This document shows positions 1-44,018 of a DNA stretch of 44,018 nucleotides, piece after piece. Each line of letters opens with the position of its first letter. Position 1 is the stretch's first letter. The translations under genes were made by a program, and so were the position numbers. The notes under the pieces are model-generated. The model was not told the DNA's origin, did not search any database, and saw only the letters and a list, made by a program, of their open reading frames with translations. Source of the stretch: a virus; IMG/VR virus record IMGVR_UViG_3300047668_000580, positions 1 to 44,018 of that record. One strand, written 5' to 3'.

Positions 1-141
1 TTCACCTATTAGTCCAGGGATATTAGATACCTGGCTTACTAATTCTATTGGGTGTGTTATCTCTATAGAATCGGGGCCGAGCTCTACCTTACCTACTAGT
101 GTGGTACCGTTTGCTAATTTAACTATGCTAGGTTCAGACAT
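1..141 (-). CDS. Partial small conserved phage protein (N-terminal 47 aa)
   Basis: The reading frame opens with ATG at 141 and runs off the left window edge without a stop, giving a product that begins MSEPSIVKLANGTTLVGKVE. The start lies inside the last codons of uvsW (8-base overlap), as expected for a translationally coupled gene. The visible part is a short beta-strand-rich sequence with a KLxNGTTLVGxVE pattern that could fit a small Sm/SH3-like barrel, but this is a guess from pattern only. I do not assign a function. It is probably co-transcribed with uvsY and uvsW from the promoter at 2066-2094. Confidence 0.7.
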   Translation of the reverse strand, partial: MSEPSIVKLANGTTLVGKVELGPDSIEITHPIELVSQVSNIPGLIGE

Positions 142-1600
142 CTAATTTTACCAGTTTATAATCGAAACCTTCTTCGTTATAAATCTTGATCCTCTCAATT
201 AAGTGATACAAAGTATAATTCTTTTTGGACTTCCATGATAAATCATCACCAATATCAAACAAATTACATCTAGTCTTCTGTCCACCTCGTCTGAGTCCTC
301 TACCTATACTCTGTAAATTTCTTATCCTGCTCTTACTAGGTGAAGCGAAAACAATATTATGTAAGTTCCTTATATTTATACCTGTAGAAAACGTTCCGTA
401 TGATGCAACTATTATAGCATCTTTTTCCTTCTCTGTCAATGCCCGAATTCCTTCTCTGGTTTCCGTGTCAGTACCACCATAGACAAAGAACACTTTCCTA
501 TCACCTTTAGCAGATTGTTTAATCATATCGTATATAACCTTACCATGTTTTTCTACATACTGGAATAACACTAGAGTATTACCGTCTTGTGCCAAAGTAA
601 GGTTCTTAATTATATTGTTCCTTGCCTCACATTTAACGATCCAATCTATCTCTTCCTGGTATGTTGACTTAGAGAGTATTTTCTTATCCTCATCCTTATG
701 GTTTATTGTACAACATATAATCTTTAGCTCTGCTAGTTGTTTGTCGTCCATTAACTTTTTAGTTGTTGTAACTTTATGTGTCTGTCCAAACACACCTTCT
801 AATACTAGTTTATGAGTCTTTGTGCCATCTAGAGTACCCGTAGTTCCTATTCTATAAGGTGTATTAACACACTTGTTCATAAGAGTTGTTAGGGATTTAG
901 CCTTAAATAAATGTGCCTCGTCTCCATACATAACATCAAATTCTGCAAACCAACTCTTAGGATACTTGTAGATAGATTGCCATGTACTTATTGTAACAGG
1001 GAAGTCATTAGTCTTTTCTTTACCGCCATATATTTTATGGCAGTTGTCTTGTACCTTCCAGCCATTTGCTGTAGAATAGTCTGCAAAGTCACCGTACATT
1101 TGTTCTACCAGTGATGTAGTAGGTACAATAATTAATTGTTTCCTACCCTTTATCTGATGATAACGAATGAGGCTGTAAATGATAAGAGACTTACCACTAG
1201 CAGTAGGAGATAGTAGTAGAGTCCTTCCAGTTTTAATAGAGTGGGTGACTGCTTCTTTTTGATAGTCCCGAATCTCGATATCTTTTTCATCGCTTTGTAA
1301 TTTAAGCTCCTTAGTAAATTTTTCTATGTCAAGTGTTTCGCCTATTTCAGGCATGTTAACTTCTATTGGGTACTCTAATGTTTGAGCAAACTCTTTCAAG
1401 TAAGGTAGTAATCCAATGTACAATTCTTTGGTGTACATACTATATAATCTAGCCTTGCCGTCCCACATTCTGTTTCTATACATGGGCATAAACTTGGCAC
1501 CCGGTACATCGAATGTAAAGAAGTCGTTTATCTCAGAGTCGGTACTTAAATCAGTATCAACATGTAGATAAACCTCATCTTTCTTGGTAACTGTTATCAT
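134..1600 (-). CDS. uvsW: UvsW-like RNA-DNA and DNA-DNA helicase
   Basis: This 488-aa superfamily 2 helicase matches T4 UvsW (503 aa), which unwinds R-loops and branched DNA, drives branch migration and helps switch from origin-dependent to recombination-dependent replication. Walker A is SPTASGKS near residues 131-138, the DEAH box is at 227-230, a SAT-equivalent TTGT follows near 253, and motif VI (QSIGRGLRR) is near 430-438. The N-terminal 110 residues form the small substrate-binding domain typical of UvsW. The start ATG overlaps the stop of uvsY by 4 bases (ATGA), so the two are translationally coupled, the same pairing as in T4. No key motif is missing. Confidence 0.95.
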   Translation of the reverse strand: MITVTKKDEVYLHVDTDLSTDSEINDFFTFDVPGAKFMPMYRNRMWDGKARLYSMYTKELYIGLLPYLKEFAQTLEYPIEVNMPEIGETLDIEKFTKELKLQSDEKDIEIRDYQKEAVTHSIKTGRTLLLSPTASGKSLIIYSLIRYHQIKGRKQLIIVPTTSLVEQMYGDFADYSTANGWKVQDNCHKIYGGKEKTNDFPVTISTWQSIYKYPKSWFAEFDVMYGDEAHLFKAKSLTTLMNKCVNTPYRIGTTGTLDGTKTHKLVLEGVFGQTHKVTTTKKLMDDKQLAELKIICCTINHKDEDKKILSKSTYQEEIDWIVKCEARNNIIKNLTLAQDGNTLVLFQYVEKHGKVIYDMIKQSAKGDRKVFFVYGGTDTETREGIRALTEKEKDAIIVASYGTFSTGINIRNLHNIVFASPSKSRIRNLQSIGRGLRRGGQKTRCNLFDIGDDLSWKSKKNYTLYHLIERIKIYNEEGFDYKLVKLDV

Positions 1601-2040
1601 ATAATTCCGTTAGTAAACTTGGTCCATTCAATGGCGTTTTTAATATCGAATGATCTACTATTAATAGACTTCATTATATAATCGCATTGTGTAAGACATG
1701 TATTAATGTACTCAACTTTATCTGTTAGTCTAATTACATCTGCATCTGTATCTAGGTACTCATTCATCTGATTATTCAAAGGAGCGTTTCCTAAGTACTG
1801 ATCCCAGCCTAAATTGTTAAGTTCTTTTTGGTCCAACTCACCGCGAAAGTACTTCCACTTCACACGCCTGAGACTTAATAGATCTGATTGAGACTTTCTA
1901 AGTTGTAATTTAAATGTTGTTAATTGGTTCAGGTATTTTGAGTGTAGTTCTGGTATTCGTGTAGATTCCTGTCCTAGGTTAAGTTCATTAACCTTACAGT
2001 CTATACTCCATTCATCTTGTATTTCGTTAAGCGTTTTCAC
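1597..2040 (-). CDS. uvsY: UvsY-like recombination mediator
   Basis: This 147-aa protein is close in length to T4 UvsY (137 aa), which loads the UvsX recombinase onto gp32-coated single-stranded DNA. The helical, charged N-terminal half, the KxxYFRGE segment (T4 has YYSGRGD at the equivalent place) and the C-terminal IMKSINSRSFDIKNAIEW segment (T4: DAIKSRGFAIKHI) support the call. Translation starts at GTG 2040 behind an AAGGTGAT Shine-Dalgarno; the nearby ATG a few bases upstream runs into a stop after five codons. It is first in an operon with uvsW and is preceded by a full-consensus sigma70 promoter. It is separated from uvsW by an ATGA overlap. Confidence 0.9.
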   Translation of the reverse strand: MKTLNEIQDEWSIDCKVNELNLGQESTRIPELHSKYLNQLTTFKLQLRKSQSDLLSLRRVKWKYFRGELDQKELNNLGWDQYLGNAPLNNQMNEYLDTDADVIRLTDKVEYINTCLTQCDYIMKSINSRSFDIKNAIEWTKFTNGII

Positions 2041-2065
2041 ACATCACCTTCTTTATAATATATAC

Positions 2066-2094
2066 ATTATACGACTATTGACTGCTTATGTCAA
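2066..2094 (-). promoter_or_regulatory. Consensus sigma70 promoter for uvsY-uvsW
   Basis: Read on the minus strand, the -35 box TTGACA (2094-2089) and the -10 box TATAAT (2071-2066) both match the bacterial consensus exactly, with a 17-base spacer. It lies 26 bases upstream of the uvsY GTG. This predicts transcription by unmodified host RNA polymerase, that is early or middle expression of the recombination genes. Confidence 0.85.
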
Positions 2095-2116
2095 CGTTTA
2101 ATTGTACCGTTTGGTA

Positions 2117-2689
2117 CTAAGGAGTTTCAAGTGTGAAAGAGGTATATCTAAACATAGCCACTCCCACCATATACTCCGTGGAACCAGTTGATATCTCAAA
2201 ATCTAGTCCCTGAATACTTACAGGAAACGCGTCCTTAAAGTTTATCTTTTGTATTGGGTTGTTGTTTGAATCTAAGATCATTAGTGTTGCATCACTATAT
2301 GATGTAGAGCCTCCATCCGAGTCTGGGAATCTATATCCCTGTGATAGTCCGTAAGCTGCGTGTTGTTTAGAATCTTCTGGGAACCCCAACCCAACCATCC
2401 AATTGTATAGCTCTTTATAGTTAATCATGTCCTCTTGTATAAGGAATCTAATCATTAACTGTCCAAATTCTATCTTCTCGCCTGGGTGAGGTATGTCTAC
2501 TAGTGGTGTTGATTGTACGGCAGGTATCATATTCATCTCTGGAATGTTAGCTGCTTGGCAAAAATATGAAACGTTTGGAATATTGTGGACTTGGAACTTA
2601 AAACCATTAGGTCGTAAGTAATCTAGCTCGTTAGGATTGTTTGAGGACCACGATGCTTCTGTTACATTTGTTATGTTGGTTGTTGTCAT
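2117..2689 (-). CDS. Tail-tube-fold virion protein, gp19-family-like paralogue
   Basis: This 190-aa protein has the layout of T4-like tube and tube-initiator proteins. An N-terminal RPNGFKFQVHNIPNVSYFCQ strand leads to an IPEM segment, then a LMIRFLIQEDMINYKELYNW block and a final strand pair ending VAMFRYTSFTLETP. The parallel to the genuine tube protein at 10272-10793 (RPNQFRVLLAF, then IPAS) suggests a second tube-fold subunit, perhaps a baseplate-proximal tube or hub piece (gp48/gp54 role). The assignment is by fold pattern only and the exact role is inferred. It starts 10 bases after iscA behind AGGAA, so it is read as the third gene of the iscU operon. Confidence 0.6.
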   Translation of the reverse strand: MTTTNITNVTEASWSSNNPNELDYLRPNGFKFQVHNIPNVSYFCQAANIPEMNMIPAVQSTPLVDIPHPGEKIEFGQLMIRFLIQEDMINYKELYNWMVGLGFPEDSKQHAAYGLSQGYRFPDSDGGSTSYSDATLMILDSNNNPIQKINFKDAFPVSIQGLDFEISTGSTEYMVGVAMFRYTSFTLETP

Positions 2690-2698
2690 TTCTTATTC

Positions 2699-3073
2699 CT
2701 AGTTGAACCCTACACTAATACCACAACCACATGAGGATGACTGTTGAGGATTCCTATATTCAAATCCCTCATTAAGTCCTTCAACCTTCCAAGCAATAGT
2801 AGTGCCTTCTAAATACATTTCTGACATAGGATCAAGCCAAAGAGTAAAATCACCAAAGTCTATTGGTATATCTGCATCTTCACCTTTTTCTGCATAATTA
2901 AATTCGTATGCAAAACCAGCACAACCTCCACCTGTTAAACCAAATCTAACTCCTGCAACTCCTTTGTCCTTAATCTTCTTTACGACTTCTACTAATGCGT
3001 CTTCTGTAAAGTCAACAATAGGACCACGTGAAGTGGCTATCATCATTGGGTCAAACGTTTTCGGTTGTGTCAA
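2699..3073 (-). CDS. iscA: IscA/HesB-type Fe-S cluster carrier
   Basis: A-type carriers receive Fe-S clusters (or iron) and pass them to target proteins. The three family cysteines are present: C51 in GLTGGGCAGF, and C115 and C117 in the C-terminal SSCGCG motif (equivalents of E. coli IscA C35, C99 and C101). At 124 aa it is slightly longer than IscA (107 aa) because of an N-terminal extension. The start is TTG at 3073, supported by GGAGG eight bases upstream; the internal ATGs near 3046 lack a Shine-Dalgarno. The gene overlaps the end of iscU by 23 bases, so the two are almost certainly translated together. An ErpA or SufA label is possible; the family call is firm. Confidence 0.92.
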   Translation of the reverse strand: MTQPKTFDPMMIATSRGPIVDFTEDALVEVVKKIKDKGVAGVRFGLTGGGCAGFAYEFNYAEKGEDADIPIDFGDFTLWLDPMSEMYLEGTTIAWKVEGLNEGFEYRNPQQSSSCGCGISVGFN

Positions 3074-3500
3074 GGTCCGGTCCTCCGTTGTGTAATCTAT
3101 GGGCTTTCTTTTCGTCCCAATGTGTTAGTGCTTTTTTAATACTATCTTCTGCTAATACAGAACAATGTAACTTAATAGGCGGTAACTCTAATGCGTCTGC
3201 TATATCTTTATCTTTAATTAATAGAGCCTCAGTCATTGTTAAGCCTTTAAGCATTTCAACAAACATTGTAGAACTAGCTATTGCTGAACCACAACCGTAA
3301 GTTTTAAATTTAACATCCTCTATAATGTCTGTATCAGGATTTACTTTTAAATCTAGTTTCATAACGTCACCGCATGCTGGTGCTCCAGCCATGCCTGTAG
3401 CTACATTTGGGTCTTTAGGATCGAACCTACCTACGCCATGTGCCGCTGGATTATCTAAAACATCTTGAAATCTCTGTACTACCTTATCTGAATATGCCAT
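3051..3500 (-). CDS. iscU: IscU-type Fe-S cluster assembly scaffold
   Basis: IscU is the platform on which IscS-derived sulfur and iron are built into a [2Fe-2S] cluster. All active-site residues are visible: C43 and D45 (PACGDVM), C70 (FKTYGCGSAIASS), H112 and C113 (KLHCSV), plus the LPPIK motif (106-110) that binds the HscA chaperone in bacteria (E. coli LPPVK). The protein has 149 aa against 128 in E. coli, with a short acidic C-terminal tail. ATG 3500 follows GAGGAAG. No IscS, HscA or ferredoxin gene is seen nearby, so it must borrow host partners. It is transcribed from overlapping sigma70 and late promoters and coupled to iscA. Confidence 0.95.
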   Translation of the reverse strand: MAYSDKVVQRFQDVLDNPAAHGVGRFDPKDPNVATGMAGAPACGDVMKLDLKVNPDTDIIEDVKFKTYGCGSAIASSTMFVEMLKGLTMTEALLIKDKDIADALELPPIKLHCSVLAEDSIKKALTHWDEKKAHRLHNGGPDLDTTENV

Positions 3501-3520
3501 TTTTACTTCCTCTTATACTG

Positions 3521-3528
3521 TATTTATA
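3521..3528 (-). promoter_or_regulatory. T4-type late promoter for iscU-iscA
   Basis: A perfect TATAAATA on the minus strand lies 21 bases upstream of the iscU ATG. In T4-like phages this box is recognised by host RNA polymerase carrying the phage late sigma factor (gp55 type). It overlaps the -10 box of the sigma70 promoter at 3526-3554. Confidence 0.75.
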
Positions 3529-3554
3529 ATACTTTATATGTAACCAGATGTCAA
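3526..3554 (-). promoter_or_regulatory. sigma70 promoter for iscU-iscA
   Basis: On the minus strand the -35 box TTGACA (3554-3549) is perfect and the -10 box TATTAT (3531-3526) has one mismatch, with a 17-base spacer. The -10 shares bases with the TATAAATA late box, so the operon appears to have both an early/middle and a late start. Confidence 0.78.
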
Positions 3555-3573
3555 TAGGGATAAATACCTTTTG

Positions 3574-3581
3574 TATAAATA
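3574..3581 (+). promoter_or_regulatory. T4-type late promoter for the 73-codon gene
   Basis: A perfect TATAAATA on the plus strand lies 49 bases upstream of the ATG at 3630. It is divergent from the isc promoters. Confidence 0.75.
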
Positions 3582-3584
3582 ATA

Positions 3585-3603
3585 ACGTACCATTAAGGTA
3601 CGT
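3585..3603 (+). promoter_or_regulatory. 5' leader hairpin followed by an (AC)6 tract
   Basis: Perfect 7-base inverted arms (ACGTACC and GGTACGT) flank a 5-base loop immediately after the late promoter, so the hairpin would sit at or very near the 5' end of the transcript. An (AC)6 dinucleotide run (3607-3618) then joins it to an AGGAG ribosome site (3619-3623). A stabilising 5' hairpin is the likely meaning; protein binding is possible. Confidence 0.6.
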
Positions 3604-3629
3604 CATACACACACACACAGGAGAACAAT

Positions 3630-3851
3630 ATGACAAACACAACCAATAAATCAGGCTTTGAGATCAGAGCAGAATTACTTAATCAAGCACATCGCATGTT
3701 AAGTGAGAACATTCAAAGAGAATCTGATGAAATGTATGCTCACAACGACATTTATCCAAATGATAAAAAAGTGCTTAAAGTTAGCCCAGTTTTAGCTAGA
3801 GATATAGTAGTTGTTGCTAAAGAGCTTAACGAGTTTGTTACCCAACAATAA
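3630..3851 (+). CDS. Small conserved phage protein of unknown function, 73 aa
   Basis: A lone plus-strand gene with its own late promoter, leader hairpin, strong AGGAG site six bases before the ATG, and a strong hairpin terminator. The product is soluble, mostly helical and mildly acidic (SGFEIRAELLNQAHRML, then a C-terminal VLARDIVVVAKELNEFV helix). The FEIRAxLLxxA pattern recalls small proteins encoded by other marine T4-like phages, but no function is known to me. The fully equipped single-gene unit suggests high late expression, perhaps a minor virion or host-takeover factor. No cysteine, signal peptide or DNA-binding motif stands out. Confidence 0.85.
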   Translation: MTNTTNKSGFEIRAELLNQAHRMLSENIQRESDEMYAHNDIYPNDKKVLKVSPVLARDIVVVAKELNEFVTQQ

Positions 3852-3867
3852 ACTCTGATAGTCAAAG

Positions 3868-3897
3868 AAAAGGGCTACTTTCGTAGCCCTTTTTTTA
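3868..3897. terminator. Bidirectional rho-independent terminator
   Basis: AGGGCTAC (3871-3878) and GTAGCCCT (3883-3890) form an 8-base stem with a TTTC loop. It is followed by seven T on the plus strand and preceded by an A-rich tract that gives a weaker U tract on the minus strand. It separates the convergent 73-codon gene and the lipoprotein gene and can stop both. Confidence 0.88.
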
Positions 3898-3898
3898 T

Positions 3899-4174
3899 TC
3901 AGTCCTGTTTAGGATCTTGAAGTTCGTCGGTTTGTTCATCAATCTCCGTGACTACTGTATCGACAACACCTTCAGCTGCGTCCGCTGCTGTAGATACAAT
4001 GTCTGAAGCATCTCTAAGAACAGCACTGCCAATGTTACCTGCTGTTTTGACAGATGTGTCTATAATGCTAGTAGTTACTTCCTTCCCACCTTCTATAACT
4101 GCTCCAATTGAAGCACATGATGGTAAGAATCCTACAAAACCGAGGACTGCAATAATAGTGAATAACTTATTCAT
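3899..4174 (-). CDS. Small predicted lipoprotein, 91 aa
   Basis: The N-terminus has a short basic start (MNK), a hydrophobic stretch (residues 4-16) and a lipobox-like LPSC ending at C20, so a signal-peptidase-II-processed lipoprotein is predicted. The mature part is an alanine-, valine- and threonine-rich amphipathic helix (about residues 25-80) with an acidic tail, resembling small bacterial envelope lipoproteins. GAGG lies eight bases before the ATG. It has its own late promoter and terminator immediately downstream of the gp23 terminator, so it is expressed late. Phage lipoproteins often block superinfection or act in lysis; which applies here cannot be told from the sequence. Confidence 0.82.
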   Translation of the reverse strand: MNKLFTIIAVLGFVGFLPSCASIGAVIEGGKEVTTSIIDTSVKTAGNIGSAVLRDASDIVSTAADAAEGVVDTVVTEIDEQTDELQDPKQD

Positions 4175-4219
4175 ATATTATACCTCGTTAATGTCTAAAC
4201 GTTGTTGTAAAGACGCTAC

Positions 4220-4227
4220 TATTTATA
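4220..4227 (-). promoter_or_regulatory. T4-type late promoter for the lipoprotein gene
   Basis: TATAAATA on the minus strand, located just past the gp23 terminator T-tract and 46 bases before the lipoprotein ATG. Confidence 0.75.
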
Positions 4228-4233
4228 AAAGTC

Positions 4234-4260
4234 AAAAAAACGGGCTACTTAGTAGCCCGT
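4234..4260 (-). terminator. Rho-independent terminator after gp23
   Basis: ACGGGCTACT (4240-4249) and AGTAGCCCGT (4251-4260) are perfect inverted arms. On the minus strand the hairpin is followed by a run of seven T. It would end the very abundant capsid transcript 27 bases after the gp23 stop. Confidence 0.88.
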
Positions 4261-4286
4261 TCTAATTCTATTCCTAGAAACCTAAA

Positions 4287-5552
4287 TTACATTAAGTTTG
4301 TAACTTTAACACTTCTGTAATACTGGTTACGGTCTGCGGTGAATGTATCACCATCAGTTGTTCCGTCAGCCTGCATTACGAATGGGTTAGCTATCATACC
4401 ATATCGAGTTTTAAATCCGATTTTTGGTTGGAATGTAGCAGGATCGATTGCTCTTACCATCTGTAATGGAACGTAAGGGCAGTAGAAAAGACCTGCGTCA
4501 TAAGGGCTTGTGCCTTTATAACCAGCTACATAGAACTGCGATGCAGAACCACTGTTAGCTGAGTAAGGGTCAATATATACTTTATATCTACCGTTAAGTA
4601 CACCAGCGAAAGTGTTGCCTGTGTCGTCAACATTTAGGTTAGTGTTCAAAGCTGGAGCGTAATCTAAAACACCGGCCATAGCCAAAGCACTAGCAACATC
4701 TGATGAACAGATGATGAAGTTACCTTTGCCACGTCTTGTGTCTTGAGCGATCACGTTAGCGTCACGTTCGATATTGAATAAAAGACCTTTAAATCTTTCT
4801 ACAGACCATCTTCCGTTACTGTCGACATCTAAGTCGAATGTTCCGGCAGTTGCTGTGCTGGCAGAACCAGTTTTAGCTACTTTATAGATTGTTCTGATTA
4901 CTTCTCTGTTGATTTCCGCTAGGATTTCTTGAGAGAGGATGTTTGAAAGTTCTGACTCTGCGTCTAGACCATGAACAGCTTTCAAATCTTGAGCTAGCTC
5001 TACGGTGTACTGAGCTTTTAACGCTCTGGACTTAGCCGTAACTGTAGTCTTCTCGATTGAGAATGCCATTTCTTGTAGTGTAGTCGAATCGCCAAATCCT
5101 TCTGCTGTTGCCGTTGATACGCCATTTCCCGTGGTGTAAGTACCGTCAACTGGATTAGATCCAGCGTGTGTACCTGCGCCTGAGAAGTCAGTGTCTGCTT
5201 CGTTGAATAAAGCTTCAGTTCCAGCTTGTGTGCTGTAATGAGACTTCATTGCAAAAATAAGTCCTGTAGGACCAGACATTGGTTGTACGCCGCATACGTC
5301 ATATGCCATCAAATTAGGTAGTGCACGTCTTACGAGCGATATTAATATCGGATCGTAGTTGTCGACGCCTGAACCAGTTTGGTTAGCGTGTGTAGCCTCG
5401 AAAAGAGCTGCTTTTTCCTCGCGGAGTGCTTTCTCTTGGTTTTCTAGGACTACTGTGGTTACAGCTCTCTTATAAGGATCTGAAATTTCTTGTAATTCCG
5501 GATGCTCGAGTACTGGTTGCCACTTCTTTTGTAGTTCTTCTGAAAGATACAT
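4287..5552 (-). CDS. 23: Major capsid protein gp23
   Basis: This is the main head subunit, recognised by position after gp20, gp21 and gp22 and by T4-like capsid sequence such as LPNLMAYDVCGVQPMSGPTG, RGKGNFIICSSDVASAL and the C-terminal KTRYGMIANPF region. At 421 aa it is shorter than T4 gp23 (521 aa). A prohead-protease site is seen at LFE-A (cleavage after E52), which would remove the N-terminal peptide during maturation as in T4. The gene has its own late promoter (5602-5609) and terminator (4234-4260), consistent with very high late expression. No vertex gene gp24 is present in the window. Confidence 0.96.
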   Translation of the reverse strand: MYLSEELQKKWQPVLEHPELQEISDPYKRAVTTVVLENQEKALREEKAALFEATHANQTGSGVDNYDPILISLVRRALPNLMAYDVCGVQPMSGPTGLIFAMKSHYSTQAGTEALFNEADTDFSGAGTHAGSNPVDGTYTTGNGVSTATAEGFGDSTTLQEMAFSIEKTTVTAKSRALKAQYTVELAQDLKAVHGLDAESELSNILSQEILAEINREVIRTIYKVAKTGSASTATAGTFDLDVDSNGRWSVERFKGLLFNIERDANVIAQDTRRGKGNFIICSSDVASALAMAGVLDYAPALNTNLNVDDTGNTFAGVLNGRYKVYIDPYSANSGSASQFYVAGYKGTSPYDAGLFYCPYVPLQMVRAIDPATFQPKIGFKTRYGMIANPFVMQADGTTDGDTFTADRNQYYRSVKVTNLM

Positions 5553-5601
5553 CAGTTTCTCCTTGTTTATACGTTTGTATTATGTTTTATAATAACTCTA
5601 T

Positions 5602-5609
5602 TATTTATA
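5602..5609 (-). promoter_or_regulatory. T4-type late promoter for gp23
   Basis: TATAAATA on the minus strand, 50 bases upstream of the gp23 ATG and just past the end of the gp22 coding region. Confidence 0.8.
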
Positions 5610-5628
5610 AAATTGTTAATTTATAACC

Positions 5629-6882
5629 TTAACTTCCGAACTTTTTGCTTTGAGTAATGCCTTGTACATATCTACTCATTACAGTGTTCTCAGTTAATGT
5701 TCCCTGATCAACGCTATCTTCTAGCTTTTCACTATCATCTGCTTTCGCTTTAGGAAAGTAATTTTCCTTGATAACATTTAGTTTCCTTGTATACATTTCC
5801 TTACTGTCAAACGTAATGTCTTCAATAAGTGATGCAAACTTTTCCACCTCTGTTTCAGCTAGATCGTCAACCACAGAACTAAAAATAGTTTGTTTAAGTA
5901 GTTGTTCTCTGTCTTCGCTGATTGCGACTGATTTATTAATCTCTTCATCTAATTTAGATTTTAACTCTTCAATCTCTTGCTGTTGATTAGTCAACACATC
6001 GAGTTTGTCTTCAGGTACATCAATATAATGTTCCGTGAATACTTGCTGAAGGCCTTGTATAAAGCTCTCAGTAATTTCGTTGCGTAGTCCGTTCTCAATA
6101 GCTAGCTCGTTTTCAGCCATCCACTGCTCAGTTACATAACTGAGGTATTTGTCGATGTTTTCAACAAGTTTTTCTTTTGCCTCGTCGAAAGCTTTATTAG
6201 CTTCCTCTACCAACTCTGCTTCAATTCCTGAAACTTGTTGGTTTACTCTGGCCACAACTGTAGCTTCAAATAATGATGCTGCTTGTGTTTTAAATTCTTC
6301 TGAAAGATGTTCTTCGTCTGCAAATAAGTTAGCAATGTCTTCCTCGAACAAAGTATCTACTTCTAACTCTTCGTCTGATTCGTCTGTAATAACATCTTCT
6401 GCTACTACTTCTTCATCGGACTCTTCGTCTTCTGTAATTACTTCGTCTTCACTCTCTTCACCGTCAACGATTTCTTCGCCATCTACATAAGTATCTTCTT
6501 CTAAAGCTTCATCTTCCGACTCTACTTCTTCTTGAGCTACATTACCTTTAGACGATGCTTGTGCAACAACAGATTGTGTTGGTGTACTATCGTTATAGTT
6601 AGGTGCCTTACCGGCGCCTGAGTTTGAAGGACGAGGGGCACTACCAGCTTTTGCTGATGCTTCTTTTCCTACCGCGCTAGTCAATCCGCCTTCAGGGTTC
6701 GCTGAACCGCTAAGGTCTTGCTGATCTGGATTTGGATTGGAGTTGCCTTGTAGGGGATTTGTAGCATCACCATTACTAGAATTATCTAGAGGACGATTTG
6801 CCGCTCCTTCTTCTAGTACTTCAACAGACTCGGATTTAACCTTGCCTTCTAGAAGTTCTCTGATTTTGGATTCTACTCCCAT
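5629..6882 (-). CDS. 22: Prohead core scaffold protein gp22
   Basis: This 417-aa acidic protein sits in the gp22 position between the protease and the capsid gene. Residues 1-115 are low-complexity (Asn, Gly, Pro, Ser rich), 117-181 form a strongly acidic stretch of D and E, and the C-terminal half is helical with a coiled-coil-like EELKSKLDEEIN segment. A gp21-type cleavage site SLFE-A occurs around residues 203-207, with further xLFE sites nearby, fitting degradation of the core to peptides during maturation. It is longer than T4 gp22 (269 aa) because of the N-terminal extension. Tandem late promoters lie upstream. Confidence 0.85.
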   Translation of the reverse strand: MGVESKIRELLEGKVKSESVEVLEEGAANRPLDNSSNGDATNPLQGNSNPNPDQQDLSGSANPEGGLTSAVGKEASAKAGSAPRPSNSGAGKAPNYNDSTPTQSVVAQASSKGNVAQEEVESEDEALEEDTYVDGEEIVDGEESEDEVITEDEESDEEVVAEDVITDESDEELEVDTLFEEDIANLFADEEHLSEEFKTQAASLFEATVVARVNQQVSGIEAELVEEANKAFDEAKEKLVENIDKYLSYVTEQWMAENELAIENGLRNEITESFIQGLQQVFTEHYIDVPEDKLDVLTNQQQEIEELKSKLDEEINKSVAISEDREQLLKQTIFSSVVDDLAETEVEKFASLIEDITFDSKEMYTRKLNVIKENYFPKAKADDSEKLEDSVDQGTLTENTVMSRYVQGITQSKKFGS

Positions 6883-6930
6883 TTTACTTCTCCTTTTAGG
6901 ATTATGTTTAATTAATATAATCTAATAAAC

Positions 6931-6944
6931 TATTTATATTTATA
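6931..6944 (-). promoter_or_regulatory. Two overlapping T4-type late promoters for gp22
   Basis: Two TATAAATA boxes on the minus strand (6938-6931 and 6944-6937) share two bases, 49-62 bases upstream of the gp22 ATG. Staggered starts six bases apart are expected. Confidence 0.72.
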
Positions 6945-6954
6945 CAGATTTCTA

Positions 6955-7614
6955 TTAGAATTTAGACAGTTTATCTAAAAAATTGCTAAATACTTGTAAC
7001 TTAGCTTCCTCTAGATTAGCACTAGACGTTCTCTGAATCAACCCTTTCGATTCTTCGATGTCTTGTTCTGTCCACTTATTATTAATGAAGATCCATTCCC
7101 TTCCTTCCATTATACCGGAAACAAAAGCGTCTGGAGCGCTAGGATCCGCAACAATATCTGCTGCTGTGGCAAGCATAAAGTCGTTCTGTACTTCATTAAT
7201 GCCATTCCTCTCTTTCAAAGAGCCCAATCCTCTGGAGCTAACTCCAAGCTGAGCGCCTTCGCTAATAAGTTCTTTTACAATACGACCCATAGGCGTGTCC
7301 ATCACTTTTGCCTTACCGATCCAATTGTTGCCGTCTTCCCGAAGGGAGACAATCATGTGTGATACACGATCTAAATTAACTGTAGGTCCTTCTGGGTGTC
7401 CCAGTTCTCCATAAGCTCTTTTAGTATCTACGTTTTCTCTAACGTAACGATTGACTTCAGTTCGCATAATATCCTTGGGATACATACGGCCGTTTTTGTT
7501 TGTTAAATCTGATTGTAAAAACACACCTTCTATAAAGACATTAGGTTTCTTAGGATCCTTAGTCTCTTCTGTGAGGTAGTTAATACTTTCGTTAAATTCT
7601 TTGATTAGTCTCAT
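6955..7614 (-). CDS. 21: Prohead maturation protease gp21
   Basis: This 219-aa serine protease cleaves the scaffold, core and capsid proteins at (L/I)xE sites during head maturation (T4 gp21 has 212 aa). The catalytic histidine is H73 in GELGHPEGP and the serine is in QLGVSSRGLGS near residues 126-127, both in the family spacing. The N-terminus carries NKNGRMYPKDI, a conserved gp21 segment. It lies directly upstream of gp22, as in T4. The start ATG 7614 follows a GGAGAG ribosome site. Confidence 0.95.
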   Translation of the reverse strand: MRLIKEFNESINYLTEETKDPKKPNVFIEGVFLQSDLTNKNGRMYPKDIMRTEVNRYVRENVDTKRAYGELGHPEGPTVNLDRVSHMIVSLREDGNNWIGKAKVMDTPMGRIVKELISEGAQLGVSSRGLGSLKERNGINEVQNDFMLATAADIVADPSAPDAFVSGIMEGREWIFINNKWTEQDIEESKGLIQRTSSANLEEAKLQVFSNFLDKLSKF

Positions 7615-7626
7615 TGTGACTCTCCG

Positions 7627-8052
7627 TTAACCTAGACTTCCACCGTTATAAACACTACCTGAATCGTTGGTGTCTAATGGTGCGTCTTGGTGTTGTTGTG
7701 AACCATATCCAGAAACTTTAGCACAATCAACTATAACAGTACCGCCAGCTCCGCCGGCTATAACTACTTCTATATCTGATGTTGCTTCTGAGTTGTCTGA
7801 AAATCCGTACATATCTATGTTACCGGACTCCGTAAGTTCGTATAGTACGACGGAGTTACGTTGCACCTTAGCGGATGCCCCGGATGATAGTGTCCATTTA
7901 AGGCCTTTAATGTTAACTGCAGGGGAGTTCTGTGACTCTGATGATTTCTTTAGTGTTGTTGCTAAAGCAATGGTACCGGTAGCTGCAGTCCCCCTTACAG
8001 ATACTACACCCTGTACTTGGGTTAGTTTTAAATTATTTACTGTGACTGCCAT
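7627..8052 (-). CDS. Putative virion protein between portal and protease genes, 141 aa
   Basis: A beta-rich, Gly/Ser/Thr/Val-rich protein (MAVTVNNLKLTQVQGVVSVR, then IEVVIAGGAGGTVIVDC) with a disordered C-terminal tail (DTNDSGSVYNGGSLG). The composition and its position inside the head-gene cluster suggest a small head or structural protein, but I recognise no family. It is preceded by the 96-aa gene and followed 12 bases later by gp21, so it is probably co-transcribed with the portal-to-protease run. A decoration protein is one possibility, and this is inference. Confidence 0.75.
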   Translation of the reverse strand: MAVTVNNLKLTQVQGVVSVRGTAATGTIALATTLKKSSESQNSPAVNIKGLKWTLSSGASAKVQRNSVVLYELTESGNIDMYGFSDNSEATSDIEVVIAGGAGGTVIVDCAKVSGYGSQQHQDAPLDTNDSGSVYNGGSLG

Positions 8053-8074
8053 GATTGTTTCCTATGTTAGTTGT

Positions 8075-8365
8075 TTAATATTTTTTCTTGTGGTTCATGT
8101 GTGGGCCTTCTTCTAAGATCTCCACATTGGAATCATTCACATCAACTGTTTCTATACCGTGTTCAAACATTACTGAATAACTCGATACTCTACCAAATTC
8201 ATCTGGTGCAGAATGTTCACCATGTATTGGTGTACCTTCTTTCCATTCTTTGTGCATTATTTTTGAAGCACAAAGATGTTTGTCTCCTTCTAAAGAGCCT
8301 GCTGCTACTCCATCTACTGGAGTCTCTACAATAACTCTTTCTCTATATTCTTTAAGTGTTTTCAT
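8075..8365 (-). CDS. Conserved small head-cluster protein, 96 aa, unknown function
   Basis: The chosen start is ATG 8365 (MKTLKEYRERVIVETP), with GGGAG 11 bases upstream; a longer reading from 8413 has no ribosome site and lies inside the previous gene. The product has a central HGEHSAPDEFGRVSSYSVMF block containing two histidines and ends in a basic MNHKKKY tail. I recall similar short proteins in this place in other marine T4-like phages, but no role. It overlaps the preceding core-protein gene by 14 bases. Confidence 0.78.
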   Translation of the reverse strand: MKTLKEYRERVIVETPVDGVAAGSLEGDKHLCASKIMHKEWKEGTPIHGEHSAPDEFGRVSSYSVMFEHGIETVDVNDSNVEILEEGPHMNHKKKY

Positions 8366-8636
8366 CTTCGACTGGTCTCCCTGTAGTTGTATCAATATCC
8401 ACAAGCGCATCATCCAATGAGACTCCAGTAGGTTCCATATTAGGATCTACACTCTTGGAGAAAACAGCCTGTGCTTTCTCTTGTCTCAAAGTATCTAACG
8501 CATCAGTAGTTCTAGAGTGCATTAAATCAGCGAACTGACTCTGTGCATCTGCTGAATTACCTGAGATTATGTTGTTTAACATATCTGTTGTAGTTACCTC
8601 AACCTCTTGTTCTGTTGTTGTTTCTTCTTCTGTCAT
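8352..8636 (-). CDS. Prohead core protein, gp67/gp68-like, 94 aa
   Basis: A small acidic protein in the T4 gp67/gp68 position after the portal gene. It starts MTEEETTTEQEVEV and has a helical DMLNNIISGNSADAQSQF segment followed by TDALDTLRQEKAQAVFSKSV, a pattern typical of prohead core proteins of marine T4-like phages. The start at ATG 8636 is chosen because GGAG lies six bases upstream and this places the gene directly after the portal stop; upstream in-frame ATGs lack a ribosome site. T4 gp67/gp68 shape the scaffold core and are cleaved by gp21. Confidence 0.72.
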   Translation of the reverse strand: MTEEETTTEQEVEVTTTDMLNNIISGNSADAQSQFADLMHSRTTDALDTLRQEKAQAVFSKSVDPNMEPTGVSLDDALVDIDTTTGRPVEDENT

Positions 8637-8637
8637 T

Positions 8638-10236
8638 TTATTCTCCATTATCTGGGCCTGGTGGAGGAGTATCTCCGCCTGGTACATCATTACTTATATC
8701 ACCTTCAGGTGCCGGTCCATCCGTCGGCACTTGTTGTAAGGGACTCCATTGATACTGCCTACTGTACTGTGGCTCTGCCATAATCTCAGTTTCTATTGTA
8801 TCAATCTCTTCATCTGTTAAGTTAAGCACATTCTTTTGAATGTAACGCTTACTAAAAAATGTTCCTATATAAGCAGCTAGTCCGTTTAATACTTCTACTC
8901 TGCTTCTCAAAATCTCTTGTTCTTTAGACTCTGTGTAATAAGCATCTGTGGCAAACTCAAATTCTATATCATCTTTGATGTCTGTCCAATCTTCTTCTGT
9001 AATAACACCTTTTAGTAAGAGCTGTGTATGCAAAAGATCGCTTAACAATACTGAGAACTTTCTCCTTAACTTGATGATGAATTTTGTAAACTTCATCTCG
9101 TCTCGGTTTATCTCAGCAGCTCTACCAAAATTAAGTCCTGCTTGTTGTTCTAAACGTGATACAGGAATGTTTAATGACTGATACAATTTACGTTGAAAAT
9201 ATACTACGTCTTCAATCTGCCCTAGGTTTTGTCCTGCTGGCAATGTATCAATACTTGTTCCTGTTCCACCTTCTCTTCTGGGTAACCAAAAGTCTTCAAG
9301 CATGGACATAAACTTCTTATCATCTCGGATCTCGCCTGTGTTAGCATCGTATACTAACTTGTTTCTATACCGATCCATGATGTCTTTCATGTACTGTTCA
9401 GCCTTCATCTTAGGAAGGTTACCAACATCTACATAAAATATTCTTCTTTCAGGAGCTCTTGTAATCCTATAAATTACAACTGCGTTCTCCATCATTCTTA
9501 ACTGGTTTGCTGGCCTAATTGCCTTATGCAAATATGATAACGCTATATTCTTATCGTGATCTACTAAACCACTTGGTGCGTATGCTATAGCGTCCTTCGT
9601 AATCTTCAGCCCTTGCTGATTTTCCGGTGCAACATATGCGCCTGGTTTTGAGGTAACCCCTTTATCATTATAGATAAAGAACTCCTCAATCTCTTTAATA
9701 AACAATATGCCTGAAGGATTCTTTTCCTTCTTAACTTCTCGTACCTTTCTAATCTTTCTAGGGTCAATGTATCTTACATCTTTAATCCCTGCCTTGGGAT
9801 TCTCTAGATCGATTACTTTATGAAAGAATAACTTACCGTCTATATACCAACGTCTAAAATAATCTTGAGCTTTATCTTTAAAGTCCAACATCATTTTGAT
9901 GTCATCAAATTCCTTCATAATAGACTTACGAACTGACGAAGACAACTTGACGTTGTCTAGGTTAAGTTCCACTGGAGACTCGTTCTCCAACTGAGCAATG
10001 CTCTCATTAATAATATCTTCAATAGCTGTATCAACGTCTGCCATCCCGGCTATGTCACGATACCTCTTAATTAATTCAGACTCGGTTTGGGCAACTCCCT
10101 CCAAATCCATGTAGGTGCCGTAGTAACCGCCTGCGCGTATACTCTCAATAGCACCGTCTTCGGAAGGGGCAACAAACGATTTCTCGTTTGAAGCCTTATC
10201 CTCTTTCCGCTTAATCTCAAATCCAAATAAATCCAT
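8638..10236 (-). CDS. 20: Portal vertex protein gp20
   Basis: This 532-aa protein forms the dodecameric portal through which DNA is packaged and to which the neck attaches (T4 gp20 524 aa). Typical gp20 sequence is seen, including DTAIEDIINESIAQ, YIDPRKIRKVREVKK, RIFYVDVGNLPKMKAEQYM and the LEQQAGLNFGRAAEINRDE helix region. The C-terminal 40 residues are Pro/Gly/Asp-rich and probably flexible. It follows gp19 and precedes the core-protein gene. No promoter box was found directly before it, so it is probably read from the gp19 promoter. Confidence 0.96.
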   Translation of the reverse strand: MDLFGFEIKRKEDKASNEKSFVAPSEDGAIESIRAGGYYGTYMDLEGVAQTESELIKRYRDIAGMADVDTAIEDIINESIAQLENESPVELNLDNVKLSSSVRKSIMKEFDDIKMMLDFKDKAQDYFRRWYIDGKLFFHKVIDLENPKAGIKDVRYIDPRKIRKVREVKKEKNPSGILFIKEIEEFFIYNDKGVTSKPGAYVAPENQQGLKITKDAIAYAPSGLVDHDKNIALSYLHKAIRPANQLRMMENAVVIYRITRAPERRIFYVDVGNLPKMKAEQYMKDIMDRYRNKLVYDANTGEIRDDKKFMSMLEDFWLPRREGGTGTSIDTLPAGQNLGQIEDVVYFQRKLYQSLNIPVSRLEQQAGLNFGRAAEINRDEMKFTKFIIKLRRKFSVLLSDLLHTQLLLKGVITEEDWTDIKDDIEFEFATDAYYTESKEQEILRSRVEVLNGLAAYIGTFFSKRYIQKNVLNLTDEEIDTIETEIMAEPQYSRQYQWSPLQQVPTDGPAPEGDISNDVPGGDTPPPGPDNGE

Positions 10237-10271
10237 AATTTTATATCCTGTTTCCCATTACTGGGGCCAAC

Positions 10272-10793
10272 CTATGAGTTTGTATAATGCTGGTACTGGA
10301 AAGTAACAGTAAATTCTTCAATTACATCGTTTTGTGCATATTGTAATGCAATCTCAGACATGTTAATCGGAAATGCATCATGTAGAAGGTACGTTCCTAA
10401 TGGTAATGGGTCATCATTTCTGTCTAAATGTTCGACTGTTAAGTCCACTTGATATTCAGATGGTGTCAATGCTTCAGCACCGTTGTCTACCTTGTCATTC
10501 ATTATTTCCATCCATTTTTCAAAGGGCCCCCTCAAAGACTGATTAGTATCATTAATGATAGTAATTGTCCATGGATCAAAAATCCTTTCGCCTGCTAATT
10601 TAACTTCCCTTCCTCGGTATTGTACAATAGCTGGGTTTACTGTAGAAGCTGGTATCGCTGCTCCAGAAACCAATACAGAGTAGTCGCTTTTAAGGCCCGC
10701 TGCTGCTAATGTAGGGAATGCCAGAAGTACACGAAACTGATTGGGACGTGCGCCGCCCTTTCCTAGTTTCGATTTAAAATCTTTTATGTTCAT
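10272..10793 (-). CDS. 19: Tail tube protein gp19
   Basis: This 173-aa protein (T4 gp19 163 aa) forms the inner tube of the contractile tail. The conserved pattern includes RPNQFRVLLAF, then VSGAAIPASTVNP, AGERIFDPWTITIIND (T4: AGDRTFDDWTVTVMND) and a final EFTVTFQYQHY strand. It lies between sheath and portal as in T4, with a late promoter 25 bases upstream of the ATG. Confidence 0.96.
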   Translation of the reverse strand: MNIKDFKSKLGKGGARPNQFRVLLAFPTLAAAGLKSDYSVLVSGAAIPASTVNPAIVQYRGREVKLAGERIFDPWTITIINDTNQSLRGPFEKWMEIMNDKVDNGAEALTPSEYQVDLTVEHLDRNDDPLPLGTYLLHDAFPINMSEIALQYAQNDVIEEFTVTFQYQHYTNS

Positions 10794-10817
10794 CTTTATC
10801 TCCTTTACTTATATGTA

Positions 10818-10825
10818 TATTTATA
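10818..10825 (-). promoter_or_regulatory. T4-type late promoter for gp19
   Basis: TATAAATA on the minus strand between gp18 and gp19, 25 bases before the gp19 ATG. Confidence 0.78.
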
Positions 10826-10827
10826 CG

Positions 10828-12741
10828 TTAGCCGCCGATCTCTTCGAAAGCTACGCCTGTTCTGGTTGCTATAAAATTCAAAGTGATAAAGTTAACTGAC
10901 TTGGCAGGTTTGATGAAAATATCAGCTATAAAATTATTGCCGTCGATAACTTCAGCAGTATTATTAGATGTATTACATATTACCTTAAAGTCGTATATTC
11001 CTCTACGTCCTTGAACGTCCCTTAAGAATGGTGTTATAATAGATGTAAACTGTGCTCTTGTAAATGCATCATTGAATTCAAACAACTGATATTTAGCTGC
11101 TGTTGCAATGGCTTTTTCAAGTACAATAAACAATCTTCTGACATTAATTCTATCAAAAGCACTAGGTGCTCCTAATAGTGTTTTGTCGCCGAACAATACA
11201 ATCCCGTTTCCAGGGCTGTTAATTATTGGGTTAACTCCAATCTTATACAAATTGTCTCTATTAGTCTTGTTGGGGTTCCAGGCTAGCTTTACTGCATTCC
11301 TGATCTGTCCACGATTAAAACCTGCTGGTGAATACCATGGATCACGTTCTTGGTCTGTTGTTACACATAGTCCTGCAACGTCTCCGTTTAATGGTACCCA
11401 TCTATACGCATCGTTGTAGCGATCATACATGTATTTCCAGTTACTATCCATTACACTATAACTAGTGGATGCTAATGCACCTTTGTCACCTGTTATAGAT
11501 GTCTCTTCATTATTACTGTTATTAACAACAGAAGCTTGTAGAGGTGAATGGAATGAGATACAGTCTTTTCTGACTTTAGAAATATTGTCTTGTACATACT
11601 TTTGGTCTACTAAAGAGTGGCCTGCTGTAAGTACTAAAGCAATATCTGTTTGTTCTTTATCATTAAATAAAGCGTATCCAGTTTGGATATCACCTGAAGA
11701 TGCTGCTGCTGTAATACCACCAGTTAAACTTACTGTAGCTTCTGCTGCTGTAAATTTACTAGTGAATGTTGTTCCAGATGCTGTTGATCCGAATGTTGCG
11801 TCGCCTGCTGGATGATCTGTCCAATAAATAAAGCTTGACTGTCTATTAACGACATCTTTATAGTAAATTGAACCACCGTCTAATGCTTTAGCATCTGATG
11901 CTTTTGAAACGCCTTCAAATCTTTCTAGAACAGTATTAACTGTGCCTGAAAACAAGCCGTCTTCGTCAATAACAACAATGTGGAATGCGTCATTTGAGCC
12001 GCCTTCTGTTGTTACTCTTTGGCTACTATAAGGTGCGCCGTCAAATTCATTTGCATAAGTCCAGCCTGCTGATAAGACTGCTGTAGCTGTTGCTCCAGAC
12101 CCACCGCCACCACTAAAGGATATTGTAGGTGCTGATGTGTAGCCGTTGCCGTTATTAGTAACAACAATAGCTGTTACCGCTCCACCTGAAACAGTTGCTG
12201 TACCAGTAGCTGTAACTCCACCAGCCGGAGCTGCTGAAAATGTTACTGTTGGTGAACTAGTATAAGCAGATCCGCCTGCTGTTACTGTGCCGGATGCTAT
12301 TGAGTTGGTATCGAAATTACTAGAATCTGCGAATGCAACTTTTAAGCTGTTTCCTATAGCGCCTGGGTACTTAGCGGCAAACATTCCGTTTGTGCCAGAT
12401 CCTGTGCTATGATTATTTGTGTAGTCGTCTGCATTAGCAATAAGGACCGCTGATCCTGATGCTACTGCGTTACGGGCTGCTGTTCCTACAGCTCTAACTA
12501 CTTTAAGGTTGTTACCATATGCCAAGAACGATGCCGCAGTAAAAAAGTCTACTGCTGTAGCGTTATCGGGACGGTAAAAACGTTGTACGAGATTATTCTC
12601 TGAACTAATTGTTGTGATCTCTTGAGTTGGACCCCACTGGAAGTTACCTACCATAGCACCTGTTGTGGTTGCTACGGCTGGGACTACACTAGTAAGATCT
12701 GTTTCTTTAACAAGAACACCTGGTGATAGCTGAAATGCCAT
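10828..12741 (-). CDS. 18: Tail sheath protein gp18
   Basis: This 637-aa protein (T4 gp18 659 aa) forms the contractile sheath. The N-terminus ([13 protein letters not shown], then [11 protein letters not shown]) and the C-terminus ([20 protein letters not shown], then [15 protein letters not shown]) are standard sheath sequence. Residues roughly 144-227 carry an inserted module with two GxxYTSxPTVTFS-type repeats, which also occurs in gp8 and in the 2089-aa protein of this window. The insertion probably decorates the outside of the sheath. The gene has its own late promoter at 12807-12814. Confidence 0.96.
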
Positions 12742-12806
12742 GTTTTTTCTCCTCGGTTTATATTATCTTATGAATGATACACAAGTTTTTTTTAATATCA
12801 TCCAAC

Positions 12807-12814
12807 TATTTATA
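12807..12814 (-). promoter_or_regulatory. T4-type late promoter for gp18
   Basis: TATAAATA on the minus strand in the 131-base gap between gp17 and gp18, 66 bases before the gp18 ATG. Confidence 0.78.
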
Positions 12815-12872
12815 AGATTTTTGTTTTATACTTCTCGGTAAGTGTAGACACATAATTAGCATTGTGTACACA

Positions 12873-14525
12873 CTACCTATTGATAAGATCCTTAAGTTTT
12901 TTCTGCAATGCTACTGGATTATATTCGTCTTCCAGTAACCATACATCGCCACCTAATACCTCAAACTCTGGTTCTCCGCCATCATATCTTATGAAAGGAG
13001 TTAGATTAGATTCTATCTCTCCAATCTGTGTTCCATATAAACCTTCTCTTGTGTTGACATCTACCATGTCTTTAAAGAACGATTGTCCACTTAGCCACCC
13101 AAAAAGAACCATACACATAACTAAATCATCGTGATAACCTTCGTCTGCTTGATACGATTGACTCTTCTCAACAAAGGTTGATATCTCTGATATTATATGC
13201 TCATCAAAGATCAATAATTTTTGTTCCTCAAGTAAAGATTTGAATGTAAAACACCCCTGTCTTTTAACTTGTTTAGATGTATTGACACCTAATTTAGTAC
13301 TCTTTCCGAAACCTGGACTAACATACTGCCTTTGATTCTCGGTTACAGTACTAAGTATGTTATCGTATTCTACTTCTCCATGTAGAATCTCTACTACCTG
13401 TTGGCCAATGTCATTAGTTTCAACTAAGACAAACGCATCGTTGTAGTCTCTACCCAACTTTCCTATTATATCTGGAAACAACATAGGGGCTATTTTATTA
13501 TCTCTAAACTTAGCCACTACCTCATAAGGCATTGCTGTAATATCTACAACAACACACGCTGAATAGTCTCCACCTATACCTCTAGCAGTATCTGCTACAA
13601 TAGTATAGTAATGTTTTTCTTTTGGTTCTACATATATATCTAAACCATTCTTTTGATATATTGGTTCTTTTGAACTCAATCTACCAATTGTTGTAGCATT
13701 TATTAAAGTATTTGTAGACCCTAGAAACTCACATAAAACTTCTTGATTGAATTTAACCTCACCCAAGAGGCCTTTCTGCTCTTCCAACCACTTCTCATCT
13801 CTTCCAGGAATCTCATAGTAAGGTATGAACATGTTTTTAAACCCGTTCGTACCCTTCTCAGATTCGTTCCAAAATTTCCAAAAGTGATTATACCCTAGTG
13901 GTGTGGACGTTAATAGTATTTTTGTTGTCTCACCCGCTGAAATTGTAGGGTATACAGATGTAAAGAACTCATCCGCTATGTTGTTAGGTATGATTGCTGC
14001 CTCATCAATGTACAACCAGTTAACTGATTTACCTCGAATTGCTGATGCTGTTGTAGCTGCTGATAATACTTTACTATTATTCTCTAACTCAACGTCACCC
14101 TTGTTCCATACCCTAACACCTTGTTGCATCCAAAGTGGTAGATTTTCGTACATTATCTGGTACCTGTTAAGTACCTCTCTAGCAGCTGATGCTTTGTTAG
14201 CCATGATGGCTACTGTTTTGTCTTCTTGAAATATTGTGTAATGTAATATACACGCAGCTGCTGTTACAGTTTTCCCTTGCTGTCTCCCTTCCATTAAAAT
14301 TACTTTTCTCTCATCCATAATGAGATCCACTTTGCCTTTTTGGCACGGGAATAATTTAAATGGTTGTAATCCTTTGTCTAGTGTAACGATCTTTACATAG
14401 TTTTCTATAAAGTATTTTGTATCGTTCTGACATTTAATATATTCTTCGATTTCATGTTGTGTGAAATCATGTTTGTAAGCTAATGGTTTAAGATTAGGAT
14501 TGCCGTGATACGATGATGCTTCCAT
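12873..14525 (-). CDS. 17: Terminase large subunit gp17
   Basis: This 550-aa packaging motor (T4 gp17 610 aa) combines an ATPase and a headful nuclease. Walker A is GRQQGKT near residues 80-86, Walker B LYIDEA near 171-176, the coupling motif LLTSTP near 204-209, and the first nuclease aspartate lies in IVADTARGIGGDYSA (D312). The start ATG overlaps the gp16 stop (TAATG). It is transcribed with gp16. Confidence 0.97.
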   Translation of the reverse strand: MEASSYHGNPNLKPLAYKHDFTQHEIEEYIKCQNDTKYFIENYVKIVTLDKGLQPFKLFPCQKGKVDLIMDERKVILMEGRQQGKTVTAAACILHYTIFQEDKTVAIMANKASAAREVLNRYQIMYENLPLWMQQGVRVWNKGDVELENNSKVLSAATTASAIRGKSVNWLYIDEAAIIPNNIADEFFTSVYPTISAGETTKILLTSTPLGYNHFWKFWNESEKGTNGFKNMFIPYYEIPGRDEKWLEEQKGLLGEVKFNQEVLCEFLGSTNTLINATTIGRLSSKEPIYQKNGLDIYVEPKEKHYYTIVADTARGIGGDYSACVVVDITAMPYEVVAKFRDNKIAPMLFPDIIGKLGRDYNDAFVLVETNDIGQQVVEILHGEVEYDNILSTVTENQRQYVSPGFGKSTKLGVNTSKQVKRQGCFTFKSLLEEQKLLIFDEHIISEISTFVEKSQSYQADEGYHDDLVMCMVLFGWLSGQSFFKDMVDVNTREGLYGTQIGEIESNLTPFIRYDGGEPEFEVLGGDVWLLEDEYNPVALQKKLKDLINR

Positions 14526-15022
14526 TATTCAACTTCACCTTCTATTGTCTTAAGGTTTTCATCCTTAAGAGCTCTTAGTAACTCCTTAGTACTGCCTACG
14601 AATAAATTGTTTGTGGTGCCTGTAGCGCCTAATTGTTTGGCCCTAGGATCTGATGCTGAGATACGTTTACTTTTCTCTTGTATCTCTAACATGTCCTTAG
14701 CTGTGTCCTGTAAGTTTTTAATTAACCCACCTGCTACTTCAAATGCACGTGGTTGATCTGAGTTTCTGGCAATGTGTAGTATGCCTTCAATAGCCTCAGC
14801 GTTATATGCCTCTGCCTGTTTTAAAATAGACCTAGCATATTGCAAATCTTCTTCTTGTTGTTGTTGGTGTAACGCTGCCTTATCCTCTTCTGTCATTACA
14901 ACAGCAGGAACAGGGCGTTCTGTTTGTATTTTTCTTAGGTTCTCTTCTAAAGCTTTGGTTACTTTCTTAGTGTCAAAAGTTTCATCCAAGTCTTTAAACG
15001 TATTAGGTTTCGAAGGTTTCAT
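14525..15022 (-). CDS. 16: Terminase small subunit gp16
   Basis: This 165-aa protein matches T4 gp16 (164 aa) in length and position, directly before gp17. It recognises DNA and regulates the packaging motor. The sequence is helical and Gln/Glu-rich with a central DLQYARSILKQAEAYNAEA region and a conserved FEVAGGLIKNLQDTAKDML helix. I choose ATG 15022 (MKPSKPNTF) with GGAG seven bases upstream rather than the TTG one codon earlier. The start overlaps the end of gp15 by 20 bases. Confidence 0.9.
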   Translation of the reverse strand: MKPSKPNTFKDLDETFDTKKVTKALEENLRKIQTERPVPAVVMTEEDKAALHQQQQEEDLQYARSILKQAEAYNAEAIEGILHIARNSDQPRAFEVAGGLIKNLQDTAKDMLEIQEKSKRISASDPRAKQLGATGTTNNLFVGSTKELLRALKDENLKTIEGEVE

Positions 15023-15791
15023 CAAAAGTCTCCATAAATGTATAGTCGTCCAAAGGCGTAGCAGTTAAAGGATTAACGGAAGTTGTAAGTGTTCCTTTAT
15101 CGTTTAATGTAGTGCTAAATAGTCCTTGTGGATCATTATAAACACGGGCAATGGCAGTTTTAATAACTTCATCACTACCAACGTGGCTGTAAAAATTCAA
15201 TCTCATTGTAAAATTCAATGTCCATACTACACTTAGTCTGTTTTCAAAGGCTCCCTCATACTCGTCCTCATATCCAACATTGTCTAGTGTAATTTTAATA
15301 TCTCGTTTGATTCCCATTTCAGGTAAATCGTTTATTGTAACGTTAAAGTCTGGGTTGAAGTATGGAAGTACTTGTTCCAATGCTTGTAACCCATCATCTT
15401 GGTTCTTCGCAAATATATATAAAGATAAATTCATGTTAAACGGAGTGGAATTAAATGCTACTCTTACAGTATTAACATCGTCTCCTACACCAACTGATTT
15501 GTTCTTTTGTATTACTGCTGTCTTTCTTGCTGGATCGTATTGTAATCCTTGTATTTCAAACCCCATACGAGGTAATGTAATAGCCACTTCGCCTGCTGTA
15601 CTTGTATCTGTTACCCTTGCTATCCTTGTCATAAACTTTTGTTTAGTAGAATATGCTAATGGTATGCGTAATGTCTGAGCTACTTCGCCAGCTGCGTTCT
15701 TTCTTTCAATATTTATATTATTAAATATAGTACCAAAAGCAATGATAGCCTTTCTTATGTGACTATGGTAAAATTGTTGTCCCTTAAACAT
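15003..15791 (-). CDS. 15: Tail sheath stabiliser / tail completion protein gp15
   Basis: This 262-aa protein (T4 gp15 272 aa) caps the tail and joins it to the neck. It matches T4 gp15 at several blocks: FxNIxIxR near residues 23-31, RIPLAYSTKQKFM (T4: RVPITYASKEHFM), ITLPRMGFEIQGLQYDP, and LPYFNPDFNVTINDL (T4: LPYFQPHFNTTM). It sits between gp14 and gp16 as expected, with GGAG eight bases before the ATG. Confidence 0.95.
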   Translation of the reverse strand: MFKGQQFYHSHIRKAIIAFGTIFNNINIERKNAAGEVAQTLRIPLAYSTKQKFMTRIARVTDTSTAGEVAITLPRMGFEIQGLQYDPARKTAVIQKNKSVGVGDDVNTVRVAFNSTPFNMNLSLYIFAKNQDDGLQALEQVLPYFNPDFNVTINDLPEMGIKRDIKITLDNVGYEDEYEGAFENRLSVVWTLNFTMRLNFYSHVGSDEVIKTAIARVYNDPQGLFSTTLNDKGTLTTSVNPLTATPLDDYTFMETFDETFET

Positions 15792-15865
15792 CTAAAAAGC
15801 TCCGTAGGTCTTATAAATTACTGTGTAATGGATATTAAGGCATACTGTATTAGCACTATTACTCA

Positions 15866-16609
15866 TTAGTTAATCTCTCCAAACGGGTTCTTCTCACTAA
15901 AGTCTAATATACCTTCAAGTGTTAATAGCCTATCAAAGTCTGCGTTGTCTATAGGTTCAGACGTTGATACTGAGAATGCTTCATTAAGTAATGATCCACT
16001 ATCTTCCAAAGTAAATAACCCACCATCTTCTAAAAATATCTGATACTCTAACATGTCCTGAGAGTACTTCGTTTCTATAGCATCTATTGCTGCTATACCA
16101 GTATCTAAATCTTCTGAGCTGTACTCGAATAGTTCAACTGTTATTTTAAATACATAAATGTTACCTGCCTGGTAAAAGGGATTTTGGAATTCAACATGCT
16201 TAATCTCAAAAAGGGATTTTGTTTTGTCAAAGTATATTAAATCGCCTTCAGAAGGTCTGGCTGTTTGTGTAAATGCGCCGCCAGTAACTTGGACCATGTC
16301 TTCCCATCGTCTCTTAGCTAGTATAAAGGTAGCTTGATCTCGGACTTCCATTCCGAAACGTGTAAATATGTCGCCCTGTCCCTCGTACCCATTTACGTTG
16401 TCGAGATACATTTCCAAAGGATAGGCTGATGTGAATCTAGATAAGGTATCCTCATCAAAGATTGTGTTTTTGTTTACTATAGTTCTTGGTAGGTAGAATG
16501 TATCGTGGCCGTATATTTTAAGGCTCTCGATAATAAGATCTTCAATAAGACGCTGTTCGCCTGTATTGCCTATCCCACCACCATTTTGAAAAAAGAAATT
16601 TGTAGGCAT
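15866..16609 (-). CDS. 14: Neck protein gp14
   Basis: This 247-aa protein (T4 gp14 256 aa) completes the head and forms part of the neck. The conserved N-terminal portion includes EQRLIEDLIIESLKIYGHD and FYLPRT, followed by FTRFGMEVRDQATFILAKRR and FEIKHVEFQNPFYQ. It follows gp13 by a few bases. A 74-base gap without a clear signal separates it from gp15. Confidence 0.95.
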   Translation of the reverse strand: MPTNFFFQNGGGIGNTGEQRLIEDLIIESLKIYGHDTFYLPRTIVNKNTIFDEDTLSRFTSAYPLEMYLDNVNGYEGQGDIFTRFGMEVRDQATFILAKRRWEDMVQVTGGAFTQTARPSEGDLIYFDKTKSLFEIKHVEFQNPFYQAGNIYVFKITVELFEYSSEDLDTGIAAIDAIETKYSQDMLEYQIFLEDGGLFTLEDSGSLLNEAFSVSTSEPIDNADFDRLLTLEGILDFSEKNPFGEIN

Positions 16610-16613
16610 GTTT

Positions 16614-17591
16614 TTACCCTATCATAAACGAAGGAGGTAGCTCGTACTTTTTCTGCATCTCTAACTCTATCTGCTCTATCTCTCTAATAGCTTCGTTATA
16701 AATTGTCTCACCGTTTAATGTAACTCCGCCAGGCATTTGTACGCCAGCGAACTTCTTGAGGTTCTCACCCCATTGTCTTTTAATTAGTGCTGTTGAATAT
16801 TTCTTAAGAAACATATCATCATACACTTCATTGTATGTCGCAGGATCTACAATAGCATATGCTTCTGCTACAATAAAGTCCCCGATGTTATATGTTTTGT
16901 CCCAATCGGTATCTACATATAGTCTGTTGGTTTTTCTGTTCCAACGTATTTGTCTTTGACTTACTAGTAACTGCTCTAATGTTGACAGATGAGATCTTAC
17001 CATTGTATAGTAGATCATGTCCGCGCCCATTAAGTTATATAAGTCATTCATTCTAAACTGATACATAAGATCAAACAGTTGTCCGTCTTTAGTAGCATTT
17101 GTAGCTGCTCCACCGAAATTAAATACTTTTGTTATTCCGATAATACCGTTACCTATAGGTAGATATCCGTTTTCAATATCCCCTTTCTGATAAAAGTCAT
17201 TAGCTGCTATAGTAGCAGTGGCACCTGATAGATGCCCTGTTACCGTCTCACTTGCAACATAGGTGCCAGTCTGGGCGTTCTCAAAGTAAAGGAATTGTCC
17301 AGTAACATCAGTAGAATCAAACTTGGACAATGCCCCGCTTGTTCCACCTGTTAGTATGTCTCCCCTTACGAAGTTCCCGCCCAGATTAGCTGATAATTTA
17401 AGACTCGATCCAGTGACTTGATGTTTAACGTATGTTCTTTCCACACCATCGAAATGATACTCTTGGAAGAACTGAAGGGCATCATCAACTCTATCTGATA
17501 CTTGGCCCTCTTCTACGTTAATCTCAATAACAGGATGCCCTAGTCTCCTAAGGCAATACTCTGTTAATTCTGTCCTACTTGATAAAGCCAT
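16614..17591 (-). CDS. 13: Neck protein gp13
   Basis: This 325-aa protein (T4 gp13 309 aa) forms the portal-proximal neck with gp14. The N-terminus LTEYCLRRLGHPVIEINVEE followed by QVSDRVDDALQFFQEYHFDG is the characteristic gp13 signature, and the C-terminus has WGENLKKFAGVQMPGG and a tail ending PPSFMIG. Residues about 60-135 hold a GGTSGA and SGATATI-containing beta segment that looks like a small inserted structural module. Confidence 0.95.
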   Translation of the reverse strand: MALSSRTELTEYCLRRLGHPVIEINVEEGQVSDRVDDALQFFQEYHFDGVERTYVKHQVTGSSLKLSANLGGNFVRGDILTGGTSGALSKFDSTDVTGQFLYFENAQTGTYVASETVTGHLSGATATIAANDFYQKGDIENGYLPIGNGIIGITKVFNFGGAATNATKDGQLFDLMYQFRMNDLYNLMGADMIYYTMVRSHLSTLEQLLVSQRQIRWNRKTNRLYVDTDWDKTYNIGDFIVAEAYAIVDPATYNEVYDDMFLKKYSTALIKRQWGENLKKFAGVQMPGGVTLNGETIYNEAIREIEQIELEMQKKYELPPSFMIG

Positions 17592-17600
17592 TGCTTATTC

Positions 17601-19532
17601 CTAGTTTAATAATGTTCCAGCTGCATTGTATATCGAAGTACCTGTAAGTGTGGCTGTTGAGCCTTCACCTGGTGTATGTGAAACAGTAATACCGTTTCCA
17701 CCTGATACTTGCGTCATAAAGTTACCTGTTGTATCCGTACCTAATGCAACACTATTGGCTGCTATAGTTGTACTTATACTTATATTACCTGTACCATCAA
17801 AGTTTGCAGTACCTGTTACATCGCCGCTTACTGCTATTGCTCTAGCTGTTGCCAGTGCCGTAGCTGTTGCTGCTAATCCAGATGTTGACTGGTTACCGGC
17901 TGCGTTAACACCTGGCAAGTTGATCGCTGCAGTACCATCAAATGATACCCCACCAATTGTTCTTGCTGTTGCTAATGCCGTAGCACCTGCTGCTAATGTT
18001 GAAGTTGCTGCGTTACCACTTGTTGCTTGGTTACCGGTTGCGTTAACACCTGGCAAGTTAATATTTGCAGAGCCATCAAATGATACCCCACCAATTGTTC
18101 TTGCTGTTGCTAGTGTTGTTGCTGTGCCTGCGTTACCAGTAGCTGTCCCAGCTGAACCACTTACATTACCTGTAACATCACCTGTTACGTCACCAACTAA
18201 GGTAGCGTTAAGGGTTTTGTTAAAGTTCCATCTATCGTCTGCTGAGGTATAAGTTAATGTTGCTGCTGCTCCATCTACTGTAAGTCCACCGCCGTTGGCT
18301 GCTGCTGCGTTAGCCGCGCCTTGAGCTACTGTGATGTTTAGATCTGCAACTGTTAAAGTTGAAGAGCTAACTGTTGTTGTAGTTCCGGAAACTGTAAAGT
18401 CTCCTGTTACTGTTAAGTTATCTGATACTTGTACATTACCACTTCCATTACCCGCTAATACTAAATTAGTATCTGTAGATTTTGATGTAAGTGAATCTGC
18501 CGCTAAGCCTGAACCAAATGTAATTGCATTACCTGCTGAGTTTGTGATATTGCTACCGTCCTCAATTTGTAATGTGCTTTTAACAGAAACAAGCCCTGAA
18601 CCAGTAGCGTCTAATTCGACATTACCTGATCCTGATGTTTGTACTGATACGTTTTGGTTAGCATCAGCTGAGATACTAATTGTACCTGAGTTATCTTCAA
18701 TAACCTTTTGTCCATTAACATACAATGAACCAGGACCTACGAATACGTCCTTCCATTGAAGTGATGAACTACCAAGACTAAATGTATCATCAGTGCTTGG
18801 GAATAGGCCTGTTGAAGTCATACTCATAACTTCTGTTCCGGCTGCGTCGAATCTAATAGTATCTTCGTCTGCTGACTCTTCTACCTGTATTTTCGTATCG
18901 CCGTCTGCATCTTTTAAACCCTTCGCTATGATTGTGTCAAAGGTTGGTGTTGCAGTTGTTACTAAACTTTGATCTATTGCCTTCACCGCTGCTAAATCAG
19001 ATAACTCGCTATCCATAAGAGCGCCTGCTGCTGTAACATTTGTTGTATCTGTTACGTCTGCTGCTGCTTCAATGGCATCTAGTTTGCTATGATCTGCTGC
19101 TGTAAAGTCATTAGTTGTTAATCCCCCATCACCTACGGTGTATGTGGTGTTAGTATCTGTTGCGTTAAGTGTTGTCCCAGTTATAGACAGGTTACTGCCT
19201 AAATCTAAGAACGCTGTAGCGCCAGCGCTATCGTCCCAGAAGACAATTTGATCGTCGTCTGGATCTGATAAGGATTCTAATCCTAAGTGGGATAGGTTAA
19301 CCGTAACTGCTCCGCCTGTTCCTCCACCTGAAAGTCCTGTGCCTGCAGTAACACCCGTAATATCTCCAGCTTCTATCTCTGAAAATTTTGCGAGTCTATG
19401 TCCGCCTGCTGTTGAACCGTCATGTACGAGGACTGTATCTAGCGTAGTATCTACGGAAAGCTCACCCACGGCACCTGTAAACGAACCGTTTTGACTCGTT
19501 GTGCCTCTTCTAAATTGTACCTGTGTTGGCAT
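17601..19532 (-). CDS. Long tail-fibre-like protein with Mtd_N-type anchor, 643 aa
   Basis: The first 45 residues (VQFRRGTTSQNGSFTGAVGE, then VHDGSTAGG) look like the Mtd_N-type virion-docking domain of phage fibres. The remainder is a Gly/Ala/Thr-rich repetitive fibre shaft, with TxTxxGDFTVSGTTTTVSSST-like strands and a region of SFDGxxxINLPGVN repeats, patterns known from long phage tail fibres. Two copies of a 46-residue unit (138-base DNA period) lie near the C-terminus, followed by a degenerate third. The protein probably recognises the host surface. It follows a run of small related fibre genes and precedes gp13. Confidence 0.85.
   Translation of the reverse strand: MPTQVQFRRGTTSQNGSFTGAVGELSVDTTLDTVLVHDGSTAGGHRLAKFSEIEAGDITGVTAGTGLSGGGTGGAVTVNLSHLGLESLSDPDDDQIVFWDDSAGATAFLDLGSNLSITGTTLNATDTNTTYTVGDGGLTTNDFTAADHSKLDAIEAAADVTDTTNVTAAGALMDSELSDLAAVKAIDQSLVTTATPTFDTIIAKGLKDADGDTKIQVEESADEDTIRFDAAGTEVMSMTSTGLFPSTDDTFSLGSSSLQWKDVFVGPGSLYVNGQKVIEDNSGTISISADANQNVSVQTSGSGNVELDATGSGLVSVKSTLQIEDGSNITNSAGNAITFGSGLAADSLTSKSTDTNLVLAGNGSGNVQVSDNLTVTGDFTVSGTTTTVSSSTLTVADLNITVAQGAANAAAANGGGLTVDGAAATLTYTSADDRWNFNKTLNATLVGDVTGDVTGNVSGSAGTATGNAGTATTLATARTIGGVSFDGSANINLPGVNATGNQATSGNAATSTLAAGATALATARTIGGVSFDGTAAINLPGVNAAGNQSTSGLAATATALATARAIAVSGDVTGTANFDGTGNISISTTIAANSVALGTDTTGNFMTQVSGGNGITVSHTPGEGSTATLTGTSIYNAAGTLLN
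17888..18123. repeat. Direct repeat with 138-base period in the fibre gene
   Basis: Two copies (about 17888-17985 and 18026-18123) encode LATARTIGGVSFDG plus INLPGVNxxGNQ. A stretch of about 40 bases starting CCATCAAATGATA is identical at 17935 and 18073. The near identity at DNA level indicates recent duplication or repeat homogenisation. Confidence 0.8.
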
Positions 19533-19549
19533 GATTTTCTCCTAATATT

Positions 19550-19804
19550 TTAATATGTTCCGCCGTCTATGCTAGATCCATCGTCTAACGCAGAAGCTGA
19601 TATTGTACCTGAAATATTCCCTACTGGAATATCCCCTGAAATGTTACCAGCTGTTGCTAGCATGAGTTCTGTACCGCCTGCGGTACTTCCATCGTGGACC
19701 CTAATAGAATTGTTTGTAGTGTTAATAGAAAGTTCCCCAACTGCACCGGTGAACGAATTGTTCTGGGTGCTGGTTCCTCTTCTAAACTGTACCGTAACTG
19801 CCAT
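19550..19804 (-). CDS. Short Mtd_N-type fibre anchor protein, 84 aa
   Basis: The first 50 residues closely match the anchor of the 643-aa fibre (VQFRRGTSTQNNSFTGAVGE, then VHDGSTAGG), but there is no shaft: the protein ends after a 34-residue segment with SIDGGTY. It may be a stand-alone adaptor, a spare anchor, or the remnant of a longer fibre. GGAG lies upstream of the ATG, and the gene is packed between two other fibre-type genes. Confidence 0.8.
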   Translation of the reverse strand: MAVTVQFRRGTSTQNNSFTGAVGELSINTTNNSIRVHDGSTAGGTELMLATAGNISGDIPVGNISGTISASALDDGSSIDGGTY

Positions 19805-19827
19805 AAGTTTCTCCTAGTAGTATGTTA

Positions 19828-20136
19828 TTATACGCTGCCAAGATCTTCAGTTGCCAGTCTAAACTTTATGTTCGTTGATAGATCGTAAATTAAGTCTAGG
19901 TACTCGCCAAACGCATCAGTACTTAAAGCCGAAGCCACGCTTCCATAATCCCCTGTAGGGAATGTGAGAGCAAGATCTTGTTCGCCGAAGTTAGCAACTT
20001 TGATTATTGAATCATTGCTGTCTCTTGCATAAAGTGTTTTATCTACGGTGTTGATCGCTACTTCACCTACGACTAGATCACTAGTTGTTGGTACTGAACC
20101 GCTCGTTTCCGATCTTTTTAATTTAATTACTGCCAT
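19828..20136 (-). CDS. Fibre-associated anchor-like protein, 102 aa
   Basis: The N-terminus (MAVIKLKRSETSGSVPTTSD, then GEVAINTVDKTLYARD) is a phage fibre docking pattern (IKLKRS, GEVAIN, LYxRD) distinct from Mtd_N. The C-terminal half is helical (VASALSTDAFGEYLDLIYDL) and not repetitive. I infer a role in tail-fibre attachment from the N-terminus and from its neighbours. No specific family name is assigned. Confidence 0.75.
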   Translation of the reverse strand: MAVIKLKRSETSGSVPTTSDLVVGEVAINTVDKTLYARDSNDSIIKVANFGEQDLALTFPTGDYGSVASALSTDAFGEYLDLIYDLSTNIKFRLATEDLGSV

Positions 20137-20161
20137 TTGTCTTTTCCTATTTACTTAATGT

Positions 20162-20521
20162 TTACTTTGTGTCTTTAAGTTTAGGATTAGGAATCATCGG
20201 TAACGGTCCGTCTACTTTAGGGTTGTAACCATTGGGCCTTGGAGCCCTTACCGTTTCCGGTATTCTTGGTTTATCTACAACCTTTGCCTTCTCATCATAT
20301 GAGAAGTTAGTTTCCTTTACGTTAGCCTCCGGAGCTTTTGGCTCCGGGACTTCCCTCAATTCCTGTAGTTCCTTTGTCTGTATCTGTATTGATTCAGTTA
20401 AAGCAACTACTTCCTGCTCTTTTAGACTTAATCTAGTTTTGAATAATAAGTTTTCTTGGGTCAACTCGTTAATCTTGTTCGCTAAGTTATTAATATATTC
20501 ATTGACTAATTTTTCATCCAT
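20162..20521 (-). CDS. Coiled-coil protein of the fibre cluster, 119 aa
   Basis: Residues 1-55 form a heptad-like coiled coil (LVNEYINNLANKINELTQEN), followed by a Glu/Pro/Lys-rich linker and a C-terminal proline-rich tail (PRPNGYNPKVDGPLPMIPNP). It is likely a structural connector or trimerisation piece. I do not recognise a named family. It lies between two fibre-type genes with only short spacers. Confidence 0.75.
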   Translation of the reverse strand: MDEKLVNEYINNLANKINELTQENLLFKTRLSLKEQEVVALTESIQIQTKELQELREVPEPKAPEANVKETNFSYDEKAKVVDKPRIPETVRAPRPNGYNPKVDGPLPMIPNPKLKDTK

Positions 20522-20557
20522 TTCAATTACCTTAGTATTGTTTGTTAATAATAATTA

Positions 20558-21967
20558 CTAGTAAGTACCGCCGTCAAGAGCACCAAATGCTGGTGTTCCG
20601 TCTGCGCCAGCTATCATTACTTGACCTGCTGAACCTGCTGCTGTTACTTGTAAAGCTCCTGAACCATTACCATACATAACACCTTTAGATGTAAATGTAC
20701 TAGCTCCAGTACCACCGTCTGCTACTAACAAGTCTGTAATTCCTGTAATAGTACCACCTGTGATAGTAGTGTTACTATCCTCAAGGTGAGCTACAAGTGT
20801 TGCCACTGCATAGCCTGTACCACTAGTGTTAACAGTAGTTGTTGGTGCTTCTTGTAGGTCTTTAAATATTTTCCATTTACCACTATCGTTAGCATCTCTG
20901 AATAAACCACCGTGTATATCTTGCGATCCACTAGTGTCCATCAAACCATACAAACCAATGTCGACGACATCGCTTGCACCGTTACCTGTAGCAAGAGAGA
21001 TCAATGGATCTGCTACTGCTAAAGTTGTAGAGTTTACTGTTGTAGTTGTACCTGAAACTGTTAGGTTACCTGAAACAGTAGCGTTTCCGCCAATTGTTAC
21101 ATCGTCTGGTAATCCAATAGTGATTGTGTTGTTTGAAACTGTTGTTTCAATTTCGTTTGCTGTACCCACGAAGTTAAGTGTGTCAGTACCTACTGTTACA
21201 ACATCATCTGAACCAGAGTCGCCACCGATTGTTAATGATGAACTTGTAGATGCTGTCGAAACACTTGTAATACGTCCTTGTGCGTCAACTGCGATAACAG
21301 GAATAAGTGAAGCTGAACCATATGATCCTGCTGACACTGCTGTGTTATCCAAGCTGTGTGTTACTGCGTTTCCGGAAACTACTGATGTAATACCAGTTCC
21401 ACCTGAAAGGGTGAATGTTTCTGAGTCTGTAATTGCACCAGTTCCAGAATCACCGGCAATGCCGACGTCTGTCATGTGAGCTTGTGCGTCTACATAATCC
21501 TTAACAGCACCTGAGGTAGGGATAATTGTATCACTATCTGTAAGTGTTGTTTGGAATTCTGTAGCTGTAATCGTACCGTCTGAAAGTGATCCGAATGTAA
21601 CTTGACCTGTCATGTTAGCTGTTGCGCCTGCAATGCTACCAGTTATGTCGCCAGTTATGTCGCCAGTTACATTACCTGTTAAGGCTGCTGTTACTGTGCC
21701 AGCTGCTATGTTACCACTGCCGTCTCTTTTTACAAGAGTTGAAGCTGTGTTAGCATTTGTTGCTGCGTCTACGATGTCTGTGTAAAACTTACCACCGAGC
21801 TTTTGAATAACAGCGTTACCGCCACTATCAATCGACTCAGTATAAAGTATAGCACCTGCACCGGAGTTCGATCTATCTTCTGCGTAGGCCAATTCCCCTT
21901 CGAGTAGGTCTGAAGTAGCTGGAGCTGTTGAACCAGTACTTCTCTTAATCTGAATTGTTGTTGCCAT
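20558..21967 (-). CDS. Tail-fibre-like protein, 469 aa
   Basis: The N-terminal docking pattern IQIKRSTGSTAPATSDLLEG resembles other phage structural adhesins. A shaft rich in Gly, Thr, Val and Ser follows (GNVTGDITGDITGSIAG; GNATVSGNLTVSGTTTTVNS). Residues 160-260 contain ITSVVSGNAVTHSLDN and GRITSVSTAS strands typical of long fibres. The protein ends with ALDGGTY, a C-terminal motif shared with two other proteins in this cluster. It is probably a side or short tail fibre. Confidence 0.85.
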   Translation of the reverse strand: MATTIQIKRSTGSTAPATSDLLEGELAYAEDRSNSGAGAILYTESIDSGGNAVIQKLGGKFYTDIVDAATNANTASTLVKRDGSGNIAAGTVTAALTGNVTGDITGDITGSIAGATANMTGQVTFGSLSDGTITATEFQTTLTDSDTIIPTSGAVKDYVDAQAHMTDVGIAGDSGTGAITDSETFTLSGGTGITSVVSGNAVTHSLDNTAVSAGSYGSASLIPVIAVDAQGRITSVSTASTSSSLTIGGDSGSDDVVTVGTDTLNFVGTANEIETTVSNNTITIGLPDDVTIGGNATVSGNLTVSGTTTTVNSTTLAVADPLISLATGNGASDVVDIGLYGLMDTSGSQDIHGGLFRDANDSGKWKIFKDLQEAPTTTVNTSGTGYAVATLVAHLEDSNTTITGGTITGITDLLVADGGTGASTFTSKGVMYGNGSGALQVTAAGSAGQVMIAGADGTPAFGALDGGTY

Positions 21968-22009
21968 TTGTCTATTCTCCTAGTTAAATGTCTAATTAAT
22001 TTTGCATGT

Positions 22010-22033
22010 TATAATATAAAGCTTTATAATATA
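22010..22033. repeat. AT-rich palindrome between fibre genes
   Basis: The core TATAAAGCTTTATA (22015-22028) is a perfect palindrome, extended by four more pairs after one mismatch. It lies in the 74-base gap between the 85-aa and 469-aa genes. It has no U tract and does not match the late-promoter box, so its role is unclear. Confidence 0.5.
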
Positions 22034-22041
22034 TACGTTAA

Positions 22042-22299
22042 TTAAAACGTTCCACCATCAATAGCTGCAATGGATGCTGCAACAGCGCTTGCTGGTGATG
22101 CCTCCCAATTACCGCTTGTTGAATCGTATACCAAAGTATAACCATTCTGTACGTCCGTCGTGTCTACTCCCTGCAAGTTATCAATCTTTTGTGCCGTAGC
22201 AACTTGAGATTGGCTTGTAGATGTAGTTATAACTCTGGTAGATCCAGTACCTACTGAAACTTTTACATTGTTACTTCCTACGCTTACATTAACTGCCAT
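22042..22299 (-). CDS. Small fibre-cluster protein with C-terminal DGGTF, 85 aa
   Basis: The N-terminal half is a short valine/serine strand region (VNVSVGSNNVKVSVGTGSTR). It leads to a segment with LVYDSTSGNWEASPAS, a pattern common in marine phage structural proteins, and the chain ends AIDGGTF. It sits in the fibre cluster with a ribosome site (AGGAG) before the ATG. A baseplate or fibre connector role is inferred; no family is recognised. Confidence 0.75.
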   Translation of the reverse strand: MAVNVSVGSNNVKVSVGTGSTRVITTSTSQSQVATAQKIDNLQGVDTTDVQNGYTLVYDSTSGNWEASPASAVAASIAAIDGGTF

Positions 22300-22311
22300 T
22301 TGTATTCTCCT

Positions 22312-22641
22312 TTAAGCTCTGGTAACATTTGGTGTTACTGTAACCAGGCCTTCCAAAACTCTTAAAGTCTCTGTCGAACTTGCTATCTCGACATCGTAAA
22401 CGTATCGGCCTGCTTTAACTGCTGCCGTTTCCGTCGCCGTGAGTGATAAAGTAACTACGCCAGTCGCATCTACTTTTGCTGTAGTAAAACTAGTAGCAGT
22501 TGTAGCATCGTATGACTTTCTCATTTGACTTGTTACTGTGTAGTAAGTCAGGTCTTTGGCTGATAAATCGTCGTTAGTAAGGTTAACAGTCATATTGAAT
22601 GTTGTACCTTGGTCTAAAACAATGTTTGTCATTACTGCCAT
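22312..22641 (-). CDS. Beta-sandwich structural protein, 109 aa (BppU-N-like pattern)
   Basis: The first gene of the fibre cluster. The sequence DQGTTFNMTVNLTNDDLSAK, then VTSQMRKSYDA, and a late YVYDVEIAS strand resembles the small immunoglobulin-like N-terminal domain of phage upper baseplate proteins. The match is by pattern only. It starts 32 bases from the bidirectional late promoter, so it is likely the lead gene of the fibre operon. Confidence 0.7.
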   Translation of the reverse strand: MAVMTNIVLDQGTTFNMTVNLTNDDLSAKDLTYYTVTSQMRKSYDATTATSFTTAKVDATGVVTLSLTATETAAVKAGRYVYDVEIASSTETLRVLEGLVTVTPNVTRA

Positions 22642-22673
22642 TGGTGAGTTCTCTTTAAATTACTTGTTCTTCT

Positions 22674-22681
22674 TATTTATA
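22674..22681 (-). promoter_or_regulatory. T4-type late promoter, minus side of a divergent pair
   Basis: TATAAATA on the minus strand, 33 bases upstream of the 109-aa gene ATG. It overlaps the plus-strand box at 22678-22685 within a 14-base perfect palindrome (22673-22686). Confidence 0.75.
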
Positions 22682-22685
22682 AATA
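22678..22685 (+). promoter_or_regulatory. T4-type late promoter, plus side of a divergent pair
   Basis: TATAAATA on the plus strand, only four bases before one possible ATG (22689) and 13 bases before another (22698). With the usual start a few bases past the box, the transcript would have almost no leader. Confidence 0.65.
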
Positions 22686-22697
22686 ATAATGATTACA

Positions 22698-23366
22698 ATG
22701 AAAACTATTTTAACTTTAAAATATGGCACCAAATATAGTGCTGAAGACGTGAATTCGATATACGAACATACCGATGGTGTGTACGATTACATCTGTGTAA
22801 CCGATGATCCCTCAGGGCTTAACCCTAACATTAAAGTTATTTATATAGAACACGAACCCGAAGGTAATATGGAGAAGCTTAAACTTTTTCAGATTAAGGC
22901 TGATGAGGGGGAGACTATATTATATTTAGATCTTGATGTACGAATACAAAAGAATATAGATCATCTATTCGACTACTGCCAGCACTATCCAGTAATCGCA
23001 TACACTTGGTGGAAGGATAAGGGTATTGATGAAATGCCAATAGATGAGTTTCCATACCACGCCAGCGAACCTTTAAGCAATTTTAACTCTAGTATTATGT
23101 TGTGGAAAGATGCAACGCATATTTGGAATCATTATTGTGAGAAACAAGACGAATATATAGTTAAGTATCCTCACGGAGATGATACATTTTTATACCATGA
23201 GGGATTTACCTTTGAACACTTACCCGATAAAGAGGTGTATTCATACATGTTCTCAGGTAGAAAATACAGACCTGAATATACAATATGTCTACTAAATGGG
23301 CAAGACAGATACCCGGAGATTGAGAAAGAATATGATGAACTTTGTTTGCATAAAATGGGGCGATAA
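22698..23366 (+). CDS. GT-A-like glycosyltransferase, paralogue 1 (222 aa)
   Basis: The first gene of the plus-strand cassette. Near the N-terminus LKYGTKYSAEDVNSIYEH precedes CVTDDPSGLNPNIKVI, and YLDLDVRIQKNID holds a DxD motif expected to bind a metal-nucleotide-sugar. The donor and acceptor are unknown. The same N-terminal signature recurs in the next four large proteins of the cassette, so they are tandem paralogues. ATG 22698 is preferred because the late promoter would start RNA at about 22691; ATG 22689 would precede the RNA start. The end overlaps the next gene. Confidence 0.8.
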   Translation: MKTILTLKYGTKYSAEDVNSIYEHTDGVYDYICVTDDPSGLNPNIKVIYIEHEPEGNMEKLKLFQIKADEGETILYLDLDVRIQKNIDHLFDYCQHYPVIAYTWWKDKGIDEMPIDEFPYHASEPLSNFNSSIMLWKDATHIWNHYCEKQDEYIVKYPHGDDTFLYHEGFTFEHLPDKEVYSYMFSGRKYRPEYTICLLNGQDRYPEIEKEYDELCLHKMGR

Positions 23367-24093
23367 ATACGAGCCTGCATATGTAAATAACCTGTATCGT
23401 ATGGTACAGAACAATTACAAGCATGACTTTACATTTACCTGCTTCACCGACGATCCCGTTGGATTGGATTGCGACACAAAACCTATACCCGATATAGATC
23501 CTCTTCACCCTAAGTACTGGTTTGGAATAGAGAACTACTGCTGGGATAGATCCAAGTTCCTTGTATTCAACTCGCATAACTGGTTGGGGTATAATGGAAA
23601 GTGGTGTTATATGGATCTTGATATAATAATTCATAATGATATATCAGATCTAAACGAACTAGCATTGAAACCTAGAATAGCACACTCCAATTGGCAGGAT
23701 CCTAAACAGTTACATGATAGGAAATTCATAGACATCAGAGGGACTTATCATAATTCTAGTCTCATGTGCTGGAACAGAGATCAATGTGAACACATATTCT
23801 GGGACGTAATTCAAGAAGAGCAACAAATATTCAGAACGTTCTTTAAGGGTACAGACAATTATCATTTCTGGAGACAGAGAGAGTTTTGGAATAACATACC
23901 TCACGATTGGTTGTACAGTTATAACCATGGTCTTAAATATCCAGATGATTTAGAGCGTTATAAATATAGAGAAGACTGTAAGATATGTATCTTTAATGTA
24001 AATAAGATTAAAGGCCAGACTCCACAGTATGAGATAAATGAAATAGATGATGAACAACTTTTGAGACATTGGCATGGTAACACTAATAGCTAA
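23335..24093 (+). CDS. GT-A-like glycosyltransferase, paralogue 2 (252 aa)
   Basis: This begins MNFVCIKWGDKYEPAYVNNL, followed by CFTDDPVGLDCDTKPIPD and a DxD-type MDLDIIIHNDI motif. A conserved TDNYHFWRQRE block and a YSYNHGLKYPDD segment near the C-terminus are shared with paralogues 3 and 4, so the fold is the same. ATG 23335 (or 23332) is chosen since the upstream frame overlaps the end of paralogue 1 and a GAGAAAG ribosome-site-like run precedes it. Both the DxD and the paralogue signature are intact. It overlaps the next gene by 20 bases. Confidence 0.82.
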   Translation: MNFVCIKWGDKYEPAYVNNLYRMVQNNYKHDFTFTCFTDDPVGLDCDTKPIPDIDPLHPKYWFGIENYCWDRSKFLVFNSHNWLGYNGKWCYMDLDIIIHNDISDLNELALKPRIAHSNWQDPKQLHDRKFIDIRGTYHNSSLMCWNRDQCEHIFWDVIQEEQQIFRTFFKGTDNYHFWRQREFWNNIPHDWLYSYNHGLKYPDDLERYKYREDCKICIFNVNKIKGQTPQYEINEIDDEQLLRHWHGNTNS

Positions 24094-25585
24094 TCAGCTA
24101 GACGCTAAATATAGTCAATCACATATAAATGCTTTTTATACACAAGCAAAAAAACTGATTGCTGATCCTTTTGACTTTGTTGTCTTTGTAAACCAAACAG
24201 AAATGAGTCTGCTAAACACAACCAAAAAGAAAGACGGGTACCTACAAGGGATTACATTCCATGTACCTAAGTACGGTAAAGACTGGATTGAAATTGATAT
24301 TATCCAGCATACCAAACCAGGCGAGCGTAGTCTACTTGTAACACCAAACGTTATATTAAACAATCCTGAATCGTTCTTTAGTTATAAGTCAAAGGGTATT
24401 GACAAACTATATCTTGAAGACGGAAATCTGTGTTACTTCTGCCACCGTAATGAAAAGGTTGAAGGCATATTATCTAAGTGGAATGAGATGGAAGACTCAA
24501 TGACGTTTGACAACCACTCCTTTGAAGATGCGTTCTTTAGTAACATTGTACCAGACTTTTCGTTTATACAAAATACAAATCACAACTACCCAGAAAAGAC
24601 TGAGGGCGACATAGTTGTATTGCCTTATTGGTATTCAGATTTCTCTAAAGAACAATTAGAATTAAATTACAACAGAGAGGCAGATCTATATCCTTGGCTA
24701 CCCGAAAGAGTAGAGATTGAAGCAATAGGACCTACTGGACATTTAACTACTGATATTGTTGAAGATGCTTTTACTGTAGACTTTTGTGAGAAGGCAAGAC
24801 TAAAAAGAATTAAAATGGTAGGACTTACACAAGATCCTACTGATAACCCAGAGTTGTTTGACATAATACAATACCTAATGGGTAACTGGGGCGTTGCAGT
24901 TGACCTTGAAACTGATGGTATTAATAACGACATGGGATGGTGGCGTACATTGGGTATGTTATACTTTACAATAACAAATAATATAGCTAACATTACATTT
25001 AATATTAATACCTCACACCCAGACGAAAAGATACTACGACATGCAGACGAGTTACTTAAGCAGGGTTGCAGAGTCTTTTGGAGTTACACACAAACATCGT
25101 TGACGCAAGAGAATGATGTTGTAAGAGCTAAAGAGTTATCTAAAAGACATCTTTTTACAGGTTTTATATATAATGATAAAATCGAACCAGAGAAAGTGGT
25201 TATAGAACCGAAGGAAACCAGTGAAATGCCAGACTATAATCTCATTACACTTGACACTCTACAGACAGTTAAACAAGACGACATATATAAAGAGAGAAAG
25301 ATAAAATTTGCTCCACATGTTAAATGTGAAGGTAAGATTAATAATCAATTTTATTTAAGTGCTAAAGGAAATGTATTTCCGTGTAAGCATGTAGCAAACA
25401 ATATTATCTCAGCAGACAGATCTCCAGAACATAGGACGGAGTTGATGTATAGTTGGGACAAGAACAATATTTGTAATTATACATTAGAAGATATTTTTAC
25501 TAATGATTTTTACAAAGGGTATTTTAATAATTTATTAAAGTTGAACCCGATAGTTATTCATAATGAACAGGAAGGCATATGTTAA
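24074..25585 (+). CDS. Degenerate glycosyltransferase fused to degenerate radical SAM/SPASM-like region, 503 aa
   Basis: Residues 1-120 align by pattern with the cassette's glycosyltransferases (LIANQLDAKYSQSHINAFYT, then FVVFVNQTE), but the DxD position reads LLVTPNVILNN, so the metal-binding motif is lost. Residues about 212-400 resemble a radical SAM barrel: KRIKMVGLTQDPTDNPELFD stands where GGEP-type motifs occur and VAVDLETDG where TNG occurs. The CxxxCxxC that binds the 4Fe-4S cluster is absent (IEAIGPTGHL instead). Residues about 415-503 look SPASM-like: C418, then YLSAKGNVFPC (C437), C467 and a terminal C503. Either a pseudoenzyme or a repurposed binding protein is likely. It overlaps both neighbours. 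Confidence 0.7.
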   Translation: MVTLIANQLDAKYSQSHINAFYTQAKKLIADPFDFVVFVNQTEMSLLNTTKKKDGYLQGITFHVPKYGKDWIEIDIIQHTKPGERSLLVTPNVILNNPESFFSYKSKGIDKLYLEDGNLCYFCHRNEKVEGILSKWNEMEDSMTFDNHSFEDAFFSNIVPDFSFIQNTNHNYPEKTEGDIVVLPYWYSDFSKEQLELNYNREADLYPWLPERVEIEAIGPTGHLTTDIVEDAFTVDFCEKARLKRIKMVGLTQDPTDNPELFDIIQYLMGNWGVAVDLETDGINNDMGWWRTLGMLYFTITNNIANITFNINTSHPDEKILRHADELLKQGCRVFWSYTQTSLTQENDVVRAKELSKRHLFTGFIYNDKIEPEKVVIEPKETSEMPDYNLITLDTLQTVKQDDIYKERKIKFAPHVKCEGKINNQFYLSAKGNVFPCKHVANNIISADRSPEHRTELMYSWDKNNICNYTLEDIFTNDFYKGYFNNLLKLNPIVIHNEQEGIC

Positions 25586-25797
25586 AAGTTAAAGATGGTA
25601 CGGTGATTGAAGGTAGTTTTAATGATGAGGAATTCATTCCTATTGTAGTCAACTCAGAATTCTCCACACTATTAGTTCAAATAGATTTAGAAAATTTCGA
25701 ACCAAAGTGTGTTGAAATTACAATGTTGCTTGCAGGTGAAGGCAAACAATACGGTACAGATTATGTTATTGTTAGGAGAGCAGTAAGTGAGAGTTAA
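25579..25797 (+). CDS. Small cassette protein of unknown function, 72 aa
   Basis: Starts at ATG 25579 after GGAAGG and overlaps the end of the 503-aa gene by 7 bases. The product has a short beta-rich core (IPIVVNSEFSTLLVQIDLEN, then VEITMLLAGEG) and a basic VIVRRAVSES end. No family is recognised. The ribosome site for the next gene (AGGAG, 25774-25778) lies inside its coding region, so the two are coupled. Confidence 0.75.
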   Translation: MLKVKDGTVIEGSFNDEEFIPIVVNSEFSTLLVQIDLENFEPKCVEITMLLAGEGKQYGTDYVIVRRAVSES

Positions 25798-26599
25798 TAT
25801 TGTATGTGCCAAGTGGGGGACAAAATATGGTCCTCACTTTGTAAACAAATTAAAGAATATGGCAAAAAGAAACTGTGATCCAAAACACGATTTCCATTTC
25901 TATTGTTATACTGATGACTCCGAAGGCTTTGATGATGACATTAAGGTTATAGACTTCCCAGATATTCCAAACATACACCCGAAGTATTGGTTCCAAAAAG
26001 ACGAATTTAAATATGGCATGGCACGATGTTGGGATAGACCTAAAACATTTGTATTCAATACGCACAACTTTGCTGAAGATAAACCTACAGGACGTTTTGT
26101 TTTCTTTGACTTAGATGTAATCATACAGAATGACATAGAGCCTTTACTTACATACAACATGGAACGGCCTACTAAGTTAAGATCTTGGTGGCAAGATCCT
26201 CGTCCAATGAAGACTCGTAGATTTAAATTGGCACATGGTGCATACACAAATGGCAGTTGTCAAGTATGGAGCGACGATCAGGCAGAATGTATATGGGACG
26301 ATGTATTAAAACACCAGGAACAGATATGGTTTACATATACAGACGGTACAGACAATTATCACTCTTGGAGATGGGGAGACTGGGGTAAGAAACTATGGGA
26401 TCACTTCCCGGCAGACTATGCTTACTCGTATAACCGAGGCCGTAGTTGGGACGATGACGATTTAGAAGTTGACATTTACAGAGAGACTCCAATTGTATGT
26501 GTATTTAATATTGATCTACTACCGTTTGAGGATGCTAGTAGAGGACACACAAAACAAGATGAGTTAGCAGACCCTGCGTTATTGAGGCATTGGGTATAA
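25787..26599 (+). CDS. GT-A-like glycosyltransferase, paralogue 3 (270 aa, GTG start)
   Basis: Begins at GTG 25787, eight bases after AGGAG; there is no ATG alternative with a ribosome site. The signature VCAKWGTKYGPHFVNKL is followed by CYTDDSEGFDDDIKVID and a DxD-type FFDLDVIIQNDIE motif. TDNYHSWRWGDWG and YSYNRGRSWDDDD near the C-terminus are shared with paralogues 2 and 4. The catalytic-looking motif is intact, so it is probably active. The stop TAA overlaps the ATG of the next gene (TAATG). Confidence 0.83.
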   Translation: MRVNIVCAKWGTKYGPHFVNKLKNMAKRNCDPKHDFHFYCYTDDSEGFDDDIKVIDFPDIPNIHPKYWFQKDEFKYGMARCWDRPKTFVFNTHNFAEDKPTGRFVFFDLDVIIQNDIEPLLTYNMERPTKLRSWWQDPRPMKTRRFKLAHGAYTNGSCQVWSDDQAECIWDDVLKHQEQIWFTYTDGTDNYHSWRWGDWGKKLWDHFPADYAYSYNRGRSWDDDDLEVDIYRETPIVCVFNIDLLPFEDASRGHTKQDELADPALLRHWV

Positions 26600-27288
26600 T
26601 GCACATAGAGTATTTAAATATCTATACGGTTAAACATGGTACCAAATACGGCTCCGCGCATGTTAACAAGATATTAGAATCCTGTAAGCAGAATTTGTCT
26701 TACAAGTTTACGTTTCATTGTTTAACTGAAAGTCCTAAAGGATTAGATGAAGACATAGTAGTCATTCCTCTTCCTAAAGATAACAAGTTAGAAAAATGGT
26801 GGAATAAGATGTACTTGTTTGATAGCAACGTTGTAAGACAGAAGGGTGAGAATCTTTTCTTTGACTTAGATGTTATCATACAAAAAGACATAGATGATAT
26901 AGCTAATTTCGATCCTGAGGATTGCTTAGCTTTTGGCCAAACACATTGGCATGATTTAGAAACTATGGCAAAGAACACAGAGCATGTTCCTCATAGATTC
27001 ACAGATTTAAATAGTAGTGTATTAAGATGGAACGATAACCTGGATACAGAAAATATATCGTTATATTTTAAAGCACATTTGGAAAAGGTCCTATGGTACT
27101 ATAGGGGGATAGATAACTTCTTCATGCACAAGGGTGTAGCAAGAATTAAATATTTTCCAATAGGGTGGTTTTATAGTTACAATCACGGGTACATATATCC
27201 GCATGATGTAGAAAAACAAGTGTACAGACAGATACCATATGTTTGTTTATTTGATTCAATGGGAAGAAAAGAAGATGTTAAATTTTAA
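26599..27288 (+). CDS. GT-A-like glycosyltransferase, paralogue 4 (229 aa)
   Basis: ATG 26599 overlaps the preceding stop as TAATG, which fits better than the TTG three codons upstream. The protein carries IYTVKHGTKYGSAHVNKILE, CLTESPKGLDEDIVVI and the DxD-type FFDLDVIIQKDID. It ends with a YSYNHGYIYPHDVEKQVYRQ segment shared with paralogues 2 and 3. It is shorter because a central insert present in paralogues 2 and 3 is missing. It overlaps the next gene by 14 bases. Confidence 0.82.
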   Translation: MHIEYLNIYTVKHGTKYGSAHVNKILESCKQNLSYKFTFHCLTESPKGLDEDIVVIPLPKDNKLEKWWNKMYLFDSNVVRQKGENLFFDLDVIIQKDIDDIANFDPEDCLAFGQTHWHDLETMAKNTEHVPHRFTDLNSSVLRWNDNLDTENISLYFKAHLEKVLWYYRGIDNFFMHKGVARIKYFPIGWFYSYNHGYIYPHDVEKQVYRQIPYVCLFDSMGRKEDVKF

Positions 27289-27943
27289 TTTTTTAAACAG
27301 TATGCAATATTGGGGAGAGGGTTTAGCCAAAGTCGAGCATGAAATGAAACACAAGCACGATGACTTTAGGCAGGCGCTTAATCCGAATACTATGGAAGGG
27401 GCTATTTGGTTAGTTGAAGAGCTAAAGAAAAGCCTAGACAATTACATGAAAGACGAGCAGTTTAATATTCTTATATTAAATAGCTGGTTAGGAGTTCCTT
27501 TAGTTCCACTGCTGTGTGAGAACTTGTCCGTAGGAGAAATGCACCTAGTTGACATCGATAAAGAAGCTTTAGAGCTCTCTAAGGTCTTTAACAAGCATTA
27601 TAGCACTGAAGAATACATAAAATTAAATCATTGGAACTTAGATGTTCCCTTCGCTTTTGATGAACTTAATCAATTGAATGTTGATATTGTAATTACAATG
27701 GGAGCAGAACAGATGTTTCCATTACAGGATTTAAAAACAGCAAACAAACATGCAGTATTTGCTTGTCAATCATCTAATGTTATTGAAGAGATGTATGGTA
27801 TCAACTGTGTGGATAGTGAGAAGGCTCTTATTGAGAACGTGGGTCTTAAAGATACCATGTACTCAGGTAAAACAAAACAATTTTACTATGATTGGAATGG
27901 TAAAGTATACTTCGATAGGTTTATGGCAATTGGCACAAAATAA
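27275..27943 (+). CDS. Methyltransferase-like Rossmann protein, 222 aa
   Basis: ATG 27275 follows GGGAAG and lies within the last codons of paralogue 4. The chain has a strand-loop FNILILNSWLGVPLVPLLCE at the SAM motif I position, then GEMHLVDIDKEALELSKVF at motif II with the acidic residue in place. The glycine-rich loop is degenerate (NSWLGVP), so SAM binding is uncertain. Similar sequence is seen next to glycosyltransferase genes in other marine T4-like phages to my recollection. A methyl transfer to a sugar or a surface group is the inferred role. Confidence 0.65.
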   Translation: MLNFNFLNSMQYWGEGLAKVEHEMKHKHDDFRQALNPNTMEGAIWLVEELKKSLDNYMKDEQFNILILNSWLGVPLVPLLCENLSVGEMHLVDIDKEALELSKVFNKHYSTEEYIKLNHWNLDVPFAFDELNQLNVDIVITMGAEQMFPLQDLKTANKHAVFACQSSNVIEEMYGINCVDSEKALIENVGLKDTMYSGKTKQFYYDWNGKVYFDRFMAIGTK

Positions 27944-28163
27944 AAAACTGAACGCAGCTTTAAAAGAAGCATCCTTCGATACTTTTATAGGAGCAATAAT
28001 AATGTTCCCTTTAAGTGTATTCATAATAAAAGTTTGTATAGAGTACGCTGAAACCACAGCATTTATGGCTGCGTTAATTAACTTTATATCTTTAACTGGA
28101 GTAGCCATCGTGAGGAAAACCCTAGTGAGGCTAAGGTTCTCCAAGTACGATGTGTTTGATTAG
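27930..28163 (+). CDS. Small two-helix membrane protein, about 77 aa, start uncertain
   Basis: The end of the frame is clear (stop TAG 28161-28163), but the start is not. TTG 27930 gives a product beginning with AQNKKLNAALKEASFDTFIG; ATG 27897 and CTG 27948 are also possible. Two hydrophobic helices are seen (FIGAIIMFPLSVFIIKVCI and FMAALINFISLTGVAIV), followed by a basic KTLVRLRFSKY tail. The layout (basic head, two helices, R-rich end) recalls small phage two-helix proteins of the DUF7220 type. It is the last gene of the plus-strand cassette and overlaps the convergent 59-aa gene by 4 bases. Confidence 0.62.
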   Translation: MAQNKKLNAALKEASFDTFIGAIIMFPLSVFIIKVCIEYAETTAFMAALINFISLTGVAIVRKTLVRLRFSKYDVFD

Positions 28164-28339
28164 TCTCGTTCGCCGATCTTTTTAAACTTACGTCTAGATT
28201 TACTAAACTGTTTTAAAGGACTCTTAAAGACTTTGTCATTGTATTGAACCAAGTGTCCAGTCTTTTTGTTAACGTGATATATTCCATTTGTTATATTCAC
28301 GCCATCCCAGTCAGTTACTTCTTGTAATATCTCAATCAT
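28160..28339 (-). CDS. Small basic protein, 59 aa
   Basis: Read on the minus strand, ATG 28339 opens a 59-codon frame: MIEILQEVTDWDGVNITNGI, then a lysine/arginine-rich C-terminal half (FSKSRRKFKKIGERD). AGGAG lies six bases upstream inside the end of the ligase gene, and the start overlaps the ligase stop by 8 bases. The ribosome site, coupling and coding-like sequence support a real gene. It carries no recognised domain; a small nucleic-acid-binding role is possible but unsupported. Its stop overlaps the stop of the convergent membrane-protein gene. Confidence 0.78.
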   Translation of the reverse strand: MIEILQEVTDWDGVNITNGIYHVNKKTGHLVQYNDKVFKSPLKQFSKSRRKFKKIGERD

Positions 28340-29444
28340 TTCTATCTCCTATACCCCAGTCAATTACTACTGGGAAACGTGGAACACCATCTGGTGTCTT
28401 CTCAAAATATCTAACAGTAACCCAAGTAGGTTTTACTTCCTGTTCAAGTAATGCTTTTAATACAGCCTGTTGTCCTCTAACTCCACTACCGAAAGTTCTA
28501 CCATCGCCTAACTCTAGTTCAAAGTGTTTGGCATATCCCGCCCAGTTACCTGAACCCTCTAGTACTTTAACAACATTAAACTCTTCGGTAACAAACTCTT
28601 TTCGTTTAAGTAGATTCTTACTTCTTTTATTCTCATAAGGTGTGTCGTTACGAACCATTTGTCCTTCGTATCCTTGCTCTGTGTATTCTGAATATAAAGT
28701 ATCTAGTTCGTCTTGGCTATCACACCATGTTGTTGTAACTAATTTAATACAATCACTGCTACGCCAAGCCATAAAGTCTTCATTAAGAAAGGCATCTCTA
28801 TCTGAAAATGATTCGTTGTCTAAATCTACCATATCATATACATGATACTGAACAAGTTTTTCTGCCATTTCTTGTTCTTCCTGTGAAGGTTTTATTTTAC
28901 GAACTAGACTTGTAATCTTGTTGAAGTCTGATTTTAGTGCGTGATTATAAAGTTCACCATCTAATATAACATCAGGCCACTCTTCAAAGAAAGCTTTTAG
29001 ATCATTGTATATGTGATTACAAGTTGTAATCTCTTTTCCTGCTCTTGTATAAAGGCCGTCTTTTCTTGCAATACATCTAATACCATCTAACTTAGGTTGA
29101 CTGAAACCATTAGACTGAGGTCTTTTAGTGTAGTCATGTGCTAGTTGGGGTTTAAACTTATCGTAAGAATCAACAAGTGAGATGTCTTCAAAGTATTCTT
29201 TTTCTACTTTCTTATCCCACATTGCTTGAGCTTCTTTTTGTGCTTGTTCAGCATCTGTAGTAGCATTTGCTTTACCTTCGTTCTTGCCGTAAGCATCTTT
29301 CCAACCACTAGTAACTAGTTTGCCGTCTTTAATGCCTGCAATAGTTCTAGTAGCATTCATCACACCATTAGAATATTCGACTGTTAGTTCACGAATGTTT
29401 CCGTTCGTGTCTCTTTTGTATAGTTTGTTTAAAGGAAATATCAT
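28332..29444 (-). CDS. ATP-dependent DNA ligase, 370 aa
   Basis: Ligases of this type seal nicks using a lysine-AMP intermediate. The active-site motif KLDGIR is at residues 118-123 (lysine 118), motif III DGELY near 162-166, a YEGQMVR motif IV and a NLLKRKEF motif V follow, and an OB-fold end is seen. The N-terminal 80 residues hold a WGR-like segment. The start is ATG 29444, with GGAG ten bases upstream; the TTG twelve codons earlier lies in the previous gene. ATGA couples it to the preceding 53-aa membrane gene. It is probably expressed from the sigma70 promoter at 29927-29955 rather than late. Confidence 0.92.
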   Translation of the reverse strand: MIFPLNKLYKRDTNGNIRELTVEYSNGVMNATRTIAGIKDGKLVTSGWKDAYGKNEGKANATTDAEQAQKEAQAMWDKKVEKEYFEDISLVDSYDKFKPQLAHDYTKRPQSNGFSQPKLDGIRCIARKDGLYTRAGKEITTCNHIYNDLKAFFEEWPDVILDGELYNHALKSDFNKITSLVRKIKPSQEEQEMAEKLVQYHVYDMVDLDNESFSDRDAFLNEDFMAWRSSDCIKLVTTTWCDSQDELDTLYSEYTEQGYEGQMVRNDTPYENKRSKNLLKRKEFVTEEFNVVKVLEGSGNWAGYAKHFELELGDGRTFGSGVRGQQAVLKALLEQEVKPTWVTVRYFEKTPDGVPRFPVVIDWGIGDRND

Positions 29445-29602
29445 AGTATGTAGACTCCATTTGAAAATACTGTCTGCCAAACAGCTAGGGCTAGTAGTAC
29501 TAGGATTCCTGCTGCAAGTAATTTAACTAAAAACATTAACATTCCTGGTAAAAATTTAAATGCCAAAAAGCCTATTGCTAACAATCCGATTAGTTCTAAC
29601 AT
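29441..29602 (-). CDS. Small hydrophobic membrane protein, 53 aa
   Basis: A short frame on the minus strand between the SH3-like gene and the ligase. ATG 29602 overlaps the preceding stop (TAATG) and its own TGA overlaps the ligase ATG (ATGA). The product is almost wholly hydrophobic (LELIGLLAIGFLAFKFLPGM, then FLVKLLAAGILVLLALAVW), with a short polar C-terminus, so two adjacent membrane helices are expected. The tight double coupling argues for a real gene. No function is known to me. Confidence 0.8.
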   Translation of the reverse strand: MLELIGLLAIGFLAFKFLPGMLMFLVKLLAAGILVLLALAVWQTVFSNGVYIL

Positions 29603-29880
29603 TAAGCCACCTCTAACATTGAGTAAGGAACATTGACTTTTGAAAGTCCTCTTCCTTGCCAGTTCATTTCAACAACACATTTCTTAGGGTTCATCTTAAC
29701 AATCACCGCAGAAGTAGATTTAGTCTTTTGAACTACATTTACTTTCTGTCCAACTGAAAATTGATGACACTTGTTCCATGTCGTTGAGCCGCTTTTCAAC
29801 TGATTTGCAAAGTTCACAATCTGAGTCAATTCATCTTGATTCATTGTTGACATTTCTATTTTTAAAGTTTGAATATTCAT
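29602..29880 (-). CDS. Small SH3/KOW-like protein, 92 aa
   Basis: The N-terminal 35 residues are helical (MSTMNQDELTQIVNFANQLK). Residues about 42-90 form an SH3-like barrel pattern (FSVGQKVNVVQKTKSTSAVI, then KMNPKKCVVEM, and VNVPYSMLEV). Similar small proteins with VGxxVxxVxK and VPYSML patterns occur in other T4-like phages, probably binding nucleic acid, but the role is unknown. It is driven by the sigma70 promoter at 29927-29955, with GAGG eight bases before the ATG and a short leader ORF whose stop overlaps this start. Confidence 0.8.
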   Translation of the reverse strand: MNIQTLKIEMSTMNQDELTQIVNFANQLKSGSTTWNKCHQFSVGQKVNVVQKTKSTSAVIVKMNPKKCVVEMNWQGRGLSKVNVPYSMLEVA

Positions 29881-29915
29881 TATTTAGTCCTCACTATTTT
29901 TGTTTGTTTCTTCAT
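29880..29915 (-). other. Short leader ORF (MKKQTKIVRTK) before the SH3-like gene
   Basis: ATG 29915 opens an 11-codon frame ending TAA at 29880, where it overlaps the ATG of the 92-aa gene (TAATG). It begins with the same ATGAAGAAACAAAC block as the leader at 30242. The ATG lies only about five bases from the predicted transcript start, so it would be translated, if at all, from a nearly leaderless end. Confidence 0.45.
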
Positions 29916-29959
29916 TTTATACCGTTATTATAGCACCCTAGGGACCATAAGTCAAGCAT
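29902..29959 (-). repeat. Promoter-leader cassette, copy B
   Basis: Read on the minus strand it reads GCTTGACTT, TGGTCC, GCTATAATAACGGTATAA and ATGAAGAAACAAAC. The same elements in the same order form copy A at 30229-30284. Confidence 0.8.
29927..29955 (-). promoter_or_regulatory. sigma70 promoter for the SH3-like gene and ligase operon
   Basis: -35 TTGACT (29955-29950), 17-base spacer and a perfect -10 TATAAT (29932-29927) on the minus strand. It drives the 92-aa, 53-aa, ligase and 59-aa genes, all joined by overlaps. Confidence 0.85.
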
Positions 29960-29963
29960 TATT

Positions 29964-30212
29964 TTAAAAGAGTTCCAATTGAGTTGAAGTAACTTCTACC
30001 TTTAATTGGTTCATTGCGTTACTGTTTAGGTAAGCAGTTTTCCATCCACCTGACGGCCATTTAGCATAACCAATCAAGTAGTAATCTGCCTTAATAGTAG
30101 GGTGAGCGGTTGCTTTCCCAGCATCTATTTGTAACACTTCACCTGTTAAAACACCAGCTCCTGATGTCCATGTTATAGTTTGCCCTACATTCGCCCAATT
30201 ACTTACTCTCAT
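29964..30212 (-). CDS. Small protein of unknown function, 82 aa
   Basis: The start is ATG 30212 (MRVSNWANVGQTITWTSGAG), with AGGTGAG a few bases upstream. The frame can extend to ATG 30242 (MKKQTIKGEN), but that ATG lies about four bases from the predicted transcript start, so the shorter form is preferred. The product is beta-rich with conserved-looking aromatic residues (DYYLIGYAKWPSGGWKTAYL) and a C-terminal helix ending QLELF. No family is recognised. It is alone between two sigma70 cassettes and is probably early. Confidence 0.75.
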   Translation of the reverse strand: MRVSNWANVGQTITWTSGAGVLTGEVLQIDAGKATAHPTIKADYYLIGYAKWPSGGWKTAYLNSNAMNQLKVEVTSTQLELF

Positions 30213-30228
30213 ATTCTCACCTTTTATT

Positions 30229-30284
30229 GTTTGTTTCTTCATTATACCGTTAGTATAGCAAGCATAGGACCAAAAGTCAAGCAC
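30229..30284 (-). repeat. Promoter-leader cassette, copy A
   Basis: The order on the minus strand is GCTTGACTT, TGGTCC, GCTATACTAACGGTATAA, ATGAAGAAACAAAC, as in copy B at 29902-29959, with differences confined mainly to the spacer. Confidence 0.8.
30252..30280 (-). promoter_or_regulatory. sigma70 promoter for the 82-aa gene
   Basis: -35 TTGACT (30280-30275), 17-base spacer and -10 TATACT (30257-30252) on the minus strand. Each box has one mismatch to consensus. Confidence 0.8.
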
Positions 30285-30328
30285 TTTATGAAAAGATTTC
30301 AACTCTTTTTAGGTGTTAAATCAGTAAC

Positions 30329-30988
30329 TTAGGAGAGATGATCTGCGGATTCGCCCGAGATATCCTCAATCATGTTGCGCCACATGTCGATTTGAGGGAT
30401 AACATAGGCTAATGTGATGCGTGGTTCGTGTGTTCCAGCACAATGATAGTACACTTTCTCGGGTTCTCTGCCCTTGCCGTAGTATCCTACCTTACAAGAC
30501 CAACCACCAGGATCATCCATAGTGACTATCTCATGTGTTTTGGCGTCCCTGTACTTAAAGAAGCCGCCTCCCTTCTCTGTATATGATAGAAGGATATTAT
30601 AACCAGAGGCGTTCCAGTTATTGTGCCACCCCATATAACCATCAACTGGATAGTATACATGAACTGCCTCATTTCTAGCTCCTAGAAACTCCAATAGTGT
30701 AGATGACATTTGTTCGTGTTTAACTCTAAAGTTGTCAGGGCATAGGTGTTTTAGTCCCATTAGATCAAAGCTTCTAGAGATTTCGGGATATCCTACATGT
30801 GCGCCATCCTTTTGTAATATCTTAGCTAAATACTCAGGTCCACAACAATACTCCATATCAACTTTAGTGTCGTTCTTTTCGTTTTCGTCTGATAACTTAT
30901 TCAATGGTTCCAAGTCTTGACTAAAAAACCAATCGCTGTAGGGCGTAAGAATATCTAAGAGTTCATCACTTATATCGGTAAATATCAT
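30329..30988 (-). CDS. 2OG-Fe(II) oxygenase-like protein, 219 aa
   Basis: The C-terminal half has the layout of a 2-oxoglutarate/iron oxygenase: MGWHNNWNASGYNILLSY (H122), GGGFFKYRD, a late VYYHCAGTHEPR containing H182, then R190 and a terminal ITLAYVIP strand. The usual HxD is HxN here (H122, N124), so iron binding needs checking. These enzymes hydroxylate proteins or small molecules. The gene is the last of a coupled operon (180-aa protein, glycosyltransferase, 377-aa protein, this one); its ATG overlaps the 377-aa stop. Family confidence is good, activity less so. Confidence 0.7.
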   Translation of the reverse strand: MIFTDISDELLDILTPYSDWFFSQDLEPLNKLSDENEKNDTKVDMEYCCGPEYLAKILQKDGAHVGYPEISRSFDLMGLKHLCPDNFRVKHEQMSSTLLEFLGARNEAVHVYYPVDGYMGWHNNWNASGYNILLSYTEKGGGFFKYRDAKTHEIVTMDDPGGWSCKVGYYGKGREPEKVYYHCAGTHEPRITLAYVIPQIDMWRNMIEDISGESADHLS

Positions 30989-32118
30989 AGTGGTGCACTC
31001 CTTGAATTGTGATCTTTACTAAACATTAATTTTTCTGCCGTATATTGTTCTTGCCATGTGTAATCATATCGTGTAGATTTGTTCTCTATTATATTAAGAT
31101 CGCTATCAACAAAGCCTACTGCTGTTATGTTATCACACTCTTTAATTATTATATCTAATGATTGCCAAGAGTCGTCTGGAAACAATTCAAAAGCTGGCAT
31201 ACCCATGACTGCATCTCCTACACCTGTTTTAGGATCATTGTAATCATAACCTTTATCTTCTAGCCACTTAGCAAAACCTGATTCTTCATCCATCCTATAT
31301 AAATCTAATTCATTGCCAGGACCTGTAAGACATATTTGTACTTCACCTGACATAATACAATGTTGTGATATATTACCATCATCTATGTATTCGTCTCCAT
31401 CGTCAAACACCTCTCTAAGTGTTTTTCCTGTTTGTGCATAGTATGGAACGAGTGCGCCCCATAGTATTCCTGACTTTCCCCAGTCATTACTATGTTTGTC
31501 TTCATAATAATATTTTATTCTCTCCTTGCGTTTAACTCCATCCCAACAGAAACTGTTGTAGCTTATTCCTGTCCAACCATATGATTCAAAATCTCCATGC
31601 CCAGGTGATATGGCGTGTACATAACTTTCTATTTCATGGCAGGCATTATTAAGGCAATGTGTAGCCCAACGAGTATGGTTATCCATAATCTCATACCACT
31701 TACTTACACTCCATGTTTGTCCTATAAGTACCTCGAAGTGATGATGTAGTTGATTAAAATCATCACGAAATAAATCGGGAGTCCAACAACGCTCAGGTGT
31801 AAAGTGTTGTGTTATAGTAGGAAAGTCTGTTAGTCGGGTATTAATAACTTCAATAGCATCATTAAGTTCATCACATATCTGTTGTACGTTACGACTCCAT
31901 GGCTGATCTTTTGTTTTAGGAAAGCCTTTATTCATAAAACGTTTATCTAGAAGTGCGTATGATGTTTGATTATCTATACCTATATAGTTGGATATAAGTG
32001 TTTTCTTCCAAAACTGAGATATATGCTTATCATTAATATTCCAATACATGGTGAAAGCACTCTCACCATTAGAATACTCTACAAAGAATCGTTCATTATC
32101 AAGTGTCTGTCCAATCAT
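30985..32118 (-). CDS. Conserved phage protein of unknown function, 377 aa
   Basis: A large soluble protein with no recognised domain. It contains FNQLHHHFEVLIGQ (three consecutive histidines), aromatic-rich strings (TWSVSKWYEIMDNHTRWATH) and a C-terminal YTWQEQYTAEKLMF. It starts with an ATGA overlap of the upstream glycosyltransferase and ends in an ATGA overlap with the oxygenase, so the three form a tightly coupled unit. The His cluster and acidic patches (VFDDGDEYIDD) might bind metal, but this is untested. Confidence 0.8.
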   Translation of the reverse strand: MIGQTLDNERFFVEYSNGESAFTMYWNINDKHISQFWKKTLISNYIGIDNQTSYALLDKRFMNKGFPKTKDQPWSRNVQQICDELNDAIEVINTRLTDFPTITQHFTPERCWTPDLFRDDFNQLHHHFEVLIGQTWSVSKWYEIMDNHTRWATHCLNNACHEIESYVHAISPGHGDFESYGWTGISYNSFCWDGVKRKERIKYYYEDKHSNDWGKSGILWGALVPYYAQTGKTLREVFDDGDEYIDDGNISQHCIMSGEVQICLTGPGNELDLYRMDEESGFAKWLEDKGYDYNDPKTGVGDAVMGMPAFELFPDDSWQSLDIIIKECDNITAVGFVDSDLNIIENKSTRYDYTWQEQYTAEKLMFSKDHNSRSAPL

Positions 32119-32861
32119 AGACGACCCTTTCTATTCCCAGCAGTTACTTCATGTTGAGGTATAGTGTAGTGATAGAAAACTATATCTTCGTCTTCTAACT
32201 CTTCCGGGTTGTGTCCGTTGATAAAGTTCCATTTAACATGTAAGTCTTCTCCCCATCTCACACCATGATCGCTATAAGTTAAAAGCTTCCACATGGTGAA
32301 GGTGTCCCACTTACGAGCTGCCTTAGGATAGTCTCCAATTGGAATTGTCTCGTCCTGCTGTTTAACATACTCTCCCCACCAAGAATCCATTAGTCTAATT
32401 GTCTTTGGATTATTTCTGTATATAAACATGCCACAGTGCATTGTCATCTCTTCCGTATTAGAGAGTTTCGTTAGCGCTGCGTTGTATGGTCTAATCTTTG
32501 TGAACAACAAATCTAAATCATCTGGGAGTTGATCAAACACATCTGCAACTGCCTCATCCTGACATACCATATCGGCATCCAAGTAACAAGTCTTACCCTT
32601 GTATGGTGTTTGTCCTAACGCCCATAGTTTAGCTCTTATATGTTTAGGAACTTCCCAATGTACAATATAGTCTGCGTGGTTCCAATCGCTTGGTTGTATC
32701 CAAGATTCATCATCTGTATAGACTGTAATGTGTGCTTCAGGCCAAAACAATTTAACTGACTCTGCACATTCAATAGCTGCTTTATAAAATCTAATAGACT
32801 TAGATGCTACTATAATAAATCCATTATCAGGGAAGTCCTCAGGCTTTCTTAGCATCTTCAC
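32115..32861 (-). CDS. Glycosyltransferase of GT-A type, 248 aa
   Basis: A distinct glycosyltransferase not closely similar to the plus-strand cassette. IVASKSIRFYKAAIECAESV precedes ITVYTDDESW, and CYLDADMVCQ (residues about 92-101) contains the DxD motif. A late HYTIPQHEVTAGNRKG end is seen. I choose GTG 32861 because AGGAG lies six bases upstream; ATG 32855 is a possible alternative. It overlaps the previous gene by 23 bases and the next by 4. Confidence 0.83.
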   Translation of the reverse strand: MKMLRKPEDFPDNGFIIVASKSIRFYKAAIECAESVKLFWPEAHITVYTDDESWIQPSDWNHADYIVHWEVPKHIRAKLWALGQTPYKGKTCYLDADMVCQDEAVADVFDQLPDDLDLLFTKIRPYNAALTKLSNTEEMTMHCGMFIYRNNPKTIRLMDSWWGEYVKQQDETIPIGDYPKAARKWDTFTMWKLLTYSDHGVRWGEDLHVKWNFINGHNPEELEDEDIVFYHYTIPQHEVTAGNRKGRL

Positions 32862-33381
32862 CAATAACTCCTATCAGCTTAAGTTCTTCGGCTAGTAGTA
32901 TGCTAGTTAACGCTTGCACTTCTAAAGGCGTTTTAGCTTTACGAACTAGTTTCTTGAGGGTATTGTTTTTAGAGCTTTTAAGCATTGGTATTTCAAATGC
33001 TTCAAGCTTTACATTGAATAGTTGTTCTTGTTTGGCCCTTACAATTTCAGCTTCGCGTCTTTGTAAGCGTTTCTTGATGTGTTCATCTCTACGCCTGACA
33101 CCTTCTGCTGTATTAGCATCAATGACGTCTTCGCCATATTCTTCTAGTACTGCTGAGTAGTCTGGGTTTGTTCCATCTTTATCTTGTATTGATGCGGTAG
33201 CTTTTCTACCGTCTGGATACTCAATAGTAACGATGAGATGTTTGTGTTCCTTACTAGACCAGTAAGGATCTATAAATTTGTATTTACGTTCTTTTGGTGC
33301 TTCGGGTTCAGACTCAATAAACTTCTTGTCGGTCTTAATAACCTTAGCTTCTAAAGGAATGCTCTTCTTCGGCTTTGCCAT
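32839..33381 (-). CDS. Protein of unknown function, 180 aa, operon leader of the oxygenase module
   Basis: A lysine/glutamate-rich protein: a basic N-terminus (MAKPKKSIPLEAKVIK), a beta region (HLIVTIEYPDGRKATASIQD), a long charged helix (RRRDEHIKKRLQRREAEIVR) and a terminal helical pair (TLKKLVRKAKTPLEVQALTS). I do not recognise a family; a fibre-assembly or baseplate-connected role is inferred because it follows a fibre gene and has a late promoter. It overlaps the start of the glycosyltransferase gene. Confidence 0.75.
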   Translation of the reverse strand: MAKPKKSIPLEAKVIKTDKKFIESEPEAPKERKYKFIDPYWSSKEHKHLIVTIEYPDGRKATASIQDKDGTNPDYSAVLEEYGEDVIDANTAEGVRRRDEHIKKRLQRREAEIVRAKQEQLFNVKLEAFEIPMLKSSKNNTLKKLVRKAKTPLEVQALTSILLAEELKLIGVIGEDAKKA

Positions 33382-33402
33382 AATATCTCCATAATGTAAA
33401 CT

Positions 33403-33410
33403 TATTTATA
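33403..33410 (-). promoter_or_regulatory. T4-type late promoter for the 180-aa-glycosyltransferase-oxygenase operon
   Basis: TATAAATA on the minus strand in the 36-base gap after the Tyr-Gly repeat fibre gene, 22 bases before the ATG at 33381. Confidence 0.75.
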
Positions 33411-33417
33411 CTGCTAG

Positions 33418-34740
33418 TTAAGCAGTTCTCAACCACAGCCTTACCGTTCCTACCGTTGAACTAGAGCTTTGTATTGTATCGCCTGCGTATGTGCCTGCGT
33501 ATGCTCCAGTATAGTTACCTGCGTATGTACCTGAATAGTAACCTGTATATGTTCCGGCGTATGTACCTGCATAAGCAGATGTTCCTACATATGCTCCAGT
33601 ATATGAACCTGAGTAAGCTCCTGCGTATGTTCCGGAATAACTCTTAGCACCTGTGTAATACCCTGTGTAATAACCTGTGTAATAACCTGTGTAAGAAGTA
33701 CCTGCATAACCTGAGTAATCATGAGCATAAGAGCCTGCGTAAGCTCCCGCGTAAGCTCCTGCGTATGCTGAGGTTCCTACATATGCTCCAGTATAGTTAC
33801 CAGTATAGCTGCCTGCGTATGCTCCTGAATAACTCTTAGCACCTGTATATGCTCCTGCATAGCTACCTGAGTATGTGCCTGCGTATGCTCCAGTATAGTT
33901 ACCGGTATATGTACCTGAATAACTACCTGTGTAATTTTGTGATGTTACGTTTTTAGATGTATCTGTGAAACCACCTGCGTCTCCCATCTGTACCCATGTG
34001 CCTGAGCCAGGAGCAGATGATTGTAAAGTGTAAGTCCCTTTACCTTGTCCATCCATTATTCTGTTTCTAAAATTTGGAACTAGTTGTTCCATTTCGGCAA
34101 CGGACATTTCTTTAATTCCGTTTGAACCTTCTACTTTAACTGGTTTGAAATTTGAAACTGCTGCTGTTGTAGCTGCTGTTTTCTGCCAAATATACATTGT
34201 TGCTGTTGTGCCGTCTACCTGAGTATCGTCTAATTGATATCTAGATGTCCACGTACCACCTGATGGTGTAGATGAATTTAATGAATACTGTCCAACTGTA
34301 TAGTCACTACCTGAAACCATTGAAGCTACAGTTTTGTCTATAATATCTGTATCTAGTTGTCCGTCTGTAAACTCGTTTAATCCCGTTGTACCTGATGTTA
34401 AGTAACCTATAGGCCTGTTGGTAACACTCTCTGATGCTGTTGCACTAACTTGTTTAGCTGTGTAAGTAGTTACAGTAGAAGATGCACCGTCTGTTGGATG
34501 TGTTCCAACTGCGTCATCTCTTTTAGTATCTGTAATTGAACCAATGGTTGTACCGGAGCCTGAGCCGTCTGTTGTTACATTAAGTTCCCCTGTACCTGTT
34601 CCATTACTATTATCAGCAAAGTCCTTTGTCAGAATTGCTGAGAAATATTGTTCTATTTCATTATCTGACATTTCTTGCAGACCCTGGAAGTTTGAACTAC
34701 TAACTGGATATGAAGATGCTTTGACTTTTAATGGGATCAT
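33418..34740 (-). CDS. Tail-fibre-like protein with Tyr-x-Gly repeats, 440 aa
   Basis: The N-terminal half (residues 1-265) has a structural-protein look, with FQGLQEMSDNEIEQYFSAIL and IKEMSVAEMEQLVPNFRNRI. Residues about 268-419 are almost wholly tandem xYxG units (GSYSGTYTGNYTGAYAG), including a roughly 60-residue super-repeat that begins AKSYSG and is present twice. The C-terminus ends VGTVRLWLRTA. It is probably an exposed fibre or adhesin. The Tyr/Gly composition is unusual and could be a substrate for the oxygenase and glycosyltransferase downstream. No promoter lies directly before it. Confidence 0.8.
   Translation of the reverse strand: MIPLKVKASSYPVSSSNFQGLQEMSDNEIEQYFSAILTKDFADNSNGTGTGELNVTTDGSGSGTTIGSITDTKRDDAVGTHPTDGASSTVTTYTAKQVSATASESVTNRPIGYLTSGTTGLNEFTDGQLDTDIIDKTVASMVSGSDYTVGQYSLNSSTPSGGTWTSRYQLDDTQVDGTTATMYIWQKTAATTAAVSNFKPVKVEGSNGIKEMSVAEMEQLVPNFRNRIMDGQGKGTYTLQSSAPGSGTWVQMGDAGGFTDTSKNVTSQNYTGSYSGTYTGNYTGAYAGTYSGSYAGAYTGAKSYSGAYAGSYTGNYTGAYVGTSAYAGAYAGAYAGSYAHDYSGYAGTSYTGYYTGYYTGYYTGAKSYSGTYAGAYSGSYTGAYVGTSAYAGTYAGTYTGYYSGTYAGNYTGAYAGTYAGDTIQSSSSTVGTVRLWLRTA
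33482..33935. repeat. Tandem repeat encoding xYxG units
   Basis: About 150 codons of short imperfect tandem repeats (12-base units) encode [GTNAS]Y[TASV]G. Superimposed is a longer repeat of about 185 bases, seen twice, marked by CTCTTAGCACCTGT near 33650 and 33835. Such DNA can expand or contract by slippage or recombination. Confidence 0.88.
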
Positions 34741-34750
34741 TGTTGTTTCC

Positions 34751-35284
34751 TTAGTTTACTCTGGTGCCTGATGCGTCATATACTACCACTGGAACTAATC
34801 TATTCCATTTGGTAGCAGCCACACCGACTAGTTTTAATGAGTGGCCTGATGCTAAATCAACGGAAGCGTTTGTTGCTCCTGCGTCAATAGATTCGCCAGT
34901 TGTTGGGTATATCTTAATAGTGTTTGCTGAGTCATTAAGTATTGTTATTTCTAACCCTGCTGCTGTATCAGGTAGTTTAACACCTTGATTTGCTGTTGCA
35001 GTGGTTACAATATTGTATGTTGATGTAAGGCCTGTGGCTGCTGCCTGATCTGTTCCAGCTGCTGAAACAGTGGCAGAAGTACTTAGAGTACTTGAACCCG
35101 CTACCGAAATATTCGAAGACAGTGCTGCTGTAGTGCCAGTAAAGGCGCCAGTAGCGGCTAACGTTCCTGCTGCTATGTTAGAGCCTGACTCGTATTTATC
35201 GGTATTAAGATTTGTAAAGTTACCGTCTACTTCGTTGTTGGTAAGTGGACTACCCTTTGCTGCTCTTAATGTTATAGTTGCCAT
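34751..35284 (-). CDS. Structural (fibre/appendage) protein, 177 aa
   Basis: The N-terminus (ITLRAAKGSPLTNNEVDGNF followed by TNLNTDKYESG) is a pattern common to marine phage fibre and baseplate-associated proteins. The remainder is Ala/Thr/Ser-rich beta sequence (AATGAFTGTTAALSSNISVA), ending with VVVYDASGTRVN. A structural role is inferred. It lies between a coiled-coil gene and the Tyr-Gly fibre gene. A possible internal late promoter box is found 78 bases upstream (35362-35369). Confidence 0.8.
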   Translation of the reverse strand: MATITLRAAKGSPLTNNEVDGNFTNLNTDKYESGSNIAAGTLAATGAFTGTTAALSSNISVAGSSTLSTSATVSAAGTDQAAATGLTSTYNIVTTATANQGVKLPDTAAGLEITILNDSANTIKIYPTTGESIDAGATNASVDLASGHSLKLVGVAATKWNRLVPVVVYDASGTRVN

Positions 35285-35533
35285 TTATGTTTCCTGCCTA
35301 TTTGTTTTATTAACTAGAATATTAAGCATTTGCCTTATTTCAGTTATTTCTTTCTTTAAAGTATTTATATCATTCTCATACTCTAGAATTTTATTATTTC
35401 GACTTCTTTGCATCTTGTATGCCTCCAAGCCTGTATAATTTCTACTAAGTATAGCCTTTGATTCCTTATCCCTTACGAGATCTCTTTCTCCGCTAATATT
35501 TATAACGTCTTTCTTAGGTTGTTCTTTTATCAT
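35285..35533 (-). CDS. Small coiled-coil protein, 82 aa
   Basis: The first part has basic and acidic residues (IKEQPKKDVINISGERDLVR), and residues about 48-75 form a coiled coil (ILEYENDINTLKKEITEIRQ). This length and layout suit a small tail or baseplate connector. No family is assigned. It directly follows the 2089-aa gene and precedes the 177-aa gene with almost no spacer. Confidence 0.75.
   Translation of the reverse strand: MIKEQPKKDVINISGERDLVRDKESKAILSRNYTGLEAYKMQRSRNNKILEYENDINTLKKEITEIRQMLNILVNKTNRQET
35362..35369 (-). promoter_or_regulatory. Candidate internal late promoter (low support)
   Basis: TATAAATA on the minus strand inside the 82-aa gene, 78 bases before the 177-aa gene. 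A second box lies at 35497-35504. AT-rich coding sequence yields such boxes by chance, so this is weak. Confidence 0.3.
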
Positions 35534-35538
35534 GTGTA

Positions 35539-38500
35539 TTATGCCTGAAGAGCTATAGCCCTTAAGTCTTTAAACTTAGGTACTTGTGCTGTATTGGATG
35601 ATAATGGTACAATTTTAACTGCAAAGGTTTTAAAGCCTGAGTGTGTAACAGTAGCAGTTGCTCCTGTTGCCGTCGCTCCACTACCACCACCGCCTGTAAT
35701 TGTTATAGTAGGTGTACTTGTATAACCTCTTCCAGGGTTTGTAATAGTAATTGAACTAACTGTTGTACCGCCGTTTAAATTTGCCTTTGCCGTCGCTCCA
35801 AAACCATTGCCGCCAGTTATAGAAACAGTTGGTACCGAGGAGTAACCAGAGCCTGCTGCTGTAACTGTTATTGCTGAAACAGTTTCTAAGTCGTATTCAA
35901 ATTCTCCACTATTTAAACCATATGTACCGGAGCTTTTGATTGGTAAAGTGTACAAATATTCTGCAAAACCATCTGTTCTTTCGTATGGTGCTGTAGTTGA
36001 TGATAGTTCTAACCAACTTAAATCTTCCTGGAAGTCTCCCTCATCTGCTGAGTTCATTAACTTACCATATACTTTAATGCTTCCTTCACTTGGAATTGAG
36101 GCATCAATATATACATTAAGATCTTCTGCGTCCATTCCGTCTTCTAGTATTACACGTCTTGAAATGTACTTGGATTTAGCACTACCACCGGTCCTGCCGT
36201 CTTCACCTGTTGATACATTGTTAACATCATTTGCTACTAGTAGCATGTTTAACATATCCAAAGGAATCATTGGTGAGATGTTTCTTTGAGGTGTACTCAT
36301 TATTAACTTCAACATTGCTGAAGCTTTAGATGCGTATGTTGTTACTTCGTTTGAATAACTGTAAATAGTTTTTTCATTTAATAGATTAAGTGTACTGTTA
36401 AATGTTAACGGTTCATACACTGGAGCTTGTTCTGCGTTACTAACAGCACCTGTTTTTGTTAGGGCTATGGATGCAATACATTGTGTTTCTGCGCCTGGCA
36501 TTAATAGTGATGCGTTTAGCGCAATGTCATTAACTACCTTGTCTGTGAATTTTTCGATTGAAGTATATCCTCTAGCTGAGCCTATCTTCATACCTGTTGT
36601 AAACTGTCCTGATCTCCAACTAACCTCGGCATACTTATGTAGGCTATTCCAGCCTTGTACAACACCTTGGTTAAGAGATACAGTTCCTGTTGCTTGTGTA
36701 GCTGAACCTGCTGAAATTGTTATAGTAGGTGCACTTAAATAACCTGATCCTGGATTAGTTACTGTTAATGCTGTTATAACATCTCCTGTAACAGTTGCTG
36801 TCATTGCTAATCCTGTTCCGTTTGTGCCTGTGTTTGTTACTGTAACAGTAGGTGTAAGTCCGCTATAACCTGTGCCTGCGTTTGTAATTGCTGGAGTAAA
36901 GCCAACAACCATATCGCCTGGTGTTAGTTGAACCATTGATGTAGGAACATATGTTCCAACTTCAGGTGTAATCCAATCAACTTTGGCATTTCTCACATAC
37001 CCTGTTACTTTAGTATCTGTTTTAAAGTCTGCAACCTTAAGATTAAACATCATGTCTTTTGATTGCTCAGGACTCCATGTTCTATCATTAGCCGAGCTAA
37101 ACATCATACCAGCGTGTGGTTGTTTAGTTATTCTTTCTGATGTTCCGTATTGGTTTTCACCCAACTCTGAGATCCACAATGTGTAATCTAGATTATCGTT
37201 CTCTGGTTTTGGAACAAAACAGTACTCTGTATCGTTTTGTAAATACACCATGTCTCGGAATTTAAATGTTGTTGGTGTAAATGTTGTAACACCATCTGTT
37301 TCAGATGAAATATTAATCGATGTTCTTTCTAAATATCTAGATCCGTTTGGAACTACTTTAGGTCCAGGGACTCCATTAATTACTTCTCTTAATTCTACTG
37401 TTACTCCATCAGTTCCTGATGTAGGTCTTCCCTTGAAGAACAAATCAATTTCAGTTACAAACAATCCTCCGGCCATTCCGCCTACTGAAAATGTTTGTGC
37501 TAACGGATCGCCTCCCATATTAAATCCCCAGAAGTCGAAGCCCCAATCAAAGTCCTCTCCAAAATCGAATTGGAAGTCGTCAATAACAGGTTCTGGATCT
37601 GGAATTGGATCTGGAATTGGAATGAATATTGGCCAATCTATAATTGGCCAGCCGAATATTGCAGGCGTAAATGTAACTGGTGGCTCGGGAGGAGCTGTGA
37701 ATGTTATAGGTGGCGCCGTGAATGTTACTGGCGTTATAATCTGTGTAAAGGTTACAACTTCAGTAAATGAAGCTACATTAGTAAACGTTACTACCGGTGC
37801 TGGTACAGGTGTTACTGGCGCCGGTACTTCAACAAATACCGTCTCTGTTACTGTGTTGTCTATTATAGTAACAATAGGTGGGTTGTTTATAATAACCGGT
37901 GCCGGTGCTGGTGGGAGGGGTGACCCTGCTCCAATAGAAACACCTAAAGACACATCTGTTGTTACTCTATCATCTGAAAATTGAGATGTATTAACGTTAG
38001 CAGTTTTCATTGCAACAATAGTGTCTTGCTTTGTCTGTGTTAGTCCTGATGACTCATATATTGCTGTTGCTGATGTTACCGAAATCTTATCGTTATTTGT
38101 GGGACTGTCTGTTAGTTTAAATACTCTAGCACCTGTTCTAAATACCCCTTGAGGTATTAGGAAGTTAACTGCTACAACTCCAGCTGCGTCTGTCATAAGC
38201 ACTTGGTTGCCAGTTGATAGTGTACAATTTGTCGTTACACTTTCACCATCGAAGAATGGATAAACTCTAGTATTAGGTTTCAATCTTCTTGCTTGAACTA
38301 CAACCAATCTTGAACGCATAAATGGTGCAATGGCTGTATCAACTACCTTCTCTCCTAGGTTTTGTGTCTCAGTTGATGCCGAAATGTCTAATGCAATACC
38401 CTGTCTAACTTGGGTTTGTTGTGTTGTAGTGGTGGTAAATAGTGAAGAACTTCCGTCTCCCCCGCCTGTTGAAAATGTATCTAAGGCCTGGGTTGTTGAT

Positions 38501-41500
38501 GTAACATTTGCTACACCGGTGTCTTCCCAATCGCCCCATTGTGTGCCCCAAGCGTCTGCCATGTTTTCCCAAGCATCGTAGTTACCATCAAAGTTTACAT
38601 TGACTGCTGGCCTAATAGCTGTGTCTACATAGTTATCTACGTTAGGATTGAGTGTTATATCTCCGAAATAGTTAAATTGTAACTCTTTAGCTAAGTTCTC
38701 AAATTGACTTGCTTTGTTTTGTTCTATATAAGTTCTTTGAGAATACGGGAGTGATAATGAACTACCAGTTCTAACTAGAGTTGATACTGTGTTACTAGTG
38801 GGATTAGTGATACCTGAATGTACAAGAGTCTCAATGTTTTCTGTAACAAAGAACGGCCTCGCATGTTTGGCTTTACCATCAACTGCTATGTGGTAATCAG
38901 GATCTAATACTGCCCCTACGTTGTGGCCTGTGAAAGGATCCACTAATATGCCATTTTTAAATCTATCTGTTCCACTAGCATTAATAATTGTTTGATCTTT
39001 AGCATATGTCTCTAATAAGTTTAAAGATGCATAATACTCTAAGTTTTTAATCCTAGATTCTAATCCACCAATGTCTTGCATTGTGAATCTTTTATTAGCT
39101 GCTTGTTTTACTACTACACCATAATCAGGCCTGTTTACTGTCTTGGCTAATTGAGGTGAAACACATGGATATGGTGGCAATTTAATATTTGCCAAAGTCA
39201 TTGATTGAGCAGGTTCAGGTGGTAACTTAGGCGTATTTGAATTTGCCCCTTCTACTATTCTGAAATTGCCGTCAAAGTCTAATACTACTCTAATATGTTT
39301 TCCAATGTAGTATTGTAAGTCTGTTGTAAATGTGCCTGTAGGTACTGGATTTGTTAATCCTGAACCGGGTCTGTTAATTGTTTCAGATGCATCAGGGTTA
39401 ACAGTAGCACCAGCTAACGTTGCTGAGGTTGCTGCTGTATTAATTGTTTTAGGTCTAAAGTCGATTGAATCTCTAAGATCTATATCGCCATATTTATTTG
39501 ATCTATAAAGTGGAATGTCCTCTGTTCTGATTGTGCCGGATGCTGGTGTTGCAGTATCATCTACAGGGTAACTATCTACACTTGAGAACGTTGCTGTTGA
39601 AACTGTGTCCGTAAAGAACGACATCTTAACAACGATATATCTGTTTGTTGATAAATTAATAGTACTTGTTGAATGTTTAAATAGTTTAGCTTGGCCAAAG
39701 TAGTTGTCTTGTTGACCTGTTATAAATCTAAACTGATCTGTTACATCTACTTGTCCTGTTACATAGTCTGAATTGCTACCAATTGTAATAGATGATATTT
39801 TATATCCATCACAAACACCTAGGTTATATTCACCTGATGTTGAATTTACATGTGTACCAGTATCAAGTTTAATGTATTTGTCTACTTGTAAAGCTTTAGC
39901 AATTGGTTGTGCGTTTGCTATTTGAGTATTAACATATACTCTTACATCTGCCGAACCCGCTCCTACTGTAATTGCTCCGCCTAGATCTATTGTTATAGAT
40001 GTTGAACTGTTAACAGTAACCGAAGCATTTGTATTTGTTGATGTTAAGTCTATATAATCGCCGGCCGCGATTGTTGCTACATTTTGTACGAATCCGTCTT
40101 TACTAACAACAATAAAGTTGCTAACAATTTGAGAATCTGTTAATGTCCCAGAGTATGGGAATGTCTCACTTCCGGAAGTTGTTATTGTAACGTTACCACC
40201 AGATGTATCTAGTGTTACATCATACTCTTTCATGTATGTGTATGTGTAGTCTAATGAGCCAGCATCGGCTTCTAATGTTTTAATATTTTTATATGGAAGT
40301 TTGTAAACTAATTTGTTTACTTTTGTTTCGCTTAGTACAGCTTTACTACTTACTAATACAGCATTTGCTATACCTGGGTTTGCTGTTTCTGATCTAAGGC
40401 CTCTGACTGCTGTAAAATCACCTGAAGACATTTTAACATCATATAAGTAAATTCTATATACTGCTGATGTTGCTCCGGCTGTTCCGCTAGTCCAACATAT
40501 GTGTCTTGCTTTTGCTGTACCAACTTTTGTTCCTGCTGCTGAAGCAGCGCCGTCTTGTACTGCATTGTATAAGTCTACAACTGTTCCACCATCTACATCA
40601 AATACACCGTGTGTATGATTTACGCTTATATAATTACCATAAGCAGTAGACAATGTTCTTGATTCTTCAGTCTCAAATGCTAATGATTTGTATATTGGAA
40701 TTCTTTTTGTGCTTGATAGTTCTCTTTTAAAACCACCAACATATGAAATACCTGGATCTATTCCAATAACAAGTGCTTTGTTTGTTCCGTTATTAGCAGC
40801 TGTATATAGGCCGCCATTTGTACCGTTATTAAGATGCTCTCTTATTGAAACAGTATTACCCTTAACTAAGTAGTTGCCTGATTCGTCATAAGTCCTTCCA
40901 GCTAGGATTTTACCTACGCCTGATAGTGGATTGTCTTTAAGATTAATCCTTTGAATTTCTCCGCCAGTCCAATTAACATATGTGTAAAAGTTTTCTGGTT
41001 TTGTAGCTGTATCATTATATGATGCTAGAGTAACTGTATACTCTAAACGATCTGCTCCAGGAGCATTAAAGTTAAACGATCCCTGTGCCGGATCTAATAA
41101 GCTATTATCTGTTGATGATTGTTTTACTGCCTCGCCTATTAGGAAGCCAACATTTTTGGATTTCATTCCGTAGTATTTGTCGACTAAACAACTAATTTTA
41201 TTTGTTTTAATAAATGCGCCACGTGCGTATATAACACCGGGTTCAAGTATAACTCTACTTGTTTGTCCTGAATAGCCTGTAGCTGAATTTACAACTAGCG
41301 TATCGCCGTTGTATAAAGCGTAACCATATCCTGTAGTTGTTCCGTCTGATGGAATGAGTGTTAGTGTTTCACTTGCCTGAAAAGTAGTCTTAGTAGATGT
41401 TGTACTGCTTGTATTATATACTAAATACAAAGTTTTCATGTTAGGTGCGCCAGCAACAGTTCCTGTTTCAACTGCTGTTATCGTAGCTCGCAAGCCTGTC

Positions 41501-41808
41501 GTTCCACCCTGGACATCCATACCAACATAACCTTTTAAAGCTGTGTCAGTAATTGCAGCTGAGGCTGCGTCGGTATCTTGTATTTTAATATATGATACTC
41601 TTTGTACTGTCTCAGCACAACCTGTTACAACTGCTCCCTCTTGTAACAAGAAACCAAATCCCTTAGAGAATTGATCCTGTAGAATAGTTTGTAGTTGTGT
41701 TAGTTCCCTTGCCTGTACAGCGACGCCGGGTTTAAAAAGAATCCTATGAAACTTTTTATCTTGACTAAAATCGTCGTAGTATGGTGATGCGTTTAAATTG
41801 AGTGCCAT
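35539..41808 (-). CDS. Giant structural protein with DUF4815-like N-terminus, 2089 aa
   Basis: The N-terminal domain (ASPYYDDFSQDKKFHRILFK, then PGVAVQARELTQLQTILQDQ) matches the DUF4815 pattern found in large baseplate or tail structural proteins of marine T4-like phages. A proline-, threonine- and phenylalanine-rich section (about residues 1300-1420, ending in repeated PIPDP units and an acidic-aromatic FDFGEDFDWGFDFWGFN) precedes FSVGGMAGGLFVTEIDLFFK. GxGYxSxPTVTI-type modules occur at about residues 1639-1706 and 1976-2056. It is probably a tail or baseplate appendage. It starts four bases before the end of gp8 coding, so the two are in one operon. Confidence 0.85.
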   Translation of the reverse strand: MALNLNASPYYDDFSQDKKFHRILFKPGVAVQARELTQLQTILQDQFSKGFGFLLQEGAVVTGCAETVQRVSYIKIQDTDAASAAITDTALKGYVGMDVQGGTTGLRATITAVETGTVAGAPNMKTLYLVYNTSSTTSTKTTFQASETLTLIPSDGTTTGYGYALYNGDTLVVNSATGYSGQTSRVILEPGVIYARGAFIKTNKISCLVDKYYGMKSKNVGFLIGEAVKQSSTDNSLLDPAQGSFNFNAPGADRLEYTVTLASYNDTATKPENFYTYVNWTGGEIQRINLKDNPLSGVGKILAGRTYDESGNYLVKGNTVSIREHLNNGTNGGLYTAANNGTNKALVIGIDPGISYVGGFKRELSSTKRIPIYKSLAFETEESRTLSTAYGNYISVNHTHGVFDVDGGTVVDLYNAVQDGAASAAGTKVGTAKARHICWTSGTAGATSAVYRIYLYDVKMSSGDFTAVRGLRSETANPGIANAVLVSSKAVLSETKVNKLVYKLPYKNIKTLEADAGSLDYTYTYMKEYDVTLDTSGGNVTITTSGSETFPYSGTLTDSQIVSNFIVVSKDGFVQNVATIAAGDYIDLTSTNTNASVTVNSSTSITIDLGGAITVGAGSADVRVYVNTQIANAQPIAKALQVDKYIKLDTGTHVNSTSGEYNLGVCDGYKISSITIGSNSDYVTGQVDVTDQFRFITGQQDNYFGQAKLFKHSTSTINLSTNRYIVVKMSFFTDTVSTATFSSVDSYPVDDTATPASGTIRTEDIPLYRSNKYGDIDLRDSIDFRPKTINTAATSATLAGATVNPDASETINRPGSGLTNPVPTGTFTTDLQYYIGKHIRVVLDFDGNFRIVEGANSNTPKLPPEPAQSMTLANIKLPPYPCVSPQLAKTVNRPDYGVVVKQAANKRFTMQDIGGLESRIKNLEYYASLNLLETYAKDQTIINASGTDRFKNGILVDPFTGHNVGAVLDPDYHIAVDGKAKHARPFFVTENIETLVHSGITNPTSNTVSTLVRTGSSLSLPYSQRTYIEQNKASQFENLAKELQFNYFGDITLNPNVDNYVDTAIRPAVNVNFDGNYDAWENMADAWGTQWGDWEDTGVANVTSTTQALDTFSTGGGDGSSSLFTTTTTQQTQVRQGIALDISASTETQNLGEKVVDTAIAPFMRSRLVVVQARRLKPNTRVYPFFDGESVTTNCTLSTGNQVLMTDAAGVVAVNFLIPQGVFRTGARVFKLTDSPTNNDKISVTSATAIYESSGLTQTKQDTIVAMKTANVNTSQFSDDRVTTDVSLGVSIGAGSPLPPAPAPVIINNPPIVTIIDNTVTETVFVEVPAPVTPVPAPVVTFTNVASFTEVVTFTQIITPVTFTAPPITFTAPPEPPVTFTPAIFGWPIIDWPIFIPIPDPIPDPEPVIDDFQFDFGEDFDWGFDFWGFNMGGDPLAQTFSVGGMAGGLFVTEIDLFFKGRPTSGTDGVTVELREVINGVPGPKVVPNGSRYLERTSINISSETDGVTTFTPTTFKFRDMVYLQNDTEYCFVPKPENDNLDYTLWISELGENQYGTSERITKQPHAGMMFSSANDRTWSPEQSKDMMFNLKVADFKTDTKVTGYVRNAKVDWITPEVGTYVPTSMVQLTPGDMVVGFTPAITNAGTGYSGLTPTVTVTNTGTNGTGLAMTATVTGDVITALTVTNPGSGYLSAPTITISAGSATQATGTVSLNQGVVQGWNSLHKYAEVSWRSGQFTTGMKIGSARGYTSIEKFTDKVVNDIALNASLLMPGAETQCIASIALTKTGAVSNAEQAPVYEPLTFNSTLNLLNEKTIYSYSNEVTTYASKASAMLKLIMSTPQRNISPMIPLDMLNMLLVANDVNNVSTGEDGRTGGSAKSKYISRRVILEDGMDAEDLNVYIDASIPSEGSIKVYGKLMNSADEGDFQEDLSWLELSSTTAPYERTDGFAEYLYTLPIKSSGTYGLNSGEFEYDLETVSAITVTAAGSGYSSVPTVSITGGNGFGATAKANLNGGTTVSSITITNPGRGYTSTPTITITGGGGSGATATGATATVTHSGFKTFAVKIVPLSSNTAQVPKFKDLRAIALQA

Positions 41809-41811
41809 GTG

Positions 41812-43398
41812 TTAAAACCTAATCAGTGCCTTTATTTGTTCCACTTGTTCCGCAGATCTTAAAATTGGTGATCTGTTGTCTAAGTATATTACTTCGCCGG
41901 TTGCATTATCTACTTCCGGTGCTGTTAATGTATTTATACTCAGATCAGCCAAGTTCTGTGTAGTATTTGTTAATACTGAATTGACTGTTATTACGGGGTT
42001 TGTGGAGGTTAAATATATGTTTGTTCCTACTATTTGAATGACTTGGAAATTACCGCCATCATCACTAGTCAACAAATCATCTATTGCATAACTTGAAGCA
42101 CTAGGTACTCCAATAATATGGCATGTTGTTGCTGTGTTTGTTATATATGTAACTCCTGCTGGAGTTTTCATATTCTTAATTAATGCTATTTGTCTGAAGT
42201 CATTACCTAAAACTAAATCGTTGTTTGTATTGTCATCAAAAGATACTGTAATACCTATACTACTAGCAAATAATTCTCTTACTGGATTAGAACCATGTCC
42301 ACCTTGAGGTGATACTATAGCTCTTGCAGCTCCAAGTTGTCCAGGTGAATCTGGTGCTGTGTTTGTAATAGTTATCGTAGCGTATGAGTATCCCGAACCA
42401 GGATTAGTAACTCTAATACCTGTAAGTGCTCCTGTTGCTGCGTTAACATATGATGAACACTCTGCGCCGGTGCCATCTCCTGACACGCTAATTTGAACAT
42501 CGTTAGCTGCGTAATCTTTACCAGGTGCTGTAATTACAACTCTATCTAATGTGCCTTTAACTGAAGCACCCTCGACTGCACTCTGTAGTGCTGGAAGTGC
42601 GTCTGCATCTCCTAAGTTAACTGTGCCTGTTCCGCCGGCGCCACCGCCACCTGTAAATGCTACAAAGGCAAAACTATAACCACTACCTGAAGAGTTTACT
42701 GTAACTCCTGTAATGGCGCCGCCTGTTAGCGTTGCTGTGCCTGAGAAAGTACCATCACCATCTCCTGATACAACTACTGTTGGCGAGCTTGTATAACCCG
42801 AGCCGCCGGCTGTAATTGAGATGCTATCTATTTCCCCGTTAACATCATGGGTTGGACTGCCTGTTAATTTTCTAACAGGTATGTAGTCTGCGTCTAAAAA
42901 CTTTGTTTGATCTGAAGCAGATATCTGAAACATAAATTTCCAGTTATAATTATCTGCGAGTTCAAATACCGATGTACCAGTACTAGATGGTTTTACCGTT
43001 GAAGGACCATTACTGTTGTTACTAATACATTTATAAACTTTATATTCATCTGTCATAATGAAAAATTTTGCATCTGCTAAACTAGAGGCCCCGGTATATG
43101 ATTGAGATGAAGAAGTATAATTATCATCATACTCATCATATACCGTGCCTGAAGTCCAGTCATATCGTTTTGCCAATAGGCAAACGTCTGCTGAGTCAAT
43201 TCTTTGGGTGAACATCATACCACGACGATATGTTGATATATATTTATCTGAATCAATAGGAGTTTCAGGTGACGTTTCATCGTCCCAAGAATTTGTCCTA
43301 CCTACTGCAAAATGGAAATAGTCATTGTTGTTTCTTATATCTCTATAAAAAGAACGTGCTAGTTCTACTCTACCTAATCGTCGTAATACAAGTGCCAT
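41812..43398 (-). CDS. 8: Baseplate wedge protein gp8 with inserted modules, 528 aa
   Basis: The N-terminal (ARSFYRDIRNNNDYFHFAVG, then RTNSWDDE) and C-terminal (GEVIYLDNRSPILRSAEQVE, then QIKALIRF) blocks match T4 gp8 (FITFGRSEPW near the start; MIYMENRPPIIMAMDQTEEI near the end). The protein is 528 aa against 334 in T4; the extra length includes GxGYxSxPTVVVSG and GSGYSYATITIT modules at about residues 189-349. gp8 links the wedge to neighbouring baseplate parts. The inserted modules also occur in the sheath and in the 2089-aa protein. Confidence 0.88.
   Translation of the reverse strand: MALVLRRLGRVELARSFYRDIRNNNDYFHFAVGRTNSWDDETSPETPIDSDKYISTYRRGMMFTQRIDSADVCLLAKRYDWTSGTVYDEYDDNYTSSSQSYTGASSLADAKFFIMTDEYKVYKCISNNSNGPSTVKPSSTGTSVFELADNYNWKFMFQISASDQTKFLDADYIPVRKLTGSPTHDVNGEIDSISITAGGSGYTSSPTVVVSGDGDGTFSGTATLTGGAITGVTVNSSGSGYSFAFVAFTGGGGAGGTGTVNLGDADALPALQSAVEGASVKGTLDRVVITAPGKDYAANDVQISVSGDGTGAECSSYVNAATGALTGIRVTNPGSGYSYATITITNTAPDSPGQLGAARAIVSPQGGHGSNPVRELFASSIGITVSFDDNTNNDLVLGNDFRQIALIKNMKTPAGVTYITNTATTCHIIGVPSASSYAIDDLLTSDDGGNFQVIQIVGTNIYLTSTNPVITVNSVLTNTTQNLADLSINTLTAPEVDNATGEVIYLDNRSPILRSAEQVEQIKALIRF
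41931..41938 (-). promoter_or_regulatory. Candidate internal late promoter before the 2089-aa gene (low support)
   Basis: TATAAATA on the minus strand within the end of gp8, 123 bases upstream of the 2089-aa ATG. Position is plausible, but a chance box in coding DNA is equally possible. Confidence 0.35.
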
Positions 43399-43409
43399 TT
43401 ATATCCCTA

Positions 43410-43853
43410 TTAAGATATTGTTACTGTCCAAGTAATTGTCATTGAATCCGTTACTGCTTTGTTAACAACGGAAAAAACGGTTCTACATAACAACACACCA
43501 CTAGAAGAGGCATTCAAAATACCTGCTTCTGTAACTGCGCCAGTGCCTGTGCCTGCTGCAAAACTAGCAACATAAGCAACTGCGTTAGCTGTAACTGTTG
43601 TTGATGTTAATGCAACTCTTGCTGCTTCTGTTCCTAATGTAGTGTCGCCAGCTGCTGCTGCTACTGCACCAGTACCAATGCCCATATGGCTCATTGCTGT
43701 TGCTGTTGCGTCTTTCATTCTTCCCGCTATATATGCTAGTCCAGTATCAACCACTAAGTTATTAACTTCTCTGTGATCGATTACTTTACCTGCTTCGTTT
43801 TTAATTTCAATAGTAAGCTTACCTGTAGCTTTACTTACGTCTTCTTTAAACAT
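43410..43853 (-). CDS. Structural protein, 147 aa
   Basis: A beta-rich, Ala/Thr-rich protein: a TGKLTIEIKNEAGKVIDHRE start, VNNLVVDTGLAYIAGRM, an AVTEAGILNASSSGVLLCRT block and an SMTITWTVTIS end. The pattern resembles small fibre or baseplate proteins of marine T4-like phages, though I cannot name one. It lies directly before gp8 with a 12-base gap and has a late-type box upstream. Confidence 0.8.
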   Translation of the reverse strand: MFKEDVSKATGKLTIEIKNEAGKVIDHREVNNLVVDTGLAYIAGRMKDATATAMSHMGIGTGAVAAAAGDTTLGTEAARVALTSTTVTANAVAYVASFAAGTGTGAVTEAGILNASSSGVLLCRTVFSVVNKAVTDSMTITWTVTIS

Positions 43854-43880
43854 GTTAATCTCCTAAATCTATTATGTTTT

Positions 43881-43888
43881 TATTTATG
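43881..43888 (-). promoter_or_regulatory. Late promoter variant (CATAAATA) for the 147-aa gene and gp8
   Basis: CATAAATA on the minus strand, 28 bases before the 147-aa ATG. The first base departs from T4 TATAAATA but fits the looser NATAAATA form described for marine T4-like phages. It overlaps the stop of the preceding gene. Confidence 0.55.
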
Positions 43889-44018
43889 TAAACGTCCAAC
43901 TAGTTCCAACAAGGTCCCCCGCTATATACGATGGATCCAAGTAGTCTTGGCTTACACCAAGTCCTGCGTCTGAAGTTGTTCCACTATCTACCACTGAGGG
44001 TAGGGTTAGTGCTTTAAC
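43884..44018 (-). CDS. Partial structural protein, C-terminal 44 aa
   Basis: An open frame entering from the right window edge and ending with TAA at 43884. The visible end reads VKALTLPSVVDSGTTSDAGL, then GVSQDYLDPSYIAG and GTSWTFT. It is probably a baseplate or tail protein upstream of gp8, but 44 residues are not enough to name it. Confidence 0.65.
   Translation of the reverse strand, partial: VKALTLPSVVDSGTTSDAGLGVSQDYLDPSYIAGDLVGTSWTFT

Follow-up and report, generated by a model that had tools for sequence, protein, structure and literature searches.

Pseudoenzymes and enzyme relatives that support glycosyltransferases (GTs) are already known, as are both of the protein families considered here. 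EryCII, a P450 homologue, has been described as activating the glycosyltransferase EryCIII as an allosteric partner (PMC3391682), and Cosmc has been described as the chaperone of T-synthase (PMC5493369). In pelagimyophages, cassettes rich in GT8 genes and also carrying radical SAM genes have been reported from a host-recognition island, with modification of host LPS as the proposed function (PMC7029224). The phage protein characterized here compares with EryCII by functional analogy only: EryCII has a P450 fold, is non-homologous and does not come from a phage, and the GT association of the present protein rests on gene overlap and fusions. Cosmc is a GT-associated partner by analogy, being a eukaryotic ER chaperone with no radical SAM part. 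The pelagimyophage host recognition cluster is alike in its marine T4-like setting, and the available portion of that report mentions no fused or inactive GT/radical SAM protein (PMC7029224).

At the domain level, phage radical SAM/SPASM proteins (for example L192, L205 and L171; PF04055, PF13186) are clearly homologous to the barrel and SPASM-like domain of the present protein but, unlike it, carry no GT-like domain and retain the CxxxCxxC motif in 71 of 73 distinct sequences, the other two being cut by contig ends. The GT8-type phage GTs (phrog_1962; 3tzt) have the GT-A fold and an N-terminal signature in common with it, whereas the present protein has no DxD acids, a shorter domain and no clear counterpart of the GxDN acid. 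Radical SAM-SPASM RiPP enzymes of the PqqE/SuiB type are its best structural matches, from which it differs by the absence of the SAM-cluster motif and by an incomplete set of auxiliary ligands. The matches listed in the open-access literature included neither a comparable radical SAM pseudoenzyme nor a protein joining a dead GT to a dead radical SAM/SPASM unit.

The stretch of DNA analyzed, henceforth referred to as the window, is 44,018 nt long and comprises positions 1 to 44,018 of IMG/VR record IMGVR_UViG_3300047668_000580. The virus is a marine T4-like one, with portal, major head protein, terminase, tail sheath and baseplate wedge in the window; the nearest counterparts of its major head protein come from Methylophilales phage Melnitz (71%) and the Pelagibacter phages HTVC008M (69%) and Mosig (68%). 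Because the virus is T4-like and its head protein lies near those of Methylophilales and SAR11 phages, the system may be relevant to the way marine phages alter host or virion surfaces. As judged from sequence, the protein is strongly conserved in marine relatives of SAR11 phages.

The ORF at 24074..25585 (+ strand, as are all features given below unless noted) translates into 503 aa free of internal stops. Frame 1 of its exact reverse complement is packed with stops, and the longest opposite-strand ORF listed inside it has 108 codons. An initial annotation had described the product as a GT-radical SAM fusion that lost both catalytic motifs, and the residues that it cited, GLTQDP (250-255), DLETDG (277-282), C418, C437, C467 and C503, were all found where it had placed them. 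The reading of the protein as a double pseudoenzyme is well supported, and profiles and predicted structures back its division into a GT8-like domain, a radical SAM barrel and a SPASM-like domain.

Relatives were collected by IMG/VR scans, which yielded 47 loci at first and later up to 80 per scan. After short and truncated ORFs were dropped, the family set contained 55 distinct ORFs, full length or nearly so, of which 50 belong to the window clade and five to a sister clade (L080, L082, L083, L111 and L112). An intact radical SAM row that had passed a loose score cut (L194) was excluded from family counts. No relative was found by tblastn among the 50,697 deposited phage records of INPHARED using either the whole protein or its C-terminal part, and neither a PDB sequence search with the family profile nor a PHROGs search with the 503-aa protein returned a match. 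Bacterial genome contigs yielded one relative, carried by a contig assigned to a Flavobacteriales MAG.

The pseudoenzyme gene is under clear purifying selection. Median dN/dS, calculated by the Nei-Gojobori method for 25 sequences using only pairs with 0.1 < dS < 1.5, was 0.20 for the whole gene (105 of 300 pairs), 0.22 for residues 1-200 (97 pairs), 0.30 for residues 201-372 (163 pairs) and 0.11 for the SPASM part, residues 402-503 (136 pairs), which is the strongest constraint of the regions measured. A decaying, functionless passenger gene or an assembly artefact is highly improbable and already contradicted: although both catalytic motifs are gone and two related contigs lack the gene, 55 distinct full-length copies with identities down to ~42% retain open frames and a constant operon position, and the dN/dS values of the whole gene and of the SPASM part are low. 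The earlier claim that a double pseudoenzyme has been kept intact thus held across 55 motif-less homologues.

The glycosyltransferase-like N-terminal domain

Residues 1-200 (24074..24673) were assigned to a GT8-like GT-A domain on the basis of structure matches together with weak profile and hhalign similarity to the neighboring GTs, which are designated GT1, GT2, GT4 and GT5. A profile of these residues gave 38 non-family matches with E of 1 or less (best E 1e-4), all of which are GT ORFs with no reversed decoys among them. By hhalign, the N-terminal profile matched GT2 (E 3.3e-5), GT5 (E 5.1e-5), GT4 (E 1.1e-4) and GT1 (E 0.037), while the neighboring 234-aa ORF, included as a control, gave E 0.81. 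A second hhalign run gave E 2.5e-5 to 5.4e-5 (probability 67-75%) and scores of 38-41 for three GT profiles, and E 0.021 with a score of 21.9 for GT1, compared to 20.4 for the reversed GT2 profile and 29.5 for the best decoy, a radical SAM fragment from a set of only 20 decoy families, so that the GT1 profile falls below that decoy. Many members are common to the GT2, GT4 and GT5 profiles, which are therefore treated as a single line of evidence. The N-terminal signature that the protein was initially said to share with its four GT neighbors is therefore real but weak in sequence, and the structure model agrees with it.

That model, the second of two and built from an alignment with zero GT rows, matched the GT8-type structure 3tzt_A over residues 1-205 (Z 10.0, rmsd 5.1, 181 residues), as well as GlyE 5gvw (Z 9.1, rmsd 5.6, 171 residues) and 6mw5 (Z 8.8, rmsd 5.4, 179 residues). 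A GT-A fold, as in GT8 proteins, is predicted for the N-terminal half.

The DxD metal/UDP site of GT8 proteins is absent. T90-P91-N92 (24341..24349), invariant in 55/55 sequences, lies at the DxD position or one residue from it, and neither Asp nor Glu occurs at residues 86-96 in any of the 55. By eye TPN (90-92) falls under the DLD, while hhalign places residues 89-91 there; from the alignments both registers are equally plausible, and the acid is absent in either. The initial reading of TPN at the DxD site is thus confirmed to within one residue. A DxD displaced downstream was considered and rejected, as a D-I-D approximately ten residues later is present in only 11/55 and is not conserved in the others. 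Each of the 201 distinct GT ORFs examined, with a minimum length of 200 aa, contains D-[LMVI]-D followed 60-140 residues on by GxDN or a like motif; because these ORFs were found with GT profiles, strongly degenerate GTs could be under-represented among them.

Residual non-canonical activity, either as metal-independent sugar transfer without a DxD or as metal binding or redox chemistry at C418, C437 and H496, was considered quite unlikely. The GT-like domain is short, at ~200 residues compared to 222-270 in GTs, and the alignment shows no clear equivalent of the GxDN acid, both of which argue against such activity; the evidence from the C-terminal residues is given with the auxiliary cysteines below.

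The radical SAM-type barrel

Residues 205-372 (24686..25189) correspond, by profiles and models, to a radical SAM (beta/alpha)6-type barrel without a cluster motif. The family C-terminal profile retrieved phage radical SAM proteins with CNAACPMC/CQAKCPMC-type motifs at E values down to 2.6e-22, and its 220 rows at E up to 1 contained no reversed decoys. Pfam matches were under the curated cut-offs, both for the protein of the window (Radical_SAM, E 0.023; SPASM, E 0.091) and for the relative L075, which matched positions 46-116 of PF04055 at E 2.6e-5.

A first structure model, built from 21 family rows only and confident mainly over residues 221-367 with a poor N-terminal half (mean pLDDT 47.4), matched NifB, Mmp10, SuiB and PqqE with Z of 11.7 to 10.8. 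The second model (mean pLDDT 78.8), whose alignment includes 20 radical SAM rows cropped to begin after the Cys motif, matched PqqE over residues 205-502 (Z 17.7, rmsd 3.5, 227 residues) and SuiB (Z 17.6, rmsd 3.2, 230 residues). Unrelated barrels, among them methylenetetrahydrofolate reductase and OMP decarboxylase, appeared lower in the structure matches. A combined alignment of the family with GTs and radical SAM proteins put the GTs in the wrong place and was left out of the folding. The GT-A plus radical SAM/SPASM architecture put forward in the initial annotation is supported in both halves by profiles and predicted structures, the fold search having matched GT-A through 3tzt and radical SAM/SPASM through PqqE.

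Barrel fold and profile homology to the radical SAM superfamily are thus present, while the SAM [4Fe-4S] cluster motif is absent. The barrel CxxxCxxC, correctly noted as missing from the protein of the window, is lacking in 55/55 distinct full-length homologues, none of which retains acids at the DxD site either. The first barrel strand (212-215) and the first helix (226-232) lie only ten residues apart in the model, with a short link at residues 217-225 (24722..24748) where intact relatives have a longer stretch containing CxxxCxxC. The MAFFT alignment set the first barrel strand of the family under the Cys motif of the relatives; the claim of a missing loop is based on the shortness of the modeled link and the lack of the motif rather than on column alignment. 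G250-P255 (24821..24838) corresponds to the GNxGDP (GGEP-type) motif seen in intact relatives, which is partly preserved, and the DGLxDTxHxYR stretch of those relatives is absent. A CxxxCxxC is present at the C-terminus in 4/55, where it is built from auxiliary-type cysteines. A cluster motif elsewhere in the protein was also sought, and the candidate C120-x2-C123 was rejected, occurring in 14/55 at most.

Gene cassette and natural fusions

On either side of the + strand cassette lie - strand genes, structural ones at one end and a DNA ligase at the other. GT1 (22689..23366) matches glycosyltransferase phrog_1962 at E 5.8e-13. GT2 (23296..24093), in which DLD is present, has no library match of its own and was assigned as a GT by similarity to GT1, GT4 and GT5; it overlaps the pseudoenzyme gene by 20 nt. 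The end of the pseudoenzyme gene is in turn overlapped by a 72-aa ORF of unassigned function that is conserved in relatives (25579..25797), followed by GT4 (25787..26599; phrog_1962 at E 0.021, with similarity to GT1 and GT2) and GT5 (26590..27288; phrog_1962 at E 1.2e-8). The cassette ends with a 234-aa ORF (27239..27943) that has a weak spermine-synthase-like match (E 0.022, under the curated cut-off).

An upstream GT overlaps the gene start by 20-35 nt in 55/55 family ORFs with room for one, partial ORFs included; the raw count was 55/56, and the sole miss is the excluded L194. A downstream GT is found within 600 nt in 47/60, with L194 among the misses. In three further misses that were examined (L050, L051 and L058), the pseudoenzyme gene is separated from the GT by an ORF of 71 to 82 aa together with a gene of the thymidylate synthase X type (PF02511, E 4e-44 for L051). 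A GT starts at most 1.2 kb downstream in 45/45 full-length members with at least 1.7 kb of sequence following.

Loci were also searched from the GT side. A GT2-based search, in which 78 loci from the best 80 of 214 were examined, found the gene in 75, with one contig ending early and two lacking the gene. A second locus search (74 loci examined from the best 80 of 176) found it in 70, one fused form counted; one contig ends early, and three loci lack the gene but have only 365-649 bases ahead of GT4. L319 and L320 carry a GT1-GT2-GT4-GT5 operon without the pseudoenzyme gene, and the GTs are therefore presumably able to function in its absence. No GT8-like ORF was present within ~2 kb of any of 73 distinct intact-type radical SAM relatives (loci L157-L236), and the GT link is thus seen in the motif-less clade only. 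Both the gene-less operons and the intact relatives without an adjacent GT are observations that speak against a partnership with the GTs.

Natural fusions of the module to a GT were also identified. The fused frame, of 735-739 codons (L396/L398, which are one contig, and relatives), contains in order a GT2 with DLD and G[ST]DN, ~240 unassigned residues, a half barrel that has no CxxxCxxC and, lastly, a SPASM-like domain. Nine contigs were found and the fusion is visible in eight (six distinct sequences), the ninth (L406) being cut before the GT. All four auxiliary Cys are present in the 7 fusion contigs with a complete end; in L405 the SPASM-like end is cut by the contig. Because the Pfam matches are sub-cut-off (SPASM in L396 at E 0.0099, and no Pfam match in L402), the SPASM assignment of the fused forms is based on the family profile, which matched the stretch, where complete, at E ~1e-15 to 1e-18.

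Since both halves are motif-less and the gene adjoins live-looking GT genes, the protein is probably a non-catalytic partner of those GTs. The reading somewhat favored here is that of a double pseudoenzyme acting as a non-catalytic accessory subunit of the surrounding phage GT cassette, and gene context and fusion suggest a physical association. Comparison of sequences and models shows that the C-terminal half derives from a phage radical SAM/SPASM protein through loss of the SAM-cluster motif and, in the window clade, of half of the auxiliary-cluster positions, and that the N-terminal half is a GT8-like domain devoid of the DxD acids. The upstream GT2 and/or its acceptor may be bound by the SPASM-like and dead GT domains, and this binding could steer or stabilize glycosylation of a virion protein or of the host surface. 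The binding or scaffold role offered in the initial annotation fits the constant GT context and the fusions.

Alternatively, the protein could bind independently of the neighboring GTs, for example as a sink or decoy for a SPASM-recognized peptide or host protein, with the cassette position serving only expression or mobility. SPASM domains of RiPP enzymes bind peptides. Some of these phages encode many intact radical SAM proteins, with ten Radical_SAM matches, eight of them above cut-off, in one 170-kb contig, so cognate substrates may exist; Radical_SAM matches were obtained in 5/20 records searched, and the GT operon does occur without the pseudoenzyme gene. Independent binding is nonetheless unlikely in light of the constant overlap with the upstream GT (55/55) and the fusion to that same GT in 8 contigs.

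Auxiliary cysteines and phylogeny of the SPASM-like domain

Residues 414-503 (25313..25582) comprise the SPASM-like domain, the part with the lowest dN/dS (measured over 402-503). PF13186 was matched at E up to 0.1 in 16/21 members, with a best E of 0.0051. Profile and fold similarity to SPASM/twitch domains are present, with structure matches reaching ~502, and the SPASM/twitch auxiliary set C...G-x3-PC...C-x3-C is incomplete, two of the four positions being kept in the window clade. Intact relatives typically have the four positions (C, PC, C-x3-C), and the strict auxiliary-Cys pattern matched 47/71 of them.

C418 (25325..25327) is kept in 55/55. C437 (25382..25384) is kept in 47/55, with Ser in 7 and Phe in 1, all eight replacements falling among the 50 window-clade sequences. 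By homologue alignment, H496 (25559..25561) and E500 (25571..25573) replace the third and fourth auxiliary Cys: in the window clade position 496 is His in 49/50 and Trp in 1/50, and position 500 is Gly in 28, Glu in 15 and Asp in 7 of 50, while both positions are Cys in 5/5 of the sister clade. All four auxiliary Cys are accordingly present in 5/5 of the sister clade, whose barrel is without CxxxCxxC. The SPASM-like part is the most constrained despite its broken ligand set.

The proposal that C418, C437, C467 and C503 form the SPASM set did not hold. C467 is present in 2/55, and C503 (25580..25582), although present in 54/55, does not align with any of the four auxiliary positions. In 50/50 of the window clade, its codon is overlapped by the ATG of an ORF of at least 55 codons (in the window, the ATG of the 72-aa ORF at 25579-25581), and the overlapping start codon is a sufficient explanation for its conservation. 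Chemistry using the auxiliary cysteines alone, also suggested initially, is unlikely in the window clade, where positions 496 and 500 are replaced. The residual activity introduced above draws on the invariance of C418, the retention of C437 and of H496 in most sequences, the four auxiliary positions kept in the sister and fused clades, and the A-type Fe-S carrier gene that follows the operon in seven sister-clade contigs. It is opposed by the Ser and Phe replacements of C437, by the variation between Gly, Glu and Asp at position 500, and by the gene overlap that accounts for C503.

A SPASM-domain tree placed the fused, sister and window-type forms on one side of a branch and 20 intact radical SAM proteins on the other (support 99/97). 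A longer C-terminal tree without the fused forms gave the same split (100/100); both trees are unrooted and have long branches, one having few columns and the other an unsettled bootstrap. From this split of the pseudo forms and intact proteins, the SAM-cluster motif was probably lost once and early. A later loss of auxiliary positions in the window clade is no more than likely, since a tree test did not reject the grouping of the sister and fused clades together (p-AU 0.18).

A more specific and rather doubtful scenario may be advanced, in which a radical SAM/SPASM enzyme became a non-catalytic subunit of a GT machine. Its most constrained part, the SPASM-like domain, would hold the acceptor; the module occurs both linked to a dead GT domain next to a live GT and linked straight to a live GT, and two lineages would keep an orphan auxiliary Fe-S site without the SAM cluster. 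To our knowledge, such an orphan site has no precedent in the radical SAM/SPASM fold. The three forms (auxiliary half lost, auxiliary kept and GT-fused), together with the gene-less operons, provide a comparative set with which to ask what a SPASM domain does after SAM chemistry ends.

The cysteines of the sister and fused clades make an orphan auxiliary cluster plausible there. The seven sister-clade contigs in which the operon is followed by an A-type Fe-S carrier gene are L080, L081, L082, L112, L116, L117 and L118 (PF01521, E 2.5e-12 for L080); L083-type contigs gave no match to the carrier in the sequence stretch examined. The window itself encodes a 39% relative of the A-type Fe-S carrier elsewhere, at 2663-3019.

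Gene order around the pseudoenzyme

The 3' end of the pseudoenzyme gene is overlapped by a 72-aa ORF (window 25579-25797), the ATG of which overlaps the last cysteine codon of the pseudoenzyme. An ORF was observed at this position in every member of the window clade (50/50), the homologues with two of four auxiliary cysteine positions replaced. A Pfam search of the 72-aa ORF returned no match. In some relatives, the small ORF and the next glycosyltransferase (GT) gene are separated by a thymidylate synthase X-type gene (L051:5681-6394, L050:5688-6359 and L058:5682-6365; the PF02511 assignment was tested on the L051 copy). Loci L319 and L320 have the same GT operon but naturally lack the pseudoenzyme.

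Fused and intact radical SAM proteins

At L396:1292-3508, and likewise at L398-L405, a single ORF joins GT2 to a half barrel of degenerate radical SAM type followed by a SPASM-like domain; in this fusion ~240 residues separate GT2 from the half barrel. Five tandem radical SAM genes with intact CxxxCxxC motifs are located at L154:502-7229 on a 170-kb contig (G011), which gave ten Radical_SAM matches, eight of them above the cut-off.

Fe-S carrier and baseplate-adjacent genes

Seven sister-clade contigs, in which the SPASM-like cysteines are retained, carry an A-type Fe-S carrier gene (PF01521) 3' of their GT operon; at L080 it spans 7658-8038. A 39% relative of this carrier is encoded on the minus strand of the window (2663-3019), away from the GT cassette. 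Also on the minus strand, a 2089-aa protein (window 35542-41808) with phrog_358 and phrog_877 matches adjoins the baseplate wedge gene.
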